46,753 nucleotides of DNA from Bacteriovoracaceae bacterium (lineage in GTDB: Bacteria; Bdellovibrionota; Bacteriovoracia; Bacteriovoracales; Bacteriovoracaceae), in assembly GCA_016784965.1 (NCBI GenBank), contig JADHTQ010000037.1, positions 1 to 46,753 on the forward strand. Reading direction: 5' to 3'. Under the pieces are notes generated by a model, which worked only from the letters and a program-made list of their open reading frames with translations, ran no database searches and was not told the DNA's origin. The stretch's first letter is position 1. Every line of letters begins with the position of its first letter. Positions 1 to 46,753 of the stretch are shown here, piece by piece. A program made the translations under genes and the position numbers.

Positions 1-1723
1 CAACTGAAGCCTCGACCAGTAAATGCTTTCAAGAAGTATTGTATAATAGAAAACATTTCAACGAAGAAGTTTTACGCAAGATTGGAATAATTTTCAAAAA
101 AAGCTGCACTACTTTAATTAGGCAGATGTCAAACGACCGGCAGCAAGAGGGACTTACTCATCAGAAGGAACCTTTAGGTGGCTTAATCCAAAAGAGATAG
201 ATGACGCCAAGGCAACCATCGCTTGGATTGAAGAACAACCATTTTTTAATGGAAAAATTGCCTCAGTAGGAACAAGCTATGATGGGTTTTTAGCATTGGC
301 TTCAGGTATTGGAGCATCTGACTCTCTAAAGGCCATATTTGCCATATCTGCACCCACAAATGTACAAACTGACTCTTTTACCCAAGGTGGTATTGGCAGT
401 ACTCGCTTATTAAACTATATAAATTCTCTAAGCAATAAATCAGAGTTTGAGCAAAAGGACTTTGTCACCGAAATTATGCAGCTGCAATGGGAGCAAGATT
501 TCTTTACTCCTACACCTCTTGAGTCTTACGACACAAAAATACTACAAACTGACTTTGATGAATGGAATCTGATCTCTTCTGACTATGCAAATATTGAATC
601 ACCATTTTGGACAAAAAGAGGGATACATGATCGCTTAGTGGAAATAAACATTCCTACATATCATATAGCTGGAATGGTGAAGGACCAAGACGGAAGAGAT
701 AGTTTAAACAATTTTTTAATTGTAGACAAGTATTCACCTTATAGAAAAAAACATAGACTATATATTGGAGACTGGGGACACAATGGGATGATGGCCGAAT
801 ATATGCATGGTCGTGTAGTTTCACTTCTGGCCCATCACCTACGGGATTTGCCCTCAAATTATATTAGTGAATCAAGGGTTCACCTTGCCTCACATAGAGC
901 AGGTAAAAAGTATTACCAAGGTCATACTTATCCCTTTTTAGAAGTACAGACAAACAATTTATACCACTTTGGAGTGTGGGAAGAGAATGCCCTGTTATTT
1001 GCAAATCCTAACTCAGAAGAAGACTATACCGAGTATCACAGCAATAGGATAGATGCAAGTGATACGGGATATCAAAAATACTACCAACAATATGTTGACA
1101 GGGACATGTTTATCCTTGGTAGCTTTGACTTTGACCTCTATGTTTCTCTGGATACATATCAAGCAGACTTAAACATCAGAGTTTTCACATATGATGCACA
1201 AACAAACAAGATGAATGATTTATTTCCAAACTCTGTAATCAGAAAGCGAATTGTTAACAAAGGTGGAGCGCAGGTTTTAAATGTCAAAATAAAATCTGCT
1301 CCAATTTATAAAAAGCTTAAAAAAGGAATATTTCTCGTCTATCAAGTTTATTCCAATCTATATGCAGGGATGTCAATTGTTAACCACAATAGCGACCCTG
1401 AAAACTATGATGGCAACTTAAAACAGGCCAACATTAAGATCTTACACAGTAGCGATTATAAAAGCACTTTAACTATAAATACAGAAAACATAGTTGCTGA
1501 GATTAGTGACACGACTCCTTCTAATAGATCATATTTAAAATTTACAGACAGACTAAGGCATAAGCTAAACAAGAAGTGTAAAAGCGTTGAGAAAAATATG
1601 AAGTTGTTTCATAATAACTTTATGAACCTCAAGCACTTCAATAAGAAGCTTAAAAGACTAAAAAAAATGAGGTCACTTCTTAGGTTTTCTAAGCAGTTGC
1701 AAAAAAATGGTGATAGCATATAG
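1..1723 (+). pseudogene. CocE/NonD family serine hydrolase, frameshifted and cut by window edge
   Basis: This is an alpha/beta hydrolase of the CocE/NonD (X-Pro dipeptidyl-peptidase-like) family, which cleaves acyl esters or amides; the substrate here is unknown. Two frames are needed. Frame 3 is open from base 3 to about 119 and reads like the family's N-terminal strand region (YNRKHFNEEVLRKIG, then FKKSCTTLI). From base 122 frame 2 continues with ADV...RGTYSSEG, FRWLNPKEIDDA, the nucleophile motif GTSYDG (Ser codon at 275-277), a late Asp and the GDWGHNGM histidine, then a jelly-roll C-terminal domain. An in-frame TAG at 119-121 blocks frame 2 upstream. Adding one base before 120 would give I-x-A-D-V, so a 1-base deletion is likely. 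The only start codon in the long frame is TTG at 296, downstream of the nucleophile, so that cannot be the true start. The last 51 bases overlap the TRAP permease gene on the other strand. A sequencing error is the main alternative. Confidence 0.75.
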
Positions 1724-3616
1724 CCCTACCCCAAAGCCGTACCAAATGAATTTATGATATGCCCATATATAGTTAGAAAAGAGATCTGGTCTAAAAAGCA
1801 TTAACACACAAAGAATTAAAAGCACGGTTTCATAAAAGCGATTTTTAACTAAAAAGTACCCTTGAGTGATCGATGCAAATGCAAACATAGCAATAACACC
1901 AGTAGAGAATATCAAGGCAATATGCCACCAACTAGTGATGTTTATCAGCAGCAGGTCGGTGTTAAAGATGAACATGAACGGCAAAATGGCCGTACGCATA
2001 TCGTAGATAAAACCTTGAATGCCTGTTTTAATTGGATCTTCTTTAGAGATCGCCGCTGCGGCATAAGCCGCTAGTCCTACTGGGGGAGTATCATCTGCTA
2101 AAATGCCAAAGTAAAAACAAAAAAGGTGGGCAGCAATCAGTGGAACTGTAAGACCCACATTAGAGGATAGTGCCACAATCGCAGGTGCCGTTAAAGATGC
2201 CATGACAATGTAATTTGCGGTAGTCGGCAATCCCATTCCAAGAATGAGGCTAACTATGGCGGTGATAATGAGAAGTAGCACCACGTTGTTCATGGCAAGA
2301 ATGTCAATAATTTCAGTAATTACATTACCAAGGCCGAGTGTGACAATGCCAACAATAATGCCGGCAGATGCGACTGCTACACCGATTGACATCATATTTT
2401 TGCCACCATCAACAAAGCTTTGCCAAATTTGGTGCAATGAATTTTTAATGGCCCACATCCCGGATTTTTTTTCATTTTGGGCCATCCAAAAGTTTTGAAT
2501 TACCATAAGACCCATTAAAACTATGATGGCATAATAGACAGACAGTTGTGCTGAGTAACGCTCAATAATTAGCATGTATAGTAAAAAGCAAAGGGGAATT
2601 AAAAATGGTACTCCACTGATGAAGACATTATAAAAATTGGGGAGCTCTTCTTTGGGCAGGCCCTTTAGACCCAGCTTTGATGCCTCTAAATGAGTTATAA
2701 AGATTAAGGCGATATAGGAAATAATTGCTGGAATAAATGCTGCTTTTACCACTTCAAAGTAACTTGTATGGCAGTACTCTGCAATGATAAATGCTGCTGC
2801 TCCCATAATGGGAGGCATTAGCTGTCCATTGGTGCTAGCGGCAACTTCGATGGCACCTGCTTTAATACCTGGAAAACCAGTTTTTTTCATCAAGGGTATA
2901 GTGAATGTGCCCGTTGTTACAGTATTGGCGATACTTGAGCCTGAAACCATACCGGTTAGCCCACTTGCTAAAACCGCGGCTTTGGCAGGCCCCCCCTTAA
3001 ATCTACCAAGCAGACTAATTGCCAAATCGATAAAATATTTGCTGCCTCCTGCAATATTAAGCATGGAGCCAAACAGGACAAATAAAAAAACAGTAGAAGT
3101 TGAAACATCTAAAGGTACGCCATAAATACCTTCTGTACTCATTGTTAGCTTGTTTACCATTTTACTGATGGTTGCATTTTTAAATGAAATTATTTCGGGC
3201 ATGTGTTCACTAAAAAAACTATACAGAATGAATGTCGCTGCAATGGTTGGTAGCGCCGGCCCAAGAGATCTCCTGGCGGCTTCTAAAAGTAGAATAACCA
3301 GGGTTGATCCGATAAATAAGTCTCTGGCAATAGGCATTCCCTGTCTCATGGCGATACCGGAATAGTCTATGGCCAAATACAGTGATGCAAGGGCGGCAAT
3401 GACCGCTAAAATATAATCACTCCAATGAATTTTATTGGCCCAGGTACTAGAAGTTTTTTGCACCGGAAAGCAAAGATATACTAAACAAATTGCAAAGGCC
3501 AAGTGAATACATCTGGTGAGTTCTGAGCCCAATAGTAAAAACTGAGGAAGTGCTAGTTGGAAAAGAGACCAACTAGCGGCAATAATGGATGCGACAAGAC
3601 CGGTCTGTCTAGACAC
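1673..3616 (-). CDS. TRAP transporter permease, fused 4TM/12TM (DctQM-type), TAXI class
   Basis: This inner-membrane protein is the fused small and large permease of a tripartite ATP-independent periplasmic transporter. It imports a solute delivered by the neighbouring TAXI binding protein, driven by an ion gradient. The 647-residue length fits the fused family. It has about 16 hydrophobic segments, and the conserved large-subunit patches are visible: GLTGMVSGSSIANTVTTGTFTIP, NGQLMPPIMGAAAFIIAEY, and the late repeat GMGLPTTANYIVMASL followed by ADDTPPVGLAAYAAAAI. The start is GTG at 3614-3616. Its G is shared with the TAG stop of the upstream TAXI gene (TAGTG), so the two are translationally coupled. 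The substrate cannot be read from sequence; TAXI systems include glutamate and other carboxylate importers. Confidence 0.93.
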   Translation of the reverse strand: MSRQTGLVASIIAASWSLFQLALPQFLLLGSELTRCIHLAFAICLVYLCFPVQKTSSTWANKIHWSDYILAVIAALASLYLAIDYSGIAMRQGMPIARDLFIGSTLVILLLEAARRSLGPALPTIAATFILYSFFSEHMPEIISFKNATISKMVNKLTMSTEGIYGVPLDVSTSTVFLFVLFGSMLNIAGGSKYFIDLAISLLGRFKGGPAKAAVLASGLTGMVSGSSIANTVTTGTFTIPLMKKTGFPGIKAGAIEVAASTNGQLMPPIMGAAAFIIAEYCHTSYFEVVKAAFIPAIISYIALIFITHLEASKLGLKGLPKEELPNFYNVFISGVPFLIPLCFLLYMLIIERYSAQLSVYYAIIVLMGLMVIQNFWMAQNEKKSGMWAIKNSLHQIWQSFVDGGKNMMSIGVAVASAGIIVGIVTLGLGNVITEIIDILAMNNVVLLLIITAIVSLILGMGLPTTANYIVMASLTAPAIVALSSNVGLTVPLIAAHLFCFYFGILADDTPPVGLAAYAAAAISKEDPIKTGIQGFIYDMRTAILPFMFIFNTDLLLINITSWWHIALIFSTGVIAMFAFASITQGYFLVKNRFYETVLLILCVLMLFRPDLFSNYIWAYHKFIWYGFGVGLYAITIFLQLLRKPKK

Positions 3617-4578
3617 TATTTCAGTCCGACTTCCTTAAAGTACCTTAAAGCTCCGGGGTGAAGTGGTGCCGAAAGACCAGATAACATAGACTCTTTGGTC
3701 AGATGAGCAAATGCCTTGTGCAATTTTTTAAACTCCTCAAGGTTATCAAATAACTCTTTGGTGATGCCATAAACGACATCAGCAGAAACCTTTGTAGAGG
3801 TTACAAATGTAGTCATAACCCCTATGGAGTCCACATTTTTTTTGTTATGGGCCATGGGGTAATCAGAGATATTTATCTTGGTGGGAGCATAATAGGGGGA
3901 TTTTTTTATTAGAGCTTCCATTCCATTAATGGGAACAAATAGTACTTTTCGTTTACCGGCAGTGGCTTCCATAATTGCACCATTGGGGTGACCAACAGTA
4001 TAAAAGAAAGCATCAATGCGATTGTCTTGTAGCATCTTGGGTGCTTCTGCCGCTTTTAATGCTTCTGATTTTAAGTCATTTTTCCAATTGATACCTATTG
4101 TATTTAATATTTCTATAGCATTTCCACGATGGCCAGAGCCGTGATCGCCAAGGTTTACTCGTTTGCCTTTTAAATTTTTAAGTGAGCTAATTTTGCCATC
4201 GATGGCAGCAACAAGAGTAATTATTTCGGGGTGTAGACTGCATATGGCGCGCAAATCGGTTTGTTTGCCCCTTTGCTTCCACTCGGCTAAACCATTGTAT
4301 GCCTGGTATTGTCGGTCTGATTGAGCAATTCCAAACTCCAAATCACCGGACAAGACTGCGTTGATGTTGTAAACTGAACCGGCAGTAGATTCAACCGAGG
4401 CCCTGATGCCGTATTTTTTCCTCTTTTTATTGATTAACTTGGCAATGGCACCACCTGCTGGATAATAGATACCAGTGACTCCACCGGTGCCTATGGTGAC
4501 AAAGGATGTTTTGGCAAATGAATTTGAGTTCCCTAGAAAAAACAGAACAATCATAAAAAATGCGATATATTTTTGCAT
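3616..4578 (-). CDS. TAXI family TRAP solute-binding protein
   Basis: This periplasmic receptor captures the solute for the TRAP permease encoded just downstream. A signal peptide covers about residues 1-22 (hydrophobic core FFMIVLFFLG, cleavage near SFA-K). The mature protein opens with the family hallmark TIGTGGVTGIYYPAGGAIAKL, and carries FGIAQSDRQYQAY and LKNLKGKRVNLGDHGSGHRGNA, all typical of TAXI (TRAP-associated extracytoplasmic immunogenic) proteins. The 320-residue length is normal. The ATG at 4578 has a clear GGAGG Shine-Dalgarno on the minus strand near 4583-4587. The gene ends one base inside the permease start, so the pair is an operon of two. Confidence 0.94.
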   Translation of the reverse strand: MQKYIAFFMIVLFFLGNSNSFAKTSFVTIGTGGVTGIYYPAGGAIAKLINKKRKKYGIRASVESTAGSVYNINAVLSGDLEFGIAQSDRQYQAYNGLAEWKQRGKQTDLRAICSLHPEIITLVAAIDGKISSLKNLKGKRVNLGDHGSGHRGNAIEILNTIGINWKNDLKSEALKAAEAPKMLQDNRIDAFFYTVGHPNGAIMEATAGKRKVLFVPINGMEALIKKSPYYAPTKINISDYPMAHNKKNVDSIGVMTTFVTSTKVSADVVYGITKELFDNLEEFKKLHKAFAHLTKESMLSGLSAPLHPGALRYFKEVGLK

Positions 4579-4632
4579 GAATTCCTCCAGTAAGAATAGA
4601 TTTATCTTTATCTTAAATATGCTTTACTATGG

Positions 4633-5322
4633 CTAAGGCCCAGGCGTCAAAATGTATTTTTGAAAGATTTCGTCACTGTGCTCAATGAGTTGCTCTTTAA
4701 GTGTCAAGCTGGATGCTTGAATAGATAGTTTAAAAATTTGAGGATTTAATAACTTAGAGTAGGGAAGCGACACAGGAGCAAAACTTAAATGCCATCTTTC
4801 TGGGGCGACGCCGTGGTCTGGAGTTCGGTAAGGTCTGTAAAATCCGAAGCAGTTGCCATCTTGAATTAGTTCATCCAACCAATTGTGCAGGGGAGAAAAA
4901 ATGCCACCAGTATCTACCTCTTCTGGAGTAAGCTCCACTTGATATGCCGGTGTTGGAAGCGCATTTTTGTCATAGATATCAATGTCGGTACCCCAGTGGT
5001 GACGACTAAAACCCGGTATTGCTGACCACCTTAATATGGCAAATAAAATCTCAGTTTTTGTTAATGTTGAGTAATTTAGAGGAGTTCCTGTAGAGTCCAG
5101 AAGAGGGCGAATTCCTTGGGCCTTAGCAGTCCAGATATCAAGTTGTTGCAAAAAACTTCTGAAACTGCTTGCAATACAAAGGTCAAACCCTTGGGCCTTA
5201 GCACTTTCTTTGAGTTGGACAAAAGAAGCAAGGGCCTCATTGTGAATTAGATATTTAGTACCAGGAACACAGGTCAGATGCTCTTGGGATTTTCCAAAAA
5301 GGATTTTATGGTTGGGTTGCAT
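4633..5322 (-). CDS. M15 family D-alanyl-D-alanine carboxypeptidase (VanY-like)
   Basis: This is a zinc peptidase of the M15B (VanY/DacB) type, expected to trim D-Ala from peptidoglycan stem peptides. The motifs are present in order: SSFRSFLQQLDIW, then SRHHWGTDIDIYD (the HxxxxxxD zinc ligands) and ERWHLSFAP (catalytic Glu and zinc His). No convincing signal peptide is visible, so it may be cytoplasmic or exported in a non-classical way. I chose the ATG at 5320-5322 (229 aa). It follows a GGTGGTGA ribosome-binding sequence on the minus strand, whereas the upstream TTG/GTG codons have none. The gene overlaps the end of the upstream 628-residue membrane protein by 17 bases, suggesting coupled translation and a shared envelope role. 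Confidence 0.85.
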   Translation of the reverse strand: MQPNHKILFGKSQEHLTCVPGTKYLIHNEALASFVQLKESAKAQGFDLCIASSFRSFLQQLDIWTAKAQGIRPLLDSTGTPLNYSTLTKTEILFAILRWSAIPGFSRHHWGTDIDIYDKNALPTPAYQVELTPEEVDTGGIFSPLHNWLDELIQDGNCFGFYRPYRTPDHGVAPERWHLSFAPVSLPYSKLLNPQIFKLSIQASSLTLKEQLIEHSDEIFQKYILTPGP

Positions 5323-7192
5323 TTGGGTCACCACCAAAAAGCCTACGCAATCCGCTGATATTGAAACGGTTAGTAATTACTTTCCAAATTGAGCTATCTT
5401 CGTTTTTGTTGATATCGCTGTCTCCCATATCATAATTTTTCTTCATAAATTCTATGGTTTTTCCCTTGGTTCCAGGCCTTGCTCCACCTTGGAAGTCAAA
5501 TTCAAATCCCTTTTTATCAGTCGTTGCAGCGCCACCACTCTCTTCATACTTCGCTTTTTTAGAGGCCTGATCATTATATTTTTTTAAGACTTCTTTTAAC
5601 GATTTACCAAGCTTTTTTTCTGAGGGTGGATTGGTAGTTAGGGCCGATCCTCCGTGGAGTAAACCCGATTTGGCCTTTTTAAGTAGTGTGGGGGTGGCAA
5701 TCTTATCAACCATTTTGCTGGCCAGTTTGCCGTCAATTATAAGTGGTTTGTCCATTTTTTTATTGGCCTCTTTCAGCAGCTTTTTTGCCATTTTCATATT
5801 TTTAGCTGCTTGATTAGCTGGACGTGCAGAGGATAAAGTCCCTGAAGCGTAATCTCCCTGTGCCATGCTATCAACATTTGTTGCTAGCGTAGAGACTCCC
5901 AAAGAGTTACCAAACGAACCGACTGTGGTTGATAAATCTGGTGTTTTGTAACAAGCATTTTGACCGGTACCAGCGTCTTTAAATCTTCGACATTTACAAT
6001 CAGGGTCAAACTCTTGGTTAATATTCAGGCAGCCCAAACGTTCGGCTTTTGCAACTCCAGTGTATTCGGTGGCATCTACAAATAGATTAGTATCTTCACT
6101 GGCCCACAGCGCTTGGCATGTTCCGCTATTTGTTCGATTCTCGTTTCTAGTGCCTTCTTCTGTATAACAATAGCAGCGCGGCTCATTTAAAGTATCCCGC
6201 CCCCCCGGGCAATAAGCAATCATTGACTCCATAAAGTTGTCGATGATTTCTTGAATGCGATCTGCGTTTGCGCTTGCCTCTTTGGCCACCTTTTTGTTAT
6301 GTGCTGCCAGCTTAAAACTAATAAAGGCGGCGATTCCTGAAATGATCGCGATACCTTGAGATGAGTTAAAAAATTGTATTATTTCACCCCCTCCCATTTT
6401 ACTGAGCAAAGCCCCACCTGCTGCACCAATTAACATAAGATATAGCCCGTAATCTTTTTTAACTTCTTTTTCAGCGTAAGCTTTAGGTATGAGCGGAGGA
6501 AGAATGTCCTTCTTTTTGGAAGTTCCGGCACAAGTGCTAGAGGTAAACATTTCATATAGGGCCATGGCCATAGCTGCACCATAGAGAGCGGCCTGTACGT
6601 AGTAGGCGTTGGCCTTTTGTTTGGCCACAGTAGCAATAGTCTCTTGCTCAGTTTTTAGATATTTGAAGGCACTTAGTTGAGCTTGATAAGGATCTTCAGA
6701 GTACTCATAACCCTCCTCAAGTTTTTTTAATTTTTTAGAGAGAAAGAAAAAAAAGTAAGCTTCACTTAGTAGACTTGAAACCGCTGCTACATTAAATAAT
6801 GTTTTAGACATACAGCTGCCGGTTGCTTTTTTACTAAAAAAATTAATGGTCGCCAAGGCCACAGTGAGAGCGTACACGCCTTGTGATAGACCACTTGTAG
6901 GTTCGTATTCTGTCAGGTCCCCAGCTTCACTTTTTGCAAAATCTTCATGACATTTCTTTTTCTCATTTTGGTCTTCTATGGCCGCACACTGTTGATAGTC
7001 TTCCCGCAGCTCAACTACATCCTGGGTAGTCAGGCAGCGATTGCTTTGACAGTCCCATCTGCCAGTCTTTGTACTTTCACATTGTGTTTTGGCTTGTGCC
7101 ATTGCTTGATCGTTTGGATATTCACAAGCTTTAATATTTTGTATGGGGGTCACTAAGAGGCTAAAGCTGATCAAAAAGGTCAGGAACTTCAT
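5306..7192 (-). CDS. Large cysteine-rich membrane/envelope protein, unknown function
   Basis: I do not recognise this 628-residue protein. It starts with a classical signal peptide (residues 1-22, cleavage near IKA-C). An exported N-terminal part follows with several paired cysteines (positions about 23-85). Next come about five hydrophobic stretches between residues 105 and 300, including one near 130-150 (SLLSEAYFFFFLS) and one near 282-297. A second cysteine cluster spans about residues 335-420, with paired motifs such as CYCY and CKC. The last 200 residues are Lys/Gly-rich and polar. The cysteine pattern suggests disulfides in the periplasm or at the surface. It is the first gene of an operon with the M15 peptidase and has a strong promoter at 7236-7263. 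It may be a lineage-specific cell-envelope component; no function is assigned. Confidence 0.7.
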   Translation of the reverse strand: MKFLTFLISFSLLVTPIQNIKACEYPNDQAMAQAKTQCESTKTGRWDCQSNRCLTTQDVVELREDYQQCAAIEDQNEKKKCHEDFAKSEAGDLTEYEPTSGLSQGVYALTVALATINFFSKKATGSCMSKTLFNVAAVSSLLSEAYFFFFLSKKLKKLEEGYEYSEDPYQAQLSAFKYLKTEQETIATVAKQKANAYYVQAALYGAAMAMALYEMFTSSTCAGTSKKKDILPPLIPKAYAEKEVKKDYGLYLMLIGAAGGALLSKMGGGEIIQFFNSSQGIAIISGIAAFISFKLAAHNKKVAKEASANADRIQEIIDNFMESMIAYCPGGRDTLNEPRCYCYTEEGTRNENRTNSGTCQALWASEDTNLFVDATEYTGVAKAERLGCLNINQEFDPDCKCRRFKDAGTGQNACYKTPDLSTTVGSFGNSLGVSTLATNVDSMAQGDYASGTLSSARPANQAAKNMKMAKKLLKEANKKMDKPLIIDGKLASKMVDKIATPTLLKKAKSGLLHGGSALTTNPPSEKKLGKSLKEVLKKYNDQASKKAKYEESGGAATTDKKGFEFDFQGGARPGTKGKTIEFMKKNYDMGDSDINKNEDSSIWKVITNRFNISGLRRLFGGDPNATQP

Positions 7193-7235
7193 TTTGGTTT
7201 CATCCTTGTATTACTTATTAGTTCAATTTTATTGT

Positions 7236-7263
7236 AATATAGTTTACAGGCATAATGTGTCAA
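7236..7263 (-). promoter_or_regulatory. Sigma70-type promoter for the 628-aa envelope gene
   Basis: On the minus strand, TTGACA (7258-7263, perfect -35) is followed after 16 bases by TATATT (7236-7241, 5 of 6 to TATAAT). The predicted transcript starts near 7229 and leaves a leader of about 35 bases before the ATG at 7192. This is the best consensus promoter in the window. Confidence 0.6.
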
Positions 7264-7280
7264 AAAACAACTGTTAATGA

Positions 7281-7310
7281 TGTAACATTCTCAAAGCAAT
7301 GTGATATAAT
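7281..7310 (+). promoter_or_regulatory. Extended -10 promoter for korAB
   Basis: TATAAT at 7305-7310 is perfect and is preceded by TG one base upstream (TGATATAAT, 7302-7310), the extended -10 form. The -35 is poor (TGTAAC, 7281-7286), as is common for extended -10 promoters. The leader to the korA ATG would be about 105 bases. It lies back to back with the promoter at 7236-7263. Confidence 0.5.
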
Positions 7311-7423
7311 TTACATTAAAAATAAGTAATTTATTCTGGTAAGTTTCAAAGATCAGGAGTATTGTGGGGAAGGTTAATAATCTTGATTGAAAATATTATA
7401 TTAAAACAAGGAAAGACAAGTTC

Positions 7424-9262
7424 ATGAAGGATGTAGATAGTGTTGTTATCAGGTTTTCTGGAGATTCCGGTGATGGAATGCAACTTACTGGAACACAGTT
7501 TTCAAATACTGTTTCTAGATACGGAGCAGATGTCTCGACTTTTCCAGATTTTCCTTCGGAGATCAGAGCGCCGCAGGGAACCATTGCTGGTGTTTCAGGC
7601 TTTCAAGTAAACTTTGGATCGACAGAAATTCTCACTCCCGGAGATGCTCCTGATATTTTGGTGGCAATGAATCCGGCAGCATTGAAGGCAAACTGTAAAG
7701 ACCTCAAAGAAGGTGGCTTGATTCTCATCAATACTGATGCTTTTGATAAAAAGAATTTGATGAAAGCAGGTTATAAAGATAATCCTCTCGAGGGAGATGA
7801 TCTAAATAATTATCGACCAATTAAGGTCGATATGACTGCCAGAACCCTCGCTGCCACAAAGCATTTGGGAATTGAGAGCCGCTTTAGGGCCCGATGTAAA
7901 AACTTTTTTGCTTTGGGTGTTACCTTTCATATGTTTGATCTGCCACCTGATTACTGCATCTCTTGGATTGAGAAGAAATTTAAAACGAGCCCATTAATTG
8001 TACAGGCCAATATCTGTGCTCTTAATGCCGGAAGAGAGTTTGCCACTACTGTAGAAACGCTAGTCCCCAAAAAACTAGTACCTGCAGATATTACTCCGGG
8101 ACATTATCGACAGGTCAATGGCAATATTGCTACTGCTTTAGGGCTAATGCAAGCGGCGGAAGCTTCTGATCTGAAGCTATTTTTAGGTTCTTACCCAATT
8201 ACGCCTGCTACAGATATTTTACATGAGCTATCAAAGTACAAAGAATTCGAAGTAATTACTTTTCAAGCTGAGGATGAAATTGCTGGCATTTGCTCTGCCA
8301 TTGGAGCATCTTTTGCGGGTGCTTTGGGAATTACAACTACTTCTGGACCAGGTCTTGCCCTTAAGGGCGAAGCAATAGGCCTTGCCACCATTTATGAAAT
8401 CCCGTTAGTTATTGTAAACGTTCAAAGAGGTGGACCATCAACAGGGCTTCCTACTAAGACTGAACAATCGGATTTAAATCAAGCCTTATATGGTAGAAAC
8501 GGAGAATGTCCAGTAGTGGTTATAGCCGCTTCAAGACCAAGTGATTGCTTTCACATGGCGTATGAGGCAGCAAGAATTACTCTAGAGCATATGACACCGG
8601 TTATTTTGTTAACAGATGGTTTGATTGCAAATGGTGCAGAACCTTGGAAAATTCCAGATTTTACTAAAGAATATACCAAAATTAAAACCAAACTGGTGGA
8701 TAAAGAGTGTCAAACTGGTGACTGTAAGTTTATGCCATACGAGCGAGATCCTGAAACTTTGGTTAGAAAGTGGACTGTTCCGGGAATGAAGGGATATGAG
8801 CACCGCATTGGTGGCTTAGAAAAACAAGATGTCGTGGGCTCAGTAAGTCACAATCCACTTAACCACCAAGTAATGACTGATTTGCGCCAGAAAAAAGTAG
8901 ATTTGGTAGCAAACAATATTCCTCTTCAAGAAGTTGTAGGTGAACAAACGGGAGACTTGCTAGTAGTCTCATGGGGCGGCTCGTATGGTGCCAATGTAAC
9001 CGCTGTAAAAGAGGTTCAAAAGCAAGGAAAAAAGGTTTCATTAGCACACCTTCGCTATATTAATCCTATGCCTAAAAACTTTCATGATTTACTTAAAGGA
9101 TTTAAAAAAATATTGGTACCAGAATTAAATATGGGACAACTTAAAGATTTATTGAATACCAAATTTCAGTGTGGAGCCAGGGGCTATAATAAGGTTCAAG
9201 GTTTACCATTTAAGGTGTCTGAAGTAATCGATGCTATTAATAAAGAGTTAGGGACCATTTAA
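7424..9262 (+). CDS. korA: 2-oxoacid:ferredoxin oxidoreductase, fused gamma-alpha subunit (KorA/OorA type)
   Basis: This subunit of a thiamine-diphosphate oxidoreductase oxidises a 2-oxoacid (probably 2-oxoglutarate) with CoA and passes electrons to ferredoxin. The 612 residues combine the gamma domain (about 1-190; IRFSGDSGDGMQLTGTQFS, then PQGTIAGVSGFQVNFGS) and the alpha domain (from about 235; GSYPITPATDILHEL, TTTSGPGLALKGEAIGLA, VNVQRGGPSTGLPTKTEQSDL). The gamma-alpha fusion followed by a separate beta gene is the KorAB layout. The ATG has AAGGAAAG about 10 bases upstream. korB follows after 23 bases. The genes could act in an oxidative or a reductive direction; sequence alone does not decide. 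Pyruvate or a branched-chain oxoacid is a possible alternative substrate. Confidence 0.92.
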   Translation: MKDVDSVVIRFSGDSGDGMQLTGTQFSNTVSRYGADVSTFPDFPSEIRAPQGTIAGVSGFQVNFGSTEILTPGDAPDILVAMNPAALKANCKDLKEGGLILINTDAFDKKNLMKAGYKDNPLEGDDLNNYRPIKVDMTARTLAATKHLGIESRFRARCKNFFALGVTFHMFDLPPDYCISWIEKKFKTSPLIVQANICALNAGREFATTVETLVPKKLVPADITPGHYRQVNGNIATALGLMQAAEASDLKLFLGSYPITPATDILHELSKYKEFEVITFQAEDEIAGICSAIGASFAGALGITTTSGPGLALKGEAIGLATIYEIPLVIVNVQRGGPSTGLPTKTEQSDLNQALYGRNGECPVVVIAASRPSDCFHMAYEAARITLEHMTPVILLTDGLIANGAEPWKIPDFTKEYTKIKTKLVDKECQTGDCKFMPYERDPETLVRKWTVPGMKGYEHRIGGLEKQDVVGSVSHNPLNHQVMTDLRQKKVDLVANNIPLQEVVGEQTGDLLVVSWGGSYGANVTAVKEVQKQGKKVSLAHLRYINPMPKNFHDLLKGFKKILVPELNMGQLKDLLNTKFQCGARGYNKVQGLPFKVSEVIDAINKELGTI

Positions 9263-9285
9263 TGTCTAAATGAGGATGAAAGAGA

Positions 9286-10296
9286 ATGAATGATAAACCT
9301 CAATATAGGAAAAAAGATTTTATTAGTGATCAGGAAGTAAGATGGTGCCCTGGATGTGGAGATTATGCCATTTTATCCGCAGTTCAAATGGCAATGGCCG
9401 AGATAGGCAAACCCCGTGACCAAATTGTATTTGTTTCGGGCATTGGTTGCTCTTCGAGATTTCCGTATTATATGAATACGTACGGTATGCATACTATACA
9501 CGGGCGTGCAATTCCAATTGCATCTGGAGTGAAGCTGCAAAATGAGGATCTGTCGGTTTGGATTGCAACAGGAGATGGTGACGCTCTGTCTATTGGTGGC
9601 AATCACTTTATCCATGCTCTTAGAAGAAACATGAATCTCAATATTATTCTTTTTAATAATGAGATATATGGTCTAACTAAAGGTCAGTATTCTCCATTAT
9701 CTAAAAAGGGATCTGTCACTAAGTCGACACCTTATGGATCACTGGACCGCCCATTTAACAGTGCTGCTCTACCACTTGGCTCAGGATCTACGTTTTTTGC
9801 AAGAACTATCGATACAGATCCTAAGCATTTAAAGGAGATGGTAATTGCAGCAGATGCTCATGAGGGAACTTCAATTATTGAAGTCTTTCAAAATTGTGTT
9901 ATTTACACGAACAAGCTTCATGATGCATATACCAATCGCTTAACTCGCGACGATAATACTCTGCGGTTGGAGCATGGCAAACCTATGATTTTTGGGAAGA
10001 ATAAGAATAAAGGACTAATTTGTTCTGCACTAACTCCTCAAGTTGTCACAATTGGAGAAAATGGCGTCACTGAAGCGGATCTACTTGTACATGATGTTAC
10101 TGCAAATAATAATGCTAGTATGCTTAGTTCTTTGAAGTTTCCAGAATTTCCAATTCCACTGGGCGTTTATAGACAAGTAGAAGAGCCCGTTTACGACGAT
10201 GACTTAGTTAGCCAAATCCAAGATGTTGTAAAGGAAAAAGGTCGAGGAGATATGCAGAAACTTCTCGATTCAGGAGATACTTGGGAAATCAAGTAA
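9286..10296 (+). CDS. korB: 2-oxoacid:ferredoxin oxidoreductase, beta subunit (TPP-binding)
   Basis: This is the catalytic thiamine-diphosphate subunit that pairs with KorA. Residues about 20-26 carry WCPGCGD, the start of the beta-subunit fold. FVSGIGCSSRFPYYMNTYGMHTIHGRA follows, and the TPP/Mg motif GDGDALSIGGNH lies near residue 96 with NNEIYGLTKGQYSP near 124. The 336-residue length is usual for KorB of the 2-oxoglutarate type. The CxxC and the extra downstream cysteine are typical ligands for a [4Fe-4S] cluster in this family; I infer the cluster rather than see all its ligands. The start ATG has GAGGATGAAAGAG just upstream. The next gene, a cytochrome, lies 45 bases downstream, and a promoter may sit in that gap. 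Confidence 0.93.
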   Translation: MNDKPQYRKKDFISDQEVRWCPGCGDYAILSAVQMAMAEIGKPRDQIVFVSGIGCSSRFPYYMNTYGMHTIHGRAIPIASGVKLQNEDLSVWIATGDGDALSIGGNHFIHALRRNMNLNIILFNNEIYGLTKGQYSPLSKKGSVTKSTPYGSLDRPFNSAALPLGSGSTFFARTIDTDPKHLKEMVIAADAHEGTSIIEVFQNCVIYTNKLHDAYTNRLTRDDNTLRLEHGKPMIFGKNKNKGLICSALTPQVVTIGENGVTEADLLVHDVTANNNASMLSSLKFPEFPIPLGVYRQVEEPVYDDDLVSQIQDVVKEKGRGDMQKLLDSGDTWEIK

Positions 10297-10305
10297 AAAA
10301 AAAGC

Positions 10306-10341
10306 TTGGCACCTCATTTCTTATAATTATACACTCTCACT
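10306..10341 (+). promoter_or_regulatory. Possible promoter immediately before the tetraheme cytochrome gene
   Basis: The korB-cytochrome gap holds TATAAT (10322-10327) and, alternatively, TTGGCA (10306-10311) with TATACA (10328-10333) at 16-base spacing. No Shine-Dalgarno is visible before the ATG at 10342. If the -10 is real, transcription would begin within about 10 bases of the start codon, giving a leaderless or nearly leaderless message. Readthrough from korAB is equally possible. Confidence 0.25.
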
Positions 10342-10875
10342 ATGAGTATTATCTTTAAAGAACGCTTGCTTCGAATAGTGGGCATGTTGGGTCTCGTTTT
10401 ATGTGGCTTACTGCTTGCCTATTTCATATCAATTACAGTTTCTAGTACTTCAGACTACAAGTTTTGTGGCAGATGTCATACTATGCAAGCTGTGGTGGAT
10501 TCGTACCGCCAAGATGTTCATGGTGGTAATAATAAAATGGGATTTATGGCCAAATGTACATCCTGCCATCTACCTCACACCGGTACTATTAGATATCTTT
10601 TTGTGAAGGCCCGCATATCGGCCCATGATGTAATGGCCGAGATTTTTTATGATAAGTCTAAAATTGACTGGCATAAAAAGAGATCCCACAGAGAAAGCTT
10701 TACCTATGACTCTGGTTGCATGAAATGTCATAGTAACTTACAAGCAGCTACTATGAAAAATCGCAAGGCCTTTGTTGCTCATCGGCCTATATTTGATAAA
10801 ACTGAAAAAACGGCATGTGTAACATGCCATGAAAGAGTGGGGCATCACAATATTGAGGAATTTTTAAATAATTAA
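10342..10875 (+). CDS. NapC/NirT (NrfH/CycX-like) tetraheme cytochrome c, membrane anchor
   Basis: This is a membrane-anchored cytochrome c expected to take electrons from the quinol pool and hand them to a periplasmic partner, here the octaheme protein encoded 15 bases downstream. An N-terminal transmembrane anchor covers residues 11-32. Four CXXCH motifs follow: CGRCH 42-46, CTSCH 72-76, CMKCH 126-130 and CVTCH 159-163. The 177-residue length and four hemes match the small NapC/NrfH/CycX group rather than long multiheme forms. The first heme motif sits right after the membrane segment, followed by TMQAVVDSYRQDVHG, as in NrfH-type quinol dehydrogenases. No ribosome-binding site is visible at the ATG; an internal ATG at 10384 would delete part of the anchor and is less likely. 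Confidence 0.9.
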   Translation: MSIIFKERLLRIVGMLGLVLCGLLLAYFISITVSSTSDYKFCGRCHTMQAVVDSYRQDVHGGNNKMGFMAKCTSCHLPHTGTIRYLFVKARISAHDVMAEIFYDKSKIDWHKKRSHRESFTYDSGCMKCHSNLQAATMKNRKAFVAHRPIFDKTEKTACVTCHERVGHHNIEEFLNN

Positions 10876-10890
10876 CTGGAGATAGTTATT

Positions 10891-12183
10891 ATGAAGAGAA
10901 TGAAGCTTGGTTTTATACTTGTAACGCTTTTTATTATCGATGTGGCCCTTGCCCATGGCCAAATAAAACACCTGAAAATGGATAATGAGATGATTAAAAA
11001 GGGTAAAAAGTGTATTGAGTGCCATGCAACCAAACACCCAGGAATTGTGAGTGACTGGAAAAATAGTCGTCATGCCCACGCAGGTGTTACTTGCTTGGAT
11101 TGTCACAAGCAACCCAAAAATTCAAAGATGGGTAAAAAACACCCAGATGTTGATGTTACGGTAGAGGAATATATCTCGGTGATGGTAACACCCAAAACTT
11201 GTGAAAAATGTCATCCCCAAAAAGTAAAAGAATTCAATGCCAGTGGACACTTTAGAGGTAGAAAACAATATATTAAAAAAGATGGACTCAATAAATTAAT
11301 TACTTATCACGAAGGGCAAAACCACCCCAAGTTTAGCAAGTCACCGGGAGTTACAGGCTGTATTCAATGTCATGGCTCCATTATAAAAATGGATGAGAAC
11401 AAAAACCCGACTGCAGATACTTGGCCAAACTCAGGAATAGCTTCAATTTGGCCCGATGGTTCCATTGGAAACTGTAGGGCCTGTCATACCAGGCACAAAT
11501 TTGATATCGCTGAGGCAAGGAAGCCTGTGGCCTGTGCTCACTGCCATATTGGCCCTGATCACCCAGATATTGAAATTTTTAACAACAGCAAACACGGCCA
11601 GCTCTTTAATGCAGAAGGTTCCAAGTGGAAATTTGATGATCCTGCTGGTGCTTGGGAGCCAGGCTCTTACCGGGGTCCAGTGTGTGCAACTTGCCATATG
11701 AGTGGTATTGGAGACTTGACTCCAACCCATAATGTATCCAAGAGACTCAAGTGGAATCTATGGGGCAAGTCTTCCAAGCTTAGAAACTCCTCTGATCCCA
11801 TGAGTCCTCTCACCGGTAATGCCAAAAAAGGTCGCGCTGAGATGGAAAAGGTTTGTTTTAACTGTCATTCAACGGGCCACACAAAAAAATTCTTCACACA
11901 AGCCGATAATGCTATCATGCTTTATAATGAGGCATACTATGCACCCGCTGAAAAGATGAGAAAAGAGCTAGCTGCTAAAAACTTACTAAAGAAAAATCCA
12001 TGGGAAGATAAATTTTTAAAAATTTATTATCATCTGTGGCATCATGAGGGCAGAAGAGCAAGACAGGCAGCTGCTATGGGGTCTCCAGACTATGCACATT
12101 GGCACGGTTTCTTTGAGTTGATGCAAGATCTGTATCAGCTAAAACAAATCTATGCTAAGAGGTTAAAAACAGGTAAGATCTAG
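10891..12183 (+). CDS. Octaheme cytochrome c, hydroxylamine oxidoreductase (HAO) family
   Basis: This periplasmic protein has eight CXXCH motifs at residues 41-45, 68-72, 104-108, 157-161, 195-199, 215-219, 265-269 and 322-326. The signal peptide covers about residues 1-22. Family-specific patches are clear: HPGIVSDWKNSRHA, WPNSGIASIWPDGS, CHIGPDHPDIEIFNNSKHG, YRGPVCATCHMSG, and near the end HHEGRRARQAAAMGSPDY then HWHGFFEL. At 430 residues it is shorter than classical ammonia-oxidiser HAO and lacks a C-terminal membrane segment. Relatives paired with a NapC-type gene (Campylobacterota Hao/CycX) are thought to work reductively on nitrite or hydroxylamine. Tyr401 in SPDYAHWHG lies where a heme-crosslinking tyrosine could sit, which would favour oxidation; I cannot decide from sequence. 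The RBS is CTGGAG before the ATG. Confidence 0.88.
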   Translation: MKRMKLGFILVTLFIIDVALAHGQIKHLKMDNEMIKKGKKCIECHATKHPGIVSDWKNSRHAHAGVTCLDCHKQPKNSKMGKKHPDVDVTVEEYISVMVTPKTCEKCHPQKVKEFNASGHFRGRKQYIKKDGLNKLITYHEGQNHPKFSKSPGVTGCIQCHGSIIKMDENKNPTADTWPNSGIASIWPDGSIGNCRACHTRHKFDIAEARKPVACAHCHIGPDHPDIEIFNNSKHGQLFNAEGSKWKFDDPAGAWEPGSYRGPVCATCHMSGIGDLTPTHNVSKRLKWNLWGKSSKLRNSSDPMSPLTGNAKKGRAEMEKVCFNCHSTGHTKKFFTQADNAIMLYNEAYYAPAEKMRKELAAKNLLKKNPWEDKFLKIYYHLWHHEGRRARQAAAMGSPDYAHWHGFFELMQDLYQLKQIYAKRLKTGKI

Positions 12184-12210
12184 TCGATGTTGATGTTAGT
12201 GTGAGGTAAT

Positions 12211-12666
12211 GTGGATAAAAACAAAATTGGTGACAAAATTGATGATGAGCAGAGGCCTGTATTTACAATAAGTATAGCTGCAAAGATGATTAATGTTTCA
12301 GTTCATACTCTAAGACTATATGAGTCATCTGGACTCATTATCCCCCAAAGAACTGAGTCCAAAAGAAGGCTCTACTCCAGAAACGATATAAAGCGTCTAG
12401 GGCTAATACGCTATTTAATCGAGGAGAAGGGCCTAAACCTTGCCGGAATTAAGCTGCTTCTATCCCTAATCCCCTGTTGGAAAATAAGAAAATGCAGTAG
12501 CAAAGATCAAAAAAAATGTGATGCTTTTAAAACAATGAAAGAGCCTTGCTGGATTGTAAAAAACAAATGCGATCTATGTGCAGCGGATGATTGTCGCGAA
12601 TGTCCAGTTTACAAAAAGTCTGCATCACTGGATGAAGTAAAAAAACTAATTTGGTGCGAGAAGTAG
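12211..12666 (+). CDS. MerR family regulator with cysteine-rich C-terminus
   Basis: This DNA-binding regulator has a MerR/HspR-like winged helix at residues 17-85 (ISIAAKMINVSVHTLRLYESSG, then RRLYSRNDIKRLGLIRYLIEEKG). The effector half holds nine cysteines in the last 63 residues: C89, 95, 103, 113, 120, 123, 128, 131 and 149, including CDLCAADDCRECP. That suggests a metal, an Fe-S cluster or redox sensing, which is an inference. The start is GTG with GAGGT just upstream. It lies 27 bases after the octaheme gene, so it is probably co-transcribed and may control the cytochrome pair in response to redox or nitrogen oxides. The shared promoter region has not been proven to carry its operator. 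Confidence 0.85.
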   Translation: MDKNKIGDKIDDEQRPVFTISIAAKMINVSVHTLRLYESSGLIIPQRTESKRRLYSRNDIKRLGLIRYLIEEKGLNLAGIKLLLSLIPCWKIRKCSSKDQKKCDAFKTMKEPCWIVKNKCDLCAADDCRECPVYKKSASLDEVKKLIWCEK

Positions 12667-12690
12667 TAATTCCCAAATACCTTATTTTAG

Positions 12691-12754
12691 TGTCAACAAT
12701 ATTCTAACATTGAGAAAACTTGACATTTCTATTATAAATAATACACATTGTCAA
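12691..12754 (+). promoter_or_regulatory. Three evenly spaced TGTCAA/TTGACA hexamers, possible operator or promoter
   Basis: TGTCAA (12691-12696), its reverse complement TTGACA (12720-12725) and TGTCAA again (12749-12754) are each separated by exactly 23 bases, with alternating orientation. The middle copy could also simply be a -35 box for the lytic transglycosylase gene, though no good -10 lies at the right distance. A regulator site, perhaps for the adjacent MerR protein, is a guess. Confidence 0.25.
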
Positions 12755-12820
12755 TGCACTGTGGCATGCAGGTGTTTAATCACTTTACTTCTGTGCAAAA
12801 AGGGAGTATAGCGTGTCGTC

Positions 12821-13711
12821 ATGAAAGGAAATAATTTATTACTACATTCATTTAGTGAAAGTAGGACAGGGGTATTTGGTGGTAAACTTGACTCGTCACT
12901 GCTCCTTTTACTGTCACTCATAATGCTTCTTGTCTGCATACAGCATTTTGTACTAGATTTTTCTATTAATATTGCCTCTACAATTCATAAAAATCAGATT
13001 GTTGCTGGCAAAGTTCAAAAGAAGGAAACAAAAAAGAAGGTCGTTAAGAAGGTAATTAAGAAGAAGTTAATTAAAAAGCAAGTCGCTATATCTAGAACGT
13101 ACCAATTTGCAGGTGTTGGTCAGTCTTTTGGAGCAATTAATCTAAAGAAATTTGAAGGAATATCCAAAGAAGCGCTACACCTTGCTATTTTGAAAGTAAT
13201 TCCATCTTCCATCAGAAAAAAGGCCAAAAAATTTATCCCTATTGCTCTAGAGTACTCACAGCAGTATCAGGTTGACCCATTTTGGATACTATCTGTTATG
13301 TGGACAGAAAGCCACTTTAACCATAGAGCGCGAAGTTATGCTAGGGCCCAAGGTTTGATGCAAATTATGCCACGAACGGGTCGTTTTTTGGCCAGATTGA
13401 TGAAAAAGGGCAGGACCTTCAAGCAAGCTAGAGCACTAATAAGGGACCCTGAAAAAAATGTCGAGATGGGGGTGTATTACTTAAAAAGGCTGCTCAAGCA
13501 GTTTAAGTACAATTACCGTTATGCAACAGTTGCTTACAATATGGGTCCAGGCTGGGTAAGTAAACGCTTAAGAAGAGGGCGAGGGGTAGGAGTTAGAAAC
13601 CAGTATCTCAATAAAGTAATCAGAGTATATCGGTATTTCAAAAAGACCAATGTGCCAGAAATTCTTCCTAAGCTTCGCTCTGATAAATTGAAGTATGTGG
13701 CAAAAATTTAA
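12821..13711 (+). CDS. Membrane-anchored lytic transglycosylase (SLT domain)
   Basis: This protein is predicted to cleave glycan strands of peptidoglycan in the periplasm. One transmembrane segment lies at residues 26-46 (SSLLLLLSLIMLLVCIQHFV). A very basic stretch, residues 67-87, is built of K/V repeats. The soluble lytic transglycosylase domain covers about residues 135-270. The catalytic Glu is E163 in WTESHF, followed by AQGLMQIMP (176-184), then VAYNMGPGWVSKRL. The order and spacing are those of family 1 Slt/MltC-like enzymes. Its basic juxtamembrane region may contact DNA, acidic lipid or wall polymers. It stands alone, with a 154-base leader region upstream and 123 bases before cmk. 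Confidence 0.88.
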   Translation: MKGNNLLLHSFSESRTGVFGGKLDSSLLLLLSLIMLLVCIQHFVLDFSINIASTIHKNQIVAGKVQKKETKKKVVKKVIKKKLIKKQVAISRTYQFAGVGQSFGAINLKKFEGISKEALHLAILKVIPSSIRKKAKKFIPIALEYSQQYQVDPFWILSVMWTESHFNHRARSYARAQGLMQIMPRTGRFLARLMKKGRTFKQARALIRDPEKNVEMGVYYLKRLLKQFKYNYRYATVAYNMGPGWVSKRLRRGRGVGVRNQYLNKVIRVYRYFKKTNVPEILPKLRSDKLKYVAKI

Positions 13712-13834
13712 AAAATTATAATCTGATCAATTATGGGCCTTTGAGAGTAGTATTTCAAATTTTATAGGTTTTCACTTTATTACGTTAACTGTAGACTACT
13801 TTAAGAAAATTGTAGTTAGCAGGAGTAGCGGGTA

Positions 13835-14527
13835 ATGGATCATGTAAAAGTGGTGGCCATAGATGGGCCTAGTGGAAGTGGTAAGTCCTCGATTGCTCAG
13901 GATGTAGGTAAGTTAATTGGAGCAACTTATATTGATACTGGAGCAATGTTTCGGGCCATCGGATTAGTCAGTGATAGGCTGGGGATTAGGTCTGATCAGC
14001 TTGAGAAATTTGAAAGTTTTTTGGCAACAGTTAAATTGGAGTATGGGGTCAGCCCCGATTGTTTAATACGGGTGGATGGTGAAGACCTGAGTGATGCCAT
14101 TAGGGAGCATGGTGTTTCTAAACTGGCATCTAGTGTTTCTAAGTTGCCAGTAGTTAGAAATTACCTTCTTCAATTTCAACGGGAGTTGGCCAAAAAAGAG
14201 CTTTGCATCATGGAGGGGCGCGATATTGGGACAGTTGTATTTCCCAATGCGTTTTGTAAGGTTTTTATGACAGCTAAAGAAGAGGTAAGGGCCGCTCGTA
14301 GGTATAATCAGTTGAAGGAGCTGGGCAATGATGATATTGATTTGGAGCAGGTGCTTGAAGATATTAAAATTAGAGATGCAAATGATAGGGCCCGTGATCA
14401 TGCACCCTTAAAGCAGGCATTTGATGCAGTTTTAGTCGATACTAGTGAGCTATCCTATAATGAGGTCTTGCAAAAAATACAAGAAATTGTAAATCTTAAG
14501 GCCAAAGAGGTAAATATAAAGCTATGA
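13835..14527 (+). CDS. cmk: Cytidylate kinase
   Basis: This cytoplasmic enzyme phosphorylates CMP and dCMP for nucleotide synthesis. The P-loop GPSGSGKSS lies at residues 11-19, followed by YIDTGAMFRAIGL (the substrate-binding YxDTGAMYRA motif), then MEGRDIGTVVFP and the lid region IKIRDANDRARDHAPLKQA. The 230-residue length is standard. AGGAG at 13821-13825 lies 9 bases before the ATG. Its stop overlaps the next start (ATGA at 14524), so cmk leads a run with a heptosyltransferase-like gene, hldA and pheST. Confidence 0.95.
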   Translation: MDHVKVVAIDGPSGSGKSSIAQDVGKLIGATYIDTGAMFRAIGLVSDRLGIRSDQLEKFESFLATVKLEYGVSPDCLIRVDGEDLSDAIREHGVSKLASSVSKLPVVRNYLLQFQRELAKKELCIMEGRDIGTVVFPNAFCKVFMTAKEEVRAARRYNQLKELGNDDIDLEQVLEDIKIRDANDRARDHAPLKQAFDAVLVDTSELSYNEVLQKIQEIVNLKAKEVNIKL

Positions 14528-15627
14528 AAATTGTGATAAATCGAAGTGATGCAATTGGTGATACCATTTTAACAATGCCGATGGCACAAATGATTAAACA
14601 GCAATATCCAGATGCTCAAATTGTCTTTATCATATCAAAAAAATCTCAAGACCTATTTATTGACCACCCTTTTGTGGATGATGTGTGGGTGTTGGACCAC
14701 ACCAAATCCATTATTTCTAAATTTATATATTTAAAAGAAAAATTTCAGTCGTTTGCACCGGAGTATTATTTTTTTGTAGGCGGGACTCAGCTGCCCTCAA
14801 TTATTGCCAAGATGTTGAAAGTTAAATTCAGGGGGGGGTTAAAATCAAAACTATCGACATTTATGACATTGAATGAGGGGGTTCGGCAAAAGAGATCCAT
14901 GGTAGAGATGCACGATAGTGAATATAATATGAACCTGTTGGCACCTCTTGGTATTCATTACTTAGCACAAAATCGCTCCCAATATGCACCTGTCATTAAA
15001 CTGCATGAAGATGAGATCCATCAGCACTACCAATCCTTTTTGAGCGAATTAAAAAAAGAGGGCCTTGATACAAGCCGTGAACTTCTCTTTGTTCATCCCG
15101 GTATGACCGGGCATACACTCAACTGGCCATCTAGAAAGTATGCTAAGTTAATTGCCAGGCTGGATAAGTTATGCAAAGGCCGCTTTATATATATTATCTC
15201 TTATACACCCAGTGATAAAATTTATATCGAGGGAGTTAAAAGTGAGTTAGCAAAGGATGAGTATTTCGATTTTAAAGATAAATATTACTTCTTTAATGGA
15301 GCATTAAAAGGTTTGCGCAACTATATGTGTGTGTTAAAAAAGGCAACTTTGTTTGTGGGACCAAGTACCGGCAATACACATATGGCCAGTACTTTAGGGG
15401 TTGATGTCGTCGGCATTTACTCTCCCATTAAGGTCCAATCAGCTTTGCGTTGGGGACCTTATAATCCCAATGCCAAAAAGGTAAAGGTTGTAGTACCTGA
15501 TGTGGTATGTGGAGAGAGCTTCTATTGTGCAGGAGAGAGTTGTCCATACTATGAATGTATGCCTAAAATTGAAGTAGAAGATGTAATACTGCAAATTCAG
15601 CAATTATTTGCAAAGGATATAAACTAA
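14524..15627 (+). CDS. Glycosyltransferase family 9 (LPS heptosyltransferase-like)
   Basis: This GT-B enzyme probably transfers heptose from ADP-heptose to the LPS inner core on the cytoplasmic face of the membrane. The N-terminal motif INRSDAIGDTILTMPMAQMI is the classic GT9 opening. HPGMTGHTLNWPSRKYAKLI lies near residue 190, and the nucleotide-binding region GPSTGNTHMASTLGVDVVGIYSP near 278. A C-terminal cysteine cluster (VVCGESFYCAGESCPYYECM) is common in this family. The 367-residue length fits. It overlaps cmk by 4 bases and is followed after 3 bases by the heptose kinase gene hldA, which supports a role in heptose addition. The exact acceptor (WaaC, WaaF or another) cannot be told. Confidence 0.9.
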   Translation: MKIVINRSDAIGDTILTMPMAQMIKQQYPDAQIVFIISKKSQDLFIDHPFVDDVWVLDHTKSIISKFIYLKEKFQSFAPEYYFFVGGTQLPSIIAKMLKVKFRGGLKSKLSTFMTLNEGVRQKRSMVEMHDSEYNMNLLAPLGIHYLAQNRSQYAPVIKLHEDEIHQHYQSFLSELKKEGLDTSRELLFVHPGMTGHTLNWPSRKYAKLIARLDKLCKGRFIYIISYTPSDKIYIEGVKSELAKDEYFDFKDKYYFFNGALKGLRNYMCVLKKATLFVGPSTGNTHMASTLGVDVVGIYSPIKVQSALRWGPYNPNAKKVKVVVPDVVCGESFYCAGESCPYYECMPKIEVEDVILQIQQLFAKDIN

Positions 15628-15630
15628 GTT

Positions 15631-16650
15631 ATGAATATTATTTCTCAAGTTAGGTTATCAGAAATTATTGGCGGCTTTGGCCAGATCTTGCCAATTATGG
15701 TGGTTGGAGACTTAGGGGTAGATAAGTATACCTACGGAACAGTTAATCGCATTTCGCCAGAAGCCCCAGTCCCGGTCTTAGAAGTAAAAGAGCAGTGGCA
15801 TCAGTTGGGACTTGCTGCCAATGTTACCAACAACCTGAAAGCGATAGGGGTGCAGTCTACACTATGTGGAGTAATAGGTGAGGATTATAACGCCAATATC
15901 TTTAACGATCTAATGTTAGAAAATGACTTAGATATTCAAGGGGTGCTACAAGTTTCAGGTAGATCTACCATCTTTAAAGAGCGGGTCACAACCAAAACCC
16001 AACAAATTTGTAGGGTCGACTATGAGATGACAAGTGTTGTGGATAGTGAGTGTCAACAGAGGATGCTAAAGCATATTGGGCAATTTGTAGACCAGCATAG
16101 TGCACTTATTATTGAGGATTATGGAAAAGGCTTAATCACCAAAGAGCTTGCTGGTGCCCTGGCCCAGAAGGTACATGAGAGTGAAAAAATTATTGCAGTT
16201 GATCCCAGTAGGACCACCCATCCGATGTGTTATCAGGGAGTCGACTTATTAAAGCCAAATTGGGTTGAGGCCCAGATCATGGCCAACAAACTGGGGTATC
16301 ATGAAACTAATTTGGAAACAATTGCCCAAATCTTAATAGAAAAGCTAAAGCTAAAAATGTTGACCATTACTTTAGGTGGAGAGGGGATGGCCCTTGTAGA
16401 CACCAGGATATCTAGTAAGTTGACAATAATTCCAACAGTGGCAACAGAAGTGTTTGATGTATCAGGAGCAGGGGATACGACGATTAGCTTGATTGTTGCA
16501 TCTTTAGTCGCTGGTGCTACCTTAGAAGAAGCAGTATGGATTGGCAATTGTGGCGCTGGTGTTGTTGTCGGTAAAAAAGGTACGGCAACTGTTACAACAC
16601 AAGAGCTACATCAATATCACAAGCAAATTGCAGGCAAACTAAATTGTTAG
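15631..16650 (+). CDS. hldA: D-glycero-beta-D-manno-heptose-7-phosphate kinase (HldA / RfaE domain I)
   Basis: This PfkB/ribokinase-fold kinase makes heptose 1,7-bisphosphate on the way to ADP-heptose for LPS core. The start of the fold, MVVGDLGVDKYTYGTVNRISPEAPVPVLEV, is diagnostic of RfaE domain I. LGLAANVTNNLKAIG replaces the usual GGAANVAxN loop. DPSRTTHP, LKPNWVEA and the catalytic VSGAGDTTISLIVASL (near residue 279) follow. At 339 residues it carries only the kinase domain; the adenylyltransferase domain of bifunctional HldE is absent, so HldC must be elsewhere. Its position behind the GT9 gene agrees with this role. Confidence 0.93.
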   Translation: MNIISQVRLSEIIGGFGQILPIMVVGDLGVDKYTYGTVNRISPEAPVPVLEVKEQWHQLGLAANVTNNLKAIGVQSTLCGVIGEDYNANIFNDLMLENDLDIQGVLQVSGRSTIFKERVTTKTQQICRVDYEMTSVVDSECQQRMLKHIGQFVDQHSALIIEDYGKGLITKELAGALAQKVHESEKIIAVDPSRTTHPMCYQGVDLLKPNWVEAQIMANKLGYHETNLETIAQILIEKLKLKMLTITLGGEGMALVDTRISSKLTIIPTVATEVFDVSGAGDTTISLIVASLVAGATLEEAVWIGNCGAGVVVGKKGTATVTTQELHQYHKQIAGKLNC

Positions 16651-16662
16651 AGGAAAAAGCAA

Positions 16663-17727
16663 ATGATTGAAAAATTAGATGAACTATTTAAAAAATTTAA
16701 AAAAGAGCTTGATACAGTTGCAAGCAATGCCGATGCACTAAATTTGAAAGCTCAGTATCTGGGCAAGAAAGGTCCGATTTCAAATATTCTACGCTCACTA
16801 AAAGATGCTACTGCCTCAGAGAGAAAAGTTGTAGGTGCTTCTGCCAATGAGCTTAAAGTCTCAATACAAGATTTAATCAATGATAAAATTAATTCAATTG
16901 AGATGGATCTCATGAATAAAAAGTTGGAAAGTCAACGAATTGATATTTCTGACAGGCAATCAATCAGAGCAAATAGTATGCTTTATAGTGGGGGATTTCA
17001 CCCCATTAACTTGGTACAAAATGAAATTGAAGATATCTTTTTATCCATGGGATTTGAGGTTTTAGATGGACCTCATATTGAAGACGAGTATCATAATTTT
17101 GAGGCCTTAAATATTCCAGCAGATCATCCTGCAAGAGATATGCAAGATACTTTTTGGTTTGAGCCACCAGACCCCGAAGCATCTAATAGGCATCTGCTGC
17201 GCTGTCATACTAGTACAATTCAAGTCAGAGGGATGAAAGATAGAAAACCTCCATTTAGATTTATTGCTCCAGGAAAAGTGTTTCGCTGTGAAAGAACAGA
17301 TGCTTCTCATGAGTCGGCATTTCATCAATTAGAAGGGATGTTAGTGGGAGAGAATATCTCTGTGGCAAATTTAATCTATTTTATGAAGACACTACTTTCT
17401 GAGATTTTCAAAAAGGAAGTGCAAGTAAGGCTTCGGCCAGGCTTTTTTCCTTTTGTAGAACCTGGATTTGAGTTAGATATTCAATGCTTGATTTGTAAGG
17501 GTAAGGGATGCTCTGTATGTAAAAAAGTTGGTTGGGTAGAGCTATTGCCATGTGGAATGGTTCACCCCAATGTTTTAAAAGCTGGGGGGATAGACACCTC
17601 CAAATACAATGGTTTTGCATTTGGATTGGGGCTTGATCGCTTGGTGATGATGAGGTACGGGATAGATGACATTCGTTTAATCCACAGTGGTGATTTGCGT
17701 TTTATTTCGCAATTTAAAAGTTACTAA
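16663..17727 (+). CDS. pheS: Phenylalanine--tRNA ligase alpha subunit
   Basis: This is the catalytic subunit of the (alpha-beta)2 class II synthetase that charges tRNA-Phe. An N-terminal coiled coil covers residues 1-90. The aminoacylation core begins at GGFHPINLVQNEIEDIF, with motif 2 FRCERTDASHESAFHQLEG near residue 205 and motif 3 GFAFGLGLDRLVMMRYG near 318. The CLICKGKGCSVCKKVGW insert before LPCGMVHPNVL is the usual cysteine-rich variant. The 354-residue length is standard. AGAGGAAAAAGC lies upstream of the ATG. pheT follows 24 bases later. Confidence 0.97.
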   Translation: MIEKLDELFKKFKKELDTVASNADALNLKAQYLGKKGPISNILRSLKDATASERKVVGASANELKVSIQDLINDKINSIEMDLMNKKLESQRIDISDRQSIRANSMLYSGGFHPINLVQNEIEDIFLSMGFEVLDGPHIEDEYHNFEALNIPADHPARDMQDTFWFEPPDPEASNRHLLRCHTSTIQVRGMKDRKPPFRFIAPGKVFRCERTDASHESAFHQLEGMLVGENISVANLIYFMKTLLSEIFKKEVQVRLRPGFFPFVEPGFELDIQCLICKGKGCSVCKKVGWVELLPCGMVHPNVLKAGGIDTSKYNGFAFGLGLDRLVMMRYGIDDIRLIHSGDLRFISQFKSY

Positions 17728-17751
17728 TAAATAAATTTTAAGGGACCTGTT

Positions 17752-20181
17752 ATGTTAGTTTCTATTGATTGGATAAAAGATTTTACTGATTTGGGAGAAC
17801 TCCCTGCTGTCGAAGTTGGAAACAAATTTACTCTAAGCACAGCAGAGGTTGAAGGTGTACAATCTATTGGTGAACATTTTAAAAAGATAAAAGTGGCGGT
17901 TGTTGAATCCATTAACAAACACCCAAATGCTGATAAATTGAGTCTTGTGACATTTAGAGTTTCACAAAATGAAACAGGTGAAGTCGTTTGTGGCGCTAGT
18001 AATGTGAAAGTGGGGATGAAAACCCCTTATGCTCCTTTGGGTACTGTTTTGGCCGGTGGTTTTAAATTGGAGCCTAAAAAAATTAGAGGAGTATTATCTG
18101 AAGGAATGCTTTGCTCTAAAGAAGAGCTTGGGTATGAGCAAAATTCTAAAGGGATAATGGAGCTACCAGAGGATGCTCCGGTGGGCATGACACTTCTTGA
18201 GTATTTAAATGAATCAGTTGATACTCTTTTAGATATTGATAATAAGTCTTTAACTCATAGACCAGATCTTTGGGGGCATTATGGTATGGCCCGTGAGTTT
18301 GCCACAATTTTTGAAAAGACTTTGAAAAACCCCTTTAGTGATGAGTGGAGTACACAATTAGAAAAATTATATACTTTGCAGAGCTCGCCAATAACTCTAC
18401 AGGTAGATCCAGATTGCTCATGTTTGGCATATTTTGGTTTATCTATAAATGGAGTGAAGGTAGAGGACTCTCCCATCTGGATGCAAAAAAGATTAAAAGC
18501 TGTTGGGCTTAGACCTATCAACAACATTGTTGATATCAGTAACTATGTAATGCTGGAGCTTGGTATCCCTCTTCACATCTTTGATCAGGATAAGATCAAA
18601 GGGGGTAAATTAATTATTCAAAGAATGAAAAAAGAGGACAGTTTTAAAACCCTTGATGAAATAGAACGCAAATTATTGCCAAGCGATACTGTCATTTGTG
18701 ATAACAGCGGACCCTTAGTGTTGGCCGGTATTATGGGTGGACAAAGCAGTGAGATCGATGATCAAACTCAAAACGTTTTCATTGAAGTCGCCAATTGGAA
18801 AGCACATGAGGTAAGAAGAACCTCCACTAGACTTGGGCTACGTACTGACTCATCATCGCGTTATGAAAAAACGCTAGATAGCAAGATGTGTAAGCGCACC
18901 ATGCTTAGAACTTTGGAGCTAATCATAGAGTTATGCCCAAATGCTTCAGTCGTAGGAAAGTTAGAGTATGATGGTCATGATCTATCATCTATTGCAACTA
19001 GAGCAATTACTACATCCATTTCAAAAATTAATTCTGTACTTGGCCACAGGATAGAGAAAGGCAAAATTATCTCAATTTTTAAATCATTGGACTTTATTGT
19101 TGAAGAAGATATAGACGGTGATCTATTGCAATTGTTGGTTCCAAGCTTTAGGGCAAATAAAGATATTGAGTATGAAGCAGATTTGATCGAAGAGGTGGGG
19201 CGGATTATAGGTTATGACAACATTACTCCCAAATCGCCTTTGTCGCAAGTCTCACCGGTTCGCTTAACTCTTGCAGATAAGTTACATCGCAAAATAAGAA
19301 ACTTTATGGTCTATCATGCCAAGTCCTACGAAATTATGACCTACCCTATGGTTGGCAAAAAGTTATATAAAAAGGCGGCGTGGAGCATAGAGCAAGGGGT
19401 TAAAATAATTAATCCGATCTCCGAAGATCAAGATGTAATGAGACCTTCTTTGATCCCGAGTCTTCTTGAAGCAGCTTCAAAAAACCAAAAGAATTTTTCA
19501 GACTTTTGCTTTTTTGAAATTGGTCGGACCTATACTAAAGACCAGGTGGAGTTTTCAAAAGAGCAATCGATGTTGGGAGTGGTTTTTTCAAGCAAAGATA
19601 GTTCTTGTTTCATGGAACTTTTAAATGTTGTTGAAAGATTATTTACAGAGCTAAATGTTGCTGTAAAGTTTAACAAAAGGCATGCTAATTTTGCTAACGC
19701 TCATATTCCCGCTGACTGGGATGGGAGACATCCCTTTGAGCACTTAGATGTTAACATTATGGGAAAAATTCATGGAGCAGTAATTACACCACATCCTATA
19801 ATTTTAAAATCGTTTAAAATTAAGGGCAACTTAAGTATGGCCATCATTGACCTTACCTCTTTTCAAGACAGGCCCTTGAAGTCTAAGACAAAATATACAA
19901 CACTACTTAAGTTTCCCACATCTACTTTTGATTGCACAGTAGTAGCAGACAAAGGTACTCCGGTGCAAACAGTGCTTGAGTGTATGAAAAAAAGTAAAGT
20001 AAAAAAAGTGATAGATCAAAAAGTAGTAGATGTATTTCAGTTTAATGAAACTCAAAATACAGTGACCTTAAGAACTACTTTTGGAGATCATGAGGGTACG
20101 TTGTCAGGTCAGTTTTTAGATAGTGCTAAAGAGTCAATTGTGGAATCTTTGAAAAAAGGTGGCTTTAACCTAAAGATGTAG
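17752..20181 (+). CDS. pheT: Phenylalanine--tRNA ligase beta subunit
   Basis: This partner of PheS provides tRNA binding and editing. The domains are in order: EMAP/tRNA-binding fold (about 40-150; NKHPNADKLSLVTF, CGASNV), B3/B4 editing domain, B5 domain, a degenerate class II core, and the C-terminal FDX-ACB anticodon-binding domain (about 715-809; KFPTSTFDCTVVADKGTPVQ). HRPDLWGHYGMAREF and NIVDISNYVMLELGIPLHIFD are typical. The 809-residue length is normal. The gene ends 9 bases before the end of the oppositely oriented small gene at 20191, leaving no room for a usual terminator. Confidence 0.97.
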   Translation: MLVSIDWIKDFTDLGELPAVEVGNKFTLSTAEVEGVQSIGEHFKKIKVAVVESINKHPNADKLSLVTFRVSQNETGEVVCGASNVKVGMKTPYAPLGTVLAGGFKLEPKKIRGVLSEGMLCSKEELGYEQNSKGIMELPEDAPVGMTLLEYLNESVDTLLDIDNKSLTHRPDLWGHYGMAREFATIFEKTLKNPFSDEWSTQLEKLYTLQSSPITLQVDPDCSCLAYFGLSINGVKVEDSPIWMQKRLKAVGLRPINNIVDISNYVMLELGIPLHIFDQDKIKGGKLIIQRMKKEDSFKTLDEIERKLLPSDTVICDNSGPLVLAGIMGGQSSEIDDQTQNVFIEVANWKAHEVRRTSTRLGLRTDSSSRYEKTLDSKMCKRTMLRTLELIIELCPNASVVGKLEYDGHDLSSIATRAITTSISKINSVLGHRIEKGKIISIFKSLDFIVEEDIDGDLLQLLVPSFRANKDIEYEADLIEEVGRIIGYDNITPKSPLSQVSPVRLTLADKLHRKIRNFMVYHAKSYEIMTYPMVGKKLYKKAAWSIEQGVKIINPISEDQDVMRPSLIPSLLEAASKNQKNFSDFCFFEIGRTYTKDQVEFSKEQSMLGVVFSSKDSSCFMELLNVVERLFTELNVAVKFNKRHANFANAHIPADWDGRHPFEHLDVNIMGKIHGAVITPHPIILKSFKIKGNLSMAIIDLTSFQDRPLKSKTKYTTLLKFPTSTFDCTVVADKGTPVQTVLECMKKSKVKKVIDQKVVDVFQFNETQNTVTLRTTFGDHEGTLSGQFLDSAKESIVESLKKGGFNLKM

Positions 20182-20190
20182 AGTTTATCG

Positions 20191-20607
20191 TCAATGGAAA
20201 AATTTACCAAAGAAACCACCAGTGTTTTTATCAGTATTACTTTCAACAATGTGGCAGTGTTTTTTTATTGCAGTCCATAAATCACTAATGTTTGTAACTT
20301 TCTCTAGTATGACGTTGTAATCGTGAACAGAAAACAGGCCAACATGCTTTATATTAAGCTCCATACAGATTGAAACGATGAATCTATTCATCTCAGAAAT
20401 ATCGTCAAAAGGACCAAGATATTGAGAGTGACAAATAATGTCTTTTTTTCCTAAGCTACTAATGTAGGTTTTATTTAGAGTAGGCCTGTCGATCAGCTCA
20501 TGGTCATTAAAAATATATAGTAGATAGTATTTTGCAACCTGCTCCAAAGATGGATCATCTAGTTGCAGGTATGAGTATATTCCAACAATTGTTTCTCTAG
20601 TGGACAC
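20191..20607 (-). CDS. Conserved-looking small protein, unknown function
   Basis: I do not recognise this 138-residue protein. It has no signal peptide or membrane segment, so it is probably cytoplasmic. The sequence alternates helices and strands and has three or four scattered cysteines. A Gly-Lys-Phe-rich tail (GGFFGKFFH) ends the protein. It sits 12 bases downstream of the 571-residue glycoside-hydrolase-like gene on the same strand, suggesting co-expression. Codon and base use match its neighbours. Confidence 0.6.
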   Translation of the reverse strand: MSTRETIVGIYSYLQLDDPSLEQVAKYYLLYIFNDHELIDRPTLNKTYISSLGKKDIICHSQYLGPFDDISEMNRFIVSICMELNIKHVGLFSVHDYNVILEKVTNISDLWTAIKKHCHIVESNTDKNTGGFFGKFFH

Positions 20608-20619
20608 TACTTACCTCCA

Positions 20620-22335
20620 TCAAGAGTAAAGCCCAAAATCTAATGACACAGAACCTCCGGGTAATACTTCTATATTTAGTTCATTTGAATTAGAGCGCAC
20701 AGTTGTGTTGATTTCATCAAGCACTTTCATTAGCACAAAGTTTTTCGGAAGATCCACATGGACCTTTTTTTTGTAGCTAGTACTATTATAAAAGCTTAGC
20801 CGCCTAACTTCCTCATAGCTCAGCTCACCTTGCCGTGGTCCTCTGGTTCTCCAAATAAAATCAGGAGCCCCTTGGTGGTCTATGGCCAGGTGTGGGATGT
20901 TGAATGTTTGAATTAGTTTACTCCAAAACATGGTTTGCTGCTTCGTGCCCAGCTTTTTAATATCTTCACCAGCAAAGACGACAATCCTTCCTTCTCCAAG
21001 GGCAACATTGCTTATTACAGTTTGATAATTAACTTTTTCTACTTTTAGGGAGTTTTCAAAGAAAAATGTTTCCAGACGTTTGTCGATTTTTTCAGGCATG
21101 TTTGTTTTGTCAATAATAACTTTACCACCATTCATAAAGATGTTGAGCATATTTCTAAATATTACATCATCAAAAATGCAGCCGTGTAAAAAGAAAATCT
21201 TTTCAAAACTGTAAGAATCAGAGTTGTTCACAAATGTTTGACTGGACGTCTTATTAAAAACTCGTCCATAATTGTCTAAAAAATAATTTAAAAGCCCCAA
21301 AGGCCACCAATCACTGATGTGGTCGTGGCTTTTGTGTTCAATAATTTCAAAGAAAGTAAGGGGTCTAAAGTATGTAGGCTCATCATCACTATATGTGGAG
21401 GATTTAAGCTTTGTGTGAATCAATGATCTGACTACAAGTTGGTCCAATTGTTTTTTAAGATTCCCTTCTTTATTTTTCATAGGAATCAAGACAGAAGAGG
21501 GTAAAGAGTCATTAGAGATAGCAGTAAAGAGATCTAGGGAGTGTCTTCTTTGATTATCGACACCAATCATTCTTTCAATGTGCGAGGTCGTAGGCCCCCC
21601 TAAAAACGCTACGTTTAATAATCCCTCCCAATTGGCCAAGAGACCATTTTTAGCAGTTTCACAATATAAATTTTTTATTGTATCTGTAAACTTAGATATC
21701 AAAACTTGTTCACAAGCCCGCTCATCTGGCGATAAATCTGTGTCCTCAAGATTTTGTATAAAAAGCTCAAGGCCTTGTTGAAATACTTTTGAGCGATCTT
21801 CTAGGTAGCTTATGAATTGCTCTTGTTGGTTATAACCACAGTTTATACCCCACAGATCTGTTGTAATGTTTTCTGTAGTGAGGTATCTTCCCAATTCATA
21901 AATATATTTAGAGTATGCTTTAAATACTCTAGTATCAAAAAAGGAGTGAAGTTTATTAATTTTTCCTTCATAATCTATAGCACAAAAAATCAACTCTTCT
22001 GGATTAATAGAAATTGATCTGGCCAAAAGTGGGGGAAGTCCGCCATTTGCTAAAAAGGGAACTGGTGTTACAGGTAAAAAAAATACCGGCCTTTTGTCCA
22101 GTTTTATGCACTGGTCTACGAGCTTTTTCAAATTTGTCTCTGGTCTATTTTGACCAAAGTCGTATGTTTCACCTGTTTCAGAGTGGAATGACCAGTTTAG
22201 CGGGATTATGACCTGTTCACTTTTGGCATGTTCTTTTATTTTTGATTCCCATAGGGATGCTGAAGTTCTCCAGTAAAAAAACCAACTTTCTCCGGGAAAG
22301 GCGATGTTTTCTTGATTCAATACCGGTATTTCCAT
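20620..22335 (-). CDS. Unknown protein with glycoside-hydrolase-like (GH35/42-type) barrel
   Basis: This 571-residue protein has no signal peptide. Its first 130 residues resemble the start of a clan-A glycoside hydrolase barrel: WFFYWRTSASLWESKI, VIIPLNWSFHSETGETYDFG, then NLKKLVDQCIKLDKRPVFFLP, where such enzymes have a strand, a D-F turn and a helix with 'gl.v.lRpgP'. A later segment (FRNMLNIFMNGGKVIIDKTNMP) resembles the Rossmann-like trimerisation domain of GH42, and the final 80 residues look like a beta domain. I could not find a clear Asn-Glu acid/base pair, so it may be inactive or a distant family. Assignment is by fold pattern only. It is transcribed away from the FHA-GGDEF gene. 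Confidence 0.5.
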   Translation of the reverse strand: MEIPVLNQENIAFPGESWFFYWRTSASLWESKIKEHAKSEQVIIPLNWSFHSETGETYDFGQNRPETNLKKLVDQCIKLDKRPVFFLPVTPVPFLANGGLPPLLARSISINPEELIFCAIDYEGKINKLHSFFDTRVFKAYSKYIYELGRYLTTENITTDLWGINCGYNQQEQFISYLEDRSKVFQQGLELFIQNLEDTDLSPDERACEQVLISKFTDTIKNLYCETAKNGLLANWEGLLNVAFLGGPTTSHIERMIGVDNQRRHSLDLFTAISNDSLPSSVLIPMKNKEGNLKKQLDQLVVRSLIHTKLKSSTYSDDEPTYFRPLTFFEIIEHKSHDHISDWWPLGLLNYFLDNYGRVFNKTSSQTFVNNSDSYSFEKIFFLHGCIFDDVIFRNMLNIFMNGGKVIIDKTNMPEKIDKRLETFFFENSLKVEKVNYQTVISNVALGEGRIVVFAGEDIKKLGTKQQTMFWSKLIQTFNIPHLAIDHQGAPDFIWRTRGPRQGELSYEEVRRLSFYNSTSYKKKVHVDLPKNFVLMKVLDEINTTVRSNSNELNIEVLPGGSVSLDFGLYS

Positions 22336-22448
22336 TTAGATAGGACTCCAAATCAAATTTTTTGGCACTAGCTGTTTGTACAATCTACTGATTCTAGCAA
22401 GTAATTTTGGATGATGCAAAGGTATCATTTTCCATAATATTTATGGAC

Positions 22449-22477
22449 TTGAAAAATTAAGCAAAGAGGGATACGAT
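22449..22477 (+). promoter_or_regulatory. Putative sigma70 promoter for the FHA-GGDEF gene
   Basis: TTGAAA (22449-22454) and TACGAT (22472-22477) are 17 bases apart. The predicted start is near 22485, leaving about 40 bases of leader, which contains GGAGATACGAGG before the ATG at 22527. Both boxes are imperfect, so support is moderate. Confidence 0.4.
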
Positions 22478-22526
22478 ACTTATAACTTTGTAAAAAAAAA
22501 GCATAATTAAAAATGGAGATACGAGG

Positions 22527-23438
22527 ATGGCTGATGATGCAACAGTTGTGTTAACCGACATAAAAGCCGCTCTGGCCAGCACAGAAAATGAAGCGGCTCT
22601 TGAAGAAAAACCACCGGCCCTATTAATTGTAGGTGGTGATTTAAATGGAACATTGTTTGATATAAACAGCCGGGAAGTAGGAATTGGCAGATCCCCGGAT
22701 AACGGAATTCAAATTGAGTTTGACGGGATATCGCGCCATCACTTTAAAATTGAAATGCAGGCCAACAAAGCAATTTTGCACGACCTGGGATCAAAAAATG
22801 GAACCTACCTAAATAATACTAGATGTACAGGTTCTTCTGAATTGTATAGAGGCGATATAATTAAAATCGGAAGCGTTGCACTTAAATACCTTCCCAAAGG
22901 AGATCCAGAAAGGTTAACGTATGACAAACTGAGTCTAGATGCTAATACGGACAAACATACAAAATGTTATAACAAGACGTATTTTAATAAAGCGATTGCT
23001 CACGAAGTTCAAAAGTGCAAAATAACTGGTAAGCCACTCACCTTAATTCTTTTTGATCTGGATCACTTTAAAAACCTTAATGATAATTATGGTCATGATG
23101 CAGGTGACTTTGTGTTACTAGAGTTGGCCAAAATCATTAGAACACATGGAGTGCGTGATTTAGACATTTTTGCTAGATATGGTGGGGAAGAATTTGTTAT
23201 TTTGCTTCCACAAACTAATCTCAAACAGGCGTTTAGTATAGCAGAGCGTGTGAGAAAAGTTGTTGAGGAACACGAGTTTATTTACGACGATAAACTGCTG
23301 CCAGTTACTGCTTCCATCGGTGTTGCAGACTATAGGCAAGGAGTTAATGACGGAACAGAGCTTTTTAAAAGAGCAGATACTGCACTTTATAAATCAAAAG
23401 AAGGTGGCAGGAATCAAGTTCAGTTTTTCAAAGAATAA
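22527..23438 (+). CDS. FHA domain diguanylate cyclase (DgcB-like)
   Basis: This enzyme is predicted to make cyclic di-GMP from two GTP in response to phosphorylation. An FHA domain covers about residues 45-115 (GIGRSPDNGIQIEFDGISRHHFKIE, then LGSKNGTYLN), and a GGDEF domain covers 140-300. The active-site GGEEF is at 219-223 and the inhibitory I-site RDLD at 210-213, so both synthesis and product inhibition look intact. The N-terminal tail DDATVVL (residues 3-9) resembles a phosphothreonine motif for FHA recognition. Bdellovibrio bacteriovorus DgcB, required for prey invasion, has the same architecture, with its own tail binding its FHA domain. Orthology is an inference. mutL starts 17 bases downstream. 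Confidence 0.92.
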   Translation: MADDATVVLTDIKAALASTENEAALEEKPPALLIVGGDLNGTLFDINSREVGIGRSPDNGIQIEFDGISRHHFKIEMQANKAILHDLGSKNGTYLNNTRCTGSSELYRGDIIKIGSVALKYLPKGDPERLTYDKLSLDANTDKHTKCYNKTYFNKAIAHEVQKCKITGKPLTLILFDLDHFKNLNDNYGHDAGDFVLLELAKIIRTHGVRDLDIFARYGGEEFVILLPQTNLKQAFSIAERVRKVVEEHEFIYDDKLLPVTASIGVADYRQGVNDGTELFKRADTALYKSKEGGRNQVQFFKE

Positions 23439-23455
23439 GCACGCTGGAGCCGTGC

Positions 23456-25114
23456 ATGACCCAAATTAGAAGGCTTCCAGAACATTTAGTTGATCAAATT
23501 AAAGCAGGAGAGGTAATTGATAAGCCAGCTTCCCTGCTCAAAGAGTTAATTGAAAATGCTATTGATGCTCATGCCACAAAAGTCGACTTACATATAGTTG
23601 ATAATGGAATGGAGTTGATCCACATAGAAGATGATGGTGATGGAATGAGCTTTGAGGATTTGCCAAATGCATTTTCGCGTCATGCTACTTCTAAAATTGA
23701 AAGGTTTGAAGATATCTACCATCTTGGTAGTTATGGATTTCGGGGAGAGGCCTTAGCTAGTATATCCAGCATCGCTAGAGTTACCTGTGTAACTTCTGTC
23801 AAAGAGCAAGATCAAGGTGGAAAAATTGTAATCCATGGTGGAAAAAAACAGTCTCTAACTCCCTACAAAAACACCGGTCATGGCACTTCTATTTTTGTAA
23901 AAGATCTCTTTTACAATACACCTGTTCGCATGAAATTTATTAAATCCAAATCTTCACAGAAAAATTTTATAAAAAAAGTAATCAATTATTATATTTTAAG
24001 TAATCCGCAAATTACCTTTAGTGTGAAGTGGGATGACCAGGAAAAAGAGTTTTACTATGCGACTTCCTCACCAGTTGAAAGGATTTCTAAAGTTCTATTA
24101 AAAAAGAAAAATACCGACGACCAGTTGATTCAAATTGATGGAGAATATGACCAATACAAGCTTTATGGCTTTTTAACTAAACACAGCAGCAAAAGTAATA
24201 CAAACAGACAGACCTACCTATTTATTAACAAGAGATTTTTTCAAGATAGGGCCATCCACTCAACGATTGTACGTAGTATGCAAAAGTTATGGGCTCCCAG
24301 TACTGCTGGAAACTACTGTATTATGTTAGATGGACCTTCTACCCAGGTAGATGTGAATGTCCATCCAAGTAAAACTTGGGTGAAGTTTTCTCAAGCTTCA
24401 ATTATTTTTTCTCTAATTTCTGCGAGTATAAAAAAGGCACTCGGGACAAAACAATTTGAGGTCACGGCCAGCACTGCTGAACATAATACCCAACTATATG
24501 ACCTGGACCTAACCGGTGCAAAGCCTGACTTTAAAGCATTTGATAGTGAGGGCGCTGTTGCTCCATACCAGGTTGTTGGAAGAGTTGGAGGTGGTTATTA
24601 TCTCATAAGCGTTGCGGGGGTTGTGGGTTCTTCCTCATATGTAATTGTAGATCTAAGGGGTTTAATAAATAGATATTGGCAAACAATTTACCAGCAGTTC
24701 CCTTTGACAGATGCTTCAGTGACACCACTTCTGATTACAACTCCTTACCAAGTAGAGCGAGGCCAAATTGATATTCATTTTGAGTTTTTTGGCAACATAG
24801 GGTTTGCATTTGATCGTCTCGATGACTCTACCATAGCACTGAGATCCATCCCATCAAAGTTGTCTAACTTACCTGTTAGGGAGATGGTATCACAAATGTT
24901 ACATTTTTTTAAAAACCACAATAGCACAAATCATGGTATGGACCTATTTGAGGACTTTTTGGCAAATGTTAATTCCGCTGGTATGTTTAGTGATTTTAGC
25001 ACAAATTGTCTATCCAAAATATTATTGCAGATCGACCCCAGTGATCTTTATAAATCAAAAATATTTTTAAAATTGGGTGAAGAGGAAGTTATTAAATTGA
25101 AAAACTGCTTATGA
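23456..25114 (+). CDS. mutL: DNA mismatch repair protein MutL
   Basis: This GHKL-ATPase links mismatch recognition by MutS to excision. The N-terminal motifs are all present: IRRLPEHLVDQIKAGEVIDKPASLLKELIENAIDA (motif I), EDDGDGMSFEDLPNAFSRHATSKI (motif II), and YGFRGEALASISSIARV with GHGTSIFVKDLFYNTPVRMKF (motif III). The C-terminal dimerisation region is there but divergent. The endonuclease motif DQHAxxExxxxE seen in many MutL proteins is replaced by VDLRGLINRYW, so this MutL probably lacks nicking activity. The 552-residue length is within range. It overlaps miaA by 4 bases (ATGA). Confidence 0.93.
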   Translation: MTQIRRLPEHLVDQIKAGEVIDKPASLLKELIENAIDAHATKVDLHIVDNGMELIHIEDDGDGMSFEDLPNAFSRHATSKIERFEDIYHLGSYGFRGEALASISSIARVTCVTSVKEQDQGGKIVIHGGKKQSLTPYKNTGHGTSIFVKDLFYNTPVRMKFIKSKSSQKNFIKKVINYYILSNPQITFSVKWDDQEKEFYYATSSPVERISKVLLKKKNTDDQLIQIDGEYDQYKLYGFLTKHSSKSNTNRQTYLFINKRFFQDRAIHSTIVRSMQKLWAPSTAGNYCIMLDGPSTQVDVNVHPSKTWVKFSQASIIFSLISASIKKALGTKQFEVTASTAEHNTQLYDLDLTGAKPDFKAFDSEGAVAPYQVVGRVGGGYYLISVAGVVGSSSYVIVDLRGLINRYWQTIYQQFPLTDASVTPLLITTPYQVERGQIDIHFEFFGNIGFAFDRLDDSTIALRSIPSKLSNLPVREMVSQMLHFFKNHNSTNHGMDLFEDFLANVNSAGMFSDFSTNCLSKILLQIDPSDLYKSKIFLKLGEEEVIKLKNCL

Positions 25115-26082
25115 AAAAAAATGTTATTATAATTTCGGGACCAACTGCAACAGGTAAAACGAGTACAAGTATCTCTTTGGCCCTACATTTACAAAAACAT
25201 ACCCAAACACCGGTGTCTATAGTTAATTTTGATTCACTTTTGTTTTATAAAGAGATTAGTATCGGAACTGCAAAGCCAACACCAGTTGAAATGTGTGAAA
25301 TAGAGCATAAATTGATTAATATATGTTCTATCAAAAACCATATTGATGCTTCTAAGTACTCCCAAATGGCCCAACAAGAAATTGAAGAAATTCTTGAAAA
25401 AGGAAACATTGTAATTTTAGTTGGAGGTAGTGGATTTTATCTGCGGGCCCTGATTAAAGGAATGTATGAGGGAGTAACAACCCCAATTGTAGTAAAAGCA
25501 AAAAGTGAAAAATTGTATAAGGAAGAGGGAATACGGCCGTTTATTGAAATTTTACAATCTGTTGATCCAGTTTCTTTTAGCTCTATTCACAGGAATGATA
25601 TTTATCGGATACAAAGAGCAGTAGAATACTATTGGTCTACTAATAGGCCAATTTCAAGTCAAAAACTACTCATGGAAAAAAATGGCCCTTATGATTTTTC
25701 TAAGAACATTCATCCAAGCTGGAATATCTGCCATATCTATTTAGATATACCAAAGCAGCAGCATCTGCAAATTATCAAGGATCGGGCGCAAACAATGGTA
25801 GATAACGGTTTGATTTCAGAGGTATCAACTTTGCTTGAGCGCGGATTTACAGGTTTAGAAAAGCCGATGAATAGTATAGGGTATAAAGAAACCATTGAAT
25901 ACTTGAGTGGAAAAATTTTGACCAAGGAGGAGCTCGTAGAGCATATTTATATTTCGACAAGGCAGCTTGCTAAGTCACAAAAAACTTGGTTTAAAAAAGT
26001 ATTTCCCAAATTTACTTTTAATCCATTACAAGATTACTCTAGCATTGTAGATTGTGTTTCTAAGTTTATTCAAGAGGCTTAA
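25111..26082 (+). CDS. miaA: tRNA dimethylallyltransferase
   Basis: This enzyme adds the dimethylallyl group to A37 of tRNAs that read codons starting with U. The P-loop GPTATGKTSTS is at residues 10-20, followed by NFDSLLFYKEISIGTAKPT (the ADSxQxYxxxxIGTAKP region in altered form, keeping the catalytic Asp) and LVGGSGFYLRALIKG. The C-terminal half has NSIGYKETIEYLSG and IYISTRQLAKSQKTWFKK. The 323-residue length is usual. Its translation is coupled to mutL, a common pairing. Confidence 0.93.
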   Translation: MKKNVIIISGPTATGKTSTSISLALHLQKHTQTPVSIVNFDSLLFYKEISIGTAKPTPVEMCEIEHKLINICSIKNHIDASKYSQMAQQEIEEILEKGNIVILVGGSGFYLRALIKGMYEGVTTPIVVKAKSEKLYKEEGIRPFIEILQSVDPVSFSSIHRNDIYRIQRAVEYYWSTNRPISSQKLLMEKNGPYDFSKNIHPSWNICHIYLDIPKQQHLQIIKDRAQTMVDNGLISEVSTLLERGFTGLEKPMNSIGYKETIEYLSGKILTKEELVEHIYISTRQLAKSQKTWFKKVFPKFTFNPLQDYSSIVDCVSKFIQEA

Positions 26083-26169
26083 AGAAAAATTATTGAATGT
26101 CTTTAATTTTTAAGTAATCCTTATAAATTGTCCTTCTTAATTCATAGAACTATAGGATATACTTAGTTT

Positions 26170-27507
26170 ATGAGTGTTTTTGAGCAATTTCCAGAGATCA
26201 CAATTCATTTTTCTAAAATATTTGGTACACCAATTTTTACCAAACATGGCAAAAGAATTGGCAAATTAAATGATTTTTTTGTAGATTACGAAGAAGTATA
26301 CCCCACGGTAATTGCTTTGCAGTATAAAAGAAACGGACTACATTTTAGTATTCCTTGGGAGGAAGTTAAGCGTTTTAATTTTAAAAAAATCATCATTAAT
26401 GATAAGACAAAAGCAATACAAAGCAAGTTATATCAAAATAAAGCACCTCCCCGTAAGATAACAAATATTCTTTCAGGTCATTTTGTTAAAAAAAGTGGTC
26501 CATTTCCTCCTTTGGGACAAATAGTTCTAGATAGACAAATTGTAGATACCCATGGAAAAAAAGTGGTTAGAGTTAATGATATTGAGTTCATAAAAGTTGG
26601 CCAAAATATCAAGGTTACTCATGCAGGTATTGGTCTGCGAAGCCTTATTAGACGTCTTGGGTTTGAGCCTATAGTTGACAGTATAATTAGATTGATCAGA
26701 CCAAAGGCCAAGTATTTAACTAGAGATGTGCTTATTAATTGGAAGTATGTTCATACTATTGCTGATCGCTCAGTTCATAACAATGTTAAGCTAAACTTGT
26801 CCAATCAAGATCTAAAGTCACTACATCCTGCGGATTTAGCAGATATCTTAGAAGACCTGGACGGGCATTCTAGAGAATTAATTTTTAATGAGTTGGAACC
26901 AGAAATGGCGGCCAAAACTCTTTCTGAAATTGATCCGGATATGCAGGTCTCATTTATTAAAAAAGAGGCCCCAGAAGATGTTGCCAAGATTATTGAGAAT
27001 ATGGGACCAGATGAAGCCGCTGATGTCCTGAATGAATTAGACGATGCCAGAGCAGGTGCAATTATTTCCAATATTGAAGATCCAGAAACTGGGGAAGAAA
27101 TTCAAGAGCTTTTAGAGTACAAGGAGGATACTGCAGGGGGACTAATGTCGACTGAAGTGTTTGCGGTTTCACCCGATACCAAAGTATCAGATATAATGAA
27201 AATTATAAAAGACAATCATGAAGAATTTGAATCAATTTATGATCTTTATATTGTTGATGACAACGAGATTTTGCTGGGTACATGTTCTTTGTATAAAATA
27301 CTTATCCAAAATGAGAATCTTTTTGTTGGAGAAATTATGACCAAGCAGCATATTATATCTCTTGGTCCTTCGGTTCACTGGAAAAAATTATCAATGAAGA
27401 TGAGTAAATATAATTTAATTAATATGCCCATTGTGGATAGTAACAATAAGCTTCTGGGGATTGTGTCAGTTGATGATGTACTTCCATGGTTGTTAAATGA
27501 GAGGTAA
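26170..27507 (+). CDS. PRC-barrel / MgtE N-terminal / CBS domain protein without transport domain
   Basis: This cytoplasmic 445-residue protein carries a regulatory head like that of the MgtE magnesium channel but no membrane part. PRC-barrel-like modules occupy about residues 10-75 and 115-160. The MgtE_N helical repeat spans about 215-320 (LHPADLADILEDLDG, then DPDMQVSFIKKEAPEDVAKIIENMGPDEAADVLNEL). A pair of CBS domains covers 320-445 (TAGGLMSTEVFAVSPDTKVSDIM, VGEIMTKQHII). It ends in TAA at 27505-27507, and the Nramp-like transporter continues in the same reading frame only 3 bases later. I infer it senses Mg2+ or a nucleotide and controls that transporter. No clear Shine-Dalgarno precedes the ATG. 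Confidence 0.88.
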   Translation: MSVFEQFPEITIHFSKIFGTPIFTKHGKRIGKLNDFFVDYEEVYPTVIALQYKRNGLHFSIPWEEVKRFNFKKIIINDKTKAIQSKLYQNKAPPRKITNILSGHFVKKSGPFPPLGQIVLDRQIVDTHGKKVVRVNDIEFIKVGQNIKVTHAGIGLRSLIRRLGFEPIVDSIIRLIRPKAKYLTRDVLINWKYVHTIADRSVHNNVKLNLSNQDLKSLHPADLADILEDLDGHSRELIFNELEPEMAAKTLSEIDPDMQVSFIKKEAPEDVAKIIENMGPDEAADVLNELDDARAGAIISNIEDPETGEEIQELLEYKEDTAGGLMSTEVFAVSPDTKVSDIMKIIKDNHEEFESIYDLYIVDDNEILLGTCSLYKILIQNENLFVGEIMTKQHIISLGPSVHWKKLSMKMSKYNLINMPIVDSNNKLLGIVSVDDVLPWLLNER

Positions 27508-27510
27508 GTT

Positions 27511-28779
27511 ATTACGATAGAAGTAAAAAAGCGTAACCTCCCTCCCTTTTTGGGCAAAATAGTCATATTGCTTGGAATTGTAGGACCTGGACTTATTACG
27601 GCCAACATTGACAATGATGCTGGAGGAATTGCTACTTACTCAATGGCCGGTGCCCAAACAGGCTACAGGTTACTATGGATACTACTACCTATCACAGTTG
27701 CACTTATCATGGTACAAGAGATGTCTGCACGTATGGGGATTGTTACAGGCAAAGGTCTTGCCGACTTAATTAGAGAGAGATATGGCCTAAGAATTACTTT
27801 CTACTCACTTTTTTTTCTCATTATTGCAGACCTTGGTAATACCATGGCCGAGTTTGCAGGAATCGCCTCCGCTGGCGAGATCTTTGGGATTTCCAAGTAC
27901 CTTTCTGTACCAGTTTGTTCTCTACTTGTATGGCTTCTAATTACCAAGGGAAATTATAAAATCATTGAAAGAGTATTTCTCATTGGCTGTACAGTTTATC
28001 TCTCCTATATCATCTCAGGATTTATCATAAGTCCTTCTTGGTTGGAAGTTGCAAAAAGTATGGTAGTACCCAATGTTTCTGAGCTAACTTCAGCGGACAT
28101 GCCGATAGTTGTCGGTTTAATTGGTACTTCAATTACTCCTTGGATGCAGTTTTATATTCAATCGGCAGTTGCAGAAAAAGGAATTTCCACTAAACATCTG
28201 CTCTATTCAAAAATAGATGTCATTGTTGGTTGTTTTTTTATGTTTGTTGTCACTTTGTTTATTATTATTTGTTGTGCTGCCACTCTCCACGATGTAGGAA
28301 TTGTGATAACAGATGCAAAAGATGCAGCTTTATCTTTGGCCCCACTGGCAGGAAAATACTCATCTGTATTGTTTGGAATCGGTCTTTTTAATGCATCAAT
28401 TTTTGCAGCTGCACTGTTGCCACTTGCCACTAGTTATTATGTATGTGAAGGGCTTGGGTGGGAGTCAGGGGTGGATAAGTCTTTTGCTGAAGCTCCAAAT
28501 TTTTTTACAATTTTTACCACTTTGATTGTTGTTAGTGCCATTACGGTATTGATTCCAAATATAAATCTTTTCAATATTTTAATTTGGTCTCAAGTTATTA
28601 ATGGAATCCTTATTCCTTTAATATTGTTGTACATAATTCATCTATGTAGTGACACAAGTATAATGGGAGAATATACCAATAGTTTGGTTTATAATTTAAT
28701 AAGTTATGGGATAGTATTATTGATGTTTATTGCTAACTCATTCTTAACTTTTTTTGAATTTAGTAAGTATTTCCTCTAA
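27511..28779 (+). CDS. Nramp-like divalent metal transporter with altered metal site
   Basis: This inner-membrane transporter has about 11 transmembrane segments and the Nramp/SLC11 fold. The usual first-helix motif DPGN is DAGG here (GPGLITANIDNDAGGIATYSMAG), and the sixth-helix MPH is TPW (GTSITPWMQFYIQSAVAEKG). The metal-binding Met is lost, which in the NRMT branch goes with Mg2+ transport; I infer Mg2+ or another hard cation. The first ordinary start codon (TTG at 27550) would cut residues preceding helix 1. An ATT at 27511 lies 6 bases after GAGAGGT, an excellent ribosome site, giving 422 residues starting TIEVKKRNLPPFL. The gene is in frame with the upstream MgtE-N protein. Its end overlaps the opposite kinase gene by 4 bases. 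Confidence 0.85.
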   Translation: MTIEVKKRNLPPFLGKIVILLGIVGPGLITANIDNDAGGIATYSMAGAQTGYRLLWILLPITVALIMVQEMSARMGIVTGKGLADLIRERYGLRITFYSLFFLIIADLGNTMAEFAGIASAGEIFGISKYLSVPVCSLLVWLLITKGNYKIIERVFLIGCTVYLSYIISGFIISPSWLEVAKSMVVPNVSELTSADMPIVVGLIGTSITPWMQFYIQSAVAEKGISTKHLLYSKIDVIVGCFFMFVVTLFIIICCAATLHDVGIVITDAKDAALSLAPLAGKYSSVLFGIGLFNASIFAAALLPLATSYYVCEGLGWESGVDKSFAEAPNFFTIFTTLIVVSAITVLIPNINLFNILIWSQVINGILIPLILLYIIHLCSDTSIMGEYTNSLVYNLISYGIVLLMFIANSFLTFFEFSKYFL

Positions 28780-30788
28780 ATTGCAATTAAGTCACAAAAG
28801 TCAATAGCGTCGCCAATATCTTCGACTTTCAATGTGATTTTTCTTCTGATATTTTTGGTAAATGGTAGGTAAGATATTTCAAATGTTCTGGGTGCAATGC
28901 TACCATTGCGGTTAGTTTTAAGTGGAAAAGCAATTTTAGATTTTAAAGGTATAGTTTCAACTCTTTCTTCTCCAAAAAGCTTAAAGAAGATCTTGCCTTC
29001 GGTGCACTCGTGGGATGTCATTAAATAAGCAAATTTCACAGCAGGCATCGATGGAATAGTTAGCTTTACTGTAGGGTTTTGCTCGGCTACAGTAAAGGTG
29101 TGGACATAGTGCTCTTTGCCTCGCTGTTCAACACGTAATATATAATTATCACCAAATTGTATATCCATGTCTCCTAGGATAGTGAGCTTTTGCTGCTTCC
29201 CGTTTATAAATATCCGCTGTTTGTATCGATCATAGTTTGAAATGTTTAATCTTCCCTTGGTAGGCAATACCTTATTCTTTTTTTGTTGCTGAATAACAGG
29301 TGCTGCCTTTTTGACCGTTCTTGTTGCTTGTTTACCTCCTGTACACATACTAAGAAGCATAATGAAAAAGACAACAGTGGCGGCAATTATGAGAGGTTTT
29401 TTGTGGGTACTCATGAGACCACTTGTGGGTATATTCTTTTTAGGTGCCTGCTCTTTTTGTACCTTTGCTTTTGCGGGCTCATTGCTTGGCTTGCTGGACT
29501 TTTTGCTATTATCCAGTAAATTTGATTTTTTCTTGGGAGATGCCTCGGAAGCCTGTACAAGAGGCTTATTTTTCTTGGATTTTTTTTCTAACTCAAAATT
29601 TGCAGGAGGTAATGTTTCTATCTCCCTTGGAGGGGGAGGACTAGGAGTCGGCTTTACTTTTGATTTTGTCCCCTCTGCCCGTTTTGGAGTGGCTTGAGCA
29701 GCAGCTGGGGCAAGCTGTTGCTGTGGTGGAGGCGGAGTTTGGGGATTATTTCGATTTTGCTCGCTTTTTAACTCATCAATATATGGAGCTAAATCAATTT
29801 GTCCAAAACTGTAAATCTTTCTTTTATCCTTGGCGATATCCTCTTCAAAGAGTTCTTTGCCAAAGTATGATAAATCCGTAGGGTTAAAATCAGGATATGT
29901 TGAGTACAAAAACTTAACCAGTGCTCGGTTAAATTTGTCTAAGTTCTCATATCGATCTTCTCGTTTTTTTGTAAGTGCTTTTAAAACAATTTCATCTAGT
30001 TCTGCTGGTACATTTGGGTTAATAGAAGACGGGGGAGGGATTTTACAGGTTTGAATTTGTTTTAAGATGGCAATATCATTTTTGGCCAAAAACAACTTCC
30101 TGCTGCACAACATTTCCCACATAGTGATCCCGAGAGCGAATTCATCATAGCGAGGATCTAAGTCTTTGCCTTCAAGGTATTCAGGTGCAATATATGATAA
30201 TTTTCCCTTAATAGTTCCTACTTGAGTGGTATCTGAGTTGGTGGCGGCTTTTGCAATCCCAAAGTCAATAATTTTAACTGCACCATCAAAAGTAATCATA
30301 ATGTTATGAGGAGAAATATCTCTATGGATTATGCGGGTAGCTTTTCCTGTGAGCTTATCAGTTAAAGTATGTGCATAATGTAACCCTTGGCATGCTTGTG
30401 AGATAATGTACACTGTAATTTCAATTGGGAAAACAAATTTTTGAGTTTTTAACTTATTAATAAATTGCCGCAAATTTTTACCATCTACATACTCCATTGC
30501 AGTATAAAGCTGCCCATTTTGCATACCGTAGTCATAGGTTTGGGCAATATTTGGATGAATTAAACCAAAAGTTACTTTGATCTCATTGAGAAACATTGTT
30601 CTAAAGGACTCATCATTAGAAAATTGAGGTTGTATCATTTTTATTACGACTACTTTGTCTGCTTGCTCCCCGAGAGTTCGGGCCCTGCATATTTTTGCCA
30701 TTCCTCCATCTACTAAGTGATCCAAAATTAAATATTTACCAAATCGTTGAATGGTGTTATTGCTTTTTGTTTCCGTCGTTTTGGTCAT
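28776..30788 (-). CDS. Membrane Ser/Thr protein kinase (PknB-type) with extracytoplasmic domain
   Basis: This is an active-looking Hanks-type kinase. Key residues are present: ATP lysine K50 (VVVIKMIQ), E69, catalytic D157 in HRDISPHN with N162, and D175 in IDFGIAK; the activation loop ends in SYIAPEYLEG. The variant HRDISPHN is common in Deltaproteobacteria and Myxococcota. A proline- and lysine-rich linker (about 345-455) leads to one transmembrane segment near residues 463-483. The outer part (about 500-670) is beta-rich, with a PEGA-like opening (KGRLNISNYDRYKQRIFINGKQQ). It should phosphorylate cytoplasmic targets, for which an FHA protein is encoded 5 kb away. The signal it senses is unknown. 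Confidence 0.9.
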   Translation of the reverse strand: MTKTTETKSNNTIQRFGKYLILDHLVDGGMAKICRARTLGEQADKVVVIKMIQPQFSNDESFRTMFLNEIKVTFGLIHPNIAQTYDYGMQNGQLYTAMEYVDGKNLRQFINKLKTQKFVFPIEITVYIISQACQGLHYAHTLTDKLTGKATRIIHRDISPHNIMITFDGAVKIIDFGIAKAATNSDTTQVGTIKGKLSYIAPEYLEGKDLDPRYDEFALGITMWEMLCSRKLFLAKNDIAILKQIQTCKIPPPSSINPNVPAELDEIVLKALTKKREDRYENLDKFNRALVKFLYSTYPDFNPTDLSYFGKELFEEDIAKDKRKIYSFGQIDLAPYIDELKSEQNRNNPQTPPPPQQQLAPAAAQATPKRAEGTKSKVKPTPSPPPPREIETLPPANFELEKKSKKNKPLVQASEASPKKKSNLLDNSKKSSKPSNEPAKAKVQKEQAPKKNIPTSGLMSTHKKPLIIAATVVFFIMLLSMCTGGKQATRTVKKAAPVIQQQKKNKVLPTKGRLNISNYDRYKQRIFINGKQQKLTILGDMDIQFGDNYILRVEQRGKEHYVHTFTVAEQNPTVKLTIPSMPAVKFAYLMTSHECTEGKIFFKLFGEERVETIPLKSKIAFPLKTNRNGSIAPRTFEISYLPFTKNIRRKITLKVEDIGDAIDFCDLIAI

Positions 30789-30820
30789 TAGTCTTGTATC
30801 CTAGCTAAATATACCTAAGG

Positions 30821-31348
30821 TTATTGCACTTGTGTTTCAACAAAACCTGGATAGTCTATTTTTACTATGTTTTTACCAAGTATTTTACTTTTTTTGCACA
30901 ATCCATATGCTTTATAAAGGCCTAGAGCTCTTTTATCAAACTCTGGATGCATCTTAAAAACGGCCATGAATTGAGGAATAAGTATTTTTTGATAACCATT
31001 TTTGTCCATCTGCTTTAAAAACATTTCTTGTGAAATTTTCCTTGGATTTAGCGAGTAGCTAAGTGTAAATAAAAAGTCAGTACAGGATCTAACAATTTTT
31101 TGCTCATAACTTGAAAACCACTTAAAAAATGGTGAGTCATGATTGATCCTAGAGAGCTGAACCTCAAATAACAGTGTTAATTCCTGGTACCATGAAGTGA
31201 CATTAAAAGATAAATCTTTGCTAATATGTTGCTCATTATAGACACTGCCATCTAAGGTAAAAGTACCTTTTTGAATTGAGTGTTTAGAACTATGTGAGCA
31301 AGTGGCCAGTAGAGTTACAATTGTTAAATAAAATAATAGTTTTCTCAT
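30821..31348 (-). CDS. Putative lipoprotein, unknown function
   Basis: This 175-residue protein starts with a lipoprotein signal peptide (residues 1-17; LLATC as the lipobox, then SHSSKHS). The rest is soluble, with several aromatic and helical stretches and three further cysteines or so. I do not recognise a domain. It sits 32 bases upstream of the kinase gene on the same strand and may be its extracytoplasmic partner, which is a guess from position only. Confidence 0.65.
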   Translation of the reverse strand: MRKLLFYLTIVTLLATCSHSSKHSIQKGTFTLDGSVYNEQHISKDLSFNVTSWYQELTLLFEVQLSRINHDSPFFKWFSSYEQKIVRSCTDFLFTLSYSLNPRKISQEMFLKQMDKNGYQKILIPQFMAVFKMHPEFDKRALGLYKAYGLCKKSKILGKNIVKIDYPGFVETQVQ

Positions 31349-31417
31349 TTATATATCCTATTTAAAATTATTTACGCAATCGTTGTAAATGTCTAGGAGT
31401 AATTCCATAAACTATTT

Positions 31418-32290
31418 TTAGGCCATATACGAGCTGATCGTTTTGGTCGCTTCTTCACCCAGTTTTGTAAATACTAGCGAGAACCCTTGTCCATTACCCA
31501 AAAGTCTTACAATTTTCCCCTCTGCCACAAATGAATAGTCTGAGTTGTCAGGGTGAACATTCATCGTAATGCTTTCTCCTAAAACTGCCGGAAACCCAGC
31601 TACAAGCACCTGCAGCCCTCCTGTGGAAATATCTCTGCAAATTCCTTCAAAAACTTGTGCGTTATCATGAAATAGCATTCTGGCAATAAATGGCCTGCGG
31701 GTTGCTTTGCGCCTATCTGCCTCTTCAATGATCGGAGGTGTCTGGGAAAACAGCTCTCCATATATTGGGATATCAGCTAAAAACATCCAATTTTCAAGTC
31801 CCGGAGTAAAGATTAGCGTTTTTTCACTAATTCTTTTTTGTTCGAATAATCTTTTGATCATCTCTAAAGAAAACGGTCCATAAACTGTTTCTTCAGTATT
31901 GCGATCTATTCCCGTTTTGATAGATATAATACGCTCCTCAAAAGAAACTATTGACCAATCAAAAGGGGTCTTTGTGCTAAACACATCTGTTGGTTCATCT
32001 CTTTGATTTTCAATTTCAAAATTATCTTCATCTTGGGCGGAAATTTGCGTTTGCTCAGATTTTTGCTCCTGCTCAAAGTCTGGAAGATCATGAGTGTCTG
32101 TGGAAATGTTTTCTTGGAGCAAAGCTGCAAGCTCTTCAACATTTTTTATATACTGCCAATTATCAAAACCTTTGCGCCAAACGTAACTATCGCCATCAAG
32201 TTTTTTTTCTTGGATGATATTTTTTAGTTGTTCATTGTCAACAGGACCTACGCGATCATTGTTTTCAACATAATACCAATTTATAGTCAT
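31418..32290 (-). CDS. GYF-like and PilZ domain protein, likely c-di-GMP receptor
   Basis: This cytoplasmic protein has two GYF_2-like modules: residues 1-60 (INWYYVENNDRVGPVDNEQL, then WRKGFDNWQYI) and about 110-180 (YGPFSLEMIKRLFEQKRISEKTLIF, then GLENWMFL). A C-terminal PilZ domain covers about 195-290. The PilZ c-di-GMP motifs are visible as RRKATRRPF (RxxxR) and DISTGG (DxSxxG). I chose the ATG at 32288-32290 (290 aa) because GGAG lies 8 bases upstream; the longer frame to 32341 has no ribosome site. Together with the FHA-GGDEF cyclase upstream it suggests a local c-di-GMP circuit. Binding is inferred from motifs. Confidence 0.82.
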   Translation of the reverse strand: MTINWYYVENNDRVGPVDNEQLKNIIQEKKLDGDSYVWRKGFDNWQYIKNVEELAALLQENISTDTHDLPDFEQEQKSEQTQISAQDEDNFEIENQRDEPTDVFSTKTPFDWSIVSFEERIISIKTGIDRNTEETVYGPFSLEMIKRLFEQKRISEKTLIFTPGLENWMFLADIPIYGELFSQTPPIIEEADRRKATRRPFIARMLFHDNAQVFEGICRDISTGGLQVLVAGFPAVLGESITMNVHPDNSDYSFVAEGKIVRLLGNGQGFSLVFTKLGEEATKTISSYMA

Positions 32291-32437
32291 GATTAACTCC
32301 ATTTTTTTCGTTTGGAAATATTTTTTTGCTCTATCTTTCATTTTAACCTATTGATTTCACAACTAACATGCTGGCAAAATTTGCACCTATAAATGAATTT
32401 AAAATACTGCCGATAAGACAAGAGGTGGAGGAGTGTT

Positions 32438-33880
32438 ATGAATAAAGTTGATAAATATATCTTAGTATTACTGTTTGTTTTATTTTCATGCAGTGAGAAA
32501 GAATTTCGGGCAAACCGGAGCAAAAATGTCAGCACTGTTGACCCGCTCTGGCAGTCACAGTCTACATTGTGCTCTGACTTTACTTCGGTAAAACCTAAAG
32601 TTGACTTTTTATTTTTGTGGGACAATTCATGGAGCTATTCCTACTTAAATGATGAGACAAAAAGGGCCCTAAATTATACGATTGATACAATATCAAATCG
32701 TTTTGATTATCATATAATGATGGCACCAATTAATGTTAGAGATAGTGATCCGGTTAATAAGGATGCATTTTTGGTGGTGGAGAGTCCAACCGGCTTAAAC
32801 TCTAGTGCAATGCAAATGGTCGTAGCTCAAAGCATTGCGGCGACAAGACTTGGGAGTTTTCCTACTACTGGAGGGTCACTGGAAAAAGGTTTTGATCGGG
32901 CCTATTCACTCATTACATCAAATAGAAGCAATGGCATTTTTCGCAATGAGGTCTATACGATAGTTGTTTTAATGTCAAATGGTGATGATGCGCCAAAGAC
33001 TGAAGTTGGGCGTAAGCCCTCTATTACAAGCTATTTAAATGCTAAAAAGACCAGGTTTATAGAGCTTAGAGACAACATACTAAATGCTATCCAATTTCGC
33101 TTTATGTCTATTGTTGCTCACCAAACTGGCTGTCAACAGTATGCCGTTGAAGGTAAGACCTACAAGATGATGTCTTCTGCTATTTATACAGCTCCTTACC
33201 CGTCAGGATACGTGTTGACGGATCAAAGTAGCAATCCAACACCAGATAGTTATAACATTTGTTCAACATCATTTTCACATATCTTTGACGGAGTAAATAA
33301 TTCTATACAAGGTAGTATCGAGAGGCATGTCTACAATTTCTGGCCGATTGCTCAGACAACAGGTCCGGCAATAGATACAAGCAATATTATAGTTAAAAAG
33401 GTTTTGGGGCAAACTACAACAGATATAGCACGTTCTGCTACAAATGGCTTTACAGTTTTATCAGGTGTACAGACAAACCAGAATACCAGACTAAGGCCGA
33501 CTCCGGGTGAACCATTTACTGGATACATGATTGAGCTACACGGAGAAGACAATTATGTAACTTACCCTGAGTGTTTATTTGTGCAGACAAGTGCTCCACT
33601 GGAGTATTACGGTTATGTCCAATTGCACTCAAGGCCCATCGTTTCTTCTATTCAGCTTAAAATTAATGGCAGGACGATTGCAAAATCCACTACAAATGGA
33701 TGGGATTTCTCAGATACATCGTTTAAAAGCGCTCAAAATATTAAAGTTATAAGTCCTACAAATCTAGGACCTGCAACGCCAGCTGTTTATAAAACAGGTT
33801 ATTTTTTGAAACTGTATGGTAGTTCAGTATACTCAAATGGCTCTACTGTAGAAGCGACATATGATCCATCTGTCGAGTGA
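32438..33880 (+). CDS. vWA-like surface lipoprotein
   Basis: This 480-residue protein has a lipoprotein signal (LFSC, lipid Cys at 18). A von Willebrand factor A-like domain starts near residue 54: VDFLFLWDNSWSYSY gives a MIDAS-like D62-x-S64-x-S66, and VYTIVVLMSNGDDAP about 110 residues later is the usual second strand with acidic loop. The distal region holds beta-rich repeats and is tyrosine/serine rich. Such proteins can bind metal-dependent ligands or act in adhesion; no ligand is known. GGTGGAGGAG just before the ATG is a strong ribosome site. Its end is 11 bases from the end of the opposite cNMP-binding gene. Confidence 0.7.
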   Translation: MNKVDKYILVLLFVLFSCSEKEFRANRSKNVSTVDPLWQSQSTLCSDFTSVKPKVDFLFLWDNSWSYSYLNDETKRALNYTIDTISNRFDYHIMMAPINVRDSDPVNKDAFLVVESPTGLNSSAMQMVVAQSIAATRLGSFPTTGGSLEKGFDRAYSLITSNRSNGIFRNEVYTIVVLMSNGDDAPKTEVGRKPSITSYLNAKKTRFIELRDNILNAIQFRFMSIVAHQTGCQQYAVEGKTYKMMSSAIYTAPYPSGYVLTDQSSNPTPDSYNICSTSFSHIFDGVNNSIQGSIERHVYNFWPIAQTTGPAIDTSNIIVKKVLGQTTTDIARSATNGFTVLSGVQTNQNTRLRPTPGEPFTGYMIELHGEDNYVTYPECLFVQTSAPLEYYGYVQLHSRPIVSSIQLKINGRTIAKSTTNGWDFSDTSFKSAQNIKVISPTNLGPATPAVYKTGYFLKLYGSSVYSNGSTVEATYDPSVE

Positions 33881-33891
33881 TTTTTTGGCGG

Positions 33892-34935
33892 TTAATACTT
33901 AGAAGGAATTTGTTTATTTTCATTTAATTGCTTAACAGCATTTAAAAATCGTATGTTGGGAAAAATCTTTTTAAGTTTTAGCACATTTACAGTTGTGGTT
34001 AATGATTCTCCCTTGCCGACTAAAATATCATCGCATAGACCAATTTTAACTGCATCTTTGAGGTCTTCTTGGTAGATAGCAATTTTTTTAGTTTGGAAGT
34101 CTTTTAGAATTGGTGCTATATCTATGGAGATCTCACCCTCTTTGGCCTTTTTGCCCTTTATTTTATCTAAAATTTTCTTTAGAAATGCTTGGCACTTTAT
34201 GGAGATCTTCATCTTTTTTTCTTCTACTAGTAATCTTTCTGTATTTACATAAACGGCCAAGCCTCGTAGTACTTCTACATTGGCGACGGTGACAGACTTT
34301 GGTCGCTTGTTTTTGTCGGTTTCAACATCTAAAAAGCCCTCATTGTTCAATAAGTTGATCATTTCCTCAAATTTAATCTCAGTGATAGCGTTAATTTCGA
34401 CGCAGTAGAATTTTAATTTGTTGATATCAACGGCCATTTCTCCATCAACGACTTCGCCGTGGGCCTTGATGGTTAGATAGATTAAGGTTAACAGTTTCAC
34501 CACATCAGCGTTATTAATAAAGACATATTCCCCAATTTGGCCTTTCTTGCCGTAGCCGACAGAATTTGATTCAAGTGACTTGACTTTAGTATTGGCACTT
34601 CTTAAGCGAACTACTAGTGTATTGACAATTGTTTTAAACCATGGATTTACTTTCTCAAAACTTTTTGCAAAGGCAGTAAAAGAGACTTCAATGATTTCAG
34701 TTGTTACAATTGCCACAGCAGAACAACTTCTTTTTCTCGAGTTTGTGTCAAAAAAGGCCATTTCACCAATAACTTCACCGGCCCTTAAAATTGCAATTTC
34801 TACAAAACCACGGCCTTTTGTTAAATAAAGGCGAATTTGACCCCTTTGAATGATGTAGAGGGAGCGAGCATAATCATTTTCACGAAACAAAATTTGATTT
34901 TGCTTTAATACTCTAAGTCCTGACTTGGTGGCCAT
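33892..34935 (-). CDS. Cyclic nucleotide-binding domain protein without HTH
   Basis: The first 120 residues form a cNMP-binding (CRP-like) domain: ILFRENDYARSLYIIQRGQIRLYL, GEVIGEMAFFDTNSRKRSCSA (a phosphate-binding cassette that keeps GE but has K-R-S-C in place of the usual R-S/T-A). No DNA-binding helix-turn-helix follows. The C-terminal two thirds (about 120-347) has a helical, charged pattern that I do not recognise, with a possible winged-helix-like stretch near 140-210. It may be a cytoplasmic adaptor or a sensor of cAMP or a related nucleotide. It faces the vWA lipoprotein gene tail to tail. Confidence 0.75.
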   Translation of the reverse strand: MATKSGLRVLKQNQILFRENDYARSLYIIQRGQIRLYLTKGRGFVEIAILRAGEVIGEMAFFDTNSRKRSCSAVAIVTTEIIEVSFTAFAKSFEKVNPWFKTIVNTLVVRLRSANTKVKSLESNSVGYGKKGQIGEYVFINNADVVKLLTLIYLTIKAHGEVVDGEMAVDINKLKFYCVEINAITEIKFEEMINLLNNEGFLDVETDKNKRPKSVTVANVEVLRGLAVYVNTERLLVEEKKMKISIKCQAFLKKILDKIKGKKAKEGEISIDIAPILKDFQTKKIAIYQEDLKDAVKIGLCDDILVGKGESLTTTVNVLKLKKIFPNIRFLNAVKQLNENKQIPSKY

Positions 34936-35010
34936 TTAATCCCCAATATCTTAAGCAAACATAACAATTTGCTTGAAGCTTCTAGTCTTTTAGGGTATCA
35001 AATCTAAGTT

Positions 35011-35454
35011 ATGCTATCAAGAAAAGAACATAAAGAAAAAGCTATTTGGATACCTCATAAGTGGACAGATGAGCTGGTTAGTCTCCTTTTATCTGTATAT
35101 AAAAAGCAATGCAACCTTGCAGGTCAGGAATTTAATATTTTTGGATTTACTTATCCAACTGAGATTTTAGTGGTTGCCTCATTGATTGTTAAAGATGACC
35201 AAAGCAGATGTCCTGTCAGTTATTTCGTTTCAACAGACCTCACAGAAATTGACAAGTCTAAAGAGCTGCTCGATAAGTTAGTAGATTTAGTAGGTATGTT
35301 TTTTGATTCATATTTTGTTGATCAAAACTGGGATGGTTACTGTGATCAATGGACCAAGTATGACTATAAAAAAACTTTGTTTTACTATAAGGTCACTCGT
35401 GAAAATGTTAGACTGACTTTAGAGGCCAATAAGCTGTTAGGTGTTGACATCTAG
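35011..35454 (+). CDS. Small protein, unknown function
   Basis: This 147-residue protein is not recognised. It has no signal peptide or membrane segment. It contains an N-terminal IWIPHKWTDELVSLLL helix region, a central VVASLIVKDD strand and an aromatic-rich stretch (FVDQNWDGYCDQW). The ATG at 35011 has no clear Shine-Dalgarno, so the start is uncertain. Its promoter would have to lie in the 75-base gap shared with the divergently transcribed cNMP-binding gene. Confidence 0.55.
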   Translation: MLSRKEHKEKAIWIPHKWTDELVSLLLSVYKKQCNLAGQEFNIFGFTYPTEILVVASLIVKDDQSRCPVSYFVSTDLTEIDKSKELLDKLVDLVGMFFDSYFVDQNWDGYCDQWTKYDYKKTLFYYKVTRENVRLTLEANKLLGVDI

Positions 35455-35470
35455 GTCATCTGGCCAACTT

Positions 35471-36649
35471 CTATTCCTCGTCGTAAATAGTTTTATGTCC
35501 AGCACCTTTGGTTTCATATGCGATGTCATTATCATCACCTGACTCTTCAACCGATTCTTCATAACCATCCAGGCAAGACTCAATGTTTAAATCTTTAAGT
35601 ATATTAAAAAATGATTTATCATCAATGAGATCACCAATAACGTTATCTAGTACTTTTACTGGAAACTTTTTTAGCAGTTCCTCGATAAAAATTTGGAGTT
35701 TCCCTTCACTCATAATGGCCTGTTTTTTCTTAATGTCTGACCAGTTTTTAATATAGTGAAAACGACAGTATCCACTTGTTGTATCAGGATTATCACAGCC
35801 TTTTTCAAGGCACTCATTGGAATCGCTTTTAAAAAAATCAATCTGTTTTAATGAATCAAAAATATCTTGCAGGGTAAAGTCTTCACTAAGCTCTAAGATT
35901 TCTTCAGCCAAGAGTTCTTTAATTTGAGAAAATGGTAATTTTTTATTAGATTTTTCTGGTTTTGTAGTCGCCTGCTCAATGAGGTTATCATTGTTGTCCA
36001 CATTGTCTGGGACGACTTTGATTATTGAGGTCTCTGCCTCTGTCTTCTTTTTCTTTGTAGTAGCTTTTGAGGAATTTTTTTTATCTGCCTTGGCAGACTT
36101 CTTCTTAGGTTTTTCAGACAACATCACTTGTGGAGTAACTTGACCCTTGCTGCGTTGCGCAGGTGTTGCGTTTTTGGGGGTTACCATCTTTGCTGGTGCC
36201 TTTTTGTTGGTCTTATTTTTAGCTTGTAGTGCTTTTTTCTTAGTGTTTTTTACTTCGGTTTTTTTAGTGATTTTCTTAGTAACTTTTTTAGCAATTTTTT
36301 TTGAAACCTTTTTAGTCACCTTTGTAGCAGCTTTTTTAGTGACTTTTTTGGCCACTTTTTTAGAAGCCTTTTTAGTGATTTTCTTTGTAACTTTTTTCGC
36401 GGCTGCCATATTTGTTTTTTTTGCGACCTTCTTTGTTGTCTTTTTTGCGACTTTTTTGGCAACTTTCTTTGTGACCTTTTTGGCAACTTTTTTAGTAGCT
36501 TTCTTGGCAACTTTCTTAGTAGCTTTCTTGGCAACTTTCTTAGTAGCTTTCTTGGCAACTTTCTTAGTAGCTTTTTTGGACGCTGTTTTATTCACGGTTT
36601 TAGCATTAATTTTCTTTGTCTTCTTACTGCTCATTTTTTTGGGGGCCAT
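35471..36649 (-). CDS. Histone H1-like lysine-repeat protein with C-terminal zinc-like motif
   Basis: Residues 5 to about 150 are made of K-K-V-A-K-K-A-T type repeats, like eukaryotic linker histone tails and bacterial AlgP/HctB-type proteins, and should bind DNA non-specifically. A mixed linker follows. A small C-terminal domain (about 230-392) contains C-x4-C-x9-C-x2-H (CLEKGC...TSGYCRFH, near residues 277-297), likely to bind zinc, then a helical acidic tail (EESGDDNDIAYE). The ATG at 36647-36649 has AAGGAGC upstream. It may compact the nucleoid, for instance in a dispersal cell type of a predatory life cycle; that is inference. The basic repeats also make a long antisense open frame, which I regard as spurious. 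Confidence 0.85.
   Translation of the reverse strand: MAPKKMSSKKTKKINAKTVNKTASKKATKKVAKKATKKVAKKATKKVAKKATKKVAKKVTKKVAKKVAKKTTKKVAKKTNMAAAKKVTKKITKKASKKVAKKVTKKAATKVTKKVSKKIAKKVTKKITKKTEVKNTKKKALQAKNKTNKKAPAKMVTPKNATPAQRSKGQVTPQVMLSEKPKKKSAKADKKNSSKATTKKKKTEAETSIIKVVPDNVDNNDNLIEQATTKPEKSNKKLPFSQIKELLAEEILELSEDFTLQDIFDSLKQIDFFKSDSNECLEKGCDNPDTTSGYCRFHYIKNWSDIKKKQAIMSEGKLQIFIEELLKKFPVKVLDNVIGDLIDDKSFFNILKDLNIESCLDGYEESVEESGDDNDIAYETKGAGHKTIYDEE
36480..36575 (-). repeat. Four 24-base tandem repeats inside the histone-like gene
   Basis: The + strand unit TTGGCAACTTTCTTAGTAGC + TTTC occurs four times in a row, at 36480-36503 (one mismatch), 36504-36527, 36528-36551 and 36552-36575 (last base changed). 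Each unit encodes eight residues of KKVAKKAT type. DNA identity is higher than needed for the protein, so copy number is probably recent and may vary between strains. Confidence 0.85.
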
Positions 36650-36799
36650 TTACGGTGCTCCTTGTCATTGCGCCACTGCGTTAATTTTTCGCCACTGTGT
36701 TATAATTTTTATCATTTTCTCTATAAATGTGCAAATTCTTTAGAATATTATTTCAAATATACCTTGCCATTTGTCACTATTTAGATTAAAAATAACCGC

Positions 36800-36826
36800 T
36801 TGAAAGCTATGTGAATAACATATAAG
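36800..36826 (+). promoter_or_regulatory. Possible rpsT promoter
   Basis: TTGAAA (36800-36805) and TATAAG (36821-36826) lie 15 bases apart, upstream of AAGGAG and the GTG start of rpsT at 36848. The spacing is short, so this is only a candidate. Confidence 0.3.
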
Positions 36827-36847
36827 GCTAAAATTAAGGAGTCACTT

Positions 36848-37108
36848 GTGGCGAATCATAAATCTGCAAAAAAAAGAACTAGACAGACGTTGGATAGGAC
36901 AGAGCGCAATAAAGCTCGTAGAACAGAAGTTCGGACTGTTGTGAAAAAAGTTGTTAGTGCTATATCTCAAAAAGACAAAGAAGCCGCCTTATCTCTCATG
37001 AACAAAGTGCAAAAGTTGTTTGATAAATTGGCCCATAAAGGGGTTTATAAAAAAAATACTGCTGCAAGAAAAACTTCTCGACTTGCAGGTCAGGTCGCAA
37101 AGTTATAG
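36848..37108 (+). CDS. rpsT: Small ribosomal subunit protein bS20
   Basis: This 86-residue basic protein binds 16S rRNA early in 30S assembly. It starts ANHKSAKKRTRQTLDRTERNKARR, the bS20 signature, and ends with the conserved GVYKKNTAARKTSRLAGQV. The start codon is GTG, with AAGGAG seven bases upstream. The stop overlaps the end of the opposite holA candidate by 6 bases. Confidence 0.96.
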   Translation: MANHKSAKKRTRQTLDRTERNKARRTEVRTVVKKVVSAISQKDKEAALSLMNKVQKLFDKLAHKGVYKKNTAARKTSRLAGQVAKL

Positions 37109-38050
37109 CTGTTCAAGGTAAGCTCTTCTAATTTTCTCTTTTAGAAATGGATCACGTCTTTTTGCCATAAGTTCCAAATTAGCAAAAAACCTTATTTCGT
37201 TAGACAGTTCTGACTTTTTCCAATTTTTTGAGTGTGCAACTATAGTTTGGTCGTATTTTGAAGCTTTGGCCTTTTTTGTAATATATTCAGGGTCTAACAT
37301 ACGAAAAAGGTGACCTTGCATAAAAAGAAAAAATAGATGCCAAGCATCTTGGTTGATCTGACTTTGGAGTAAAGAGAGAAAAAATAGTTTTTTCTCTTTC
37401 TTTGAATATAGGTTGGCAAGATGGAACTGATCCAGCTTATAAGGGGCAATGAGTTCTTTTACTTTTTGGAAATTGACGTTGTTATCTGGAAAATGCAGTT
37501 TGATAATTTGCAGGCAGTTTATAAAGTCTGCACAGGTATTAGGTACTGCGCCAATAATGTATTGTTTTATTGTTGGATCTAGTTTCATCTGCAGCCACTT
37601 TTCCAACCAAGTCAAAAGCTTAAGAGACTCCCAGAATCGAGGCATTAAAATGGTATAAAATGTTCCCTTTTTGCTACTTTTAATGCGATCAAAAAAGTTA
37701 GATTTTTTAGAAAATGAGAGGATAAGGTAGCGGCCATCAAAGCAATTGATCTGATTAATTAAAAGTTGCTGAATTGATGAACGAGTATTTTCTGCTTGGA
37801 GAATTAAGTAAGACTCTTGATTGCCAAAAAGACTTAAATTTTCAAAATTGTTTTCGTACCATTCATGGGTCAGCTCATCTGCTTGTAGAACTTGAAGACC
37901 TTGTGTTTTTAAATTTGTTGGCAACATATCCAAAAAAATTTTTTCAATATAGGGATCGCTGCAGTGCAGAGCATAGAATCCCATTTCATCAAGCTTTACG
38001 ATGTACTTGTTTTTATTTGTAAATTCCCACGGCAGCATTTTAAAATGCAT
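37103..38050 (-). CDS. holA: Probable DNA polymerase III delta subunit (HolA)
   Basis: This 315-residue protein has the size and pattern of the clamp-loader delta subunit: an N-terminal domain (ALHCSDPYIEKIFLDML; ENLSLFGNQESYLIL; LILSFSKKSNFFDRI) resembling HolA's 'ddp.l.....lf' and 'sLFg..klv' segments, then an all-helical C-terminal half. The family is poorly conserved, and here the resemblance is weak. The link is supported by context, since the gene overlaps lptE by 11 bases and is convergent with rpsT, a grouping seen in many proteobacteria. An unrelated protein cannot be excluded. Confidence 0.6.
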   Translation of the reverse strand: MHFKMLPWEFTNKNKYIVKLDEMGFYALHCSDPYIEKIFLDMLPTNLKTQGLQVLQADELTHEWYENNFENLSLFGNQESYLILQAENTRSSIQQLLINQINCFDGRYLILSFSKKSNFFDRIKSSKKGTFYTILMPRFWESLKLLTWLEKWLQMKLDPTIKQYIIGAVPNTCADFINCLQIIKLHFPDNNVNFQKVKELIAPYKLDQFHLANLYSKKEKKLFFLSLLQSQINQDAWHLFFLFMQGHLFRMLDPEYITKKAKASKYDQTIVAHSKNWKKSELSNEIRFFANLELMAKRRDPFLKEKIRRAYLEQL

Positions 38051-38708
38051 CTAAGACCTCTTTTTTTAAAGTATCTGCTGCATGCAGTGAAAGCTCTTTC
38101 ATTTTCCTGTTCATAATTGCATGATTTTGAGTGAAGTTAACAACCCCCCCTTCGTCAGCATTATTGCCGTCTGCGGCAATTTTGTTGAAGCTGGCAGTTA
38201 AAGGGATTTCCTTGCTAAAAATCACTTTAGGATGGTGGTTTAAGGAAGTAACAAGTGGTGTATAGACAGCTTGTTTGTCAGCAGTGCTTGGATTTTTAAT
38301 TAAAACTAACCTTAATGTTAAGTAATAAGCTGCAGTAGATGGAAAATAAAATTTAGATCTACTTCCTATCGATTGCAGGTATTCGCCATCAGATAGTTTT
38401 AAAGCAGTAGTTTTTTTTGCGTCACTCATATGTTCAGATGAGTCGATGATGCCTATTAACATAGCGTCGACACCTTCTGACCTCTCTCCTGGGTGCACTA
38501 TAAGGTCTTGGTAGCTAGATAACAAGAGCATGACTTCGCTGGTCATGGGACCTGAAATCGCAGGGAAGATTGAACGGTTGACAAACATGGGGATTGCTAC
38601 AGAAGAGATACCATATTTGTAAAAAGGGTTATGTTCTTCATGAATTTTATAGCCTGCACAAGAAGAGCAAAGCGTTGCAGTAGCCAGTAGTGTCAATAGT
38701 ATTTTCAA
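38040..38708 (-). CDS. lptE: Probable LPS-assembly lipoprotein LptE
   Basis: This outer-membrane lipoprotein would plug LptD and help insert LPS. It has a lipoprotein signal peptide with the lipid Cys at residue 17 (TLCSSC). The early segment GISSVAIPMFVNRSIFPAISGPMTSEVMLLL matches the LptE pattern of 'i..iaVp.f.n.t..p..e..lt..i...l'. At 222 residues it is somewhat long. Position directly upstream of holA supports it. No membrane segments follow the signal. Confidence 0.65.
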   Translation of the reverse strand: MKILLTLLATATLCSSCAGYKIHEEHNPFYKYGISSVAIPMFVNRSIFPAISGPMTSEVMLLLSSYQDLIVHPGERSEGVDAMLIGIIDSSEHMSDAKKTTALKLSDGEYLQSIGSRSKFYFPSTAAYYLTLRLVLIKNPSTADKQAVYTPLVTSLNHHPKVIFSKEIPLTASFNKIAADGNNADEGGVVNFTQNHAIMNRKMKELSLHAADTLKKEVLDAF

Positions 38709-38845
38709 GTATACACCTAAGCAAAAAGGGGTTTATTATCTTCCAGCTGTTCATAGTGGATAAGGCGCTGTAAACTTTTTTTAATTATTTACCATAACCT
38801 TGTCAATATTTCCAGGCGGAGGCCAATAAACTTAAAGGGTAAACA

Positions 38846-39358
38846 ATGTTTAAATCATTGTCGAGTATGTTTCATGACTTTAAAGGTGACAGGGTAGTAG
38901 TAAAACATGAAGCACACGTGGATACCTTTTTTGATTTTCTCTCTTTAGTAAAAATTTGGCCCAAAATTGTAGGCGACAGAAGTGCAAAGTATACAGTCCC
39001 ACTGAAAATTCAAAATGGGGTACTATATGTTCTAACGAACCATTCTGCTTTTTCATTTTCCCTAAACTCTATGCAAGAAGCGGTAAAAAATAATATTTTC
39101 AAGGAATTTCCCAATTTAAAAAAACAAATTAAAAAAATTTATTTCCAAGTGAACTCTGCATATTTTGAGCAAAGTCAACAAAGAATAATCAAAGAAAAAA
39201 GTATTGAAGAGTCAAAGAAAGCCAGTGCTCTTCACCCCTATTCACCTACATATAGAAAACTAAAAAAAGAGGCCTTGGAATTGCTTGAAAACTCTGAAGT
39301 TGAAGACTTGGAAACTAGGGAATTGTTGATTTCTATATATATACAAAGCAAATTATAA
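38846..39358 (+). CDS. DUF721 protein (DciA-like, helicase loader candidate)
   Basis: This 170-residue protein contains a DUF721/DciA domain: VKIWPKIVGDRSAKYTVPLKIQNGVLYVLTNHSAFSFSLNSM matches the family's 'W..ivG..la.hs.P..l..g.L.v.v..s.wa..L' core. DciA interacts with the replicative helicase DnaB. The C-terminal part is long, Lys/Glu rich and helical. The ATG has AAAGGG nearby. It ends overlapping the opposite tsaC candidate by 6 bases. Confidence 0.72.
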   Translation: MFKSLSSMFHDFKGDRVVVKHEAHVDTFFDFLSLVKIWPKIVGDRSAKYTVPLKIQNGVLYVLTNHSAFSFSLNSMQEAVKNNIFKEFPNLKKQIKKIYFQVNSAYFEQSQQRIIKEKSIEESKKASALHPYSPTYRKLKKEALELLENSEVEDLETRELLISIYIQSKL

Positions 39359-39976
39359 CTTTTGCTTAATTTTCATTAAGGCTTCAATTTCTTTAGCATA
39401 AGCACCAAGCCTTATAAATTTTATATTTTGTTGCTGGCGATCTTCTTCTAGGGCGACAATACTAGAAGCAAGACCAGAGGGTACGACAGTCCGACTTGGA
39501 ACTAAGTGTAAAGTAAATTTGTGCTGTTTTATAAATTGAGCAGCTTTTTCATAACAGATAATGGGCGGGGCGCCAGACTTATTAAGGCTGGTAGTTGTAA
39601 TTGGTGCAGCCACCTCTTGTGTAATATGTTGTATGCAATCATATTCAAGACACCGAACAGCTACAAACTTACTTTCTTGGGTAATCCAAGGGGGAATTGT
39701 TATTCGTGAGTGTTTAAGGGGTATGGCAATGGTGCTTTCTAAAGCAAAGAATTTTTTTGCCCAATTTTTGTCAAGCCATGTGGGAAGTGTAAATGCTTGC
39801 TGAAACTCATGTATGCTTGAAAACATGATAGACATGTGTCTACTGGATGAAACATTTTTGATTTCTAATATCTTATTATAACCCGCTTTAGAATAGATGC
39901 TGCTACCAATACCCCAGACAGTATCTGTAGGGTATACAAAAATCTTATCAGATACTTTCACAATACTACCCACCAA
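39353..39976 (-). CDS. tsaC: L-threonylcarbamoyladenylate synthase (Sua5/YciO/YrdC family)
   Basis: This enzyme makes threonylcarbamoyl-AMP for the t6A37 modification of tRNA. The fold's first motif YPTDTVWGIGSSIYS is followed by ILEIKNVSSSRHMSIMF, which varies from the usual KxR...P.s/l. ESTIAIPLKH and VAAPITTTSLNKSGAPP (the Sua5 nucleotide site) are clear. At 207 residues it has the YrdC domain only. The ATG start at 39976 overlaps the end of the upstream frame by 19 bases. A YciO-type paralogue is an alternative. Confidence 0.82.
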   Translation of the reverse strand: MVGSIVKVSDKIFVYPTDTVWGIGSSIYSKAGYNKILEIKNVSSSRHMSIMFSSIHEFQQAFTLPTWLDKNWAKKFFALESTIAIPLKHSRITIPPWITQESKFVAVRCLEYDCIQHITQEVAAPITTTSLNKSGAPPIICYEKAAQFIKQHKFTLHLVPSRTVVPSGLASSIVALEEDRQQQNIKFIRLGAYAKEIEALMKIKQKL

Positions 39977-41220
39977 AGTAAGCTAGTATCATGATCTCCT
40001 AGCTTAATTAAATTATAAAGTGAAAACTCTAAGGCCTTCCCTTGGCTCATCGTATCTCTGTAAAACTGTCTTTCAAGCTGAAATGAAGTTCTGTTGAGCG
40101 CTGGTCGCTTTTTTATGACAAATTGCTTTACTGTATTGTTTTTTAAAAGTTGCAAAAGGATATAATTATCATAATTTTTTTGGGAGTGAATTAAAGAAGT
40201 TATACGAGTAAAAATAGCATTTCTTTTTTGGGTATGGGCCGTTAGATAATCTTGGACAATTGGAAAAAGGGAGTTGTGCATTTTGCTTATCAGTGACGGG
40301 GTTAATGCATCCTCAATGAACTTTAGCACTTCAGCAATTTGTGCCTTTTTAATCAGTATTTTATACCAAAGACCAGGATATTTTAAACCATAGTTTTTGG
40401 ATTTTAAAATCTTTCGGATGGTATTTAAAGACCAATCGATAGCATATTGTTGACTAATGCTGATAAGTTGATCATGGTGGAAGAGACTAGCCAGATGAGT
40501 TATGTAAAGCTTAAACAACATTGTATTTTTCAATTTTTTTTCAATATATTCAGTAGCACTCAATAGGTTTTGGTAAAAACGTTTGAAATCTTCTTGGGAT
40601 TTGAAATAGTGCCTTTGAATTTGAAAAATTATTTCCTCCGTATCAGAGTAAATAAGGTTGTTAATATGTTTTTGTGCTAATCCGAAGTTGTCAATTTGTA
40701 GTGCTATTAGTGCCTTAAGCAAAAGGCCCATAAAAGTGGCTTCTTGAGTTTTAAGTTTTTCTAGCAAATGAGATCCGCGATAAATATAGTCCTTGCGACT
40801 GGCAACCTGGTCTATTGACTCTACAAATTGGTTGAAAAGCAAGATCACTTGTTGCATTTTCTTGGTTTCTAAGTGTTTAACTTGGTAAATACTTAGAATT
40901 TTATCTTTATCGATATTTGGTTCCCCAGACAAGTATTGCTCTAATTGCAATTTACTGCCGATATTTTTTAGTGCTGTTTTATAAATCGCGGCCAGAGATG
41001 GTGAAAGCTTGGACAAGCACTTTGGTAACAAAGTAGATTGAAAGCTTGGTCCTATTAAACCATTTTTTATTGATAGTATGATCCCCAGGCTTTCTTTAAA
41101 GCCAGTCAAATCCTTACAGTCAATTTTAGTCTGTTTTGTAGTCCTTAAATCGTTGATATAAAAACCTTGAAAGCCTAGTGTTGGGATTAGGTTATCGATT
41201 GCATCAAATTGAGAGATACT
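39958..41220 (-). CDS. Continuation of the GYF/transmembrane protein by -1 frameshift; unknown domain
   Basis: This is a 420-codon open frame with no domain I recognise: mostly helical, with many Leu, Lys and Gln and a tetratricopeptide-like feel, but no clear repeats. Upstream of the first start-capable codon (TTG at 41107-41109, with AAGGA too close to serve), the frame stays open to 41247 without ATG, GTG or TTG. It runs directly from the A10 run at 41220-41229 of the gene before it. Reading -1 there gives SKKK followed by SISQFDAIDNLIPTLGFQGF, then INDLRTTKQTKIDC, a natural continuation. The fused product would be 388 + 420 = 808 residues with this part in the periplasm. If used separately, the TTG start gives 383 residues. 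Confidence 0.7.
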   Translation of the reverse strand, partial: SISQFDAIDNLIPTLGFQGFYINDLRTTKQTKIDCKDLTGFKESLGIILSIKNGLIGPSFQSTLLPKCLSKLSPSLAAIYKTALKNIGSKLQLEQYLSGEPNIDKDKILSIYQVKHLETKKMQQVILLFNQFVESIDQVASRKDYIYRGSHLLEKLKTQEATFMGLLLKALIALQIDNFGLAQKHINNLIYSDTEEIIFQIQRHYFKSQEDFKRFYQNLLSATEYIEKKLKNTMLFKLYITHLASLFHHDQLISISQQYAIDWSLNTIRKILKSKNYGLKYPGLWYKILIKKAQIAEVLKFIEDALTPSLISKMHNSLFPIVQDYLTAHTQKRNAIFTRITSLIHSQKNYDNYILLQLLKNNTVKQFVIKKRPALNRTSFQLERQFYRDTMSQGKALEFSLYNLIKLGDHDTSLLWWVVL

Positions 41221-42383
41221 TTTTTTTTTGAGAGTGATCCCAAATTGTTATCTGCGGCATAAGTAACTGAGACAACGGGCCCTATTAAGTAGTTATGTAA
41301 ATAGCTTGTTTCTTTTTTTAGAGTTAGTATTTTAGGATAGTATCTTAAAATTAACCCGAGTAAAATGGCCGCCAGAACAAGCAGGAGAAACAAAAATCTA
41401 TCATCGCGCTTTTGTACTTTTATTTTCGTTTTCTTCTTTTTAGTTTTTAATATTTTTTTTGCACCAGCTTTCATTTTTTTAACTGGGGCCTTAGTGGCTT
41501 GAGTCTGCTGGTTAACTTTAGTATCTTTTTGTGTCATTGAGGGAGGAGTATCTTTTTTTGCAACAGCTGGAGGTTGTGTGCTTGCTGCTTTGGTGGCCAA
41601 AGAAGAGCCGAGGTTGTCATTTTGGGGGCCTTGAGCAGCTTCTGGTTGTCCAATATCCGGGTATTCTAAGTCGTCGTTGGGTGGCAAGTTACTTATTTGA
41701 CCATTAGCTGGTAGATCTTCTATGTTTTCGCTTGGTGGCCTTTGGGGGTCTGGTGCTTTATCTGTGGCAGGTTTTGCACTCTCTTCGGCTACAGGATATT
41801 CGAGGTCATCATTGGCCGGCAAGTTAGTTTGTTGTGGCCCATCCAATGTGGGATATTCAAGATCCTCGTTGGGGGGGAGTTGGGTCTCACCATCTGATTC
41901 TTCACCCATTTGAGGATATTCTAAATCAGCTGCTGGTGGATTTTTCTCCTCTTCTTGCTCTTTTTCCTGTTGCTGTTGGTTGTTTTCAGTTTTGTCTTCT
42001 TCTTCTTCTTCTTCTTCTTCTTCTTCTTCTTTAATACCTTTTTTAAAATCCATACTACCAAGCGAGCCTACAAAAGTATCTGCAAGTACTGGTCCTGTGT
42101 CTGCTGGTTCACTGGGGGGGGCTTCTGGAATCCCCTTAGATAAAACAGAGGCAGCTTCAGAGATGGGGTTAAAGTCTTGAGGTTCATCATTGTGCAAATA
42201 TTTTTCAACGAGGTCAATTTCTCGCAAATAGAACCAAAATCCATTACCGGAGCTAATTTCATCTTCGCCGGATAAAGCTTTTTTAGCAATAAATGACAAA
42301 ACCCTATCTTTTGTAACTGGCCCTAGTATCTGTTTTCTATAAGTTCTAATCAACCACTTTTTTTCCATTTCTATTAATTCCAC
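41187..42383 (-). CDS. GYF-like / single-pass membrane protein with DLEYP repeats
   Basis: This 398-residue protein has an N-terminal GYF_2-like module (about 6-60; KKWLIRTYRKQILGPVTKDRV, then GNGFWFYLREIDLV). A Glu run (11 residues) and acidic linker follow. Four DLEYP motifs occur (PPAADLEYPQ, PPNEDLEYPT, PANDDLEYPV, PPNDDLEYPD). A Lys-rich stretch (APVKKMKAGAKKILKTKKKK) and a transmembrane segment near residues 327-350 (FLFLLLVLAAILLGLILRYY) come next, so the C-terminus is periplasmic. The zero-frame stop follows shortly after, at 41187. The GTG start at 42381-42383 is 3 bases after the mlaD stop, so it is coupled to the Mla genes; ATG at 42368 is an alternative. Confidence 0.8.
   Translation of the reverse strand: MELIEMEKKWLIRTYRKQILGPVTKDRVLSFIAKKALSGEDEISSGNGFWFYLREIDLVEKYLHNDEPQDFNPISEAASVLSKGIPEAPPSEPADTGPVLADTFVGSLGSMDFKKGIKEEEEEEEEEEEDKTENNQQQQEKEQEEEKNPPAADLEYPQMGEESDGETQLPPNEDLEYPTLDGPQQTNLPANDDLEYPVAEESAKPATDKAPDPQRPPSENIEDLPANGQISNLPPNDDLEYPDIGQPEAAQGPQNDNLGSSLATKAASTQPPAVAKKDTPPSMTQKDTKVNQQTQATKAPVKKMKAGAKKILKTKKKKTKIKVQKRDDRFLFLLLVLAAILLGLILRYYPKILTLKKETSYLHNYLIGPVVSVTYAADNNLGSLSKKKVSLNLMQSIT
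41220..41229 (-). other. A10 run, candidate -1 frameshift / transcriptional slippage site
   Basis: The minus strand reads TC-AAAAAAAAAA-GTATC, in zero frame TCA AAA AAA AAA GTA, so it contains the A-AAA-AAA slippery heptamer. A -1 shift, or one added A in the transcript, moves from the GYF/transmembrane frame into the open frame that continues to 39958. A sequencing or assembly error of one base in the homopolymer is the main alternative. Confidence 0.6.
41995..42030 (-). repeat. (TCT)12 microsatellite encoding a Glu run
   Basis: Twelve uninterrupted TCT triplets on the + strand, read as GAA codons, form the 11-Glu stretch of the GYF/transmembrane protein. Copy changes stay in frame and would alter the length of the acidic linker only. 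Confidence 0.9.
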
Positions 42384-42386
42384 ATT

Positions 42387-43772
42387 TTAGAAGAAAAATC
42401 CGATTAAACTCTTTAGGTCCTCATCTAAAAATCGTATACCCACACTCATTGTGACACTTCTTGAATCCATTGCAAGGTCTTCTAGTGCAAGTTTACTATA
42501 AACTACATTCCATAAAAATAGCTCTGATGAAAATCTTATATTAATACCATCTTCTTTTCTATAGTTAAATGCTTCTAGCCCAAAATTAATTCCCAAGCTA
42601 GAGAGTGTATAATCTATGCCAAGGCCACCTGTTGATTGAATAAGACCGCCCCTAAATGACCAATTATGAAATTTTCTGCCAAGTTGAATATCAAACAGAT
42701 ATGTATTTTGGTCAGTTTCGGTTGTAAATTCGTTTGTTACAACACCATCTGTATTTGTGATGAGCTCTTTTGTGACTGAAGGACCATACTTGGAAGTGCT
42801 AACTCCCAATGAGTAGAATCTCTCCGGTGATGGTCTGATAATTAATGCAACTTCTGTTTTTGATCCAAAGTCTGTATTGCCACCAGAAAAGACTGAAATT
42901 TCAGTGCGTATGGCATCGGCCTTGGCCACCATTTCTTTAACACTGCTCAATGTCTCAGACACTTCATCTGCAATCTCATCTTCCACAAGTATTTTTCCTA
43001 TAGTTCCTCGACCATTTTTAATATTGGCAATAATCGTCTTTAAATCTCCACTCATTTCATCAAAGTTGTTTAATATGCGGCCGGTATCGCCAACTAGTAG
43101 CTCCTTATCATTATGTGCATCGTCTAAGTAAGTATTCAACTTGCTTGTGAAGCTATGCATGTTGTTGATCATCTTTTCAAATGTGCCTTCGTTTTCATTC
43201 ATAAAATCATCGAGCTCATGGGCCAGCTTACTGGTAGTCGACATGACGTCTCTCATATCGTCTACCATTTGTACCAGTGGGGCACGGGTGTCTTTATCTC
43301 TTGGTGCAATTGATGCTTTTAATTGCTCAATGATATACAACATTTCTTTTAAGGCCTTAGCCGCATCTTTGGTCAAAGATGCAATGCCCGAGTCACTTGT
43401 TGACTCGATCAACCCGAGCTCTTCAATGCGCTCATTGGAATTTTCATTGATATTAATTTCTAAATATTTATCTCCTAAAAATCCAACTGTTTGAATGATC
43501 AGTTTTGAGTCTTTTGTCACTTTGACTTTTTGGAGTACTTCAAAAGTGATTAGGGCAACATTGCCCTGGAGTTCAATTTTTTTGATGCGACCAGCAACAA
43601 TGCCAGCTACCTTTATTGGTGTTTTGGGAAATATTCCAGATGCATTTTTTATAATGGTACGATAGGTAATATATGTGCCAAAACCTGACTGATTTGAGGT
43701 TATTTTAAGCGACATGAAAATCACTGACGCTAAAGTGGCGAGGGCCATCAGACCAACTTTAAGCTCACTCAT
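42387..43772 (-). CDS. mlaD: MlaD-type MCE protein with beta-barrel-like C-terminus
   Basis: This is the substrate-binding part of an MCE phospholipid transporter. An N-terminal membrane anchor lies at residues 5-25. A single MCE domain covers about 35-115 (FGTYITYRTIIKNASGIFPKTPIKVAGIVAGRIKKIEL; IQTVGFLGDKYLEI). A long helical region (about 140-300; ALKEMLYIIEQLKASIAP, KLAHELDDFMNENEG) follows. The last 155 residues alternate polar and hydrophobic residues in strands (YLFDIQLGRKFHNWSFRGG, GGLGIDYTLSSLGINFGLEA) and end in Phe, as in outer-membrane barrel proteins. The 461-residue length is more than twice that of E. coli MlaD. The helices may bridge to the outer membrane. It lies 61 bases after mlaF. 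Confidence 0.88.
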   Translation of the reverse strand: MSELKVGLMALATLASVIFMSLKITSNQSGFGTYITYRTIIKNASGIFPKTPIKVAGIVAGRIKKIELQGNVALITFEVLQKVKVTKDSKLIIQTVGFLGDKYLEININENSNERIEELGLIESTSDSGIASLTKDAAKALKEMLYIIEQLKASIAPRDKDTRAPLVQMVDDMRDVMSTTSKLAHELDDFMNENEGTFEKMINNMHSFTSKLNTYLDDAHNDKELLVGDTGRILNNFDEMSGDLKTIIANIKNGRGTIGKILVEDEIADEVSETLSSVKEMVAKADAIRTEISVFSGGNTDFGSKTEVALIIRPSPERFYSLGVSTSKYGPSVTKELITNTDGVVTNEFTTETDQNTYLFDIQLGRKFHNWSFRGGLIQSTGGLGIDYTLSSLGINFGLEAFNYRKEDGINIRFSSELFLWNVVYSKLALEDLAMDSRSVTMSVGIRFLDEDLKSLIGFFF

Positions 43773-43833
43773 AAAGTACCAATTAACCTAGTTTGCTAAC
43801 TCATTAATATTTCTAAATTATACCGCGATACAT

Positions 43834-44586
43834 TTATAAATCAACAAACTCACGGACCAGTGGGTTGGAGGATTTTTTAAATTCTGCGGAGGGAAGGTAT
43901 TCAACGACTCTACCGCGGTGTAGGAACGCAATGTAATCTGAAATTTGTAAAGTGGCCTTAATATCGTGGGAAATAATTACCGATGTCATCTTTCTTGCTC
44001 GGTTATTTTTGGCAGTTTGAACAATTAATTCGTTGACCATTTTAGTAGTGATTGGGTCAAGACCAGTTGTGGGTTCATCGTATAGCATGATTGCCGGCTG
44101 AAGTGCCAGTGCGCGTGCTAGGCCTACGCGTTTTCTCATCCCTCCAGACAGCTCAGAAGGTAGTTTGTAGTAAGTTTTATCACTTAAATTTACTGATGTA
44201 AGAAGCTCGGACACTTTTTGCTCAACTTGCTCCTCAGTGAAGTCTGTAAATTCTCGAATGGGAAAAGCAACATTTTCAAAAGTGGTCAGTGAATCAAAAA
44301 GTGCTGCATACTGAAATAGCATTCCAAAGTTTTGGCGGAATTCTTTTAAAGCTGTTCCCTCAAGAGCAACAACATTTTGACCAAGAACGATTACATCTCC
44401 ACTAGTAGGCTTTAATAGCCCCAGGATGTGTTTTAAAAGTGTCGACTTACCAGCTCCGGAAAAACCTAACAATGTTGTGATTGACCCCCTTTTGATGTCA
44501 AAGGTCAACTCATGTAGTACAGGAAAATCAGAAAAGATCTTGGTGACATTTCTTAATGAGATTACATTTTCGCTCATTGTGTCCAT
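43834..44586 (-). CDS. mlaF: MlaF-type ABC transporter ATPase
   Basis: This cytoplasmic ATPase powers lipid transport with the MlaE permease. It has Walker A GFSGAGKSTLLKHILGL, Q-loop FQYAALFDSLTTFENV, signature LSGGMRKRVGLARAL and Walker B IMLYDEPTTGLDP, plus the switch His in VIISHDIKATLQ. The MRKRVGLARAL form and PTTGLDPITTKMV are typical of the MlaF/MCE class. The 250-residue length fits. The first Met at 44586 is followed by a second at 44577 (MSENVISL), which may be the true start. It lies 11 bases after mlaE. Confidence 0.94.
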   Translation of the reverse strand: MDTMSENVISLRNVTKIFSDFPVLHELTFDIKRGSITTLLGFSGAGKSTLLKHILGLLKPTSGDVIVLGQNVVALEGTALKEFRQNFGMLFQYAALFDSLTTFENVAFPIREFTDFTEEQVEQKVSELLTSVNLSDKTYYKLPSELSGGMRKRVGLARALALQPAIMLYDEPTTGLDPITTKMVNELIVQTAKNNRARKMTSVIISHDIKATLQISDYIAFLHRGRVVEYLPSAEFKKSSNPLVREFVDL

Positions 44587-44597
44587 ACTTAAAGGCC

Positions 44598-45395
44598 TTA
44601 CAAAATCCTAATTAAAATACTGGTTAAAAAGTAGTCGGAAATCAAAATGGTGATCATTCCCCACACTACGGCCAAATTGGTTCCTTTTCCCACTCCCTCG
44701 GCTCCCTTGGTGACAGAAAACCCAAAGTATGTTCCAAGTAGTGATATTAAAAATCCAAAAAAGAAGGATTTTATTATCCCTTGGTATAGATCTTCAATGA
44801 ACATAAAGTCGCTCAATTTAGAGTAGTACATGGCATCATCAATCATTAATGCCTTGGTGCCCACAAACCAGGAGCCTGTGTTTCCCACCAACTGAAAAAT
44901 AATTGAAAGCATGGGCAGTGAGATTGTTCCAGCAATTATTCGCGGTACTGCTAAATATTGGAAGCTGTCAATGCCCATAACCTCAAGGGCATCTACTTGC
45001 TCAGTAACTTTCATTGTTCCAATTTGTGCGGCCATTGCAGCACCTGCTCTGCCAGATACAATGAGTCCTGAAAGCACAGGAGCCAACTCCTTTGCCATAG
45101 TTAAAGCAACGACCGGTCCCACCAAAGAGTCGACAGAAATCATTTTAAAGCCAAAATAAGTTTGATAGGCCATAACCATTCCAGTAAACAGGCCTGATAA
45201 AATTATTATGAACAAACTTTTGTTACCAATAAAATACAACTGTTCAAAGAACAAGGCAGTTCGATAAGGAGGCTTTGTAACCCAATAGAAAAAGAGGTAG
45301 AGAAACTTGGTCATTTTTCCCATTTCTTTGAGGGTGGATAAAACGACATCTCCTATGTGCTCTATGGGTTTTGCAACCTTTTTCAATCGTTTCAC
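44598..45395 (-). CDS. mlaE: MlaE-type ABC transporter permease
   Basis: This inner-membrane permease of the MCE lipid transporter has about five hydrophobic segments and the MlaE signature: GLFTGMVMAYQTYFGFKMI, VALTMAKELAPVLSGLIVSGRAGAAMAAQIGTMKVTEQVDALEVMGID, and LPMLSIIFQLVGNTGSWFVG. The 265-residue length is normal. The ATG overlaps the alr stop (ATGTGA at 45392-45395), so it is translated together with alr, the first gene of the operon. Confidence 0.95.
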   Translation of the reverse strand: MKRLKKVAKPIEHIGDVVLSTLKEMGKMTKFLYLFFYWVTKPPYRTALFFEQLYFIGNKSLFIIILSGLFTGMVMAYQTYFGFKMISVDSLVGPVVALTMAKELAPVLSGLIVSGRAGAAMAAQIGTMKVTEQVDALEVMGIDSFQYLAVPRIIAGTISLPMLSIIFQLVGNTGSWFVGTKALMIDDAMYYSKLSDFMFIEDLYQGIIKSFFFGFLISLLGTYFGFSVTKGAEGVGKGTNLAVVWGMITILISDYFLTSILIRIL

Positions 45396-46537
45396 ATGGC
45401 ACCTCCACTATAAATACGAGGTACTCTTGCTGTTAATTGGCAAAAATGTTCGTATGCAATAGTGCCCGTTTGATCTGAAAACGTTAGTACATCCTGCTGG
45501 TCATGTCCCCAAATAGTAAAGACTTCACCTGACTTTAAGTGAGCAGCTGCATCCTCTTTAAAAATTATTTGAGTCATATCCATGTTAACCCTGCCCAAGA
45601 TCTTGCCAGTGTGCCCTTTAAACTGGATGGTTGGCTGTTTGAATCTAGCAGAAAAGCCATCGCCGTAACCCAGGGCAATTAATACTACAATACCATCATA
45701 AGGCGCGGGCGTTGCTCCGTAGCCAATAGGCATATCTTTTTTTACAGAAAATGAGTGGATGATATAGCTTTCTAGGCTAGAAATGGTTTTACCACACCAC
45801 TTTTTGTGCCATTTATTTCGAGATGGCAGATCTAAGCTGCTTGGCCCATACAGCATGATTCCAGGTCTGATGTGTGTTTCTTCAATCCCTATTCCTTGCT
45901 CAATGGCCCCTGAGTTTGAGGTCGAGGTTCTTTCTAACTCTATCCCGCTGTCGATAAATTGCTTTTTAATTTGTAAAAAACGTTCATATTGATCAGTTGT
46001 AGAGCTTGTAAAGCACTGTAGTGTCGAAGCACAGGCAAAGTGTGTTAGAAGGTGATAGACCGATTTGCGATCTTTTTTTATTAACTTATCGATTGCAACC
46101 TTTACTTCATTTTCTTGGAAACCCAAGCGGTTCATACCTGTGTTTACCTTTATACAGATTGGAAAATGGCGAAAATCTCGGTTTTCTAAGATAAAATCCA
46201 AATCAACTAAATTAGAAATTACCGGAATGATTCTTTTGTTTAAATATAAATCAGTATAGGGCCTTGTCTTAAATTGGATGTCAGAGAAGACATAAATTTC
46301 AAATTCTAAATCGGGTAGATCGTCTCTTAAAGCTTTGGCCTCACCTAAGCTTGCACAGCCAAACTCAACAATTCCAAGCTTTGTATTTGCATAGTGAACA
46401 ATGGGGGCCAAGCCATGTCCGTAAGCATCTGCTTTGACCATGAAAATAACTTTGGCCTTAGGGCAGGTAGTTTTTAAAAGCTGATAATTGTGTGCAAGGA
46501 GCTCTAGGTTGATATTTAACTTTGTTTGATAGCGCAT
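45392..46537 (-). CDS. alr: Alanine racemase
   Basis: This PLP enzyme converts L-Ala to D-Ala for the cell wall. The PLP lysine is in VIFMVKADAYGHG (residue about 34). CIKVNTGMNRLGF, a glutamine-to-His-rich central region, RPGIMLYGPSS and the catalytic-base tyrosine region GYGDGFSARF are all present. VLGRVNMDMTQ appears as ILGRVNMDMTQIIF, a diagnostic Alr motif. The 381-residue length is normal. The ATG at 46535-46537 has GGGAGCG about 14 bases upstream, rather far. It is the first gene of the alr-mlaEFD run. Confidence 0.96.
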   Translation of the reverse strand: MRYQTKLNINLELLAHNYQLLKTTCPKAKVIFMVKADAYGHGLAPIVHYANTKLGIVEFGCASLGEAKALRDDLPDLEFEIYVFSDIQFKTRPYTDLYLNKRIIPVISNLVDLDFILENRDFRHFPICIKVNTGMNRLGFQENEVKVAIDKLIKKDRKSVYHLLTHFACASTLQCFTSSTTDQYERFLQIKKQFIDSGIELERTSTSNSGAIEQGIGIEETHIRPGIMLYGPSSLDLPSRNKWHKKWCGKTISSLESYIIHSFSVKKDMPIGYGATPAPYDGIVVLIALGYGDGFSARFKQPTIQFKGHTGKILGRVNMDMTQIIFKEDAAAHLKSGEVFTIWGHDQQDVLTFSDQTGTIAYEHFCQLTARVPRIYSGGAM

Positions 46538-46664
46538 TAAGATATGTTACGCTCCCTATCATAGTTTTGTAAATGTATTTTGTTCGACTCTACTACTTGC
46601 AAAAATAAAAGATATTGTGTGTAGCTAATAAGTAAAAATGTCCCGAGTCACGAATTAAAGAATA

Positions 46665-46725
46665 TTGACCGACCCCCTGCTTCATTAAGATAATGAAGTT
46701 CCCAATACAAAAAGGAGCCGGTCAA
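46665..46725 (+). promoter_or_regulatory. Nested inverted repeats enclosing the ribosome site of the last gene
   Basis: An outer pair, TTGACCG (46665-46671) and CGGTCAA (46719-46725), is perfect over 7 bases and extends imperfectly to 10 of 12. Inside it lies a perfect 8-base hairpin, CTTCATTA-AGA-TAATGAAG (46680-46698). The right arm covers the AAAGGAG ribosome site (46711-46717) and touches the ATG at 46726. An mRNA fold would hide the start of translation. Such structures occur ahead of transposase genes and of autoregulated regulators; the case here is open. Confidence 0.5.
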
Positions 46726-46753
46726 ATGCATCTTACACCAAAACAACAAATTC
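46726..46753 (+). CDS. Start of an unknown gene, cut by window end
   Basis: ATG at 46726 follows AAAGGAG by 8 bases and opens a frame reading MHLTPKQQI before the window ends. Nine residues are too few to name it. The LTPKQQ pattern is seen at the start of LexA-like and other helix-turn-helix proteins and of some transposases. Confidence 0.5.

Follow-up and report, generated by a model that had tools for sequence, protein, structure and literature searches.

Organization of the locus

The DNA analysed here is a stretch of 46,753 nucleotides (the window) from a Bacteriovoracaceae-like relative of the predator Bacteriovorax. Two adjacent genes on its forward strand are considered, the first encoding an MgtE-like protein (hereafter the sensor) and the second an nrmT-type transporter. 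Their features, with three related loci (L003, L007 and L030) for comparison, are as follows.

26170..27507, + strand: sensor gene; ATG start, 445 aa; PRC-barrel, MgtE_N and two CBS domains (Pfam)
27499..27504, + strand: Shine-Dalgarno (SD)-like GAGAGG in the last sensor codons; duplex with the anti-SD, -7.1 kcal/mol
27505..27507, + strand: sensor stop codon TAA, at the same position as the sensor ends of relatives (PW-LL-x-E)
27511..27513, + strand: ATT, best-supported transporter start; no in-frame ATG, GTG or TTG upstream; aligned to the GTG of L003; ATT also in L007 and L030
27511..28779, + strand: nrmT-type transporter gene; 422 aa; DAGG (D36-G39) and TSIT (T206-T209); PF01566, E 1.4e-96
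27550..27552, + strand: TTG, first canonical codon in the frame; rejected as the start (no SD, at the edge of TM1, product shorter than any family relative)

A Ser/Thr protein kinase gene (28776-30788, - strand) is convergent with the transporter gene, and their 3' ends overlap by 4 bases. The product of 35471-36649 (- strand) has a long N-terminus with lysine/alanine-rich repeats (KKVAKKATKK) and is histone H1-like. The Rfam search gave no match over the cut-off in the window and nothing relevant at E values up to 10 near the two genes; the M-box riboswitch, which accompanies a subset of NRMTs and does not define them, was absent near the pair in this search. Hits of the promoter and terminator scan were no more numerous than in shuffled sequences. 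RNA folding at the sensor-transporter junction was ordinary (z 0.11) and thus gave no sign of a structured switch at this site.

The sensor protein

As judged by Pfam, the sensor protein contains a PRC-barrel at residues 12-77 and MgtE_N at residues 218-320, followed by two CBS domains. The initial annotation had described an MgtE-N/CBS sensor; these domains were recovered, but the N-terminal PRC-barrel had been overlooked. The protein resembles the cytosolic domain of Thermus thermophilus MgtE (2YVX/2YVY) in its MgtE_N domain and CBS pair, and residues 23-252 of the latter can be aligned with it. However, the sensor is a separate protein without a membrane part, and it stops after CBS2, short of the plug helix. 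The MgtE membrane domain PF01769 was found neither in the sensor nor elsewhere in the window's genome.

For the comparison of single residues, we took D91, D95, D247, E59, E216, D226 and D250 of T. thermophilus MgtE to be the Mg2+ ligand positions. D91, D95 and D247 are retained in the sensor, whereas E59, E216, D226 and D250 are changed to K, K, N and P, respectively. With the ligand positions partly kept and several lost, Mg2+ sensing by this protein is something that we only infer.

Assignment of the transporter to the NRMT clade

The best solved relative of the transporter was EleNRMT of Eggerthella lenta (PDB 7QIA), with an E value of 1e-108, compared to 1e-22 for MntH proteins. In the tree, the transporter was grouped with EleNRMT and other NRMT-type sequences, apart from the two MntH rows, with full support; this tree has long branches and came from a quick search, and just its broad split is used here. 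The published NRMT signature is DxxG-TxxA/T (PMC8806188). Both halves are present in the transporter, as DAGG in TM1 and TSIT in TM6, with Thr rather than Ala at the TM6 Met position, which is still inside the published motif. The canonical Nramp/MntH features, DPGN of TM1 and the Met of MPH in TM6, are absent, being replaced by NDAGG and TSITPW. Canonical MntH/Nramp proteins share the fold family PF01566 with the transporter but lie distant from it (22-25% identity). In view of the similarity to EleNRMT, the tree split and the DxxG-TxxA/T motif, the transporter is assigned, by its sequence, to the NRMT clade, the Mg2+-transporting relatives of Nramp. The earlier reading of DAGG and TPW as substitutes for DPGN and MPH, and of the protein as NRMT-type, is thereby supported, and the phylogeny placed it away from the Mn2+/Fe2+ Nramp proteins, with which a grouping had been considered the adverse outcome.

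The transporter shares this clade and motif with EleNRMT and with Ca_c0685 of Clostridium acetobutylicum. An MgtE-N-like neighbour gene is found beside most members (PMC4072509, PMC8806188), a common but not obligatory feature that the window also has. Shin et al. (2014) described that most nrmT genes have a neighbour encoding a protein like the MgtE N-terminus and proposed feedback control for the pair (PMC4072509); the sensor-transporter pair as such is therefore not new. The window pair differs from the described ones in having no M-box riboswitch, an AUU start and a sensor with an N-terminal PRC-barrel. In some distant relatives (L059, L101, L071 and L093), the MgtE-like gene follows nrmT or is encoded on the other strand; the gene order is thus variable.

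The sensor and the transporter are separate genes

The frame that starts at ATG 26170 closes at TAA 27505-27507; from GTT 27508 it continues without a stop until TAA 28777-28779. As noted in the initial annotation, the two genes thus lie in one frame with TAA 27505 as the sole stop between them, and no ATG, GTG or TTG precedes TTG 27550 in the transporter frame. From this arrangement, it had been proposed that the sensor and the transporter are partly joined by stop readthrough. The coincidence of frames and the single intervening stop are what speak for such a fusion. Among 89 pairs with the sensor upstream, however, the frame offset was 0 in just 13, 1 in 27 and 2 in 49; since the offset varies, the shared frame of the window can be regarded as a chance outcome. 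No transporter ORF of fusion length (none longer than 486 aa) was found in 369 genomes of the phylum, and the survey of 118 ORFs from fetched loci of many phyla gave none with the sensor inside the transporter ORF. Moreover, the sensor stop coincides with the conserved C-terminus of the sensor. In four relatives that also have no canonical transporter start (L007, L030, L006 and L029), the two genes are in different frames, and readthrough therefore cannot supply the transporter start there. Readthrough at TAA 27505 is thus extremely improbable, and we consider the sensor and the importer, on these comparisons, to be separate genes. Of the earlier annotation, the observation itself, the assignment to NRMT and the start at ATT (see below) stand, and the readthrough does not.

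The transporter probably starts at a near-cognate codon

The ATT start had been placed 6 bases after GAGAGGT. The purine tract and the ATT are indeed there, but the tract is GAGAGG (27499-27504), the following T being the first base of the sensor stop codon, and the six bases TAAGTT separate it from ATT 27511-27513. The predicted SD duplex for ATT 27511 was -7.1 kcal/mol, compared to +0.6 kcal/mol for TTG 27550. When the transporter is aligned with L003, its closest relative, the window ATT falls on the GTG start of L003 (MDIDRPNIPPF / ITIEVKKRNLPPF).

The nrmT starts at 31 loci of the family were then compared. ATG was found at 22, GTG at 3 and TTG at 1, and the remaining 5 (the window, L007, L030, L006 and L029) had no usable canonical start. 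Where the window reads GAGAGG-6 nt-ATT, L007 and L030, which belong to one genus other than that of the window, read AAGGA-6 nt-ATT, and neither has an ATG, GTG or TTG from the in-frame stop to the GPG motif of TM1. These two differ by 56 synonymous changes in the first 140 codons and share the ATT nonetheless, which indicates that it has been kept. L006 and L029, two species of a third genus, read AAGGGG-5 nt-ACG, an apparent ACG start that is less certain and for which conservation is weaker. On the tree, at least three independent shifts to a non-canonical start are needed. Outside the family, a canonical start candidate was seen at every assessable locus. L071 was considered as a sixth non-canonical start and rejected, because its motif match proved false; this locus reads GGAGGGGTTTCC-TTG.

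As a control, the sensor starts were inspected, and the homologous start position was ATG or GTG in all complete sensor relatives. Non-canonical starts were counted in 0/29 sensors and 5/31 transporters (Fisher p 0.053, with related rows), a contrast that is suggestive only. About 200 ORFs of 200 codons or more, sampled from some 290 kb of the genome and from the window, were inspected for a near-cognate codon with a strong SD ahead of it, combined with an SD-less first canonical start. Few others had this combination, so that a missing canonical start is not routine in this genome. In one ORF of the same genome (L153, 1504-2382, + strand), codon 19 is an ATA that follows a strong SD, and the first canonical start is weak; it is possibly a further non-canonical start.

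In the same genome, infC (L131) has an ATT start with a strong SD in front of it (-12.2 kcal/mol). The start is ATT, ATC or ATA, preceded by a strong SD, in all 16 readable infC genes of the family (L121-L138), and it is ATT or ATC in the genomes with a non-canonical nrmT start.

Two other readings of the transporter start have to be weighed. With TTG 27550 as the start, the product would be about 13 residues shorter. This TTG is the first canonical codon in the frame, TTG occurs at the same place in L006 and L029, and some Nitrospirae relatives begin almost as near to TM1. Nevertheless, it has no Shine-Dalgarno sequence and is the start of no family relative; since L007 and L030 have no codon matching it, a canonical start is also not a general answer. 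We therefore regard this start as unlikely. Alternatively, ATT 27511 could stand in place of the ATG that most relatives have, through a mistake in sequencing or assembly or as a rare variant of the strain, the more so as it was read from a single draft assembly of 126 contigs. An ATT was found independently, however, in two species of another genus without any alternative start, and infC demonstrates the use of AUU in this genome, making an error or strain variant very unlikely. Translation of the transporter very probably begins at AUU 27511, as had been proposed; this start is favoured by the SD-like site, the L003 GTG alignment, the ATT of L007 and L030, and infC.

Exchange of NRMT and MgtE in the family

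Full-length MgtE was present in 4/31 family genomes with a close NRMT, compared to 80 of about 98 others (Fisher p 5e-12, uncorrected for relatedness and with some genomes incomplete). The two were exchanged inside four genera:

g3: NRMT in G002, G092, G094; MgtE in G093, G095
g8: NRMT in G089; MgtE in G007, G088
g11: NRMT in G010; MgtE in G060
g13: NRMT in G098, G099; MgtE in G012, G096, G097

CorA, MgtE and MgtA gave no match in the window's genome, which is 97% complete, and the transporter is its only Nramp protein, with no MntH elsewhere. The mutual exclusion of NRMT and MgtE and the lack of CorA, MgtE and MgtA in this genome favour the assumption that the transporter imports Mg2+. The results for Acidobacterium capsulatum point in another direction: its NrmT rescued mainly Mn2+ uptake and Mg2+ uptake weakly, and co-expression of the MgtE-like partner did not improve the Mg2+ rescue (PMC4072509). 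Because of them, the Mg2+ preference and the control by the sensor are both uncertain. If the transporter carried mainly Mn2+ and the MgtE-like protein had a role other than Mg2+ control, the absence of MntH elsewhere in the window's genome would be accommodated as well. However, NRMT takes the place of MgtE within genera, and the search of this genome yielded no further family of Mg2+ importers. Mainly Mn2+ transport is thus fairly unlikely, and Mg2+ import is the favoured function.

Discussion

The locus is probably best explained as a two-gene NRMT module, which builds on features established by sequence comparison (the NRMT clade, the site motif, the separate genes, the sensor domains and the conservation of non-canonical starts). 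Gene 1 would encode a soluble PRC-MgtE_N-CBS protein, and gene 2, as a protein of its own, an Mg2+ importer related to Nramp. Gene 2 would be translated independently from AUU 27511, three bases past the sensor stop, by means of the SD-like site in the last sensor codons. The ribosomes used would be terminating or SD-recruited ones, probably those that have just finished the sensor. AUU is a poor initiator and is restrained by IF3, so the importer level may be lower than the sensor level. The surplus sensor would then bind the transporter or the nearby membrane and damp the uptake at high cytosolic Mg2+.

Importer synthesis that is IF3-sensitive and low relative to the sensor is what we infer from known parallels. 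In other bacteria, IF3 restrains the near-cognate start of its own gene infC (PMC5472188, PMC13009471). Like infC, with its AUU or AUC start and IF3 autoregulation, nrmT has a near-cognate start after an SD, and both occur in the same genomes; infC, however, regulates itself, whereas control of nrmT by IF3 is putative. In the Streptomyces sigR-rsrA pair, sigR has a GTC start, IF3 repression has been demonstrated, and rsrA is in excess over sigR (PMC5472188). The nrmT pair may be alike, in that an effector gene with a non-canonical start adjoins a regulator that exceeds the effector. The Streptomyces pair is a sigma/antisigma pair with demonstrated repression, as opposed to the presumed repression of nrmT. 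Since 26/31 relatives use ATG, GTG or TTG, the module does not depend on the weak start.

What the comparison adds to the known gene pair is the recurrence of non-canonical importer starts and the exchange between NRMT and MgtE. To our knowledge, very few bacterial genes with non-canonical starts are well documented. At least three acquisitions of such starts beside a putative regulator would provide a natural test of whether the choice of start codon sets the effector-to-regulator ratio. Gene finders will misplace or shorten the nrmT start in these genomes. The NRMT/MgtE exclusion within genera gives comparative support for NRMT doing the job of MgtE. As a tentative possibility, the Mg2+ importer of Bacteriovoracaceae may have moved repeatedly to near-cognate starts (AUU twice and ACG once). 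In genomes with no CorA, MgtE or MgtA detected, this would bring the principal route of Mg2+ uptake under the control of IF3 and start fidelity, with a fixed excess of the sensor. If this is true, the Mg2+ supply would be coupled to the condition of the translation apparatus.
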